DNA of 43,175 nucleotides from Thermoplasmata archaeon (lineage in GTDB: Archaea > Thermoplasmatota > Thermoplasmata > Thermoplasmatales > Thermoplasmataceae): positions 1 to 43,175 of the forward strand of contig JAJZLK010000052.1 of the NCBI GenBank assembly GCA_021803655.1. Reading direction: 5' to 3'. The position numbers and the translations under genes were made by a program. The notes under the pieces were generated by a model, which did not search any database, was not told where the DNA came from, and saw nothing but the letters and a program-made list of their open reading frames with translations. Positions 1 through 43,175 of the stretch are shown piece by piece (the first letter of the stretch is position 1; the number at the start of each line of letters is the position of its first letter).

Positions 1-408
1 TATTTCCTTCCCAATTACACCAATCTTATCCGTCGGAAAAACCAGGATTCCCTGATTCGGTTTTACTCCCAGTTGGGAAAGCTGGGTTATGGCTATCTTG
101 CCATCCTCGCCCATGGACTTGAACACGGTTTCAACCGGAATATTTCCATGGTTTTCCAGAAGTTTGATCAGCCTCTTTTCGGGGAGACCCTCCTTCAGGA
201 ACCTCAATCCTTCTGGTCCCAACTCATAGGTCGATTCCTGTTCATAGACAGAGTCTATGAGACCTTTCTTCTCCAGATATGATACTGCACTTGCAATTTC
301 CCTGACTCCAAGTCCAGGAATCTTGAGGCTCCTTTCTTCTATCCTGGTCCCCGCGTAATGCTTGAGAATCCAAGATAATACTGTAGCCTCATTAGAACTG
401 AGTTCCAA
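1..408 (-). CDS. pheS: Phenylalanyl-tRNA synthetase alpha subunit, N-terminal part (partial)
   Basis: The first 136 codons of a minus-strand gene run off the left edge. The translation begins MELSSNEATVLSW and continues with winged-helix-like text (VREIASAVSYLEKKGL, YELGPEGLRFL). This matches the N-terminal helical/winged-helix region that archaeal PheS carries before its catalytic core. PheS pairs with PheT to charge tRNA-Phe. The start is TTG at 408-406, because an in-frame TGA lies immediately upstream and no ATG is available; a GGGG run just upstream may serve as a weak ribosome site. The aminoacylation motifs lie outside the window, so the call rests on the N-terminal domain alone. The gene diverges from the tRNA-Pro gene. 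Confidence 0.75.
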   Translation of the reverse strand, partial: MELSSNEATVLSWILKHYAGTRIEERSLKIPGLGVREIASAVSYLEKKGLIDSVYEQESTYELGPEGLRFLKEGLPEKRLIKLLENHGNIPVETVFKSMGEDGKIAITQLSQLGVKPNQGILVFPTDKIGVIGKEI

Positions 409-480
409 TCAATTTCCCCATCAGGTTATTCCAGTCACAATATCTAATTTTTGGGATTGTTGTTTCCCCCGTTTCGATCC

Positions 481-490
481 ATTTATATTA
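481..490 (+). promoter_or_regulatory. TATA-like box for tRNA-Pro
   Basis: ATTTATATTA lies about 32 bases before the mature 5' end of the tRNA. This is the expected place for an archaeal TATA box with a few bases of 5' leader. Confidence 0.6.
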
Positions 491-517
491 AGCGCTGATT
501 TAGCCCATTAATTCGTT

Positions 518-590
518 GGGTCTGTGGGGTAGCCTGGTATCCTTCCGGCTTCGGGAGCCGGAAACTCCGGTCCAAATCCGGACAGACCCA
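518..590 (+). tRNA. tRNA-Pro (anticodon CGG)
   Basis: A complete cloverleaf of 73 bases can be drawn. The 7-bp acceptor is GGGTCTG/CAGACCC with discriminator A. The anticodon stem CCGGC/GCCGG encloses the loop TTCGGGA, giving anticodon CGG. The T stem TCCGG/CCGGA has loop TCCAAAT. No intron and no encoded CCA are seen. The T-loop has C rather than T at the second position, which is unusual. Proline CCG is the decoded codon. Confidence 0.9.
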
Positions 591-827
591 TTGATTGCAG
601 GCGCCGTATTTCGCTGAATCTATGTAGTTTCTACCAAATGTATATATATACGAGTATATCAATGCAAAACTGTGAACAAAGAATGGGACAAGAAGAATAA
701 ATTGCAAAGTGGGGGGCGTTGCAGGAAGTCAGGTTAAGATGGCACATCGAGCACGAGAAGAATTGTGGATGCCGTCCGATTCCAGAAAGCTTGGTAAAGC
801 TAGCTGGACAACGTAGGGTGGATACCA

Positions 828-1179
828 GTGAAGAATTATGATAATTTCTTTCTCCCGGTCAACGACTTGAAAAAGGCAATAATACTACCAAAGGCTCGGT
901 CTTACAGTCAAATTCGATTTCTTGGATCATGGCATGATTGCATTCAAGGTAGGCGAGCAGGAACTAGCCATCATACTTAAAGATACTAAGAAATTCCCAG
1001 ATGCAAAACCTACCATCTGGTTTGTTGTGAATGATGTTTAATCTGAGTATTTGAGATTAAAAGAAAAAGGGGTGGTTTTCCTGTCGGAACCGTTCAGACT
1101 CCGTACTGGGATGGCAGTAGAATTCGAAGACCCTTTTGGGGACAGGCTCGGAATCACGGACTACTCAAAACTGACCTGA
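828..1179 (+). pseudogene. Decayed VOC-family (glyoxalase/bleomycin-resistance-like) gene
   Basis: Read from a GTG at 828, the frame begins like a VOC protein (NYDNFFLPVNDLKKA). It is broken by a frameshift near 870-910. After it, the +1 frame gives VKFDFLDHGMIAFKVGEQEL, then TIWFVVNDV, an in-frame TAA at 1039-1041, YLRLKEKGVVFLSEPFRLR, VEFEDPFGDRLGITDYSKL and a final TGA. The order of the pieces and the near-terminal EFEDPFGDRLG match a single-domain VOC metalloprotein of about 120 residues. At least two lesions, a frameshift and a nonsense codon, show it is no longer intact. Sequencing error could explain one lesion but is unlikely to explain both. Confidence 0.7.
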
Positions 1180-1226
1180 AAGGACACCTTGATGTACAGC
1201 TAGAGGCGGGCGAGTTCTTCTACGGT

Positions 1227-1415
1227 ATGAGCCATGTTCTTGCCTCACTAAGGTGCAAGCAATGCGGGAACGTTGAGCATGTAAGGCTCAGGGAATGCAC
1301 ATGCATCGCGGATGAATGGGGCCTGCAGCCTTACAAAGATTGCGTAATCTATAGCGCTAAAACAAAGTGCACCCGCTGCAAACTGTCCGTGCAGGCTAGT
1401 CTTCTCATTACCTAG
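1227..1415 (+). CDS. Doubtful 62-residue Cys-rich protein
   Basis: The ORF encodes 62 residues with a CxxC (RCKQCGN), a CxC (RECTCIAD), a lone Cys and a second CxxC (KCTRCKL), a pattern that could bind zinc. I do not recognise a family. No convincing TATA box or Shine-Dalgarno sequence lies directly upstream, and the ORF follows a decayed gene, so it may be a remnant or chance. The rest of 1180-1627 shows no other gene. Confidence 0.3.
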   Translation: MSHVLASLRCKQCGNVEHVRLRECTCIADEWGLQPYKDCVIYSAKTKCTRCKLSVQASLLIT

Positions 1416-1559
1416 TACAACAGTCAGGTGCGATTCGTGGAGAAAAGGACCACAAACTGCAGTTTCGTCAACCAGTCCGCTTTAAATTCTTCGCTTGCAA
1501 GATGATTGTTTCATAAGTAAGGTGCATTTTTAGGTTCATCAATCTCGTTATGTGGACTC

Positions 1560-1568
1560 AAAAAAAAA
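1560..1568 (-). terminator. Poly-U terminator of the cytochrome operon
   Basis: Nine A residues on the plus strand give a U9 run on the minus strand, about 60 bases after the last stop codon of the Rieske/cytochrome b operon. A U-tract without a strong hairpin is the usual archaeal termination signal. Confidence 0.45.
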
Positions 1569-1627
1569 GCGAGGGATAAAATTAGGGTTACACCAGGTCC
1601 TGATGTAGTTCAATTCCAGCTTTTCGC

Positions 1628-1879
1628 TCATTTATTAATTTCGCCCATGCCGAATACCAGGAAACCAAACCCTATGAAAGAGAATGTCACTGCAAGCCAA
1701 CTGCTGATTTGGCGTGGGCCTATGTTACTGTTTATAACCGGAAACATGTTGTAAAACAGGAATGTGGGAACCGAAAGAATTAGGAGAAAGATACCAGCAG
1801 AGATCAAGACGAAATCCCTCCTGTTCTCCTCGTACATCTTCCGTACCCTGTTAATGATGTTTTTCAGTCCTTCAGGCAA
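1628..1879 (-). CDS. Small membrane protein, last gene of the cytochrome bc-type operon
   Basis: An 83-residue protein starts at TTG 1879-1877, preceded by a strong ribosome site (GGGGGTG, 7 bases away). The start overlaps the stop of the upstream gene, so the two are probably translationally coupled. Upstream codons in this frame can be read but only as a shadow of the neighbouring gene. The protein has a charged N-terminal stretch (residues 1-22) and two hydrophobic segments, about 23-46 (FVLISAGIFLLILSVPTFLF) and 59-78. No family is recognised. Its position suggests a small subunit or assembly factor of the Rieske/cytochrome b complex (inference). Confidence 0.6.
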   Translation of the reverse strand: MPEGLKNIINRVRKMYEENRRDFVLISAGIFLLILSVPTFLFYNMFPVINSNIGPRQISSWLAVTFSFIGFGFLVFGMGEINK

Positions 1880-2207
1880 ATCCGGACACCCCCAATAGCC
1901 CGTACGCAAAAACGAACAGAATAAGCGGGAATACAACCGTAAGCGTTGACATCTTCTTCCCTTCGACTCGCGCAAAGTGCCAGGACATCAGAAAGAATAC
2001 CAGCGAAACCGTAACAAGAATCACTGCCGTAGCAAAAAGAGCATTCAGGAAAAGAGCATAATTCCCGAACACGGGGGAGACCATGCTGTACACGTGCTCG
2101 TGATATAGACTGACGATGGGCTTGATCACCAATCCATATAGAATGAGTGGAACTCCAGCGATCATGTAAATTATCATGGATGTGTAATATAACTTTAGTG
2201 CATTCAT
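1872..2207 (-). CDS. Small membrane protein of the cytochrome bc-type operon
   Basis: A 111-residue protein with about three hydrophobic segments: near residues 10-32, 50-75 (FLNALFATAVILVTVSLVFF) and 86-106. A short loop contains HEHVYS. Its ATG overlaps the previous gene's stop in an ATGA arrangement, and its own stop overlaps the next start. That places it firmly in the Rieske/cytochrome b operon. I do not recognise a family. The histidines in the first loop could in principle bind metal, but nothing shows this. An accessory subunit of the quinol-oxidising complex is the simplest reading (inference). Confidence 0.65.
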   Translation of the reverse strand: MNALKLYYTSMIIYMIAGVPLILYGLVIKPIVSLYHEHVYSMVSPVFGNYALFLNALFATAVILVTVSLVFFLMSWHFARVEGKKMSTLTVVFPLILFVFAYGLLGVSGFA

Positions 2208-2401
2208 TCTCGGTCCCGTGAGAACACCCCCTCGTTTCTAAGAAAGACAAGAAAGATTATTGAGAGCAGTATGAGATTGAGAGAAAGGAGCACTGTCCAT
2301 ACAGTTTCATAGGCGTTAATCGCGGCAAGAGACACGTACCACATTGATAACGCGACTGCGAACTGGACAGCAACAACAAGATAAAGTGTTAATTTAACCA
2401 T
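2204..2401 (-). CDS. Two-TM small membrane protein of the cytochrome bc-type operon
   Basis: A 65-residue protein made of two hydrophobic helices, about residues 4-27 and 34-56, ending in a charged tail. The ATG at 2401-2399 lies inside the end of the cytochrome b gene (overlap of 8 bases). A TTG one codon earlier is an alternative start. No family is recognised. Overlap on both sides indicates co-transcription and coupled translation with cytochrome b, so it may be a small subunit like those stabilising other bc-type complexes (inference). Confidence 0.6.
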   Translation of the reverse strand: MVKLTLYLVVAVQFAVALSMWYVSLAAINAYETVWTVLLSLNLILLSIIFLVFLRNEGVFSRDRE

Positions 2402-3587
2402 CAATTTTCATCAGATCCTTTTTTGCAAACCTCATTGCATACACTGTCAAAAACGAAATGAACGTTATTCCCCACCACATTGCCATGGTCAGCAGGCGAG
2501 TTTGTGTCAAACCTGGTTGCGCATATCCCCAAAGGGCCATCACAAACAGCGCAATAAGGTAGAAAACACCGAAAACGGTTATCATTGGCCTTTCAAGGGC
2601 ACCTTTTGACTTGTACCTATCTATGAATGGAATGAACAAAAGCGAAATTAAAAAGAATGTTACCAAAGGCACTCCGCCTGTTGATAGGCCGTAACCAGCG
2701 AGGTCCATCAACTTGTATACCGGCATAATGTACCAGTCGGGGAACGGGAGAAGACCATATTGGAGTGAACCGTAGGCAGGGGGCAATACCTGAATGAAGA
2801 GTGCAGAAAGTATCAGTATTATGGAGACAAATATGAGGGATGTGAACAGTGTATAAATGAGGTTGACAGGGTACCATGGATAGTATTTTTTCTCCACTGG
2901 CTTTTCCTTTTTATCAGACAGGTTAAAGGGACCAGATCTCTCGAACAGGAAGAAGTGCAGAAAGGCTACGATAAATATTAGACCACCGACAATCGCAACA
3001 TGAAGCGCTAGCAGGTGCGCAACTGTGGAAGGAGTGGTCCCATCTCCTACCAGCAGGGAAATCATCCAGTTTGAGAGAACCGGGGAAAGCCTTCCCATTG
3101 CACTTCTCTGTACCAGCAGCTCCATCACGTGCATTGCTGAAACTCCAATATAAGTTTCAGAGAGGAGGTATCCCATAATGGATTCGGCGTAGACCAGCAC
3201 GAACAGGAGAACCCCGAGGATCCACTGAAGCCATCTGAACTTTCCCTTGTATGCTCCGACAAAATAGTTCCTGAACATATGAACGTAAACAAGTACAACC
3301 ATTGCGTACGCCATCAGCAGGTGCGAATTGAGGAGGATTTCACCAAAATACACATTGTTTATGATGTGAACAGTAGATCCATAGGGATTCCCCTGTTCGA
3401 AATAATAAAACAGCAATATCCCTGAAATTGCAAGGTACGCCAGGCATGTCATGAGGAATGAACCTGTCCAGTAGTCGATCCTGAACTCTTTCCTCGTAAT
3501 TGACCTCAGGGCTATTTTATAAGATCCCGGAGGTGTATCTTCCTCTCGGATGGCGTTCATCAGGTTGTAGTCATTTTTCTCTTCCAT
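2394..3587 (-). CDS. Cytochrome b (b6/subunit IV fused type), quinol-oxidising complex
   Basis: A 397-residue membrane protein with eight predicted TM helices. Helix 2 carries His89 and His103, and helix 4 carries His196 and His211. The second pair is 15 apart, the spacing known from cytochrome b6, and these are the expected ligands of the two b hemes. The quinol-site PEWY motif appears as PDWY at about 283-286. The protein passes electrons from quinol to the Rieske centre and to heme while moving protons. ATG 3587-3585 is chosen because it follows the Rieske stop by 10 bases and has AGGTG upstream. An upstream extension of 25 residues would overlap the Rieske gene and lacks support. Confidence 0.9.
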   Translation of the reverse strand: MEEKNDYNLMNAIREEDTPPGSYKIALRSITRKEFRIDYWTGSFLMTCLAYLAISGILLFYYFEQGNPYGSTVHIINNVYFGEILLNSHLLMAYAMVVLVYVHMFRNYFVGAYKGKFRWLQWILGVLLFVLVYAESIMGYLLSETYIGVSAMHVMELLVQRSAMGRLSPVLSNWMISLLVGDGTTPSTVAHLLALHVAIVGGLIFIVAFLHFFLFERSGPFNLSDKKEKPVEKKYYPWYPVNLIYTLFTSLIFVSIILILSALFIQVLPPAYGSLQYGLLPFPDWYIMPVYKLMDLAGYGLSTGGVPLVTFFLISLLFIPFIDRYKSKGALERPMITVFGVFYLIALFVMALWGYAQPGLTQTRLLTMAMWWGITFISFLTVYAMRFAKKDLMKIDG

Positions 3588-3597
3588 CAGGCAGCAC

Positions 3598-4446
3598 CTA
3601 GTAGTTTCCAGGCCAAGGGCCATTTGTGCTTGAGACAACAGTCGCCTTGTAGAGAGCAGCACTTCCTTTGTAGGAGGTCAGCAAAGTCCCCCCGGAAAGA
3701 TTTTCCTTTTCCACTTGAGAGCCATAAATTTCGCCATTCGGTTGCCACTGATGAGTCCTTATGACGGCACTTTCTGGATTCATGCCCGTGGCGTAAATGT
3801 AGTCGGTTGTGCGGTCATGTTCCAGAACAACCTGGGGAACTGAATGCTTAGCAGGACTGGGAGCAGGGCCGTTGTTGTAAAGATTATCTTGACCCTTGGT
3901 TGGATCATACTGGCTGCCATGGCACTTACAATAAAGCAGTCCATACGCAGGCCAGTTCTGAGCATTATAACCGACAAGTTTCGCCTCAAAGGGGATATTC
4001 TGACCCGGATTGTATCTCAACAGGGGAACCACGCAACCCAGATGCTGGCATATGCCGCTGTATGCAGTTATGTCGCCAGAAGGGCCTACACCTCCCGGGA
4101 TCTTTATGCCCCTCAAGCGGACAAGAATGTTTGGCTCGTCTTGCAAAGGATAGTTAAAAACCATAATCGGGTAGGAACTGGTACTTTGATTCGCATAGGG
4201 GATGTTGCTGGCGAGAATAGGGTTGTCCTCTGGATCAACCAGAATTGCCCTGGGATATGAAGATAATACAGGCTGATCTCTGGTTGACGGGACAAAAAAA
4301 CGTTCAGCAGAAAGTGATCCCACAGCAAGGGCACCTGTTGACAGCCCCAGCAGCTTCAGGAATTTCCTTCTCTCAGAGTCTCTGGTTGTCGTTTTCTCGT
4401 TGTTGCTCTCCTCAGAACTCACTATACCGATACTCCTGAATACCAT
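3598..4446 (-). CDS. Rieske iron-sulfur protein with twin-arginine signal
   Basis: A 282-residue protein. Near residue 27 the sequence ERRKFLKLLG, followed by a hydrophobic stretch, is a twin-arginine export/anchor signal. The [2Fe-2S] motifs are CQHLGC (Cys133, His135, Cys138) and CKCHGS (Cys173, Cys175, His176). Cys133/His135/Cys173/His176 are the expected ligands, and Cys138-Cys175 the expected disulfide. It receives an electron from quinol on the outer face of the membrane. The ATG at 4446 is preferred over a TTG two codons earlier. It heads the operon with cytochrome b and three small membrane proteins. The ~60-residue C-terminal extension after the usual Rieske fold is not recognised. 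Confidence 0.9.
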   Translation of the reverse strand: MVFRSIGIVSSEESNNEKTTTRDSERRKFLKLLGLSTGALAVGSLSAERFFVPSTRDQPVLSSYPRAILVDPEDNPILASNIPYANQSTSSYPIMVFNYPLQDEPNILVRLRGIKIPGGVGPSGDITAYSGICQHLGCVVPLLRYNPGQNIPFEAKLVGYNAQNWPAYGLLYCKCHGSQYDPTKGQDNLYNNGPAPSPAKHSVPQVVLEHDRTTDYIYATGMNPESAVIRTHQWQPNGEIYGSQVEKENLSGGTLLTSYKGSAALYKATVVSSTNGPWPGNY

Positions 4447-4590
4447 CAACAAAACATCTTTTAAGTCTTTTTTGGGTTCTTGATCTCCGGTGAGAACCTA
4501 ATCCCAATCTGCATTGTCTCTATGAGACTGGGTGACTGCAGGTTTGAAGATGAAACCTATTGAATGTCCCATTGCCCCATATCAGGAAAG

Positions 4591-4600
4591 TTTATCATAA
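4591..4600 (+). promoter_or_regulatory. TATA-like box for the M13 peptidase
   Basis: TTTATCATAA is centred about 24 bases before the ATG at 4619, so transcription should begin at or next to the start codon (leaderless mRNA). No Shine-Dalgarno sequence is present, which agrees. Confidence 0.55.
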
Positions 4601-4618
4601 AACTGTCACTTCAAGCCA

Positions 4619-6622
4619 ATGGATTATGTTGAAGAAAGAGCAGGAATATACATTATAAAGGATGATGAGAAACCTGAGAGTCCGGCTTTCTCAGCGAAAT
4701 ATATGAACACGGATGTCAACCCTTTCCAGAATTTTTATGAGTTCTGCAACGGGAAGTGGGTAGAGACGCATCCGATTCCTCATGACAAGGCATACTGGGG
4801 AGCCTCTATGGAACTGATCGAGAGAAACAGGTACATTCTGGGCAGGATACTTCAGGACTGTGCCCTTCTTGGTACCGATGATCCAGTCAGGAAAATGGTT
4901 GGGGATTTCTATTATTCCGGCATGGACGTAAATAGAATAGAGAAACTGGGATTCAAGCCTGTGGAGGATATGATATGCATTGTGGACGGTATTCAGGACC
5001 TTGAAACGATGATCGCCGCGCTAGCGAAGCTTCATTCAATGGGAGTTTCAGCGATATTCTCTCTCGATTCTAATGGAGACGAAAAGAACAGCTCGATATA
5101 TGCACTTCACCTTGTTCAGGGTGGCATATCACTTCCAAACAGGGATTATTACTTCCTGGATTCATTCACTGAGATAAGGAAGCAGTTTGTTGAACACGTA
5201 GAAAGGATGTTCTCGCTTTACGGGCTCGGTGAAGAGGATGCATCAAATGCTGCGAAAAAAGTTTTCATGGTAGAAAAGACAATGGCTGAGCATTCGAGAA
5301 GACCTGAGGACCTTAGAGACCCGGAGAAAAACTATCACAGAGTAGAGTTGGAACAGATTGAGGAGAAGTTTCCTGGAACGGGTATCATGAAATATCTTTC
5401 ACACATCAGGCTACCTGATACTGATTACGTGATCGCAGGACAACCTGAATTTTTTGAGAACCTGGGAAAGATGATCCGTGAGGTAAGGATAGCGGACTGG
5501 AGGATTTATTTGAAATGGAAGATACTAAGGTTCGCAGCACCATTTCTTCACGAACAGGCATATAATGAATATTTTGACTTCTTTGGTCGCAAGCTTATGG
5601 GCCAGCCTGAGCCGGAAAGGAGATGGAAACGTTTGGTTTCTATCGTGAATTCACTCCTTGGCGAGGCTCTTGGAAGGATATATGTCGAAAAGGAGTTCAG
5701 CGAAGATTCCAAGAAAAGAATGGAAGAAATGGTTTCCGATCTAAAGGAGGTCTTTGCCGATCGCCTTAGCAAACTTGAGTGGATGTCGGATGAAACAAGG
5801 AAGAAGGCCATGGAAAAATTAAGCAGGTTCAGGGCAAAGGTTGGTTACCCAAGCAGGTTCATAGATTATTCATCCATCAAAGTCAGCAGGGATGATTATC
5901 TTGCGAATATCATGCGATCTAGTGCGTTTGAATTCCGGAGACAGATAGATCGAATAAATTCCCCGGTCGATCACGAATTGTGGGAGATGACCCCCCAGAC
6001 AGTCAACGCCTATTTCTCTCCAACGAATAATGAGATAGTTTTCCCAGCAGGGATCTTGCAGCCGCCGTTCTTTGATCCGAATATCGACGATGCGGTTAAC
6101 TATGGCGCTACTGGCGGCACTATTGCACATGAAATAACGCATGGCTTCGACGATGAGGGGAGGAAGTTCGATGCAGACGGGAACCTCAGGGAATGGTGGA
6201 CAAAGGAAGACGAGGAAAAGTTCAAGTCCAGGGCAAAGAAGGTCGTTGATCTGTATTCTTCAATGGAGGTCTTGCCCGGAGTAAAGGTAAATGGAGAATT
6301 GACTCTTGGAGAGAACATAGCCGATCTTGGGGGTGTCAGCATAGCGTTCGAAGCTTTAGAACGGAGACTTTCGAGAAACCCCGAAAAGCGTAAGACGATT
6401 GACGGCTTCACTCCAGAGCAGCGATTCTTCTTGGGCTGGGCACAGAGTTGGAGAGCAAACATAAGGAATGAAATGCTCAAGTTGCTGATTTCAAATGATC
6501 CGCATTCACCGGACAAACTAAGGGCGGAACTGCCATCCAGAGTACACGAAAAATTTGACCTAGTGTTCGAAAATTACAAGAAAATCAGCGGAAGGGGTTA
6601 CGAAACTATCAAGATCTGGTGA
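4619..6622 (+). CDS. M13-family zinc metallopeptidase (PepO/neprilysin type)
   Basis: At 667 residues it has the full length of an M13 peptidase. The zinc site is HEITH at 504-508, with the third ligand expected at Glu565 in GENIADLGG. The substrate-binding motif is NAYF at 463-466, and the chain ends in a Trp as family members do. The N-terminal half (about 30-430) matches the helical M13 N domain, starting VNPFQNFYEFCNGKW. No signal peptide or TM helix is seen, so it is probably cytoplasmic, unlike eukaryotic neprilysins, and would trim short peptides. It stands alone between divergent and convergent neighbours. The start is fixed by the TATA spacing. Confidence 0.93.
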   Translation: MDYVEERAGIYIIKDDEKPESPAFSAKYMNTDVNPFQNFYEFCNGKWVETHPIPHDKAYWGASMELIERNRYILGRILQDCALLGTDDPVRKMVGDFYYSGMDVNRIEKLGFKPVEDMICIVDGIQDLETMIAALAKLHSMGVSAIFSLDSNGDEKNSSIYALHLVQGGISLPNRDYYFLDSFTEIRKQFVEHVERMFSLYGLGEEDASNAAKKVFMVEKTMAEHSRRPEDLRDPEKNYHRVELEQIEEKFPGTGIMKYLSHIRLPDTDYVIAGQPEFFENLGKMIREVRIADWRIYLKWKILRFAAPFLHEQAYNEYFDFFGRKLMGQPEPERRWKRLVSIVNSLLGEALGRIYVEKEFSEDSKKRMEEMVSDLKEVFADRLSKLEWMSDETRKKAMEKLSRFRAKVGYPSRFIDYSSIKVSRDDYLANIMRSSAFEFRRQIDRINSPVDHELWEMTPQTVNAYFSPTNNEIVFPAGILQPPFFDPNIDDAVNYGATGGTIAHEITHGFDDEGRKFDADGNLREWWTKEDEEKFKSRAKKVVDLYSSMEVLPGVKVNGELTLGENIADLGGVSIAFEALERRLSRNPEKRKTIDGFTPEQRFFLGWAQSWRANIRNEMLKLLISNDPHSPDKLRAELPSRVHEKFDLVFENYKKISGRGYETIKIW

Positions 6623-6704
6623 GTATTTGATATCCCCCATCACGAAGTAAGAATGATGTGCGTGACCCGTCAAACTGTCGAACATCATTACCTGTCTGCC
6701 AGGC

Positions 6705-7250
6705 TCAGACGGGGCTATAATCCGTTGTGAATTCCCTTCTCTTCTTCAGATCTCGTTCACAGTTTGGACAACACGCATAGTACGTTCTTCCCTGCATCTC
6801 AATCCTTATGGCGTCTCTGGCTATCTCCCTGCCGCAGTAGTCACACTTCAAATGTTCCGTTCTTCCGTGATCCTCGTTAAGAATCCGGGAGGTTGCTATA
6901 TTTACGTCGATTATTGATAACTCCTGGATCTTCATCAGATTTTCATAAAACATGACGACAAGATAGGTCCCGTCAATGAGCTTGAAATACTCAACGATCA
7001 GTTCCTCCGGAACATTCTTCAGATCATTCAGGTGAACTATCACAAGGTTCCTTTCATCTTCCCCCAGCGTTATAGTGAACCGCCTGATTGTCCCGTTTTG
7101 TGTGAGGTTATCCATGACTTTCTTTGCAGTGATCCTGCTGATTCCGAGTTCTTTCGATATGTCAAGGATGCTCTTTCTTGAATCTTTTCTCAGTGTGGAG
7201 ATCAATCGCTGCTCTATGTCCGTCAGATTTCTTTTCATTGTGGATACCAT
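6705..7250 (-). CDS. copR: Copper-responsive HTH-TRASH transcription regulator
   Basis: A 181-residue protein with two parts. Residues about 8-60 form an AsnC/Lrp-like winged helix (ILDISKELGISRITAKKVM). Residues about 135-172 form a TRASH metal-sensing domain (CDYCGREI, then CCPNCERDLKKR). This architecture is known from archaeal cop clusters, where the regulator controls a copper chaperone and ATPase. Here it is divergent from exactly such a pair, with only ~60 bases between, so it probably binds that intergenic region. ATG 7250 is used; another ATG lies at 7238. The gap holds a GATA-N6-TATC repeat (7243-7256) overlapping the start codon, whose role is unproven. Confidence 0.85.
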   Translation of the reverse strand: MVSTMKRNLTDIEQRLISTLRKDSRKSILDISKELGISRITAKKVMDNLTQNGTIRRFTITLGEDERNLVIVHLNDLKNVPEELIVEYFKLIDGTYLVVMFYENLMKIQELSIIDVNIATSRILNEDHGRTEHLKCDYCGREIARDAIRIEMQGRTYYACCPNCERDLKKRREFTTDYSPV

Positions 7251-7283
7251 GCTATCATTATGAATACACTTTGCATACCCAGA

Positions 7284-7293
7284 TACTAAATAA
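7284..7293 (+). promoter_or_regulatory. TATA-like box for the YHS protein/copA operon
   Basis: TACTAAATAA is centred about 26 bases before the ATG at 7314, implying a leaderless transcript. It lies in the short region shared with the divergent regulator. Confidence 0.5.
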
Positions 7294-7313
7294 CGCTCAG
7301 TGATGTCTTAATC

Positions 7314-7457
7314 ATGGAGAAAATGATTGATCCTGTGTGTGGCATGAAGGTTAAAGGCAAGGAACTGACGAGCCTGTACGGTGGAAAAAACTATTATTTC
7401 TGTAACAGCCACTGCAAGGAAGAGTTTGACAGGAACCCTCTGAAATATACCCGGTAA
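7314..7457 (+). CDS. 47-residue YHS/TRASH-type metal-binding protein (probable copper chaperone)
   Basis: A complete 47-codon gene too short for ordinary length cut-offs. It reads MEKMIDPVCGMKVKG, then YFCNSHCKEEFDRNP. The DPVCGM and FCN-HC-FDRNP elements define a YHS domain, a relative of TRASH, with three Cys that can bind metal. It lies 7 bases before the copper ATPase, whose own N-terminus has the same domain. Archaeal cop clusters encode a small metallochaperone at this place, so delivery of Cu+ to the pump is the likely role (inference). The ATG is set by the TATA spacing. Confidence 0.8.
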   Translation: MEKMIDPVCGMKVKGKELTSLYGGKNYYFCNSHCKEEFDRNPLKYTR

Positions 7458-7464
7458 TTCATAA

Positions 7465-9525
7465 ATGCCAACAGACCCGGTATGTGGAATGTTCGTTCCA
7501 GCCACCACTGACCTCTCTTCTGATGTGGACGGACAGGAATATTTCTTCTGCTCCAAGACCTGCCTCCACAAATTCAGTTCGCCGGAGGAAGAAGCAAAGT
7601 CGTTGAAAAAGAGGCTGATTCTTGGGTGGTCCCTCTCATTACCGGTGATACTGATATCCTACCTGACAGCCACGTTTGCCCTCAAAGATTTCATTCTCCT
7701 CTCACTCACAGTACCGGTTCAGTTTTACTCAGGCTTTGGATTCTATGAAGGAGCCTATCATGCAATCAGAAGCAAATCCGGAAACATGGATCTCCTCATT
7801 TCAATGGGCACTCTCACGGCCTTTATATTTTCCGTGTACGTAACACTGTTCCCTGCAGGTATACCGGGTTCGGCCGTGTATTATGATGCGTCTGCATTCA
7901 TAATAACCTTGATCCTCACAGGCAACTACGTAGAAAATCTGACAAAGGTTAAGGCAAACAGGGCAGCGAACAAGCTCAGGGGAATGATACCGAACGTTAC
8001 CCATTATATTTCCGATGGTGGAGAGGTCCTGGATAAACTCACCGAGGAGATAAGAGTCGGAGATAACATCCTGATAAAACCCGGAGAGATCGTCTCCGTT
8101 GACTGTGTGATTTATGACGGAAGCAGCGAAGTTGACGAGTCTATGCTCACCGGCGAACAGGAACCTGTCCTGCGAGTCGCTGGAAACGAAATTTCTTCGG
8201 GGACAAAGAATCTTAACGGGATTCTCAGGGTAAGAGTCACAAGGACTGGCAAGGACAGCACTGTCAACCAAATATTTGAGCTTATTCAGAGAGCCATCTC
8301 AGGGAGAGCAAAGGTTCAGAGGATTGCTGATGCGTTCTCAGCCGTGTTTGTGCCAATAGTGGTTGTAACGGCACTCGGTGCATCTCTGTTCTGGTATTTT
8401 TACCTCAGTAGCACTGGCTATCCACTTGCGATCGAAATTGCCGTTCTTGCGTTTGTTTCTGTCATTGTCATTGCCTGTCCATGTGCAATTGGACTTGCTG
8501 GTCCGATAACCCTGCTTATTTCATCTGACGTCTCCTCGGAAAACGGCATAATCATCAAGAATTCAAATGCTCTGGAAAGACTTTCCAAAGCTAACAGGGC
8601 AGTCTTCGATAAGACAGGGACCCTCACTGAACCAAACCCAACAGTCACCAGATTCCAGGTGGAAAATGGATATTCGCCGTCAGAAGTTCTGGCGGCTGCT
8701 GCTTCTCTGGAGTCCTCCTCAAACCACCCCATAGCCAGAACAATAGTGGAATACGCCAGTAATGAAAATATTGAACTGAATGATGTTTCGGATGTCAGGG
8801 AAATACCCGGCGTTGGAATAACTGGCAAGGTCGGCAACGATGTCGTCGACATCTCCAGAGGGAAGATGGATGGAGGGTCGGTTGTGTCCATAAGGATCAA
8901 TGGAATCATTGCAGGACACATTTCCCTATCGTACAGGATAAGGAAGAGCACAAGATCCGCACTTGTGGCCCTGAGGCAGATGGGCATGAAAACTTCGATG
9001 GTAACCGGAGATTCGGTGGAAGAAGCGAAGAGGATTGCCGGAGAACTGGGGATCGATGACATCCACGCAGAAATCCTTCCTTCAGAGAAGGCAGAGATAA
9101 TAAAGAGATACCAGATGAATGGAGATTATGTTGTCTTCACCGGAGACGGTATAAACGATACGATTGCTCTTGAAACCGCTGATGTAGGGATAGCTATGGC
9201 TTCCGGAACCGATATTGCAAGGGAAAGCGGCGATATAATCCTCCTGAACAACGATCTGAACAACGTGGCGAATGTTAAGATAATAGGGGAGAAGACCATA
9301 TCAAAGGTGAAGCAGAACATAGGGTGGGCAATCGGATACAACTGTGTCCTGATACCAGTTGCAGGAGGAGTTCTGGTTCCTTTCTTCGGCCTCTCCATTT
9401 ATGGATTCCTTCCCATCCTGGCGGCGCTTGCCATGGGGATGAGTTCCAGTTCAGTGGTCCTGAACTCACTCAGGTTGAGAGGGGAGATAATACGGCTGAT
9501 CTCAGACGCTTCGCATCCTGCATGA
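7465..9525 (+). CDS. copA: Cu+-exporting P1B-type ATPase with N-terminal YHS domain
   Basis: A 686-residue heavy-metal ATPase. Residues 4-40 form a YHS domain (DPVCGMFV, YFFCSKTCLHKF) instead of the usual HMA domain. The metal path motifs are CPC at 338-340, YN at 625-626 and MGMSS at 657-661, the signature of Cu+/Ag+ transporters (P1B-1). Catalytic elements: TGE at 229-231, phosphorylated Asp382 in DKTGT, HP at 421-422 and GDGIND at 560-565. It pumps copper out of the cytoplasm using ATP. The cluster with a TRASH regulator and small YHS protein supports copper, rather than zinc or cadmium, as substrate. Translation is probably coupled to the preceding YHS gene. Confidence 0.93.
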   Translation: MPTDPVCGMFVPATTDLSSDVDGQEYFFCSKTCLHKFSSPEEEAKSLKKRLILGWSLSLPVILISYLTATFALKDFILLSLTVPVQFYSGFGFYEGAYHAIRSKSGNMDLLISMGTLTAFIFSVYVTLFPAGIPGSAVYYDASAFIITLILTGNYVENLTKVKANRAANKLRGMIPNVTHYISDGGEVLDKLTEEIRVGDNILIKPGEIVSVDCVIYDGSSEVDESMLTGEQEPVLRVAGNEISSGTKNLNGILRVRVTRTGKDSTVNQIFELIQRAISGRAKVQRIADAFSAVFVPIVVVTALGASLFWYFYLSSTGYPLAIEIAVLAFVSVIVIACPCAIGLAGPITLLISSDVSSENGIIIKNSNALERLSKANRAVFDKTGTLTEPNPTVTRFQVENGYSPSEVLAAAASLESSSNHPIARTIVEYASNENIELNDVSDVREIPGVGITGKVGNDVVDISRGKMDGGSVVSIRINGIIAGHISLSYRIRKSTRSALVALRQMGMKTSMVTGDSVEEAKRIAGELGIDDIHAEILPSEKAEIIKRYQMNGDYVVFTGDGINDTIALETADVGIAMASGTDIARESGDIILLNNDLNNVANVKIIGEKTISKVKQNIGWAIGYNCVLIPVAGGVLVPFFGLSIYGFLPILAALAMGMSSSSVVLNSLRLRGEIIRLISDASHPA

Positions 9526-9583
9526 TGCAAATGGTCGATTCAGACTATGCCCATCAAGGGGTCCTGTGCAATCCCAAGACGTT

Positions 9584-9600
9584 CCTATAAATACTATATC
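9584..9600 (+). promoter_or_regulatory. Double TATA-like element upstream of the three-repeat protein
   Basis: CTATAAATA and the adjacent ACTATATCC would place transcription starts near 9615-9623, giving a 5' leader of about 70 bases. This is longer than for most genes here. Confidence 0.45.
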
Positions 9601-9622
9601 CTGAGACGCGATATTCTATCCT

Positions 9623-9691
9623 ATGGTTCACTTGAGAATGCAGAAGTTGTGGTTGACTTCCTGTATAGAGACATCACGGAGGAACGAATAA
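9623..9691 (+). other. Possible 22-codon leader ORF
   Basis: An ATG at 9623 lies where the second TATA element would start transcription. It opens a 22-codon frame whose TAA directly abuts the ATG of the next gene. The strong ribosome site GGAGG for that gene lies inside the last codons. The peptide resembles nothing known, so this may be chance. The arrangement would allow translational coupling. Confidence 0.25.
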
Positions 9692-10252
9692 ATGAGCAAC
9701 TCGGGACCGACAAAGAACCAGATAAGCTTCATAATGAAACTCAGGGATTCTTCCCCGGAGCGGAATGAAAAAGCACAGGCGATCCTCAGAAGCGCAGGCA
9801 AGGGCAGGGTTGAAGAACTGAGCGTCCAGGATGCTTCCAAACTGATTGACGAACTCAAGAAGATCAGGGTTGAGAATGAGAAGTCATCGACACATCTGAC
9901 AGGAAAACAGCTCTCTTTCCTACAGACTCTCACAAAGGACGAGAACAGGAAAGTCGAATCAGACAAGTACCTGAAAATGCACAGGAAGGAGGACTTGAAC
10001 TTTCTATCCATAGAGGAGGCTTCGGAGCTGATTGAACTCCTCAAGGATATCAAGGGGGAGGTACCAGGCAATATTTCAGATAAACCAGCTTCACCAAAGC
10101 AGGTCAAATTCATCAAGGGCCTTCAGGAGACAGAGGATAGCATGGAAATTTCGAGGGATTACCTTGCAGATGTCCGGAAGAAGAGCCTGGACGAGCTTAC
10201 GAGCAGGGAAGCCAGCGTCCTCATAGAGAAACTGAAGATTGGAAAACACTAG
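9692..10252 (+). CDS. Protein of three ~60-residue helical repeats with a KQxxFI...EASxLIxxLK pattern
   Basis: A 186-residue, highly charged protein. Three copies of one unit are visible. Each opens with a K-(N/K)-Q-hydrophobic-x-F motif (TKNQISFIMKL; TGKQLSFLQTL; SPKQVKFIKGL). Each closes with an Ala-Ser-rich helix (DASKLIDELKKI; EASELIELLKDI; EASVLIEKLKIG). Linkers are acidic and lysine-rich. Similar KQ...I..L...EA..LI..L units occur as short helical modules in various nucleic-acid-related proteins, but I cannot name a family for this one. There is no signal peptide or TM segment. The start has a good ribosome site (GGAGG, 9-10 bases upstream) and a ~70-base leader. Confidence 0.8.
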   Translation: MSNSGPTKNQISFIMKLRDSSPERNEKAQAILRSAGKGRVEELSVQDASKLIDELKKIRVENEKSSTHLTGKQLSFLQTLTKDENRKVESDKYLKMHRKEDLNFLSIEEASELIELLKDIKGEVPGNISDKPASPKQVKFIKGLQETEDSMEISRDYLADVRKKSLDELTSREASVLIEKLKIGKH

Positions 10253-10307
10253 ATGAAACTGACCTGATCAGAGAATAAGTTGAATGACCGCATGACTGGC
10301 TTCACCG

Positions 10308-11573
10308 TCATCTGGGGCCCACTGTGGTTCCTGAGGGATTTCCGGGCTGTTTCCACCTGAGAAGAATGTTGAATAGGGGAAAGTCGCGTCTTGAGTTGCC
10401 GCCAGCTTCCTCCAGCCTGAGGAAGAGGAAAGAACTAGCAAGCCTTCCAGCGAATACTATGATGTAGGCAATCATGAGGGCAGTCCTAAGAGCATAGGAA
10501 CCAACAAGGAACTGCAGGAGGAATCCTCCAGAAAGTGCACCGAAGAGATAAACAACTCCGTTGAGCCCATTGATTGTTGAGATGTACTGTGCCCTTGATC
10601 TTGCAGGTGAAATATCAAGGAGATATGACGTCATTACCACTGTCTGTATGGCCCCCACGAACCCGCTGTAGATTTCCATGACCAGGAATTCAGGAAGGTT
10701 CTGGAAGAACCCGTACATCAGGGGAATGACGCAAAGCATCATCCTGTTTAGAAAGATCAGCGGCACCCTGTTGAACCTGTCTACGATCCTGCCCATCAGA
10801 TACTGGCCTATCACTGTGATGGAGAGGGATGCCACTGTGAGGTAGGCAATCTGCGTAACGTTGAATTTCATCACGGCCACGATTGTCATTGGAAACATTG
10901 GCCATGCCATTGACCAGAAGTAGGCCTGAACGGTGGTTGCGAAGAAGTAACGGGAGAATGTCCTGTCACTCCTCATTTCCCTGATCGTTTCCTTCATTCC
11001 CGTAATTTTCTGCGCCTTGTTCTTTACTTCCCTCCCCCTGAACAGTAGCACTGTGGAGATCAGGTAGGATGCAGAGGCGGCCATGAACGGTATTGCAAGG
11101 TCATGGATCGCACTTCCTCCAAAGAAGAGACTCATTGCCAGAATTGAAATTATGGTGCCAACCGATGACAGGTTGTTTATCAGTGAGAGAAACCTTCCCC
11201 GTCGCTGCTGATCAACACTGTCAGCTATGAATGCAAACCAGTTGACCGTAATCATTGCTCCAAACAGAGAGATCAGGGAGTAGACGATTATCAGGTTCAC
11301 AGGGTTAGCTACGTAGGGCATCATGAACCAGAGCGCGGCCAGCGAGATGCTCCCCATTATGAGGAATGGCAACCTTCTTCCGACCCTGTCGCTTATCCGT
11401 CCCCACAGGATCTGTCCGCCATTGGAAACGGAGGTGGATGTGGACTGCAGAAAACCCATTTCTGCCGGAGAAGCCCCGAGAAACACCCCGTAAACGCCCA
11501 CGAATGAAGCTGCTGCTGCTGCCCCGGCAGAAATTATAAATGAACGTATGGAAATGAGGAATCTATTATCCAT
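10308..11573 (-). CDS. MFS transporter
   Basis: A 421-residue protein with about 12 hydrophobic segments. The loop between helices 2 and 3 carries the MFS signature (WGRISDRVGRRLPFL), with a weaker copy in the second half (GRIVDRFNRVPLIFL). The N-half/C-half duplication is typical of the superfamily. The substrate cannot be read from sequence; the general look is that of drug/metabolite exporters. The start ATG gives MDNRFLISIRS, with the first helix directly after. Its 3' end converges on the repeat protein, and it diverges from the small Cys-rich gene. No linked metabolic gene hints at a substrate. Confidence 0.88.
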   Translation of the reverse strand: MDNRFLISIRSFIISAGAAAAASFVGVYGVFLGASPAEMGFLQSTSTSVSNGGQILWGRISDRVGRRLPFLIMGSISLAALWFMMPYVANPVNLIIVYSLISLFGAMITVNWFAFIADSVDQQRRGRFLSLINNLSSVGTIISILAMSLFFGGSAIHDLAIPFMAASASYLISTVLLFRGREVKNKAQKITGMKETIREMRSDRTFSRYFFATTVQAYFWSMAWPMFPMTIVAVMKFNVTQIAYLTVASLSITVIGQYLMGRIVDRFNRVPLIFLNRMMLCVIPLMYGFFQNLPEFLVMEIYSGFVGAIQTVVMTSYLLDISPARSRAQYISTINGLNGVVYLFGALSGGFLLQFLVGSYALRTALMIAYIIVFAGRLASSFLFLRLEEAGGNSRRDFPLFNILLRWKQPGNPSGTTVGPR

Positions 11574-11653
11574 CTGGCCCTGTTTTCCTCAGCCGGGATT
11601 GACCTCATGAAGATAATCATTTGCCGTCTTTGTAGTGGCTCAAAACAAATAAT

Positions 11654-11692
11654 CTTTTAAACTGATAACGCATTATTCTCTAAAGGGGGTGA
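11654..11692 (+). promoter_or_regulatory. TATA-like box and ribosome site for the Cys-rich peptide
   Basis: CTTTTAAAC (11654-11662) is followed after ~22 bases by GGGGGTGA (11685-11692), a near-ideal archaeal Shine-Dalgarno sequence 4 bases before a TTG. Together they indicate that the tiny ORF is expressed. Confidence 0.55.
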
Positions 11693-11696
11693 ATTA

Positions 11697-11795
11697 TTGG
11701 AAACGACCGTGAGAAAAGAAGAGAAAAAGCTTGAAGTGGAGGAACAGGGCTGCGGATGCGGATCCCATGCAGATGGGGGATGCGGCTGCTGCTAA
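11697..11795 (+). CDS. 32-residue Cys-rich, metallothionein-like peptide
   Basis: TTG at 11697 opens a 32-codon gene. Residues 1-17 are a charged, helix-forming leader (RKEEKKLEVEEQ). Residues 19-32 are CGCGSHADGGCGCC, with five Cys and one His in 14 residues. The density of CxC/CC pairs suggests soft-metal or iron-sulfur binding (inference). I do not recognise a named family. The reading is supported by a TATA-like box, a strong ribosome site 4 bases upstream and a T-tract directly after the stop, so it looks like a complete one-gene unit. Neighbours are an MFS gene (divergent) and the rubrerythrin/DUF3501 pair (convergent), which would suit a metal or redox role. Confidence 0.6.
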   Translation: METTVRKEEKKLEVEEQGCGCGSHADGGCGCC

Positions 11796-11809
11796 TCCCT
11801 CCTTTTTTT
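11796..11809 (+). terminator. Pyrimidine/T-tract terminator
   Basis: TCCCTCC followed by seven T residues (11803-11809) begins immediately after the stop of the Cys-rich peptide and before the convergent DUF3501 gene. Confidence 0.5.
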
Positions 11810-11813
11810 ATGA

Positions 11814-12377
11814 TTATAACTCCAGTTCCAGTGTTTTCTTGAGTTCATCCGGAATCCTTGCAGATTCTGAGTAGGCAGGATGCCTTGTTTCTATGAAGAT
11901 ATTCTTTGAGGACCTGAATCTGGCAATATTCTCCTGACTGAACCTGAATTTCAGATACTGGAGAGTTGACTCAAGCACGTCAGTGGATCTTCCCTCCTCC
12001 GGGGTTGCCTTCACTTCATTGCCATCAAATATTATGTAAACGTATTTTTCTATGCCTGCAAGTCTTGGCATCTCCCTGGCCAGCTGCTGCGGGTCAGTGA
12101 TCTCGATGAACATGGAAACACTGAGCGTCCCGGGAGCCGGCAGAAGTTCCCCGTAGATATCTATCAGATATCTCACTTCGTCCGGATCGTGTATCTTCTC
12201 GAGAAACACCATTTCGTTGATCTGGTTCAGGACAAGTTCCCTGTTCTCGAAGAGGAAGGTGAATGTCGAAGTTGATACCCTCCTCTTCTTCTCCAGCTGG
12301 GTTGCGTTTCTGTTCTGTGTCTCGCGTTCCCTTGCGTAATTCTCTGGCGTTAGCACTTCGGTTATATCGATTGCCAA
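11814..12377 (-). CDS. DUF3501-family protein
   Basis: A 187-residue soluble protein. It has the features I associate with DUF3501: an Arg/Lys-rich N-terminal segment (QLEKKRRVS), then TFLFENRELVLNQINEMV, an acidic middle with a LIDIYGELLP block, a SVSMFIEI strand and a C-terminal TLQYLKFRF block. Its biochemical function is unknown. In bacteria the family commonly sits beside rubrerythrin and an Fe-S oxidoreductase. Here it follows rubrerythrin by 7 bases on the same strand, so the two form an operon, which supports a peroxide or iron-stress role. No Fe-S oxidoreductase accompanies them here. Confidence 0.8.
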   Translation of the reverse strand: MAIDITEVLTPENYARERETQNRNATQLEKKRRVSTSTFTFLFENRELVLNQINEMVFLEKIHDPDEVRYLIDIYGELLPAPGTLSVSMFIEITDPQQLAREMPRLAGIEKYVYIIFDGNEVKATPEEGRSTDVLESTLQYLKFRFSQENIARFRSSKNIFIETRHPAYSESARIPDELKKTLELEL

Positions 12378-12384
12378 TTTTGAT

Positions 12385-12810
12385 TCACTGCGACTTTATT
12401 TTTGCCAGCGTATCCTCGTACTTCTTTGCGTGTGACTTCTCAGCCTTGGAGAGAATCTCGAACCAGTGGGCAATGTCATCAAAACCTTCTTCCCTTGCAA
12501 CCTTTGCGAAACCAGGGTACATCTGGGTATATTCGTATGTTTCCCCTGCGATTGCCGATTTCAGGTTCTGTTCAGTCGTTCCAATGGGCTCCCCCGTTAC
12601 CGGGTCGCCTGCAACCTTAATGTAGTTCATGTGCCCGAAGGCATGGGCTGTCTCGCCGTCTGCCGTGGACCTGAAGGTTGATGCTATCTCCTGATATCCC
12701 TCTTCGTCCGCCTTCTGGGCAAAGTAGAGGTATCTCCTGTTTGCCTGACTTTCTCCCGCAAATCCTGCCTTAAGATTTTCCAGTGTCTTCGACGCTTTGA
12801 ATTCCGTCAT
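12385..12810 (-). CDS. rbr: Rubrerythrin (diiron domain only)
   Basis: A 141-residue ferritin-like protein. Carboxylate and His ligands of a diiron site are visible: E at about 20 (FAGESQANRRY), ETAHAFGH at about 53-60, GETYEY at about 89-94, and EKSHAKKY near 124-131. The C-terminal rubredoxin domain of classical rubrerythrin is absent, as in short archaeal forms, so an external electron donor is needed. It reduces hydrogen peroxide in the cytoplasm. The ATG at 12810 lies about 25 bases after TCTTATAG, indicating a leaderless transcript. It is followed by DUF3501. Confidence 0.92.
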   Translation of the reverse strand: MTEFKASKTLENLKAGFAGESQANRRYLYFAQKADEEGYQEIASTFRSTADGETAHAFGHMNYIKVAGDPVTGEPIGTTEQNLKSAIAGETYEYTQMYPGFAKVAREEGFDDIAHWFEILSKAEKSHAKKYEDTLAKIKSQ

Positions 12811-12830
12811 ATATGGATAATGAATGTTAC

Positions 12831-12838
12831 CTATAAGA
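12831..12838 (-). promoter_or_regulatory. TATA-like box for rubrerythrin/DUF3501
   Basis: TCTTATAG on the minus strand is centred about 25 bases upstream of the rubrerythrin ATG. Confidence 0.5.
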
Positions 12839-12868
12839 GACTTACCGATATCCAGAATAAAGTAATAA

Positions 12869-14023
12869 TTATTTTAGTTTACACTTCTTCTGCGCAACCA
12901 GGAATATCGCAAGATATGTCGGGACCTTGTTTAACCCGCTTTCAAGCACGAATTCCTTTCCTGCCATTGAGATTTCAATGCGCTGCGGCGCAATCACCTC
13001 CTCCTCTCCTTCCATGAAGACGTCGGGAATCGCAGATTTCAGGGGATCAAATCCCCCAAGTTCATCGATCTGCACCGGGACGACCTCAAGTCCGGTCTTT
13101 CCGTGAAGGCTACCGGGAAACCTGATGAGCCGGTGAACGTCGGTTGTAACAGGCTCGTCTATTTCACAGGCGTTTTTCTCAATGAATATATTGATTAATC
13201 CTTTCAGAAGTTCGTTCTCCTCGGCGCTCAGGTTAATGTGTCTTGAACCCCACATCTCAGCAAGCAATTCAGATCGCTTCCTGAACTTGCTTCCCGCCTT
13301 CACCAGGGCATCCATATTCTTCTGCAGCGTTTTCATGGCCTTTTCTCCAAGTATACCGAGAGCAATGGCTTCCTCCTCTTCTCCGCCAGATTCAAGCCTC
13401 TTCACAAAGTCAGAAAAATACTGGCTGAAACGGACAGTGATCCCGGTTCCGTTCTTCTGTTTCCTCCCCAGTGTTTTGAGGTATTCCTGGTGACCGAATC
13501 CCTCCATCCTGCAGTAGTTGGCAACCTCCCTCCTCATGTCTGATGTCATAGCATATACATCTTCACCGTGGACATGGACATGATAACCTCTCCCTCCGGA
13601 AAAATAAACATGAAGTTTTTCCTTCTGGAAGCCCAGGTCGCCGAGGAGATAGTCGTTTACCAGTCTGACTGTATGTTTCTTCACCTCCTCAAGAATCTCA
13701 TGATATGCCATTCTTTCCGCGTTTTTCAGGTGATCTGCGTCCAGATCGAATATAAGTTCAGCCCCGAGCCACATTTTGTCCTGCATCACCCTTTCCTCTG
13801 GTTTCCTGTAGTAGGCTGTAGAATAGTACAGATGCCTCGGCACGATCTTCCTCACAAACGCTGAGGCATATCTCGCGTCCTGGAAGGAATAGTGCCGAAC
13901 CATGGTCCCAGTGAACGGTATAAATCCAATCTCCCTGGATTGGATTCTGTCCGGCATTATGATCTCTTTCCGGCGATAGTACTTTCTGAACTGATCAGCG
14001 AGGAAACTCTCTTCAGGAATCAA
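12869..14023 (-). CDS. priS: DNA primase small (catalytic) subunit PriS
   Basis: A 384-residue archaeo-eukaryotic primase subunit that makes primers with PriL during replication. The catalytic Asp pair is at 93 and 95 (LIFDLDADH). The nucleotide-binding motif SGGRGYHVHV starts at 142. The third conserved block is DEPVTTDVHRLIRFPGSLHG at 289-308, containing the remaining carboxylate and basic residues. The zinc-binding Cys/His cluster that most PriS proteins carry just after the DxD motif is not apparent: only His residues remain between about 98 and 117, and no Cys. The start is TTG 14023, since no ATG lies upstream in frame. A TATA-like GGTTATACATAG lies just upstream but closer than usual, so the exact start is uncertain. 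Confidence 0.93.
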   Translation of the reverse strand: MIPEESFLADQFRKYYRRKEIIMPDRIQSREIGFIPFTGTMVRHYSFQDARYASAFVRKIVPRHLYYSTAYYRKPEERVMQDKMWLGAELIFDLDADHLKNAERMAYHEILEEVKKHTVRLVNDYLLGDLGFQKEKLHVYFSGGRGYHVHVHGEDVYAMTSDMRREVANYCRMEGFGHQEYLKTLGRKQKNGTGITVRFSQYFSDFVKRLESGGEEEEAIALGILGEKAMKTLQKNMDALVKAGSKFRKRSELLAEMWGSRHINLSAEENELLKGLINIFIEKNACEIDEPVTTDVHRLIRFPGSLHGKTGLEVVPVQIDELGGFDPLKSAIPDVFMEGEEEVIAPQRIEISMAGKEFVLESGLNKVPTYLAIFLVAQKKCKLK

Positions 14024-14161
14024 TCTTATACGCTATGTATAACCCAGGGCACAACAAAATAATTGTGGCTGGCATCCGTCTTGCAGCGGTTGATGGATAC
14101 GCCAGTTTTCCGGGCTTGAACTAGTAATAATTCATTAATAAGAATTTATATTACCCACTGA

Positions 14162-17100
14162 ATGCGCAGAACTCTCACAGTATACCTCTTGATTCCAGTC
14201 CTGCTGTTTTCATCGCTCACCCTATTGCCTTACACCCATGACGGGGCGTCCCCGGCGTTCCACTTGAATGGTGTGACTAGCAGTGGGGCGGACAGTTCCC
14301 TGGAATTGTTTCTTGGCAATAACTACCACGCAGTTTCCAATCAAATTAACCTTGAATTTACCGGCATGAATGTTACCGTCCAGAGTTACGGGTTTCTGGA
14401 CAGGATTTCTTTTCCGTCATCTCTAACGACTGTAATTGAGGGCAAGATTCATTATCTCCAGAAATTCTTTCCCCTGAAGTCCTTTTCCCAGAATACCACA
14501 TATACGCCTTTTATAGCAACGTCTTCTGCATCAGGTTCGACACTTGCATACACACCCAGTCAGCTGTCCCAGTATTACGGGTTCAAATGGGATTATTCAC
14601 ACGGGTTCCGCGGGCAGGGAATAACAATAGTTGTGATTGATGCCTACGGAGACCCGGCGCTGCAGTACGACCTTAACGTTTTCGACAACTTTTCAGGGCT
14701 TCCTCCCGTAAACCTGACCATACAAAACGTAGGATCGGGTGCGTACTATTCGAATAATTCCTGGGCCCTGGAAACCGCTCTGGATGTGGAGTGGGCTCAT
14801 GCAATGGCTCCGCTTGCCCACATTCTCCTCCTGCAGGCAGGAAATGCCGCAGGTCAGCTTAACGATGCGGTGAGCCTTGCGATATCCAGCAGGCTTGGGA
14901 ACATAATCTCGTTGAGCTGGGGAACCCCTGAATCCAGCCTTTCATTCTCAGAGGTAAACCAGATGGATTCCGTATATTCCAGTGCAGCTGCTTCCAATAT
15001 CACCGTTCTCGCAGCTTCGGGAGACAGTGGTGCAAACGATGGCACGGGTGGACTCACAGTAAATTATCCTGCATCGGTGCCCACCGTCACAAGCGTGGGA
15101 GGTGTCTCGCTGTTCCTTCGGAATCATGCGTATTCAGAGGTTGCGTGGGGAGGCATAAGCAACGGCAAGACCTTTGGGAGCGGAGGAGGTTACAGTCAGT
15201 ATTTCAGTGCGCCCTACTGGCAGGAAGGTGTTGTGAACAGCAGTTCACGCGGTGTTCCGGATGTGGCGATGATAGCTGACCCCCAGACCCCAGTATACGT
15301 GGTCATGAAGGGGAACGTTTATGATGTGGGAGGAACCAGTTTGAGTACTCCAATCTGGGCTGCCGTAGTGGCGATGATGGATCAGTTCAATAACAGGTCC
15401 ATGGGTAATGTTAACCCTCTTCTGTACCAGATGCACAATTCGTCTGTGTACACAGGAGCTTTTAACCAGATCACCAGCGGAAGCAACGGTTACTATTATG
15501 CTGGTCCGGGATGGAACCCCGTGACCGGCCTTGGGACCCCACATGTTTCCAACCTGATTAACTACAGCAAACAACTGCTGCAGGGTTATTACTCCAGTGT
15601 CGCCTTCAACGGTTCTGGGTATGACTCACCAGGAATATCTGCAGGCCTGTCCGTTAATTACAATAAATCCCTTGCACCATATGAAGGAGGATTTTATTAC
15701 TACCTGCAATACTTTTCCTCTTCGCAGAACAATGTGAGAGGCGGTCTCCTGGTCTATAACAACTCGGAATATCTCATGCTTTCGGTTGAACAGAACGGAA
15801 CCGGAATCAACAAGAAGATTCTGATCACACACCCGACCCCTGGATTAGCAGTCTCGGGCAACCTGTATTTATCTGTGAACCAGACCTATGTTACATTATC
15901 TTCGGGAAGCAGTTCCATAAAGCTGGATGTCTTTCTGACCGGCCTTGGGATGATGTACCCTGGTGTCGGGGCTTCTTCCTATCATTCCTACGACAACCTG
16001 ATAAAGCCATTCAATGCATCATTCACCTCCGTGAAACTGCACCTTGGAAGCGCGTCAACAACACCATCCTACGCTTACGAAACTCACGGATCTGCCTTCC
16101 CTGATCCAGGGTATAACAGCATAAACATCTATTCCAGCAGTCCCGGGAATTATTCTGTCACTGGTTCTTATTCACAGAAGAATGGATCGATCGATGGAGG
16201 TACCCCCGCAGCTGGCATTCTCTATTCCATATCCCTGCAGAATCCATCTGTTGGAAACTTCACGCTCTCCTCGCCGGAATCAAATACCCAGTGGCATGTT
16301 AACGGGAGTCCACTGCTCAGCCCTTCTTATAAATTTCCCGGTTCCGCCATATACAACGTCACGGCAACTTTCAGCGGCGGATCCGTTACGAGAATGATCT
16401 ACGTGCCTTCTATGTCCGATGTCACCGTAACCGTTAATAATTCTGTCCCGTACTACAGCGTTCCGGTGACTCTCTATTACGACATGTTCCACCAGACTTC
16501 CAAGACTATATCGGGAACTGGAACTTTTTCAGTTCCAACGTATCTGGGTTTTTTACCGCTGCAAATCGTGGCTGGCGGATACTTCCCAATTTCGACAGGT
16601 TTCAACACAAGTTCCGCGACTTCGGTATCCCGTACCATAATACCTGAGCCGGTCAACGTTTCCGTTTACACGTTCCCTTCAAATTCGGCCGTACATCTTA
16701 ACTCAACTTCCGGAAAGAGCACAGATGGATACACGTATTTCCACGTCACTCCAGCCAGATATCAATTGTCTGTTACCCATTTGAATTTCAGCAGCTACTC
16801 TTCAAGTATTACACTCTACCCTGGAACAAATGCCCTGTATTCAGTGGTTCTACATCCGGACTTCAACGCATTTCTTATCTCCGGAGTGGTCAAGGACTAC
16901 AGCTATGGATTTCCGCTCTCTTCTGTGGAGGTTAATTCAACTGGATTCCCAACAGGATATTCTGCTGCCAATGGTTCATATTACATCTACCTGAGCCCGG
17001 GAAGCCACAACATCACGTTTTCCAAGTACGGATACAACAGCACCGAAGTGAGTTATGACGTCACGTCTAACGCCACGCTGAACATAACCATGAAAGCTGT

Positions 17101-17497
17101 TTTCCTGGCTACGAACTATCCCGTAAAACTGGGATTCTCCTATCCATTCCTGTTCGATTTCCTCTACATCTCATGGAGTTTTTCCGGAACCACTCCAGCA
17201 TATTTCATGGTGGAATATTCCACTGACAGTTCATTTGGCAGTCCAAATACAATATCGGTACCGGGAACCTCAAGCAGCAAACTCATTTCATTGTCCTCCC
17301 CTCAGTCCACTCACTACGTCCAGGTTCTGGCATACCTGTCCAACGGAATGCTCGTTGGGCAGAGCCAAGTCATGACTGTGAACCCGCTTTCCCTTTACAA
17401 CCTCATGGGAAACGTCGGGATGATAATGCTGATTGTAGTCTATGCTGCCTTTACGGTGAACCTTCTGAGAAGGAGGGTCAGGACTCCTCCGCTATGA
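14162..17497 (+). CDS. S53 (sedolisin) acid serine peptidase, membrane-anchored
   Basis: An 1111-residue secreted protein. Residues 1-25 form a signal peptide. A short pro-region follows, much shorter than a full prokumamolisin domain. The catalytic domain runs from about 128 to 470, with Glu204 and Asp208 (ETALD), Asp288 (ASGDSG) and nucleophile Ser393 (GTSLSTP). After it come Ser/Thr/Asn-rich beta domains, including a carboxypeptidase-regulatory-like unit at about 900-975 (SGVVKDYSYGFPLSSVEV, YYIYLSPGSHNITFS). A final TM helix (about 1080-1103) and an Arg-rich tail anchor it outside the cell. It digests proteins at low pH. TTCATTAATAAG is centred ~26 bases upstream of the ATG. The 3' end overlaps the convergent metE gene by 20 bases. 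Confidence 0.93.
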   Translation: MRRTLTVYLLIPVLLFSSLTLLPYTHDGASPAFHLNGVTSSGADSSLELFLGNNYHAVSNQINLEFTGMNVTVQSYGFLDRISFPSSLTTVIEGKIHYLQKFFPLKSFSQNTTYTPFIATSSASGSTLAYTPSQLSQYYGFKWDYSHGFRGQGITIVVIDAYGDPALQYDLNVFDNFSGLPPVNLTIQNVGSGAYYSNNSWALETALDVEWAHAMAPLAHILLLQAGNAAGQLNDAVSLAISSRLGNIISLSWGTPESSLSFSEVNQMDSVYSSAAASNITVLAASGDSGANDGTGGLTVNYPASVPTVTSVGGVSLFLRNHAYSEVAWGGISNGKTFGSGGGYSQYFSAPYWQEGVVNSSSRGVPDVAMIADPQTPVYVVMKGNVYDVGGTSLSTPIWAAVVAMMDQFNNRSMGNVNPLLYQMHNSSVYTGAFNQITSGSNGYYYAGPGWNPVTGLGTPHVSNLINYSKQLLQGYYSSVAFNGSGYDSPGISAGLSVNYNKSLAPYEGGFYYYLQYFSSSQNNVRGGLLVYNNSEYLMLSVEQNGTGINKKILITHPTPGLAVSGNLYLSVNQTYVTLSSGSSSIKLDVFLTGLGMMYPGVGASSYHSYDNLIKPFNASFTSVKLHLGSASTTPSYAYETHGSAFPDPGYNSINIYSSSPGNYSVTGSYSQKNGSIDGGTPAAGILYSISLQNPSVGNFTLSSPESNTQWHVNGSPLLSPSYKFPGSAIYNVTATFSGGSVTRMIYVPSMSDVTVTVNNSVPYYSVPVTLYYDMFHQTSKTISGTGTFSVPTYLGFLPLQIVAGGYFPISTGFNTSSATSVSRTIIPEPVNVSVYTFPSNSAVHLNSTSGKSTDGYTYFHVTPARYQLSVTHLNFSSYSSSITLYPGTNALYSVVLHPDFNAFLISGVVKDYSYGFPLSSVEVNSTGFPTGYSAANGSYYIYLSPGSHNITFSKYGYNSTEVSYDVTSNATLNITMKAVFLATNYPVKLGFSYPFLFDFLYISWSFSGTTPAYFMVEYSTDSSFGSPNTISVPGTSSSKLISLSSPQSTHYVQVLAYLSNGMLVGQSQVMTVNPLSLYNLMGNVGMIMLIVVYAAFTVNLLRRRVRTPPL

Positions 17498-18494
17498 GGT
17501 CCCTTGCCCTGACCATATTATCCAGTTTACCGAAGCCGACCTCCCTGCTCCTTGTCCGGAGCCCGCAGTCCGGGTTCAATCGTATTCTTCCTGGGTCGAG
17601 GAATTTGATCGCATAGCTGATCCTGTCACGGATCAGTTCCGGCGATTCGATCTGATCTATGTGAACATCCGTGACCCCAAGCCCAAGAAACCTGTCTGGA
17701 AGCATGTCCGCAAAGTCCCTGACCTCCTGGTATGCAATCCTTGACTCAGGATCAGAACCAGGCCTGAGGGTGTCCCTGTTTGCGAATTCCAGGTTGTATC
17801 CGTGAAGCTTCGTGTCTGCCAGGGAACGGTAAAGTATCCTGTAGTCCGTGCTGTAACAGACGTGAATCGTGAACTCGCATCCCTGTATCCCCTCTATGCT
17901 TCTTTCAATGGTATCCCGCAGTATGTCCATTTCAGACGGGTGGGTCGTTGCAGCAGGCTCATCAATCTGTACCTGCAGCGGCCCCGATCTGCCCGAGCTG
18001 ATCCACTCCTGTCTCAGTTCTTTTATCTCCTGGCGAATGGCATCCGAGAAGTCCATTGCAAGGTCATGCCTGTCTTTGTAGTGCTCGTTGAAGGACCAGT
18101 CCATCATTGTGTACGCACCGGTTATGGGAACCTTGATCTCCTCTGGAGCCACAGCCTCGACATACCTCAGTTCGTCCAGATGGAAAGGAGAGGTCCTCCT
18201 GAGTTCTGAGACCACACTTCCCTTCCTGAAGTACCTGTTATCGAAAGACCTCACAAACCCGTGGAATTTTATTCCCTCCATGTGTTCAGCCAGATGCTCG
18301 TACATTTCCCACCGGAACATCTCCCCTCCAACGCCAACGTTTTCAATGCCTGACTTCCGGAAGAGTTCCAGCGTCTCAAGTGTCGCCCTCTCCTTCAATA
18401 TACCTACTTCGGTTCCTCCTTTCCTGAAGGTCGTTGAAAGATACTCCGGTTTCCTGAAACTCCCAATTTCCTGAGTGATGAATTCCCTGGACAT
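17478..18494 (-). CDS. metE: Cobalamin-independent methionine synthase, catalytic (C-terminal) domain
   Basis: A 338-residue protein equal to the C-terminal half of bacterial MetE. Zinc ligands are recognisable: His211 and Cys213 (HVCYST), Glu236 (NLEFANRD) and Cys310 (NPDCGLRTR). The substrate-binding QIDEPA motif is at 176-181. It transfers a methyl group to homocysteine to make methionine; in archaea the methyl donor may differ from that of bacteria. It starts directly after the stop of the MetE N-domain gene with no spacer, and metF precedes both, so methyl supply and transfer are encoded together. Its last 20 bases overlap the convergent S53 gene. Confidence 0.9.
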   Translation of the reverse strand: MSREFITQEIGSFRKPEYLSTTFRKGGTEVGILKERATLETLELFRKSGIENVGVGGEMFRWEMYEHLAEHMEGIKFHGFVRSFDNRYFRKGSVVSELRRTSPFHLDELRYVEAVAPEEIKVPITGAYTMMDWSFNEHYKDRHDLAMDFSDAIRQEIKELRQEWISSGRSGPLQVQIDEPAATTHPSEMDILRDTIERSIEGIQGCEFTIHVCYSTDYRILYRSLADTKLHGYNLEFANRDTLRPGSDPESRIAYQEVRDFADMLPDRFLGLGVTDVHIDQIESPELIRDRISYAIKFLDPGRIRLNPDCGLRTRSREVGFGKLDNMVRARDLIAEES

Positions 18495-19400
18495 TTACTG
18501 TCCTCCCAGCGATTTCAATATCCCAAGCTTCCTGTCTGCTATTATGCGAGGCAGGAAGTCAAGGTGGTGATTGGTTGTGATTAGCAGTTCCCTTTCCCCG
18601 AGGTTCTCCCTTGTCTCCTTTATCCTGTTCCTGAGTTGCTCGGTGTTCTCAAGCCTCGTGTTTTTTGCATCTATGATCGGGATTCCCGGTATTCCAGAGT
18701 ATTCGCCCACAAAGCCCAGTTCCTCTTCCTGAACTACCACAGAATAAAATTTACCCGCAAATTTACCTGGAGCCGGTTTCCTGATCCCCCCCTGTGTAAC
18801 AAGGATCACGTTGAATTTTCCGTTGAGATTGCCCAGGGACGATGGTATAGAATCATCGTAGGGAAATATTTCCCTGAGGACTATACTGGATTTTCCGTTG
18901 GTCCTTGCAATTTCCTCATATGCGCTGAAGACAGCCTCAGAAAACTTATCGAAACCTATTCCTGCCCTGTCCTGGGAAGCCCTGTAAAATGAGTAGGGAG
19001 AGGGTAGCAGGAGCCATGAATTGGCATCCTCCTGGAATACCGGTGGAGGAAGGTTCTCCTCTACCGCCTGTTCATGAAAGTCTGCCCTGAGGGTTGGAAG
19101 TGCATTGATAACCGGCTGGCGGTAAAACGTATTTGTTTCCATGTACCTTTCCAGTCTCCCGAAAGATACTCCGTCAAGAAGTCCCACCACTGGCCTGAAC
19201 AGGTCATGCCAGTTCACTGCGGGGTCCGTGTAGAACTCCGAACTTGTCCTGAATGCCTCAATAATCTCTTCTTTCTCCTTCCTGATCTCAACGCGGAGAT
19301 CCTCAGTTCCGACTTTCTTCCTCTCCCACCTGCTTATCTGTATTCTCAGGCTGTCACTTCTCGGATATATTCCATAAACCAGTCTTTTGATTCCATCCAT
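18495..19400 (-). CDS. MetE N-terminal-domain-like protein
   Basis: A 301-residue protein that looks like the N-terminal barrel of MetE encoded as a separate gene. It has GIYPRSDSLR near the start, a DPAVNWHDLFRPV block, LPTLRADF, and LPSPYSFYRAS in the middle. It lacks the zinc ligands of the catalytic half. In full-length MetE the N domain helps bind the polyglutamyl folate. Separate N- and C-type genes are known in archaea. Its stop is immediately followed by the ATG of the catalytic gene, and its own ATG immediately follows the metF stop. The family assignment is by order and weak similarity, so it is less certain than metE. Confidence 0.75.
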   Translation of the reverse strand: MDGIKRLVYGIYPRSDSLRIQISRWERKKVGTEDLRVEIRKEKEEIIEAFRTSSEFYTDPAVNWHDLFRPVVGLLDGVSFGRLERYMETNTFYRQPVINALPTLRADFHEQAVEENLPPPVFQEDANSWLLLPSPYSFYRASQDRAGIGFDKFSEAVFSAYEEIARTNGKSSIVLREIFPYDDSIPSSLGNLNGKFNVILVTQGGIRKPAPGKFAGKFYSVVVQEEELGFVGEYSGIPGIPIIDAKNTRLENTEQLRNRIKETRENLGERELLITTNHHLDFLPRIIADRKLGILKSLGGQ

Positions 19401-20204
19401 CTATATGCACTCCAGTATTTTTGTTGCGGTATCATAATCCCCCATGGGCATGATGTGTACGCCGGAGATCAGTCCCCTTATCTCGTCAACAGTCTCCAGT
19501 ATCACACGGGTCGATTCCCCAAGAGGGTCCTCGCTATCAGCAATCCTCTCAAACCGCGTTCCCTTGATTCTTACTCCCATTTTCTCCAGCATTGACACAG
19601 ACGACCTCTTCTTCATCGGCATGAAGCCTGCGATCAGGAAGGCGTTCTCCCTGGTAAAGCCTCCATTGATAAGTGGTTCTGCAGAGGTGAGAACCTGTGT
19701 TATGAAGAACGATGAACCGGAGTCCATCTTCTTCATGGCAAACTTACTCTCGTTCTCCCTGTAAGGGTTGAATGCCGATCCAACCTCCACTTCCTCCCCG
19801 GTTCCAGCTGCCGTAGATTTTATGAGATCGATCGTCTGGAACACGTCAAGTTCCCTCACTTCCTTTGATTGTACCTGAGGAGATATCCTGTCCCCGCCGA
19901 TCACGAAGAACCTCCTTATTCCGAACTTTATCGCCGTGAGGATCTGTGACCGTATGTATAGGGAGTTCTTGTCCCGAGGAGTAATGTGCGGTACCGGCTC
20001 TATGGAAGTTCCCCGCGTAATCTCAAGAAGAGCGGAAACCGGGTCTATGCCTGGCCTTCCCATGGGGTTCTCTGGAACGGTGGCCATGTCCACTACGCCG
20101 GAAAGCAGTCCGGAAGCGTTCCTGAGATCATCTATTCCAATGCCTTTTTCGGGCACCACTTCAACCGACTTCACGAACTTTCCAGTAAGGGTTCTGCCTT
20201 CCAA
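19401..20204 (-). CDS. metF: Methylenetetrahydrofolate reductase-like protein
   Basis: A 267-residue protein with MetF-type barrel features. It has SVEVVPEKG at the start, PHITPRDKN at about 73-81 (the conserved H-x-T-x-R/C-D element), RRFFVIGGDR near 96-105, EVEVGSAFNPYREN, and FFITQVLTSAEP at about 170-181. It reduces methylene- to methyl-tetrahydrofolate (or a modified archaeal pterin) using FAD. It is the first gene of a three-gene methionine operon. TTG 20204-20202 is the start: there is no ribosome site, and AAATAATTATTT is centred 28 bases upstream, so the message is probably leaderless. Confidence 0.85.
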   Translation of the reverse strand: MEGRTLTGKFVKSVEVVPEKGIGIDDLRNASGLLSGVVDMATVPENPMGRPGIDPVSALLEITRGTSIEPVPHITPRDKNSLYIRSQILTAIKFGIRRFFVIGGDRISPQVQSKEVRELDVFQTIDLIKSTAAGTGEEVEVGSAFNPYRENESKFAMKKMDSGSSFFITQVLTSAEPLINGGFTRENAFLIAGFMPMKKRSSVSMLEKMGVRIKGTRFERIADSEDPLGESTRVILETVDEIRGLISGVHIMPMGDYDTATKILECI

Positions 20205-20226
20205 CAGGGGACGTAGTTATTCCTGG

Positions 20227-20238
20227 AAATAATTATTT
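20227..20238 (-). promoter_or_regulatory. TATA-like box for the metF-metE operon
   Basis: AAATAATTATTT, itself a palindrome, is centred about 28 bases before the TTG start of metF. It lies in the 66-base gap behind the aldehyde dehydrogenase gene. Confidence 0.5.
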
Positions 20239-20270
20239 GTTGGTCAAAAATGATTGTGAGTAATAATTAC

Positions 20271-21812
20271 TCAAATTCTGAACTTGACATCCTGGGCAAG
20301 GGGCAGTGTCCTGCCATAGTTCCTTGTCACGGTCTGCCTCCTCATGTAGAGCTTCCATGAATCGCTGCCGCTCTCCCTTCCTCCGCCGGTCTGTTTCTCC
20401 CCGCCGAAGGCACCTCCAATCTCTGCACCTGCAGTTCCGGTATTGACATTTGCAAGACCACAGTCGGATCCATGGGCAGATAGGAATTCCCCTTCCTCCC
20501 TGAGATCGGTAGTAAATATTGAGGATGACAGTCCCTGAGGAACCGAGTTATGAATTTCCAGGGCCTCCTCCATTGTCCTGTACTTGAACAGGTAAAGTAT
20601 TGGTGCAAAGGTCTCTTCCCTGACCGTCTTCATGTTCGGGTTCGCCTCGATCAGGGCAGGCGTCACATAATGTCCGTTCCCGTATCCCTTCCCCCTGATC
20701 CTCTTTCCTCCATGCAGTACAACGCCACCTTCCTGCTCCGCACCCCTTATTGCAGAGAGGAACTTCTTGACTGCATCGTCGTCAATCAGGGGTCCAACCA
20801 GCGTTCCCGGTTCAAGGGGATCCCCGATCCTGACAGAACTGTAAATATCCTTCAACCTTGACACAAATGCATCGTATATCTTCTCATGGATGATGGCCCT
20901 CCTTGTAGTGGTGCATCTCTGACCAGAGGTGGCGAGTGCACCGAATGCGACTCCTTTGAGTGCAATCTCTAGATCTGCCTTGTCCGACACAATCGCGGCG
21001 TTGTTCCCGCCAAGTTCAAGTATTGTCCTCCCAAATCTGGAGGCAACCTTTTCGGAGATCCCTTTTCCTACCGGTATAGAACCCGTGAATGAGATCAGTG
21101 GAATAGCGGGATCGTTTGCCAGCCTATCCCCTATCACCTTTCCGGATCCTGTGACGAGTGAGAATATTTCCGGCATCTTCATTCTCTTGATCACCCTTTC
21201 AACGACCCTCATTACCGCTATGGCAGTCAATGGGGCCTTGGATGAAGGCTTCCAGATCACTGCATCGCCGCATACCGCTGCGATGAAGGAGTTCCACGAC
21301 CACACTGATGATGGAAAGTTGAAAGATGAGATCACTGCCACGACTCCAAGGGGCTGCCAGAGTTCCGAAAGCCTGTGATCTGGCCTCTCGCTGGCGATAT
21401 CCAGCCCGTACAGCTGCCTGGAAAGCCCGGTGGCGAAATCGGCGACGTCTATCATTTCCTGTATTTCTCCCTGTCCCTCGGAAATGGTCTTTCCCACTTC
21501 AAGAGAGACTATCATTCCCAGTCTCTCCTTCTCCTTCCTCAGTTCATTCCCTATTTCCCTGATCAGGTTTCCCCTCTTCGGCGGTGGAACCTCCCTCCAC
21601 TTCCTGAAAGCCTCCTGACTTTTCTTCAGGACTATCTCATAATCTTTTTCTGAGCTTGTGGACACCTTTGCAAGTATTGATCCGTCAATCGGGCTTACAG
21701 AAGCGATCTCTTCCCCGCCGTTTGAGTGCCAGTCGCCAGAATACGTGCCAAAATTAGCCTTCTCCAGTCCGAACTCTTTGAGAATCTTTGAAATGGTATT
21801 TCCTGTGTCCAT
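20271..21812 (-). CDS. Aldehyde dehydrogenase, ALDH7 (antiquitin)-like
   Basis: A 513-residue NAD(P)-dependent dehydrogenase. The catalytic Glu lies in LELGGNN and the nucleophile Cys in GQRCTTTRR. SSFNFPSSVWSWN marks the cofactor-binding region. The C-terminal part (SDCGLANVNTGTAGAEIGG, then GGGRESGSDSWKLYMRR, ending LPLAQDVKF) is characteristic of the ALDH7/antiquitin family. That family oxidises alpha-aminoadipic semialdehyde in lysine breakdown, and sometimes betaine aldehyde or lipid aldehydes. The substrate here is not shown by neighbours. AAATTTTAAG lies ~24 bases upstream of the ATG, so the transcript is probably leaderless and separate from the prenyl synthase gene. Confidence 0.9.
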   Translation of the reverse strand: MDTGNTISKILKEFGLEKANFGTYSGDWHSNGGEEIASVSPIDGSILAKVSTSSEKDYEIVLKKSQEAFRKWREVPPPKRGNLIREIGNELRKEKERLGMIVSLEVGKTISEGQGEIQEMIDVADFATGLSRQLYGLDIASERPDHRLSELWQPLGVVAVISSFNFPSSVWSWNSFIAAVCGDAVIWKPSSKAPLTAIAVMRVVERVIKRMKMPEIFSLVTGSGKVIGDRLANDPAIPLISFTGSIPVGKGISEKVASRFGRTILELGGNNAAIVSDKADLEIALKGVAFGALATSGQRCTTTRRAIIHEKIYDAFVSRLKDIYSSVRIGDPLEPGTLVGPLIDDDAVKKFLSAIRGAEQEGGVVLHGGKRIRGKGYGNGHYVTPALIEANPNMKTVREETFAPILYLFKYRTMEEALEIHNSVPQGLSSSIFTTDLREEGEFLSAHGSDCGLANVNTGTAGAEIGGAFGGEKQTGGGRESGSDSWKLYMRRQTVTRNYGRTLPLAQDVKFRI

Positions 21813-21844
21813 TGAATAAGCATGGTTTCCTGCTTAAAATTTAT

Positions 21845-22825
21845 TCAGATTATGTCTTCTATCCTCTGTATCACTATCATGGAGAGATCCATCAGGGTTT
21901 CCAGGTTTGGAGACTTACCTGTCCTCTGCAACGCCTCGATTGAATCCATAACATATTTCTTGGCTTTCCTGAAAGACATGTCTATGGAGCCGGAATCCAC
22001 GAATATCCTCCTGAGATCAGATCTGGAATTTTCATTTAACCCGTTCTTAAGTATGTCTTCCAGCTTCCTGGCATTTTCTCCGCCCGAATTTAGTGTATAT
22101 ATTATGGGAAGAGTGATGGCATTGTGCTTCAGATCTGCAAACACCGTTTTTCCGATGTTCTTCTCGTCGCCCATAATGTCCAGGATGTCATCAGTGATCT
22201 GGAAAGCCATACCCATGTTGTATGCGAAATCCGAAAGGCTCTTCCTCACCTTCATGTTCGATGCTGCGACAACTGCGGCTCCGTCTGCGCACGCCGCAAA
22301 GAAGCTTGCAGTCTTATCCGAAATAATTTTCAGGTACAGTTCTTCGCTGAGATTGAGATTACCCAGATTCACATATTCAAGCGTCTGTCCTTCAGCAAGT
22401 TTCACTGCCCCGTGCGCCATGATCCTTGCAACTTCCGGGCCGTATCTTGAGGCTAGTTCATATGCCCGGGTAAAAAGGTAATCTCCTACAACAATTGCGT
22501 TATAAATGCCGTATTTTTCTGACAGAGTGGTCAATCCACGCCTTGTCGTTGCCATGTCGATTATATCGTCGTGTATCAGACTCGCAGTGTGGACAAGTTC
22601 TACCCCGATTGCAAGATCCATGATGTTTTCGTATGATTCGTCAGAAACCATCGAGTAGCTGAGAATGGTAAGAATAGGTCTCAGCCTCTTGCCGCCAGCC
22701 TCAATTGTGTACCTTGCCATGCTGGACAGATTCTCTTCCTCACACCGTACTGCTTCCAGCAGGGAACGGTTAATACCGTCAACCTTCTCCTTCAAACTGA
22801 GTTCCCACTCATAGAGGCTTCTCAT
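21845..22825 (-). CDS. Trans-polyprenyl (geranylgeranyl) diphosphate synthase
   Basis: A 326-residue all-helical prenyltransferase. The two Asp-rich motifs that bind Mg-diphosphate are DDIID at 86-90 and DDILD at 212-216. GGKRLRP at 44-50 binds the isopentenyl substrate. Small residues (Ala81, Ser82) precede the first motif where short-chain enzymes have bulky aromatic ones, which fits geranylgeranyl or longer products. In archaea this supplies the C20 chain for ether lipids. The gene is on the same strand between Alba and aldehyde dehydrogenase genes; the ATG at 22825 gives MRSLYEWELS. Chain length cannot be fixed from sequence. Confidence 0.92.
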   Translation of the reverse strand: MRSLYEWELSLKEKVDGINRSLLEAVRCEEENLSSMARYTIEAGGKRLRPILTILSYSMVSDESYENIMDLAIGVELVHTASLIHDDIIDMATTRRGLTTLSEKYGIYNAIVVGDYLFTRAYELASRYGPEVARIMAHGAVKLAEGQTLEYVNLGNLNLSEELYLKIISDKTASFFAACADGAAVVAASNMKVRKSLSDFAYNMGMAFQITDDILDIMGDEKNIGKTVFADLKHNAITLPIIYTLNSGGENARKLEDILKNGLNENSRSDLRRIFVDSGSIDMSFRKAKKYVMDSIEALQRTGKSPNLETLMDLSMIVIQRIEDII

Positions 22826-22900
22826 CGGAACCTATTTTCCAATGGAGAATCGTAACTTTTCATTTAACCGTTTGCTGGTGACAGGAACATTTCACCATGG

Positions 22901-23170
22901 TTAACGGGTAAGAATGATCTCTATGGACGAGACGTTGGAGTCGCCTCTGTCCCCGTGTACCACTTCTGTTTCAAGCTTGATATTTCCGTATTTTAGCTCC
23001 TGGATGAACTTGTGTTTTGTAATTTCGCTTATGTCGACGGCTTTGCTTATGGCTTTGCCTCGTGCTTTTATTGTTATGTGGTCCACATTGTTATTGAACT
23101 GTGTCACTATCGCAAGGACGTAGTTCATTGTCGGTTTCTTGCCCACGTAGATGATGTTTTCTTCTGCCAT
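22901..23170 (-). CDS. albA: Alba DNA/RNA-binding chromatin protein
   Basis: An 89-residue protein with the Alba fold signature: IYVGKKPTMNYVLAIVTQF near the start, KARGKAISKAVDISEI in the middle, and a C-terminal beta hairpin (SSIEIILTR). Lys11/Lys12 correspond to the lysines that contact nucleic acid in the family. Alba coats and compacts archaeal DNA and also binds RNA. TTTATAGC is centred ~23 bases before the ATG, so the message is probably leaderless. The length is typical. Confidence 0.96.
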   Translation of the reverse strand: MAEENIIYVGKKPTMNYVLAIVTQFNNNVDHITIKARGKAISKAVDISEITKHKFIQELKYGNIKLETEVVHGDRGDSNVSSIEIILTR

Positions 23171-23188
23171 TTCAAGCCCTCAGATTGC

Positions 23189-23195
23189 TATAAAC
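23189..23195 (-). promoter_or_regulatory. TATA-like box for albA
   Basis: TTTATAG on the minus strand is centred ~23 bases before the start codon, in a very A+T-rich stretch. Confidence 0.5.
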
Positions 23196-23321
23196 ATTAT
23201 TTATTTAATTTTATCGAACCCGAAATTGGAGTGTGGCACGAATTAGAAAGAAATGACAGATGAAATTAATGTAGTAATGAGAAAGAATACTTTGCTAAGT
23301 ATACACTCCCTGCAATGAGTA

Positions 23322-24548
23322 CTATTCCGGCGATGTGCCATTAGGCTCGTACATTTTCCTGAAAACAAGCATAACCGCTATTGCAATGATACCGAAGGAG
23401 CTTATCATTACCCACGCAACCTGCAGGCGCGCACTTTCGAGATAAAGAATCGCAGAACCCATTGATGGGCCCAGTGCTCTTCCGGTCGAGTTCATCATGC
23501 TGTTGAATCCCATGTAGAATCCAGTTTTTCCCTTTGGTGCTATCTTGGATACTACGGTGGTCATGCCTGGAGTTGTAAAGTTCTCGCCGGTGGTTATTAT
23601 CACCATGATGAACATTATCTGCAGAAGGGTGGTGGAAAGCCCTATCAGGGCATATCCCAGTGAGTAGAAGAACATTCCAAACATCATAACTGTCGTATCC
23701 CTCATTTTCCTCGTGATCATGCTCATAGGGATCTGCCCCAGAACGACCACAACGCCATTTACGGCATATATGTAACCTATCTGCCATTCCTTCACTCCAG
23801 CATACGTGTTGGCATATACTGGAAGGGTGACAGAGAATTGCGATGCGACTAGTATGATGAAAAAAGTTGCAAAACTGAACAATAGGATGTCCTTACTCAG
23901 GGACCTGTCTGCCCTTATACTGCCCTTTCTTGCTCCCGTTCCGGAAACCGGTAGTGTACTTGATTCTCTTACAAAGGCCAGAATTATCCCAAGTTGCACT
24001 ATTGAAGCGCACGAGAGGAATACAAAAATCCATTGCATTCCCAGCAGTGAGAGATATGACCCCGTGATCGGGCCTATTGCCCACCCTAGATTTGTAACCA
24101 CTCTGTAGATTGAATATGCCATTGATCTGTCCCCGGTAGAAGTCAGGTCTGAAACCATTGCCGAGGATGCGGGAAATACCAGGGACCCGGAAATGGAGGA
24201 AAGTATGAAGGCGAGTGCCGTGATCAATGGGTTGAACGCGCCATAGGTTAGATATGCAAGAAGAGCGAATATTACCGAACCAAAGCTACTCCCCAAGATC
24301 AGGGTAATTTTGCGCCCCATGATGTCACTCAGTATTCCACCAACAAGGCTGAACAGCATGGAAACTGCCGCTAACAGGGTGAATATTATCCCAACATAGT
24401 ATAGCGGGAACCCGAGTCCCCTGTTGAAATACACCGCCATGAAAGGCCAGCTCGCACCGAAGGCAAGAGACCTGATGGATGATGCAAACGTGATGGCCCA
24501 GAACTGCCTGTTCTCAGTAAGGAGTAATGACGATCTGGCCTCGGTTAT
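23322..24548 (-). CDS. MFS transporter, probable non-standard ATA start
   Basis: A transporter with 12 expected helices, of unknown substrate; the A-motif is GGILSDIMGRKITL. The first in-frame ATG (24440) would give 372 residues but cut through the first helix. The frame stays open upstream for 36 more codons. They encode ENRQFWAITFASSIRSLAFG and WPFMAVYFN, a typical first MFS helix. No ATG, GTG or TTG lies in that stretch before the stop. An ATA codon at 24548-24546 sits 7 bases after GGGGAGG, an excellent ribosome site. I therefore extend the gene to the ATA. A mutated start codon is the alternative. It is downstream of an Lrp-type regulator on the same strand. Confidence 0.75.
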   Translation of the reverse strand: MTEARSSLLLTENRQFWAITFASSIRSLAFGASWPFMAVYFNRGLGFPLYYVGIIFTLLAAVSMLFSLVGGILSDIMGRKITLILGSSFGSVIFALLAYLTYGAFNPLITALAFILSSISGSLVFPASSAMVSDLTSTGDRSMAYSIYRVVTNLGWAIGPITGSYLSLLGMQWIFVFLSCASIVQLGIILAFVRESSTLPVSGTGARKGSIRADRSLSKDILLFSFATFFIILVASQFSVTLPVYANTYAGVKEWQIGYIYAVNGVVVVLGQIPMSMITRKMRDTTVMMFGMFFYSLGYALIGLSTTLLQIMFIMVIITTGENFTTPGMTTVVSKIAPKGKTGFYMGFNSMMNSTGRALGPSMGSAILYLESARLQVAWVMISSFGIIAIAVMLVFRKMYEPNGTSPE

Positions 24549-24613
24549 GTTTATTCCTCCCCGTAGAAATTAATCTTGCCGGTTATCGTTCTGAGCAATA
24601 ACCATTCCTGCAA

Positions 24614-25006
24614 TTACTTCAACCTTACGAGGGTATCTGTTTCAACTACTCCGTCAAGTTCCCTCAGTTCGTCCAGATATCTGTTAAGGCTCTGGAGATC
24701 AGATGCAGATACTGAAACTCCCAGATCATAATTGCCGGAAAATTCAAAAATTTCTACTCCCCTGCTCTTCAGGGACGCCATGACCTCCCCGGTCTTCCTT
24801 GGTTCGAGTTTCAGGAGCACAATGGCACTGACCTGTTCATTTGCAGTTTTTATGGTAAACCCCGCGATGAGCCCTCTGGAAACAAGGCGGGAGATCCTCT
24901 TCCTTACCGCCGATTCTGAGATTCCGATCTTTTCGGCTATTTTCACGTTACGGGTCCTGGAATCCTGCCTCAGAATGTTAAGTATCTCAGCGTCTTTCCT
25001 GTCCAT
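24614..25006 (-). CDS. Lrp/AsnC-family transcription regulator
   Basis: A 130-residue regulator. Residues 1-50 form the winged helix (VKIAEKIGISESAVRKRI, then VSRGLIAGFTI). The rest is a RAM/AsnC effector-binding domain (IVLLKLEPRKTGEVMASL, ending VETDTLVRLK). Such proteins form dimers or octamers and sense amino acids or related metabolites; the effector is unknown. It lies 10 bases after the conserved small gene and 65 bases before the MFS gene. All are on the minus strand, so it may control transporter expression and its own operon (inference). Confidence 0.9.
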   Translation of the reverse strand: MDRKDAEILNILRQDSRTRNVKIAEKIGISESAVRKRISRLVSRGLIAGFTIKTANEQVSAIVLLKLEPRKTGEVMASLKSRGVEIFEFSGNYDLGVSVSASDLQSLNRYLDELRELDGVVETDTLVRLK

Positions 25007-25016
25007 GCCCTATCAT

Positions 25017-25292
25017 TTATCTGTACATCGGTTGCGATTTGCCGTCATCCTTGGGTTTCCTTACCATCAATTCTCTTGGAACATGTTTGACGCGTACAAT
25101 ATTGGTAGCCTGAACCATGTACAACGGCATTCCAGTGTTCATGTCGTTCCCCGCCCTGAGGATTGATATAATCTCCATCTTAATCTCAAGTTTTGACCCG
25201 TCCTTCAACTTGACTGTTGCCCAGTTGCTGTCCTTCTCAATTTCAAAGTCAATCAGTTCAGCGTCATCTGGTATCCCGCCCGGTATTGCCAT
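25017..25292 (-). CDS. Conserved small archaeal protein of unknown function
   Basis: A 91-residue soluble protein with no TM segment. It has a beta-rich look (DSNWATVKLKDGSKLEIKM), then IISILRAGNDMNTGMPLYMV, then ATNIVRVKHVP. I cannot assign a family, but the text is clearly protein-like. ATG 25292-25290 is preferred over a TTG three codons earlier, because TTAATACATAG is centred ~23 bases upstream, implying a leaderless start. It is the first gene of a likely operon with the Lrp regulator and the MFS transporter. Confidence 0.75.
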   Translation of the reverse strand: MAIPGGIPDDAELIDFEIEKDSNWATVKLKDGSKLEIKMEIISILRAGNDMNTGMPLYMVQATNIVRVKHVPRELMVRKPKDDGKSQPMYR

Positions 25293-25375
25293 GGTACACA
25301 ATATGAGAATCTATGTATTAATCTATCATCACTTTCAAGTAGAGATTGCGATCATGTGCATCGCGTAAGAGATGA

Positions 25376-25460
25376 GCGAGGGTAGCTAAGCTTGGCTAAA
25401 AGTGCAGGACTTAAGATCCTGTCCGGAAGCGGTTCGTGGGTTCAAATCCCTCCCCTCGCA
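25376..25460 (+). tRNA. tRNA-Leu (anticodon TAA)
   Basis: An 85-base class II tRNA with a long variable arm. The acceptor GCGAGGG/CCCTCGC has discriminator A. The anticodon stem CAGGA/TCCTG encloses CTTAAGA, so the anticodon is TAA. The T loop is TTCAAAT. No intron or encoded CCA is seen. The region that follows carries accessory-looking genes. Confidence 0.93.
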
Positions 25461-25519
25461 TGGCCTTTCAATAGTTCGCCTCGTGATTTCACAAGAGATA
25501 TACTATCAAGACAGAATCA

Positions 25520-25860
25520 GTTTTCAATCGTTAGGCAAAGGTGATTTGTATTGAGACGAGGGAAGAAGCAGTGCGTGGAACACCACAGTGAACGGTCAAC
25601 TGCCTACCACTGAATCGTGGGCTTGTTGTTGTCCGGGTCTTGTGAATCGGGACGCAACGATTGGCTGGTTCCAGAGGAGGGATTGAGGCATATGTCCCTT
25701 CTCCTCGCGGAGAACATGCCACTGAAACTGATATGTTCTTTCGAACAGCCCATCTTAACCGTCTTACTCCTCGGGGGAGTGCCTTCCCATCTAGGGATGG
25801 ACATACCATCCATCTCTTCGGAATGCAAAAGAGTTCGGTAAGAGTTTAGCCGGCTGAATC
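25520..25860 (+). mobile_element. Possible relic of an IS200/IS605-type tnpB 3' end
   Basis: The 520 bases between tRNA-Leu and the next gene hold no intact gene. In one plus frame LVNRDATI resembles the end of a TnpB zinc-finger/RuvC block (compare NRDVNA). In another frame IGTQRLAGSRGG resembles the tail that often follows it. Two small hairpins follow: ACTCC/GGAGT at 25766-25780 and CCATC/GATGG at 25787-25800. No tnpA, ends or target site are recognisable, and the similarity is short. This may be a decayed transposon or simply structured noncoding DNA. Confidence 0.22.
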
Positions 25861-25980
25861 CTTACTTGGCATACGAAGATTCTAATAAACCAGGCACATG
25901 TATTCTTGATCTCCAATGAAGGTACGCGGATCAGTATTGCCTAACAGGTTAGAAGAGAGAGAGAGAGTAAGAGAAATGCC

Positions 25981-27237
25981 ATGCTTGTTACCACAGTATG
26001 CATTGCTTTTTTGATGGTATTTTCGATGATCCCGTTTGCTGGCCTCGGGTACCATCAGGCCAACAGATCCGCAAAGCAAAGTGTGGCAGATTACTCCTCT
26101 CAGAGAGGTTCGGGACATAATAATTCGAGCAAAAATAACGGCGTTATTTCTCCAGACATGTTCCCGCGCCCACCGGGAGGCGGTGGCGGTACGACGCCCA
26201 GTACTGTGACATACATATACAATATCGGCGAACCCTCGGCAAGCGCTGGTGAAGCCTCATATGATTTACAAATAAGCATTGGAGGCGAAAGATACCTCCC
26301 AGGAAGTGATATAACTTTGAACACTGACCAAACATACAATTTCAGTTTCACAATTTATAACAATGCTTACGGATACTTTGAAAATAACGACATAACCTTG
26401 AATTACTGGTATACCACTTCCGGATCTGTACAAAACGTGTCTTACTCATCTGGAAATTCAAATTGGATTCTCACCCCGGGAAACGAGAATGGAATACTTC
26501 TTGCGGTTACAAGTTACCCTGCAAACTGGGGAGGCGCAGTAGCCAACGAATTCGGTTCACAGGGATGGACCTTTCATGGCGCTTCCGCTAAAGTGAAGAT
26601 TCCATCCGTAACCTACAGTGGAAGTGGAGTCAATGATATAAGCATCTGGACGGGCGTTGGGGGAGTAGGATATGGATATGATTCATACCTCTGGCAAGCA
26701 GGCCTTGCAGTAAATGTCACCTCGGACGGTCAGGAAACCGTCATACCGTGGTGGGAGGCCTTCAACGGGGTGAGCTCTCGACCACTAAATAACCCGCACT
26801 TTTATAACTCTGAGAGTGGGGTATTTTCTCCAGGGGATTTGGTGAATATAAGTGTGTCTGTTATAGTCATAAACGACAGTGTGGAGCAGACTGGCTACTA
26901 CTCAATTCACGATCTCACTAATAATAAATGGTGGAACGGTTCAGTACCGGATCTATCCAGTACGTACTTCAATGGCTCTGGAGATAATTTATACTCATCG
27001 GAGGCAATAGTGGAAGTGCCGCCAAGCAGTCATGGTGTGGTTTTCAATGCGCCACTATTCTATTCCATAGATTTCTCCTCAATATATTTCGATACATATT
27101 TGGGAAACACAACTTTGGGATACAAGGCCATGGCCTTCACCCCTCTCTACATAGTCGAACTGTGCACGCATAATTATGACTTTACTACAGACATGCAGTT
27201 GGGGTGGGATCAGTTTTCTATCGTGGGAGAACTGTGA
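25981..27237 (+). CDS. Secreted G1-type (glutamic) acid peptidase-like protein
   Basis: A 418-residue protein with a signal peptide (1-27) and a Gly/Pro/Asn-rich linker (about 40-75). Its C-terminal half resembles the eqolisin/scytalidoglutamic peptidase fold. Trp223 is in SIWTGVGG, Gln239 in YLWQAGLAV (the catalytic Gln position), and PWWEAFN follows at 256-262. Then comes a VNISVSVIV strand, a NLT-like DLTNNKWW, and Glu341 in SSEAIVEVP (the catalytic Glu position). The family works at very low pH. Residues ~110-210 before this domain are not recognised. No C-terminal anchor is present, so it is probably released. The assignment is by motif order, not by search. Confidence 0.6.
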   Translation: MLVTTVCIAFLMVFSMIPFAGLGYHQANRSAKQSVADYSSQRGSGHNNSSKNNGVISPDMFPRPPGGGGGTTPSTVTYIYNIGEPSASAGEASYDLQISIGGERYLPGSDITLNTDQTYNFSFTIYNNAYGYFENNDITLNYWYTTSGSVQNVSYSSGNSNWILTPGNENGILLAVTSYPANWGGAVANEFGSQGWTFHGASAKVKIPSVTYSGSGVNDISIWTGVGGVGYGYDSYLWQAGLAVNVTSDGQETVIPWWEAFNGVSSRPLNNPHFYNSESGVFSPGDLVNISVSVIVINDSVEQTGYYSIHDLTNNKWWNGSVPDLSSTYFNGSGDNLYSSEAIVEVPPSSHGVVFNAPLFYSIDFSSIYFDTYLGNTTLGYKAMAFTPLYIVELCTHNYDFTTDMQLGWDQFSIVGEL

Positions 27238-27406
27238 TCCGCCTTGAGATGAATGATAACAACAGTGCATGGCAAGACTATCGCACATGTGGAAGAATTG
27301 GACGCCGGAAAGAAGTGAGTTGATGAAGAGCGGGATAAAATTAGAGCCAGAAGCAGGCGGAAAAATTACTTGTGGCTATTCATCTATTATGGACTCGGTG
27401 TGACCG

Positions 27407-28606
27407 ATGAGACTCAAGATTGCAGCAATTACTGTATTTTTCATTTTTTTGCCCCTCTGTTTCGCACCTGCGGGAGAATACAATCATCCTGTGGCTAGGA
27501 ACGTTTCCTCCCCTGCGCTATCCGATCCCTCTCCACTGAACTACAGTGTGTCGCCAATAAACATTTCGGTCGGAAGTATCCCATCCAGTTTGGCTGTGAA
27601 TACAAGAAATGGAGATGTGTACGTCTTGAATACCAATTCCAGCAATGTCTCAGTTATTTCTGTGAACAATGTCGTCATAAATACTATCCCTGTGCCGAAG
27701 AACCCCGTTAGAGGTTCTGCTTCTCAATTAATCTACGACCCATTCAACAGCTGCGTATATGTGATGAATTATAATTCACCGAACTTGACTGTGATCAACG
27801 CCACCACTCAATCTCTAAGCTATATTGGAGGTCCCCACAGTATGGTATCCATGGCATATGACTCCGGAAACAACGATATTTACGTTTTCGATGCCTACGT
27901 CGCGCCATCGGTAGAAGGTATTTCTGTGATAAGCCCTTCCAACAGGATCATGGAGAATTTAACAGTGCCATCCCCGGGTTTATTCGCCTTACAATCCTCA
28001 GTTTACGATCCTTCTGACAACAGTTTCTTTTTCTTGGCAAACTGGGAGGGATGGAATGTTGTTGCTGATTTTAACCTGAATTCAATGAATATATCAATTG
28101 TTAATGACACAAAGCAGTACAATAATTACCTTTCTATTGTGTTCGACCCGTCTAACAGCTGCGTATATCTGGCAAGTTCTGATTCCAACATTATGGTGAT
28201 AAATTCATCCACGAACGCAGTAACACATTACTCTATAGCTGGATTATTTCCTGTTATTGCGTATGATTCCATGCTTCATGACATTGTTGCTCAAGTCTTT
28301 TCCAATAAGAACACCCTTATGTTCTATTTCCTTAATGCTGAGAATAATTTAACATTCACCGTCTACATCGATTTCTCTTATTTTTATTTCGTATTTGTTT
28401 ATAATCATGTTGATAACTCGCTTTACGCTTCAGGGGCTTATAACAATCAGGTAACAGTCTTTCCATTGCCTCCTCCCGGTGCCGGTGCTGGCAGCAATGA
28501 AGGTATGTTCCTTGTATACGGTGTGATATCAGTTGCGGTGGCAACTGCTTCCATTCTGATGTGGACGCGGATAAGAAGGAGTCGCAAGCGAGGAAAACTG
28601 CAATAG
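27407..28606 (+). CDS. YVTN-type beta-propeller surface protein, C-terminally anchored
   Basis: A 399-residue protein with a signal peptide (1-20). Repeated units of about 40 residues follow, of the form 'D..N..VYV.N..S..V.VI...'. Examples are RNGDVYVLNTNSSNVSVIS, DPFNSCVYVMNYNSPNLTVI and DPSNSCVYLASSDSNIMVI. These are the YVTN/NHL-like blades of archaeal surface-layer beta-propellers. A TM helix at about 367-388 and a basic tail (RIRRSRKRGK) anchor it to the membrane with the propeller outside. Its role may be adhesion or substrate binding (inference). It follows the glutamic peptidase by 169 bases on the same strand. Confidence 0.8.
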   Translation: MRLKIAAITVFFIFLPLCFAPAGEYNHPVARNVSSPALSDPSPLNYSVSPINISVGSIPSSLAVNTRNGDVYVLNTNSSNVSVISVNNVVINTIPVPKNPVRGSASQLIYDPFNSCVYVMNYNSPNLTVINATTQSLSYIGGPHSMVSMAYDSGNNDIYVFDAYVAPSVEGISVISPSNRIMENLTVPSPGLFALQSSVYDPSDNSFFFLANWEGWNVVADFNLNSMNISIVNDTKQYNNYLSIVFDPSNSCVYLASSDSNIMVINSSTNAVTHYSIAGLFPVIAYDSMLHDIVAQVFSNKNTLMFYFLNAENNLTFTVYIDFSYFYFVFVYNHVDNSLYASGAYNNQVTVFPLPPPGAGAGSNEGMFLVYGVISVAVATASILMWTRIRRSRKRGKLQ

Positions 28607-28613
28607 TACGGCT

Positions 28614-28875
28614 TTAATCCTGGCTATTCAAGGAACAGACATTTCTGATAACCTCATCGATAATTTCCCTCTTCGTTGCGGAAAGTATTCAAGACGCAGA
28701 AATGCATGGTGCAAGCGCAAAGTCGCTACGATGAGGACCCAGATTGCCCCACAAAATTGGATAGACGGGAAAACCCAAGGTAGAATAGATTACAAGAAGG
28801 TATAGATCATAGTGCCTTGTACCGTGGAATTCGCGAATTTCTTTGGCTTCTGATTTGAGGTACCATTGCCACGCG
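28614..28875 (-). pseudogene. Unrecognised decayed coding remnant
   Basis: The 347-base gap before the nucleotidyltransferase shows, on the minus strand, one frame with protein-like text: EAKEIREFHGTRHYDLYLL, then VYPILWGNLG. An internal stop interrupts it, and it resumes as LSATKREIIDEVIRNVCSL before a TAA at 28616-28614. It is also stopped upstream. This could be a decayed transposase or membrane protein gene, but I cannot name it and chance is possible. Confidence 0.2.
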
Positions 28876-28921
28876 GTTCAGAATGCAGTATGTGTCTCCA
28901 GACTTGCGCCGTGTAAACAGG

Positions 28922-28929
28922 TTTTAATC
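28922..28929 (+). promoter_or_regulatory. TATA-like box for the nucleotidyltransferase
   Basis: TTTTAATC is centred ~28 bases before the ATG at 28954, suggesting a leaderless or near-leaderless mRNA. Confidence 0.45.
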
Positions 28930-28953
28930 CGTCTGATGACATAACGGGATCAT

Positions 28954-30042
28954 ATGTCCCTAAAGGGAATTGTTATGGCAGGCGGCAAGGGTACCAGGCT
29001 CAGACCCATCACGTATTCGATTCCGAAACCGCTGGTGCCGATTGCCGGGAAGCCGTGCATAGACTACATGTTATCCTCGTTCCACCAGGCAGGCATCGAT
29101 GACGTGGTAATTACCACCGGATACAAGTTCGAGGCCCTCATAAAAGGGGTTCTTGAATTCAAGGATAAGGCTCAGCACATCCTTTTCTCAGTGGAAAAAG
29201 AACCTGCCGGAACTGCCGGAAGCATAAGACTGGCATCAAGATTCATAGACGATACATTCGTGGTTGGAAGCGGAGACGTACTCTCCGACTTCAATGTCAT
29301 GGAAATGGTGGAATCGCACAGAAAAAGTGGAGCGAAACTCACGGTAGCACTGACCAAGGTGAACGACCCTTCCCAGTTCGGGGTTGCGGAGCTGAAGAAC
29401 GGGATTATAAAGAGATTCATGGAGAAACCGTCTCCCGGAGAGGCTTTTTCGAACCTTGTGAATGCAGGTGCCTACGTGATAGAGCCGGAGATACTGGATC
29501 ACATACCGGCAGACATCCCGTATGATTTTGCAAAGGAACTTTTCCCGGACCTCATGAGGAACGGAATAAATCTCCATGGATTCAAGATAGAGGGCACATG
29601 GCTGGACACTGGGAGGCCCATGGACATGATCATGGCAAACCAGTTGATGACCGAAAAATATGGAACTGACATGAACACTGATTCAGTGAAGGGAAAAGTG
29701 ATATTTCGGACAGGGGCGGCCATCCTTGCATCAGCGACAATCGCGGGCAATACCTTTATTGGAAAGGATGTGCAGGTAGGCAAGGGCACCAGTATCTCAT
29801 CATCGGCCGTATACGATAACGCAGTAATAGGGAAGAATGTGGAGATCGTGGACTCCATGATCATGGATCATGTGAAGATTGAGGATAACGCGAAGATACA
29901 CAAATCCGTGATTATGAAACAGACAAACATAGGAGAAGGGTGCGAGATCAGCGAAAGCGTTCTTTCCCCCAGGCTTAAGCTCCAGAGCAAATCACGTGTT
30001 TACAATGTCTCCCTCTCCTCAGAATTCATAGAAGAGGATTAG
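28954..30042 (+). CDS. Sugar-phosphate nucleotidyltransferase with left-handed beta-helix
   Basis: A 362-residue enzyme. The N-terminal domain has the nucleotidyltransferase signature GGKGTRLRPIT at about 10-20, with the KPLVPIAGKP block following. It has metal-binding Asp in GSGDVLSDF near 107-115 and FMEKPSPGEAFSNLVNAGAY at ~155-175. From about residue 250 the chain shows hexapeptide-like repeats (IAGNTFIGKDVQVGKG, SSAVYDNAVIGKNVEIVDSM), a left-handed beta-helix. The family makes GDP-mannose, dTDP-glucose or UDP-sugars for glycans. The specific sugar is not shown. In this window full of Asn/Ser/Thr-rich surface proteins a role in glycosylation is reasonable (inference). Confidence 0.9.
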   Translation: MSLKGIVMAGGKGTRLRPITYSIPKPLVPIAGKPCIDYMLSSFHQAGIDDVVITTGYKFEALIKGVLEFKDKAQHILFSVEKEPAGTAGSIRLASRFIDDTFVVGSGDVLSDFNVMEMVESHRKSGAKLTVALTKVNDPSQFGVAELKNGIIKRFMEKPSPGEAFSNLVNAGAYVIEPEILDHIPADIPYDFAKELFPDLMRNGINLHGFKIEGTWLDTGRPMDMIMANQLMTEKYGTDMNTDSVKGKVIFRTGAAILASATIAGNTFIGKDVQVGKGTSISSSAVYDNAVIGKNVEIVDSMIMDHVKIEDNAKIHKSVIMKQTNIGEGCEISESVLSPRLKLQSKSRVYNVSLSSEFIEED

Positions 30043-30051
30043 AGGATACAT

Positions 30052-30200
<149 letters not shown>

Positions 30201-30218
30201 ACAACTCTGGTTATTGAT

Positions 30219-31076
30219 GTGTTGGATACGAGACTAATATCTTCCAGGTTCAGTGACATACTTTCCCTCCTCAGAAAATTCGGGTTCTCCGAGGATGAGG
30301 CCATGTCTTATGTTGTCCTGAGCACAAAAGGGTCAGTCAGGGCCTCGGAACTTGCGACGCTCATCGGCATGGGAAGATCGAAGGCCTACAGGATAATAGC
30401 CGATCTTCAGCAGAAAGGTGCAGTTGAGATTGTTTCTGCTTCCCCGATGATATTCAGGTCCGTACCTCTTTCCTCCCTTGCCTCTTTCCTTATAATGAGC
30501 TCAGAACAGAATCTTCAATCGCTCAGGAACGAGAGCAGATCGGCAATTGAGAGATTTGAGAAGGAGATGGCTTCGTATGGAACTGACAGTGCTGCCCTGG
30601 AATTCAGTTTCAGGATAATGAGGGGGGTCACACCGATACTTTCTTCGATCAGTGAGATGATTGCTTCATCCGGAAACAGTGTGAAAATGATCCTCGAACG
30701 ACGCAATCTTTTCCGTCTGGCCTCCGGTTCAGCCATAGTGTATCTTTCAAGGAAGGTTGAACAGGGAGTCAGAGTATCTATTCTTGTTCAGCAGACAGAA
30801 AGTACCGAGGAAATAATATCCGGCTTTGGCGGAAAATTTTCAGTGAGAATCGATGAAACAGAGTCACTTCCAAACATGGTGGTTGTTGATGGGAGGGAGA
30901 CGTTTCAGTTCATAAGCGATACAAGACCCCCCAACAGCAGTGGGTTCAAGATGGAACCTTCCGGTTTCTGGTGCAATTCTGAAGTTTTCGCCTCGAGGAT
31001 AGAAAGGATGTTTGACCGGCTCTGGGAAAACGGACGCCGCGAAACTGAGAACCGCCAGTATACGGAGATTTCATGA
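30219..31076 (+). CDS. TrmB-family transcription regulator
   Basis: A 285-residue regulator with start GTG 30219 (TTG 30222 is the alternative), chosen from the TATA spacing. The N-terminal ~80 residues are a TrmB-type winged helix: LRKFGFSEDEAMSYVVLS, ASELATLIGMGRSKAYRII, DLQQKGAVEIVSASPMIFRS. A short coiled segment (SEQNLQSLRNESRSAIERF) follows. The C-terminal domain (~130-285) resembles the phospholipase-D-like effector region of TrmB proteins (SVKMILERRNLFRLASG, VRVSILVQQTE, MVVVDGRETFQFI). The family commonly senses sugars. It is followed after 17 bases by a Ras-like GTPase gene, an uncommon pairing. Confidence 0.85.
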   Translation: MLDTRLISSRFSDILSLLRKFGFSEDEAMSYVVLSTKGSVRASELATLIGMGRSKAYRIIADLQQKGAVEIVSASPMIFRSVPLSSLASFLIMSSEQNLQSLRNESRSAIERFEKEMASYGTDSAALEFSFRIMRGVTPILSSISEMIASSGNSVKMILERRNLFRLASGSAIVYLSRKVEQGVRVSILVQQTESTEEIISGFGGKFSVRIDETESLPNMVVVDGRETFQFISDTRPPNSSGFKMEPSGFWCNSEVFASRIERMFDRLWENGRRETENRQYTEIS

Positions 31077-31093
31077 AGGGGATGAACTAATAT

Positions 31094-31939
31094 ATGCCAA
31101 GGACCATAGCAAAGAAAATAGTGCTTCTAGGAGACGCGAAAGTTGGAAAAACCAGCTTGGCTGCCAGATTTGTGAAGAATGCATTCAGCGAAACTTATGC
31201 AGAGACTATTGGCGTCAACATATCCAAGAAGAACATCAGGTTCAATAATGATGGTATGGAGACAGATCTTCTCCTCTATGTCTGGGACGTCATGGGCGGA
31301 ACAACACACGGGGAGGTAAGAAGGATGGCCCTTGAGAATGTGGACGGGGGACTGATAGTAGGAGATCTTACAAACCCATCCAGCATGAAGAACGTATTCG
31401 AATTCTGGATACCTGGCTTCATTGAATCTTCCGGGGAGAAGGAATTGTCCATTGTGTTGAATAAGCTTGATCTGGTGAACTGGGATCCTGCACGCACCGT
31501 ATCAGAGTACGAGAGAGTTGTCAACCTGATAAGAAGAGACTGGGGCGACATGAGCAGAGATTGGCAGGTTGTTCTGACCAGTGCAAAGAGTGGCGAGAAT
31601 GTGGAGAGAGCTTTCCATGATCTCTCTGGCAGGATCCTGAGATCTGCTCTTGGGAACAAAGTGGGCGAAAAGATTCCTGCTGCCGGAGCACAGCGCATTT
31701 CCAGCCCAATGAAGGAACGATTCCTTGTGGTCTCCTCCGACGTTGAATCCCTTATCGGCAAGAGATCCGGTCTGGTCATGGATGAATCACTGAAAGCGTC
31801 AAGCCTTGATCTCCAGAATCCAGTGACAGAAGAATTTCTTGAGTTCTTAGACATACTCGCCGGAAACCTCAGGTCCATGGGGATCGAGCCTGACAGAGTT
31901 GAAAAGTACGTGAAAAAGTGGTCAGATATTGCCAATTGA
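31094..31939 (+). CDS. Ras-like small GTPase with C-terminal extension
   Basis: A 281-residue protein; the GTPase domain occupies about 1-180. G1 is GDAKVGKTS at 13-21, switch I Thr38 lies in AETIGV, and G3 is WDVMGG at 64-69. G4 is NKLD at 123-126 and G5 is TSAKSG at 162-167. The residue equivalent to Ras Gln61 is Gly69, so intrinsic hydrolysis is probably slow and a partner protein may supply catalysis (inference). The ~100-residue C-terminal extension is helical near its end (FLEFLDILAGNLRSMG) and has no lipid-anchor motif. It lies between the TrmB regulator and a surface protein whose cytoplasmic tail looks roadblock-like. The start has a GGGGATGA ribosome site ~9 bases upstream. Confidence 0.9.
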   Translation: MPRTIAKKIVLLGDAKVGKTSLAARFVKNAFSETYAETIGVNISKKNIRFNNDGMETDLLLYVWDVMGGTTHGEVRRMALENVDGGLIVGDLTNPSSMKNVFEFWIPGFIESSGEKELSIVLNKLDLVNWDPARTVSEYERVVNLIRRDWGDMSRDWQVVLTSAKSGENVERAFHDLSGRILRSALGNKVGEKIPAAGAQRISSPMKERFLVVSSDVESLIGKRSGLVMDESLKASSLDLQNPVTEEFLEFLDILAGNLRSMGIEPDRVEKYVKKWSDIAN

Positions 31940-31963
31940 TTCTGGAAAACTCATTGTAAACGC

Positions 31964-31970
31964 TTAATAG
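31964..31970 (+). promoter_or_regulatory. TATA-like box for the receptor-like surface protein
   Basis: TTAATAG is centred ~27 bases before ATG 31993. The gene can therefore be transcribed separately from the GTPase, although read-through across the 53-base gap is possible. Confidence 0.45.
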
Positions 31971-31992
31971 TCGGTCATTACTTGTTTAATTG

Positions 31993-34587
31993 ATGAGATT
32001 CCCGCTGATCATCGCGATAGCTTTGGTTCTCCCATTAATCTCCCTGGGCGCGCCACATGATCAGGTTTCGATAGCGGGAACTGCCGCTCTGCTTCAGCAA
32101 CCTCCAGTCGCATCCCAGTATCTTTCCTCCAATGTTTCTTCTGTTTCAGCAGGATCATGGAACACGTCCAGTGTTACTCTGGCATATCCATCTAACAACA
32201 GTACATCAATATCTATTGCCACTGTTTCCAAACCGGGATATTACATCTTCAACCCAGGAACAGAGACTACGGGCAACTCGTCAATTCTGCCGGCTGCTTC
32301 GCCTCCTCCCAAGGGCTGGATAACCCCGGAACCGTTAAATGGAACGATCATGAACGGAACGTGGAATTTCGAGATCGGAATCAACACTACGTACACGACA
32401 GCACCGTTGTGGAAGGCTTTTTTGGGCGTATCTGTAATCCAGTACAACTCTACTTCGGGAACCTACACCAACATCTTCACCAATTTCTCGTCCACCAATG
32501 TTGCGGCATTTGCCACGGGGAGCCTGACTTACGTCCATTTTACATATGTTGAATCAAAACAGATCGACCTAGGCAAGAACTCATACCTGATGATCCAGTT
32601 CATTCTCAACGTTTCAGGTGCTCTTTTAACTCCCGCTCATTTTTCTCTCTACACCGGGGATACCAGCAAAGGGTATTCATCCTTCTCATACCCGTATTAC
32701 GGGTGGATATCCGGAAATGTGTCTCCAGGCAACACAAGCATTTCAATCAACGGAACAACGGAGAATCACGCGGGAAATTCCTTCAACCTGGCACTTTCCC
32801 CGGGAAGCTATCAGTTCAGAGCCGAACTGGCAGGATATAGAAATTTCTCGACTGAAGTCGTTGTGGTTTCCGATCATGTTTCTCTCCTCAATGTCACTCT
32901 CAAGAAGCTGTATACTCTCAATGTGAGTGAAACCGGCATTCCTGCGGGAATCCCCTGGAACGTTACAGTTTCCGGTAAGAATTATACCAGCAAGAACACG
33001 ACATTCTCACTGAACCTTACCAACGGATCCTACAACTATTCTTTCCAGAATACGGTTATGTCCGGTAAGTTAACAAGATATGTGAACTCCAGTTCAAATG
33101 GGACAGTCAACATCTCAGGATCATCTAAGGCGATTATGGCTTCCTATCAGGAGGAGTATTTCCTTAACCTCTCTGTTTCACCGGTTTCCTACGGCAGGGC
33201 AACTCCGTCTTCGGGATGGTATAACTCATCATCCGTGGTGAATATTTCTGCAACTCCATATACCGGGCATACGTTTGTCTTCTGGGCCGGGAGCGGAAAC
33301 GGAAGTTACAGCGGAACAAATGCCTCAACCTCTGTGACGATGAGATCGCCGTTGAATGAGACGGCATTTTTCACGAAAACCGGAGTAAAGACATACGGAG
33401 TGTACTTCACTGAATCCGGGTTACCCCCGGGAACTATCTGGGAAGCATCGCTCAACGGCACAACAGAATCCGGCAACTCCACGTTAATCGAGTTCCATGA
33501 GGTCAATGGAAGCTATTCCTACAGTGTGGCTTACGTCGCAGGATATTCGGTAAGGAATGATTCCGGCAATATCTCCATAGCTGGCAGCAATCAGTCCATA
33601 GGCGTTCAGTTCTACCGACTAACTTTTTCTGTAACCTTTCTGTCAACAGGCTTGAATCTTGCTTCCGGGCAGACATGGTCCGTTATGGTGAACTCTTTAT
33701 CGAACCAGTCCTCGAATAACATAACAGGGTTCAAGCTCGAGAACGGCAGCTACAACTATACCGTAGAAAACGTGACAGGGTTCAGCATTATGCCACAGTC
33801 CGGTTCCTTCACTGTCAGTGGTTCAAATATCTCCTTCGCCATAACTTTCACTGAGCTGTCCTATCATGTAATATTCATTGAGAAAGGGCTTCCAAATGGT
33901 ACCCTGTGGGAGGTCAATCTCTCTGGGGTAATCAAGCAGTCGCGTAATGATGCCATCACCTTCAACATGCACGACGCGAGTTATGTTTATGCTGCATTCG
34001 CCGCCAACTACTCCGCCACGAACCAGAACGGTACGGTGACAGTATTTGGAAGTCAGATATCCATCAGCCTGAATTTTAGCCACTCATCTGCTTCGCCTTC
34101 TTCGTCTGCTAGGTTCCCGGGTAACCTTCTGCTTATTCTTTCAATTGCCGCTGCTTCTGCCGCTGCTGCTCTCCTTGCAACCTATATCTACATCAGAAGA
34201 GTATACGGGCATACCGACGATGTCTACATAGTGCACAACGACGGCAGGCTGCTGAAGCACTTTTCAACGCGCATGAATCCGGAAATAGATCAGGAGTTGT
34301 TCACAGCCACGATACTTGCAATCAAAGGTGCACTTGGGGAGGTTACAAATGCAGGGGATCTCAAGGAGATCGTCATAGGAAAACGCCGACTGGAGATTTT
34401 CACTGGCAAGACTGCCTCACTGGTTCTTGAACGCAACGGGAAACTGTCCAGATCACTGGACAGGAAAGCTAGGACACTTGTGGCTGACATAAACACCACC
34501 TTTGAAGGAAAGCTCGAGAATTGGGGCGGAGACTTTTCAGAACTTGGAAAACTTGACCTGTTCAGTAACAGGATCAGGTCCCTATGA
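31993..34587 (+). CDS. Transmembrane surface protein with extracellular repeats and roadblock-like cytoplasmic domain
   Basis: An 864-residue protein with a signal peptide (1-20). The large outer part is rich in Asn-x-Ser/Thr sites. It starts with a ~200-residue unrecognised domain, then a PEGA-like unit (LALSPGSYQFRAELAGYRNF). Four modules follow of the type 'F.E.GLP.GT.WEV.L.G ... NGSYNYTV', with an InlB-like repeat in between (GWYNSSSVVNISATPYTGHT). A TM helix lies at about 710-736. The ~128-residue inner tail has a DDVYIVHNDGRLLKHFS hairpin, a helix, LKEIVIGKRRLEIFTGK strands and a final helix. This order matches roadblock/LC7-like domains known to bind small GTPases, and a Ras-like GTPase gene lies just upstream. 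The fold call is inference. Confidence 0.75.
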   Translation: MRFPLIIAIALVLPLISLGAPHDQVSIAGTAALLQQPPVASQYLSSNVSSVSAGSWNTSSVTLAYPSNNSTSISIATVSKPGYYIFNPGTETTGNSSILPAASPPPKGWITPEPLNGTIMNGTWNFEIGINTTYTTAPLWKAFLGVSVIQYNSTSGTYTNIFTNFSSTNVAAFATGSLTYVHFTYVESKQIDLGKNSYLMIQFILNVSGALLTPAHFSLYTGDTSKGYSSFSYPYYGWISGNVSPGNTSISINGTTENHAGNSFNLALSPGSYQFRAELAGYRNFSTEVVVVSDHVSLLNVTLKKLYTLNVSETGIPAGIPWNVTVSGKNYTSKNTTFSLNLTNGSYNYSFQNTVMSGKLTRYVNSSSNGTVNISGSSKAIMASYQEEYFLNLSVSPVSYGRATPSSGWYNSSSVVNISATPYTGHTFVFWAGSGNGSYSGTNASTSVTMRSPLNETAFFTKTGVKTYGVYFTESGLPPGTIWEASLNGTTESGNSTLIEFHEVNGSYSYSVAYVAGYSVRNDSGNISIAGSNQSIGVQFYRLTFSVTFLSTGLNLASGQTWSVMVNSLSNQSSNNITGFKLENGSYNYTVENVTGFSIMPQSGSFTVSGSNISFAITFTELSYHVIFIEKGLPNGTLWEVNLSGVIKQSRNDAITFNMHDASYVYAAFAANYSATNQNGTVTVFGSQISISLNFSHSSASPSSSARFPGNLLLILSIAAASAAAALLATYIYIRRVYGHTDDVYIVHNDGRLLKHFSTRMNPEIDQELFTATILAIKGALGEVTNAGDLKEIVIGKRRLEIFTGKTASLVLERNGKLSRSLDRKARTLVADINTTFEGKLENWGGDFSELGKLDLFSNRIRSL

Positions 34588-34730
34588 TGGTAAGTTCGAG
34601 ACCCACGATTTAGTGTGCCATGCTGATTACCTGGAGAAATTACGTTCCATCTGGATGGTACAATTGTGCTTTAATAATGTAGCCACTCAGTAAAATGCGC
34701 ATAGCAGCAACGTTCAAGTTATGGTTATTG

Positions 34731-34749
34731 TGTCTGTCCACGACAGACA
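34731..34749. promoter_or_regulatory. Perfect inverted repeat upstream of the giant sedolisin promoter
   Basis: TGTCTGTC-CAC-GACAGACA is an 8-bp perfect dyad separated by 3 bases. It ends about 8 bases before a TATA-like element, the place where archaeal activators bind. No other copy was noticed in the window. A hairpin in RNA is less likely if transcription starts at the ATG. Confidence 0.5.
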
Positions 34750-34757
34750 GACACGGA

Positions 34758-34766
34758 GTATTATGG
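34758..34766 (+). promoter_or_regulatory. TATA-like box for the giant S53 peptidase
   Basis: GTATTATGG is centred ~24 bases before ATG 34786, giving a leaderless transcript. No ribosome site is seen before the ATG. Confidence 0.45.
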
Positions 34767-34785
34767 AAGCACATGTTCAACACCC

Positions 34786-37700
34786 ATGGCAACCTTAGAT
34801 GGAAGTCACACTAAGAGAAGAGTAGTTGCGGTAACGGCCCTTTTTTTTGCGGTGCTAATGGTTATGTCACCGCTCGGATACCTCAATTTTTCCAGCGGAA
34901 ACGGGACCGCGTCTGCGACCTCGGCAAGTCCCGGCATCATACCAATGTCAGGGACATACAGTGGCGGAATGGTGAGTGTAAGCAACACCACGTCTTACAT
35001 TCCCGGTGGTTCATCGCTTCTTTCCGGAATAAATCTCAGCATGCAGACAACGGTATTTCTTGGATTTCACGCAGTGAACAGGAGCAAGCTGAACTCGTAC
35101 CTGAATGAAACGTCTTCGCCCTCCTCGTCGCTGTACAGGCATTATATGACACACAGTACGTTTGAACGGTATTTTGAACCGTCTGCTTCAAGTGTTGACA
35201 CAGTGGCTTCATATTACAGGCAGATGGGACTCACCATAACTCCCCAGAATGACAGGTTATATCTGCAGATCAGCGGTTCGCTGCTCCAGATTGAGAAAGC
35301 GTTCAACACCTCATTCTCAATGTATAATACTTCACTTGGGACTTATTACTTCAACACACAGGATGTCCAGGTTCCAACCGCCTTCTCCGGAATGATAAGC
35401 GGAGTTATAGGATTCTCCAATTACCCGTACTTCACACCGGCTCTTACTGTGAATCCGGCTCTTGGAATGAATGTCACCCAGGCAATAGGCGTAATAAACA
35501 GTGGTGCAGGGGGTGCTACAAACCAACCCCCATACAGTCCTGGCGCGTTGCAGCTTGCCTATAACGAAACAGGCCTTCTTTCGAAAGGATATACAGGAGC
35601 GTATGAAACCGTCGTGGTCATCGATGCATATGGAGACCCGACGGCACAGGTGGACATGGCAACCTATGACGGACTCTACAACATGCCGGCACCCCCCTCG
35701 TTCCAGACAATATATCCTTATGGGACTGCATCGGCTTATACCGATGCAGGATCAGTGACAAGTCTCTGGGAGGTTGAATCAGCACTTGACTTCCAGATGG
35801 CACATGCTACTGCCCCTGGAGCCAATATTGTTGCTGCTGTATCCCCGGACGCAGGTTACACACTTCTGCAAACGCTCGCCTACGTCATAACCAACCAGCT
35901 GGGCAACGTGGTATCAAACAGCTGGGGAGAACCAGAGCAGGAAGCGGGTACCGCCGTCGCATACATGAATCCGTTCTTCCAGATGGCTGCAGCAGAGGGA
36001 ATAACTGTCCTGGCGGCTTCTGGCGATCAGGGTGCTGCAGGATATGATCCATCCGTTCCAAGATCAGTCATGTGGCCTTGCACCGATCCTTACGTGACCG
36101 CAGTGGGAGGAACAACCCTATTCATGAATGGAACGGTTGCAACCGGAGTGGGAAACCCGCTGAATGGACCTCCAACTGTTCCTGAGGTAGTGAACCCCAC
36201 GGGATGGCAGAATGAGACCGCATGGGATGGATACACCGGAGGAGGATACAGCGTTCTTTATGCAAGACCTTTCTGGCAGACTGGGCCTGGTCTTCCCACG
36301 TCAGGACCGGATTCCAACATGCGCGGTTCTCCTGACGTTGCCGCGAACGCGATGTTTGGCGGCAATGACTTCGTCTTCAACGGCCAGCCCGGAGGCTCAC
36401 AGTTGTTTGGCGGTACGAGTTTCGCATCACCCATATGGGCAGGAGTCATTGCAACAATGGACTCCTACACAACAGCAATACAGGGAGACCAGCTGGGATT
36501 CCTGAATCCGACATTCTATGAGATCCTCAATTCAAAGGCCTACAGCAAGGATTTCCATGATATACTTTACGGATACAATGGTCCCAATGGTTTCTACAAT
36601 GCTGGACCTGGATGGAGTCCGGTCACCGGAATGGGATCACCGAACATAGGAAATCTTGCAACAGAACTTGTGGATTACACATTTTCTACGGGAGTCAAGG
36701 GAGACTTCAGGACTACTTACAACCACGGAGTTTCCGCAAACATTCAGACAGTGGTTCCACAAAGGACCATGGGAACGTCGGTGAACCAGTACTATGTTGA
36801 AGACACCCTTGCAAGTGGCACTATGTTGATGGCAGGATACGCGATAGACCAGACATACAAGAGCGGGACATGGTTCTTTGAGATCATACCCTCAACGTCC
36901 GCATTCGGCACCTACAACGTGAAGTATGGCGGTGATGGAAGCGCGGGTTCTAATGGAACCTTCAACAACTACGCAATCATGGAAACATCCCCGGGAGTCT
37001 GGTCGATACTCATAAACTCAAGAACTGTGGTAACAGTTTCTGATGTGTCTACCAGCAGTGGAAGACATGTTCCATACTTCGCAGGCTCAACCTCGCAGAC
37101 GACCTCAAGCTTTAACATCCTGGGGCCGTCAGTGATCAGCGGAATGGACTACTATAACGGATCTGCTTTTCTTCCGATTCCTTCCGCAATGACTTTTGAA
37201 GGGACCACAATTTCAAGTTCGTATGATCCGAGTATTGCCTTCAACAATCCGTACGGCGTATCGATCTACACAGGTACTGACTTCTCGGTGCAGCACTCCA
37301 TAATTGTGGGATCCGGGGTTCCACTGAGCAACGGACAGATACTGTGGGGAAGCTACCAGAATATCCCGCCAAAAACTGTCCTGCTTAAGAACCCTGAATA
37401 CGTGACTCTATACGCACAGCACGTCGATTCAGTAGCGACTGCAGGAGGTTCGTCATTCCAGTTGACTACGCAGTTCCCGACAGGCCAGAAAGACTTCAAC
37501 AACTTCTATCTTGTTCCTGTTCTTGGAACGTCTACATGGAGCTTTGTAACATCAGAATCTACCTCATCCTCACTGACACTTGCAGGGAACCAGCCCATAT
37601 TTGCGCACTTCTATGTTGAGGCGTCGACACTCAATTCGTCCTCCATACAGGTTGGTCCACCTCTGACTGTAACAGTATCACTTACCGCCGGAGGTACATT

Positions 37701-39723
37701 GATCGGAACTGGATCCGTGACACAGAGCATTCCTGCGTCCGGAGGAATTGTTGAATACAACGTTTCCTTCCTCCCGGTTGTTTCCAGCATACCCGCAAAT
37801 GCATACATCAGCATGTCCATATCATGGTATATTGCGTCTGCAGCGGGAGAGCAGGTGAGTTATGCTGTAGCACCCCAGACAGGACAGCAGTACCCGATTC
37901 TTCTGTCCTTGCCGACCTACAACCCCGTGGACGTGTCTCCGCTGATCCTTTCTTCAGGTACAGCGGGATTATACGCAGAGTCACACGTGAGCAGTCCGTT
38001 CGGAAAATACGATCTGGCTTCGATCAACGCGACGGTTAACGGCGTGCAACTCTCCAGTGCAGAGGTAAATGGAAATGTTTACACATGGTTCATTCCCCAG
38101 ATGCAGTTGCAGACGGGAACCAACGTCATGAGCGTAACAGCCAGTGATCTCCAGGGATTGTTCAATACTGCTTCAGCCACTTACAGCGTGCAGTCTACAA
38201 AGTATTCACTGACTTTCCAGGAGACAGGCCTGCCATCTGGCACCACGTGGGGAGTCGATCTGAGCGGAAACGAAGTTACAACTCATGGTTCCTCTCTCAC
38301 CGTGTACCTCCCCGGAGGAAGATATGCCTACTCTACCACAGGCGTTCAGGGATACCGGGCGAATCCTTCATCTGACACAGTTTCACTGACTTCATCGACA
38401 GTCGTCCCGATCCAGTTCAGTCCCAGGACATACTCTGTCTCCTTTGGAGAAAGTGGACTGCCGGCGGGTTCCCAATGGAATGTGACCATTGGTTCAATGC
38501 GTGAGAGTTCCACAACAGGAACAGTCACCTTCCAACTGGTGAATGGAACGTATACATACACAGTAGGAAGGTTCAACGGATTCAGTGCGTCTACCTATTC
38601 GGGAACGTTTACTGTGTCCGGAAAGGCACTTGTTGAACCAGACATCTCGTGGACCAGGGTCCTGTACTACGCCAACTTCACTGCCAGTGGACTCCCGTCC
38701 GGAACCTCGTGGACTGTTTCTCTCGCAGGGGTTACAACTTCCTCGTCCGAGAGCCTTATCAGCTTTGCTGTTGGAAACGGAACCTATGCTTACAAAGTGA
38801 TGGGAATAGCAGGATATAGTGCTTCTTCTTATTCAGGTACCGTGCACGTGGCTGGAAGCTCTGCGGATACTGCCATTGCATGGTCCCAGGTGGATTACAT
38901 CGTAACCTTCTCTGAGAATGGTCTTCCTTCGTCTGCACAATGGGGAGTGACAGTCAACGGGATATCCACATCAGGAGATTCCCAATCTATCATATCAACA
39001 CTTCCTAATGGGACTTACCAGTATACTGTCCAGTCCGTGGGCGGATACACCGTTTCGCCATCATCCGGATCCGTGACGGTGAATGGACACGATGTGAGCA
39101 TCAGTGTGACGTACAGCAGTTCTCCCAGATTCATGGTCACATTCAGCGAACAGGGACTTCCGTCGGGAACAACATGGAGCGTTGCATTTAACGGCATCAC
39201 AGAGAAGACCAACGGGAACCAGATCTCTTTTGAAACCGCAAGTGGCAGCTACCAGTACACCGTTTCATCAGTGCCGGGCTATGCTGCCAGCAGTCACTCG
39301 GGAACAATAACTGTCAGCGGAGCTAACACGGCAGTCACAATCGTCTGGAAACCAGTTACTTATGCAGTTACCTTCAATGAAACGGGACTTCCTCCTGAAA
39401 CTTCATGGTCCGTATCACTGGGGGGAACTTCACTGTCGTCGACAAATTCTTCCATCACATTCCAGGTTGTTAATGGAACCTACAGTTACAGCGTATCTTC
39501 CTCCGGTCTCTTCCAGGCGCAGAATTCCCGCGGAAACGTCAACGTTAACGGCTCCGGAGTCACCATTTCCGTAATATTCACGCCCACAAGTGCGGCTGGA
39601 TCGCAGGCAGTTCCGCTCACAGTGGTGGGTCTTGCCGGAACTGGGGGGAGTGGAGGAATAACAGCAGTGGTCGCTGCAAGAAAACATTTAATGAGGCTGC
39701 TGCACAAGATACTGCACCGGTGA
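34786..39723 (+). CDS. Giant S53 (sedolisin) peptidase with pro-domain and six C-terminal repeats
   Basis: A 1645-residue secreted peptidase. A basic start and hydrophobic segment (about 11-35) act as signal. Residues ~85-215 are a prokumamolisin activation domain (FLGFHAVNRSKLNSYLNE, HYMTHSTFERYFEP). The catalytic domain spans about 250-630, with Glu331 and Asp335 (EVESALDF), Asp414 (ASGDQG) and nucleophile Ser545 (GGTSFASP). A Ca-site-like VTGMGSPNIGNL closes it. Residues ~640-1135 are beta-rich and unrecognised. Six tandem ~80-residue modules fill 1139-1600. A weak hydrophobic stretch and basic tail (ARKHLMRLLHKILHR) end it. It cuts proteins in acid after self-removal of the pro-domain. 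It follows the receptor-like gene and has its own promoter and terminator. Confidence 0.94.
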   Translation: MATLDGSHTKRRVVAVTALFFAVLMVMSPLGYLNFSSGNGTASATSASPGIIPMSGTYSGGMVSVSNTTSYIPGGSSLLSGINLSMQTTVFLGFHAVNRSKLNSYLNETSSPSSSLYRHYMTHSTFERYFEPSASSVDTVASYYRQMGLTITPQNDRLYLQISGSLLQIEKAFNTSFSMYNTSLGTYYFNTQDVQVPTAFSGMISGVIGFSNYPYFTPALTVNPALGMNVTQAIGVINSGAGGATNQPPYSPGALQLAYNETGLLSKGYTGAYETVVVIDAYGDPTAQVDMATYDGLYNMPAPPSFQTIYPYGTASAYTDAGSVTSLWEVESALDFQMAHATAPGANIVAAVSPDAGYTLLQTLAYVITNQLGNVVSNSWGEPEQEAGTAVAYMNPFFQMAAAEGITVLAASGDQGAAGYDPSVPRSVMWPCTDPYVTAVGGTTLFMNGTVATGVGNPLNGPPTVPEVVNPTGWQNETAWDGYTGGGYSVLYARPFWQTGPGLPTSGPDSNMRGSPDVAANAMFGGNDFVFNGQPGGSQLFGGTSFASPIWAGVIATMDSYTTAIQGDQLGFLNPTFYEILNSKAYSKDFHDILYGYNGPNGFYNAGPGWSPVTGMGSPNIGNLATELVDYTFSTGVKGDFRTTYNHGVSANIQTVVPQRTMGTSVNQYYVEDTLASGTMLMAGYAIDQTYKSGTWFFEIIPSTSAFGTYNVKYGGDGSAGSNGTFNNYAIMETSPGVWSILINSRTVVTVSDVSTSSGRHVPYFAGSTSQTTSSFNILGPSVISGMDYYNGSAFLPIPSAMTFEGTTISSSYDPSIAFNNPYGVSIYTGTDFSVQHSIIVGSGVPLSNGQILWGSYQNIPPKTVLLKNPEYVTLYAQHVDSVATAGGSSFQLTTQFPTGQKDFNNFYLVPVLGTSTWSFVTSESTSSSLTLAGNQPIFAHFYVEASTLNSSSIQVGPPLTVTVSLTAGGTLIGTGSVTQSIPASGGIVEYNVSFLPVVSSIPANAYISMSISWYIASAAGEQVSYAVAPQTGQQYPILLSLPTYNPVDVSPLILSSGTAGLYAESHVSSPFGKYDLASINATVNGVQLSSAEVNGNVYTWFIPQMQLQTGTNVMSVTASDLQGLFNTASATYSVQSTKYSLTFQETGLPSGTTWGVDLSGNEVTTHGSSLTVYLPGGRYAYSTTGVQGYRANPSSDTVSLTSSTVVPIQFSPRTYSVSFGESGLPAGSQWNVTIGSMRESSTTGTVTFQLVNGTYTYTVGRFNGFSASTYSGTFTVSGKALVEPDISWTRVLYYANFTASGLPSGTSWTVSLAGVTTSSSESLISFAVGNGTYAYKVMGIAGYSASSYSGTVHVAGSSADTAIAWSQVDYIVTFSENGLPSSAQWGVTVNGISTSGDSQSIISTLPNGTYQYTVQSVGGYTVSPSSGSVTVNGHDVSISVTYSSSPRFMVTFSEQGLPSGTTWSVAFNGITEKTNGNQISFETASGSYQYTVSSVPGYAASSHSGTITVSGANTAVTIVWKPVTYAVTFNETGLPPETSWSVSLGGTSLSSTNSSITFQVVNGTYSYSVSSSGLFQAQNSRGNVNVNGSGVTISVIFTPTSAAGSQAVPLTVVGLAGTGGSGGITAVVAARKHLMRLLHKILHR
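38200..39588 (+). repeat. Six tandem 'GLPxGTxW' surface modules
   Basis: Six in-frame units of about 77-80 residues. Each opens with a variant of YSVTFxExGLPxGTxWxV, has NGTYxYxV near the middle and closes with SGxxxVxGxxxxxxIxW/F. Unit openings: TFQETGLPSGTTWGV, SFGESGLPAGSQWNV, NFTASGLPSGTSWTV, TFSENGLPSSAQWGV, TFSEQGLPSGTTWSV, TFNETGLPPETSWSV. The codons differ between units, so the duplication is old. The same module occurs in two other proteins here. Confidence 0.9.
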
Positions 39724-39730
39724 TACAATT

Positions 39731-39770
39731 AGATCCAGGATTCCTGGATCTCTTATTTTTATTATATTTT
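39731..39770 (+). terminator. Palindrome plus T-rich tract after the giant peptidase
   Basis: AGATCCAGGA (39731-39740) and its exact complement TCCTGGATCT (39742-39751) form a hairpin, followed by a T-rich tract. It begins 8 bases after the stop codon and is the clearest terminator in the window. Confidence 0.75.
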
Positions 39771-39954
39771 CAACAATGAAGAACTGATTTTACCATTTAT
39801 CTCGCAACGATCTGACTGGTGCATGATTCCGGCCCGTAAAACTCCAACCAGGGAGAGGTAATAGCGGCATTGCAAAGTCAGAATGTTCTAAGTGCATACA
39901 CTGGCACGAATACACATTTACCCGCACGACCCTTATAATGTGGGATCGCCAGTA

Positions 39955-40839
39955 TCAGAGAAAACCGGCTTTCTGCAGTATGAGGAGATCTTCTGTAGTG
40001 AGCTGCTCCCCATTCTTGAATTTGTCAAAGAGGACGGATGCCTTTTGCTGAAGCTCCCCTTCCTTCTCCTTTCTTCGGCTGTTCTTCTCCTTTGATCTTA
40101 CTGAATATATCTCCTTCTCAAGATCCTTGAGAGCAGTCTTTGCCTGGATAAATGCCTGATGCTCCTTCTCGGACTCCTTGCTGAACTTGATAAACAGCTC
40201 GTGATATTCATCTGACTTGCGTCTGATCTCGTCCAGTTCCTGAAGCATTGTGTTTATTTCCTCGCTGAGCGCGGAAATAGAAGTGGAGATTGCCTCAACT
40301 TCCTTCTTCATGGACTCTGCTTCACGTTTCTTCTCATTAATCTTGGTGTTAACTTCCCTGATCCTGTCGTTCTTGAGAAGAGAGCTCTCAAAATCTACCT
40401 TCATCTTCTTGATTTCGTTATTGAGTCTCCTAATCTCAGAGACCACTTTCTGCTCTTCGGTCTTGTTCAGCTCAGTGGTTTCCTGCTTCTTGATAAGCTT
40501 CTGGAGTTCTCTTTCCCTGATCCTGATTTCCTTGATATCGATGACTCCGCCTGCGCCCTCTCTCACCATCCGATACTCTTTCCTGAGTTCCGCGAGTTCC
40601 CCGAATGCCTTCTCCTTTTCTGGGCGCAGCTTCTGAACCTGTTCAATAAGTGCGGCTTTGTCAGATATAAGTTTCTTGGCCTGCTCTCTCAGTTCCTTGA
40701 CTTTAGCATTTAGGATATCACGTTCATCTGCATTCTTAGAGGCCTCGGCACCAGCATTGTCTCTCTTTCTGACATGCTCTTCAACTATTTGCCTGAAAAG
40801 TTCGCGCCTCTGTTCGATTTCACTTAAAAGCTCCGTCAT
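39955..40839 (-). CDS. Archaeal coiled-coil protein, COG1340 type
   Basis: A 294-residue protein that is coiled coil over about residues 1-255, dense in Glu, Lys and Arg. It includes RERELQKLIKKQETTELNKT in the centre and ends with a small folded tail: SVLFDKFKNGEQLTTEDLLI. The tail and length match the uncharacterised archaeal coiled-coil family COG1340, which is widespread in archaea. No enzymatic motif is present; a structural or RNA/ribosome-associated role has been suspected, not shown. GGTATTTATCC lies upstream, and GAAGGAT about 6 bases before the ATG serves as ribosome site. It is divergent from nothing and is followed by the giant peptidase in convergence. Confidence 0.8.
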   Translation of the reverse strand: MTELLSEIEQRRELFRQIVEEHVRKRDNAGAEASKNADERDILNAKVKELREQAKKLISDKAALIEQVQKLRPEKEKAFGELAELRKEYRMVREGAGGVIDIKEIRIRERELQKLIKKQETTELNKTEEQKVVSEIRRLNNEIKKMKVDFESSLLKNDRIREVNTKINEKKREAESMKKEVEAISTSISALSEEINTMLQELDEIRRKSDEYHELFIKFSKESEKEHQAFIQAKTALKDLEKEIYSVRSKEKNSRRKEKEGELQQKASVLFDKFKNGEQLTTEDLLILQKAGFL

Positions 40840-40998
40840 GCTAATCCTTCATCTCAGAAGTTTACGGTCATTCCCAGACCGGATAAATACCTTTCGCAGT
40901 TGAATAATGTTGACTGCTAACAACCGAAGCGCGCAGACCTGCAATTTCGGATGGCATATGGCAGCAGGACTAAGACCGGATTCCCGGATCGGTTCGGT

Positions 40999-42192
40999 TC
41001 ACACTGCACTGGAACCAGAAGGTTTTCTGCGCACTCTCAGCGACAGGACTGCCAAGGCGTTTATGAACCCGAATGCCATCAGCAAAACCCATATCGCAAA
41101 TGGTTCCTGCACAAAGATCTGCAGCATAGACATCCCTATGATCGGACCCAGGGGCTGGATGAAACCGTTCACGGTTGAAAAGGTTCCGAAATAGTAGCCT
41201 CTTCTCTCGGGAGGAGCCATCTTCGAGATTATTGCCTGCCCCATTGGCAGTACCATGTTTTCCCCAAGGCTCAGTAGCGTTACGAGCAACGCCACGAGAT
41301 AGAAATCAGACAGGATTCCAAAGCACAGGTAGCATATTGAATATATGATCAGACCAGCGGACAGCACCATGACTTCTCCGCGTCTCTCTGCGATCCTGTT
41401 TACCGGCACCTGAAACAGGACAACTACAACCGTGTTGAGAGCAAACAGGATCGAAATCCTTACCGGTGACAGACTGTCAAATTCGCTGAAATAGAGCGGG
41501 AACATTGGAGTCAGGAACATAATCGCCACAAGTCCTGAAAAGGCCAGTATTACCGATGCCTTGATCAGATTCCAATCTGTGACTCCATCTGTCATCCTTC
41601 CTCTCCGAACGGTTCGAGCAGGGGCTGTCTCATGGACGAACAACCCATAGACAAGAAGTTCAATGAACGCCCCCACAACCGGCACGAGAAAGAAGAGGAC
41701 TATGCTGTATGAATAAGCCAGTCCGGCAGAGACCATTCCAACTCCTACGCCTGCATTGCTGAAGATCCGCAACCTGCCGAAGGCAGAAATCCTCTGACTC
41801 TCCGTGGAAACATCTGAGATGATTGCACTGTTGATCACCCTCTGCAGTGAAGCTGCAAGTCCAGCCGCGTAGAACGCCACCAGAATCAGGATGACTGATA
41901 GATTGAGGTATACCAGAATAAGCATGGAAGAGAAGGACGCAAGTGAAAGGGTAACCGAGAACAGCATTAATCGCCTCCTGCCCATCCTGTCTGTCAGTGA
42001 ACCGCCGTATAAGCCCATCGGGATGGCGAGGAATTCACGCCCCATGAATATGAGCCCTATGTCGAAGTAGCTCACATGCTCTACCTGTGCGAAAAAAAGG
42101 CTCATGAGAAGCCACAATGGAAACCTGCTGTATCCCCTCACGAAACCGGCAAGTGCAACGGCATTCACCGTTGATCCGAGTCCTGGTCGCAC
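40999..42192 (-). CDS. MFS transporter
   Basis: A 397-residue, 12-helix MFS protein. The A-motif is YGGSLTDRMGRRRLMLF at about residues 58-74, and a second-half copy is VNRIAERRGEVMVLS. The first helix (FVRGYSRFPLWLLMSLFFAQ) is complete. GTG 42192 is taken as start, with GATTTATATTATC about 27 bases upstream; the more proximal ATTATATATT would favour a later start, so the start is uncertain. The substrate is unknown. Its second half resembles that of the transporter at 23.3-24.5 kb (LxxGENxxxP and PxxRxGYYxGxxxxxN patterns), so the two are probably paralogues. Confidence 0.88.
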   Translation of the reverse strand: MRPGLGSTVNAVALAGFVRGYSRFPLWLLMSLFFAQVEHVSYFDIGLIFMGREFLAIPMGLYGGSLTDRMGRRRLMLFSVTLSLASFSSMLILVYLNLSVILILVAFYAAGLAASLQRVINSAIISDVSTESQRISAFGRLRIFSNAGVGVGMVSAGLAYSYSIVLFFLVPVVGAFIELLVYGLFVHETAPARTVRRGRMTDGVTDWNLIKASVILAFSGLVAIMFLTPMFPLYFSEFDSLSPVRISILFALNTVVVVLFQVPVNRIAERRGEVMVLSAGLIIYSICYLCFGILSDFYLVALLVTLLSLGENMVLPMGQAIISKMAPPERRGYYFGTFSTVNGFIQPLGPIIGMSMLQIFVQEPFAIWVLLMAFGFINALAVLSLRVRRKPSGSSAV

Positions 42193-42270
42193 CTCGGCGA
42201 ATATATAATTGATAATATAAATCAGAGCGTGGCTATCGTTCTCAGGCTCGCAGTTTTGAGACCAGGATTA

Positions 42271-42298
42271 TAAAAAAGAGAGGGGAATTTCATTCCCC
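42271..42298 (-). terminator. Hairpin plus U-tract after the LysM/SH3b gene
   Basis: On the minus strand GGGGAAT-GAA-ATTCCCC (42298-42282) forms a 7-bp stem that includes the stop codon. It is followed by TCTCTTTTTT. This is an unusually clear intrinsic-type terminator for an archaeal gene. Confidence 0.7.
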
Positions 42299-43175
42299 AA
42301 GATACAGCACATAGAGATATTCTCCCACATATATCGATGTGGATCCCAGGCCGTTGGCATCCTCTATCATGTAGTACAGGTTTCCATTACCGTACGCCGT
42401 GTTTGCCATTCCCCACAGTGTGTCACCACTCTGCACATAGTAATAATAGCCCTGCGCCGGGGACGATGTGTACCATGTCGTCGGGACCGGACTCAGATAA
42501 TTCATGGCCACCCATCCAACAACATTGTTGGTGAAGGCTACAGCTATCCACACATACCCTCCACTGTCCACAAGCCCACCATATTCGACATAGCCGGTCT
42601 GTCCACTGTCAACAAGGTTTATGTTTGAATACGACAGCCCGGGTCCGGAGTGTACATACAGTGCCGATGCAGTGACCTGGACTTCCGCTGAGGGCCAGAA
42701 GTTCTCTGTGGAAGAATAGTAACCTGATGCACCGTTGTCGGAAAGATACTCATCGGCCACCCAGCCAACAGTACTGCCAAATGTGACGGTTATCCACTGA
42801 TATCCGTTGTTTGAGATCTTTCCGCCATAGCCAACTATTCCAGTGGCTCCGCTGCTTTCTGTTGTAAGTATTGCATAACCGGTTCCTGGCCCTTCTCTCA
42901 CGTTCATGGAGGAGGACGCTACCGTTACAGAGTCGCCAGGGTTGAACTGCGGTGGTGGGGTGAATTTCACGTTAATGTTCACGTTGGCGCCGTTAACAGT
43001 AACGCTTCCAGAAGCTGGTGAAGCCACATACCCGTTGACTGTCGGGATGCTGAAGGAATATGTGCCGTCAGCAATGCCGGTGAATGTCCACGAGCTTGAG
43101 GAGGATTGATACGTGTAGGGTGAGCCGGTCTGTCCGTCAAATGTTACAGTCCATGTGGTGTTGTAGGGCAGTCCG
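42290..43175 (-). CDS. Surface protein with GLP-type module, two SH3b domains and LysM domain (5' end missing)
   Basis: The last 295 codons of a gene that enters from the right edge. In order: most of a 'GLPxxTxWxV' module (GLPYNTTWTVTFDG, SVTVNGANVNINVKF), then a bacterial-type SH3 domain (SSMNVREGPGTGYAIL, then VGWVADEYLS). A second SH3 domain follows (SALYVHSGPGLSYSNI, then VGWVAMNYLS). The C-terminus is a LysM domain (YYVQSGDTLWGMANTAYG, then MIEDANGLGSTSIYVGEYL). These domains usually bind cell-wall glycans in bacteria. No TM helix is visible in this part. The first in-frame ATG inside (43027) is internal, since coding continues upstream to the edge. Confidence 0.85.
   Translation of the reverse strand, partial: GLPYNTTWTVTFDGQTGSPYTYQSSSSSWTFTGIADGTYSFSIPTVNGYVASPASGSVTVNGANVNINVKFTPPPQFNPGDSVTVASSSMNVREGPGTGYAILTTESSGATGIVGYGGKISNNGYQWITVTFGSTVGWVADEYLSDNGASGYYSSTENFWPSAEVQVTASALYVHSGPGLSYSNINLVDSGQTGYVEYGGLVDSGGYVWIAVAFTNNVVGWVAMNYLSPVPTTWYTSSPAQGYYYYVQSGDTLWGMANTAYGNGNLYYMIEDANGLGSTSIYVGEYLYVLYLGE

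Follow-up and report, generated by a model that had tools for sequence, protein, structure and literature searches.

Peptidoglycan hydrolases of archaea are already known (2014, 2025), and Thermoplasmatota have been named in the literature among their prominent holders. They include the bactericidal GH25-SH3b lysozyme of Aciduliprofundum boonei (B5ID12), of which the GH25 domain kills Bacillaceae and Paenibacillaceae and the full-length protein kills Escherichia coli when expressed (PMC4241558). According to the main text of the 2025 study (PMC12352652), modular archaeal peptidoglycan hydrolases, defined by one catalytic and one wall-binding Pfam domain, kill bacteria, and a third of the set carries an export signal. 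Here we describe a Thermoplasmata gene with a new architecture and an SLT family so divergent that Pfam barely detects it. Neither was found in the main texts searched, and the passages of the main text of PMC12352652 consulted make no mention of an SLT-GLP-SH3b-SH3b-LysM arrangement.

The window analyzed here (43,175 nucleotides) is the entire contig C15 of a Thermoplasmata metagenome-assembled genome (MAG), G000 (1.65 Mb; 80 contigs; 91% complete). The reverse-strand frame at positions 42290 to 43174 is open at the contig end (43175) and provides the C-terminal 294 codons and TGA stop of a gene (42290 to 43175). On the same strand, it contains a GLP-type Ig-like module (42956 to 43174), a first SH3b domain (Pfam SH3_3; 42740 to 42913), a second SH3_3 stretch delimited approximately from the Pfam stretch and an alignment (42491 to 42676), and a LysM domain (42311 to 42442); the first SH3b domain and LysM were located by a Pfam scan and genome search. 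The LysM and two SH3b domains proposed in the sequence-only reading were recovered above the Pfam curated cut-offs (SH3_3 [PF08239], E = 5.6e-7, 30.1 bits, cut-off 27, two stretches; LysM [PF01476], E = 9.4e-5, 22.7 bits, cut-off 20.9). The search of related genomes that it had called for recovered both families in two intact orthologues (LysM, E = 4.5e-7 and 3.2e-5; SH3_3, two stretches in each).

The GLP module comprises the first 73 residues of the frame, with approximately 10 initial residues lying beyond the contig end. As that reading had supposed, it is a local module type: it is 29 to 49% identical to GLP modules at many other loci of G000, and it matches modules in two other genomes (G076 and G236) and in an S53 protein of the window. 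The latter (34786 to 39723, forward strand; 1,645 aa) contains several GLP modules in addition to a pro-kumamolisin activation domain (E = 2.4e-27), and a second, related GLP protein is located at 31990 to 34587.

The full gene was recovered from a contig overlap and from intact orthologues of 573 to 575 aa. The missing N-terminal part was located on another contig of the assembly, at the end of C54: the final 653 bp of C15 (42523 to 43175) align end to end with the initial 653 bp of C54 (C54:1-653), linking the tail to the catalytic N terminus, and the gene continues on the reverse strand of C54 (C54:2-1531). A protein search of G000 showed C54:2-652 (reverse strand) to be 95% identical to residues 1 to 217 of the window protein. 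The overlap contains 40 codon-counted differences (28 synonymous and 12 nonsynonymous; dN/dS, 0.13), which look like strain variation that broke the assembly. As each half was found once in G000, the presence of two paralogous copies is the less likely reading. The intact orthologues are those of JAKAAY010000020.1 (Thermoplasmata archaeon WH2.bin120; 575 aa, 85% identical) and JAMDBT010000051.1 (Candidatus Thermoplasmatota FK_Sedi_B_Bin.205, congeneric with the window genome; 573 aa, 74% identical). In a fourth genome, G032, the contig ends after the N-terminal 336 aa of the protein. A large gene (L061:1628-3433, reverse strand) is located directly upstream of the C54 gene, on the same strand and about 100 bp away; the part of it that was scanned had no Pfam match.

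The protein of about 575 aa consists of a signal peptide-like start, a conserved WVYYSGL...NDP segment, an SLT-like module, GLP, two SH3b domains, and LysM. All four members have a putative signal peptide, read from the sequence as a positively charged start followed by a hydrophobic core; the protein has no second hydrophobic span or membrane anchor beyond it, including at the C terminus. The calculated pI is 4.05, and Lys and Arg are scarce. The sequence-only reading, which had access to only the last half of the protein, took it for a surface glycan binder. The tail bears out part of that proposal, which was nevertheless incomplete: with the whole gene in hand, a signal peptide and an SLT/lysozyme-like module join the picture, and there is no other membrane span. 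The protein is better read as a predicted enzyme that is secreted, degrades peptidoglycan, and is targeted to the wall by its tail.

The SLT module (C54:701-1165, reverse strand) lies near the limit of Pfam detection. As isolated modules, the G000, G015, and G001 sequences scored above the SLT (PF01464) cut-off of 21.3 bits (24.7, 26.1, and 22.5 bits, respectively), and those of G032 (17.8 bits) and G236 (15.7 bits) scored below it, with the match consisting of two stretches in each of the five. Full-length proteins gave borderline scores at the same cut-off (21.3, 18.9 [G001], and 21.8 bits [G015]). SLT family 1 is characterized by a catalytic Glu in an ES motif, followed by G-x-MQ and AYNxG. 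The module keeps the corresponding motifs (VESSGG, GNVMQ, and AYNAG), and the residues invariant across an alignment of seven members include E39, M50-Q51, and Y100-N101-x-G103, which are those of the SLT motifs. Two of the relatives, in G332 (also with PKD and FN3 domains) and G288, are very divergent (33 to 36% identical). The module is also 64% identical to the C-terminal module of a GLP protein in G236, which belongs to another order. Like lytic transglycosylase family 1, the module has three motifs in order (VPTDLIYAIMLVESS, GNVMQ, and AAYNAG); it differs in having GNVMQ for GLMQ followed by an insert, in an extra conserved N-terminal segment, and in scoring at the family cut-off.

In a profile-profile comparison against eleven SLT domains, of which phage records supplied eight and contigs of the searched genomes three, 106 columns were aligned, including the catalytic region, with a score of 30.9 and a stated probability of only 41%; controls scored at most 15.4 in 30 column shuffles and 8.4 for the reversed profile. 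PDB searches (phmmer/hmmsearch) returned no relative of the SLT module among solved structures. An AlphaFold2 model from only two sequences had a helix and hairpin order that fits but is unreliable at its confidence (pLDDT, 31), a failure probably due to too few sequences. Between G015 and G000, the SLT module was the most constrained part of the protein (dN/dS, 0.06; LysM, 0.08) and is under strong purifying selection. On this evidence, the assignment to SLT is a good, if provisional, one. The predicted lytic transglycosylase could equally be a muramidase.

The closest described counterpart is the A. boonei GH25 lysozyme (PMC4241558), which we compared through genome G064. The GH25 protein of G064 has 574 aa, matching the length of the 1,725-bp A. 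boonei gene (PMC4241558), and we take G064 to be A. boonei; on that basis, the order would also be the same. Both proteins join a secreted peptidoglycan-cutting domain (here, a predicted one) to a tandem SH3b pair, and the two pairs are about 30% identical over 145 aa. The A. boonei enzyme has GH25 and Amidase_6 rather than SLT, has a C-terminal hydrophobic anchor rather than LysM, and lacks a GLP module. As in Woldo and Danwoldo of Halogranum salarium, as presented in the main text of PMC12352652, a catalytic domain (here, an SLT match borderline at the cut-off) and a wall-binding domain stand on one chain with a putative export signal in an archaeal host without peptidoglycan. The set described there has at least one wall-binding Pfam domain per protein, and here both LysM and SH3_3 are above their cut-offs. 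Woldo differs in its domains (M23 and PG_binding_1), according to the same text.

The host itself appears to lack a peptidoglycan wall, as had been supposed. The PF00905 transpeptidase is required for peptidoglycan synthesis. It was not detected in G000, G001, or G015 and was absent from 40 of the 41 genomes searched. Two penicillin-binding transpeptidase matches on contigs C158 and C118 of G061, a genome of the same order, are probably contamination. The proposed archaeal origin also stood: neighboring genes are archaeal in type (e.g., a TFB-like open reading frame [ORF], identified by inspection, near the G015 copy in L063), GLP lies in the same frame, and the gene occurs in four archaeal MAGs. 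A transposase-like ORF fragment is present at the contig end near the G015 copy (L063:1-402). No shared neighbors were observed among the stretches compared from G000, G001, G015, and G032, and 4 of the 117 genomes of the order carried the gene; it therefore behaves as a single, patchily distributed gene. Patchiness is the pattern reported for archaeal peptidoglycan hydrolases in the main text of PMC12352652. A single contig scan gave only the two archaeal orthologues, and no bacterial donor of the LysM or SLT domain was traced.

Several LysM matches were set aside, namely, those in G080:C223 (L065, a phage-like lysin contig; probable contaminant), those in G081:C98 (L066, with MltD-, RlpA-, and HisB-like genes; probable contaminant), and a protein of G293 (uncertain). 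An MltD-like gene in L122 (G147:C38) is probably a bacterial or phage contaminant in an archaeal MAG. Contaminant contigs such as L066, L122, and L065 inflate automatic counts of archaeal LysM/SLT proteins.

The tail also occurs with other catalytic modules. It shares 47% identity with the tail of a G076 protein composed of an S53 (kumamolisin) domain, GLP, a GH18-like region, two SH3b domains, and LysM, where the GH18-like call is from a motif only, with no Pfam match. The order of the tail is identical in the two proteins, and the catalytic modules are different. The G076 protein thus carries the SH3b-SH3b-LysM tail on the S53-GLP layout of the 1,645-aa window protein. One 1,504-aa protein with these parts (L064:11845-16356; S53 peptidase, GLP, a GH18-like region, two SH3b domains, and LysM) combines protease and wall-binding parts on one chain. 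These architectures provide new evidence that catalytic modules and the SH3b-SH3b-LysM tail are shuffled among Thermoplasmata proteins. A structure model of the tail from three sequences had a pLDDT of 46, too low for use. In a PDB search, the nearest solved structure to the LysM domain was Kbp, a LysM protein named for potassium binding; LysM alone is therefore no proof of wall binding.

Taken together, the full architecture, the conserved SLT motifs, the purifying selection, the lack of a transpeptidase, the archaeal neighbors, and the archaeal GLP module argue that the gene most likely encodes a secreted enzyme against bacterial peptidoglycan. We consider it likely, with good but not full confidence, that the window frame encodes the C-terminal end of a modular peptidoglycan hydrolase, which a wall-less Thermoplasmata archaeon secretes and directs at bacteria. 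The earlier suggestion that the domains could bind neighboring bacteria was apparently a correct guess, to which the full gene adds a predicted wall-cutting module. The signal peptide would export the protein (presumably via Sec), with no further membrane span to retain it; the two SH3b domains and LysM would bind it to wall peptidoglycan; and GLP would be a linker of archaeal type that withstands acid. Cleavage of the MurNAc-GlcNAc glycan strands would fall to the SLT/lysozyme-like module, in which the Glu of VESSGG would be the general acid, and lysis of the bacterium would follow. The producer would be immune without any immunity gene because it makes no peptidoglycan. The gain may be the killing of competitors or the consumption of lysed bacteria, and either role (weapon or scavenging enzyme) would fit; the main text of PMC12352652 leaves the same question open. 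A pure adhesin would have no catalytic domain and would have a surface anchor; here, an SLT module is present and a C-terminal span is absent, and the protein probably serves in attack or feeding rather than in surface adhesion alone.

It is unlikely that the protein is noncatalytic or self-directed, i.e., that its SLT-like module is dead or cuts the cell's own surface glycans and its tail rests on the cell's own glycocalyx, as a surface glycan binder or remodeling enzyme. The borderline SLT match would suit such a role, as would the GLP modules often carried by large proteins of the same genome, but the residues conserved across divergent subfamilies are the catalytic-motif ones, the module is under strong purifying selection, and no membrane anchor accompanies the signal peptide. 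Presence in so few genomes of the order is also a poor fit to a core surface function. An enzyme directed at chitin or fungi, in which the lysozyme-like module cuts chitin or chitosan, is distinctly improbable: LysM can bind chitin (PMC4004799; main text of PMC12352652), but SH3b with SLT is a peptidoglycan combination, and in other SH3b enzymes of the class the accompanying domain is an amidase, NlpC/P60, GH25, or glucosaminidase.

A lysin of an archaeal virus or a phage remnant is very unlikely. The domain set is endolysin-like and the LysM part matches the endolysin family phrog_380, but the protein has a signal peptide, and a lysin would be useless to a virus of a wall-less host. Neither the protein nor the profiles of the SLT module and the tail had a relative in the phages, plasmids, and IMG/VR records searched, except for one SH3b match on a Pontibacillus plasmid. 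A bacterial gene binned with archaeal contigs, or a chimeric contig, which the sequence-only reading had named as fatal to its proposal, is close to refuted: the MAG is in 80 contigs and other searched genomes include probable contaminant LysM/SLT contigs (e.g., G081:C98), but the archaeal GLP module lies in the same frame, neighboring genes are archaeal, and the four archaeal MAGs hold the gene in different neighborhoods.

Related architectures were present elsewhere in the class. Proteins with GH25, Amidase_6, and two SH3b domains (family f5) occur in the same order, and SH3b is combined with NlpC/P60 in families f1 and f3. Two genomes of one archaeal genus encode a glucosaminidase with SH3b, Amidase_6, and SH3b repeats (family f29; L112 and L113). 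Family f15 (L114, L115, L116, and L118; genus g90; 1,100 to 1,200 aa) combines a lysozyme-like region, LysM repeats, a GH18-like region, an amidase-like region (Amidase_6), and a C-terminal hydrophobic span; its members are possible three-enzyme cutters of bacterial walls in Thermoplasmata.

Attack on bacteria has been demonstrated for very few archaeal proteins, and the candidate described here is probably acid-active, is from the Thermoplasmatales line, and has intact orthologues at hand. Domains that seem out of place in a cell without a wall become understandable when the complete gene is considered. We tentatively propose, as a possibility somewhat short of an even chance, that Thermoplasmata build bacteriolytic enzymes of their own, stable in acid, from a common kit of parts, moved as single genes between genomic sites, and that predation on or warfare against bacteria is recurrent in wall-less acidophilic archaea. 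The kit would comprise an archaeal SLT family that standard profiles mostly fail to detect, GLP linkers, S53 peptidases, GH18-like, amidase, and GH25 modules, and a portable SH3b-SH3b-LysM tail. The class-wide architectures suggest repeated assembly of such enzymes, a matter of interest for the influence of archaea on mixed communities, and offer a pool of wall-cutting enzymes with possible activity at very low pH.
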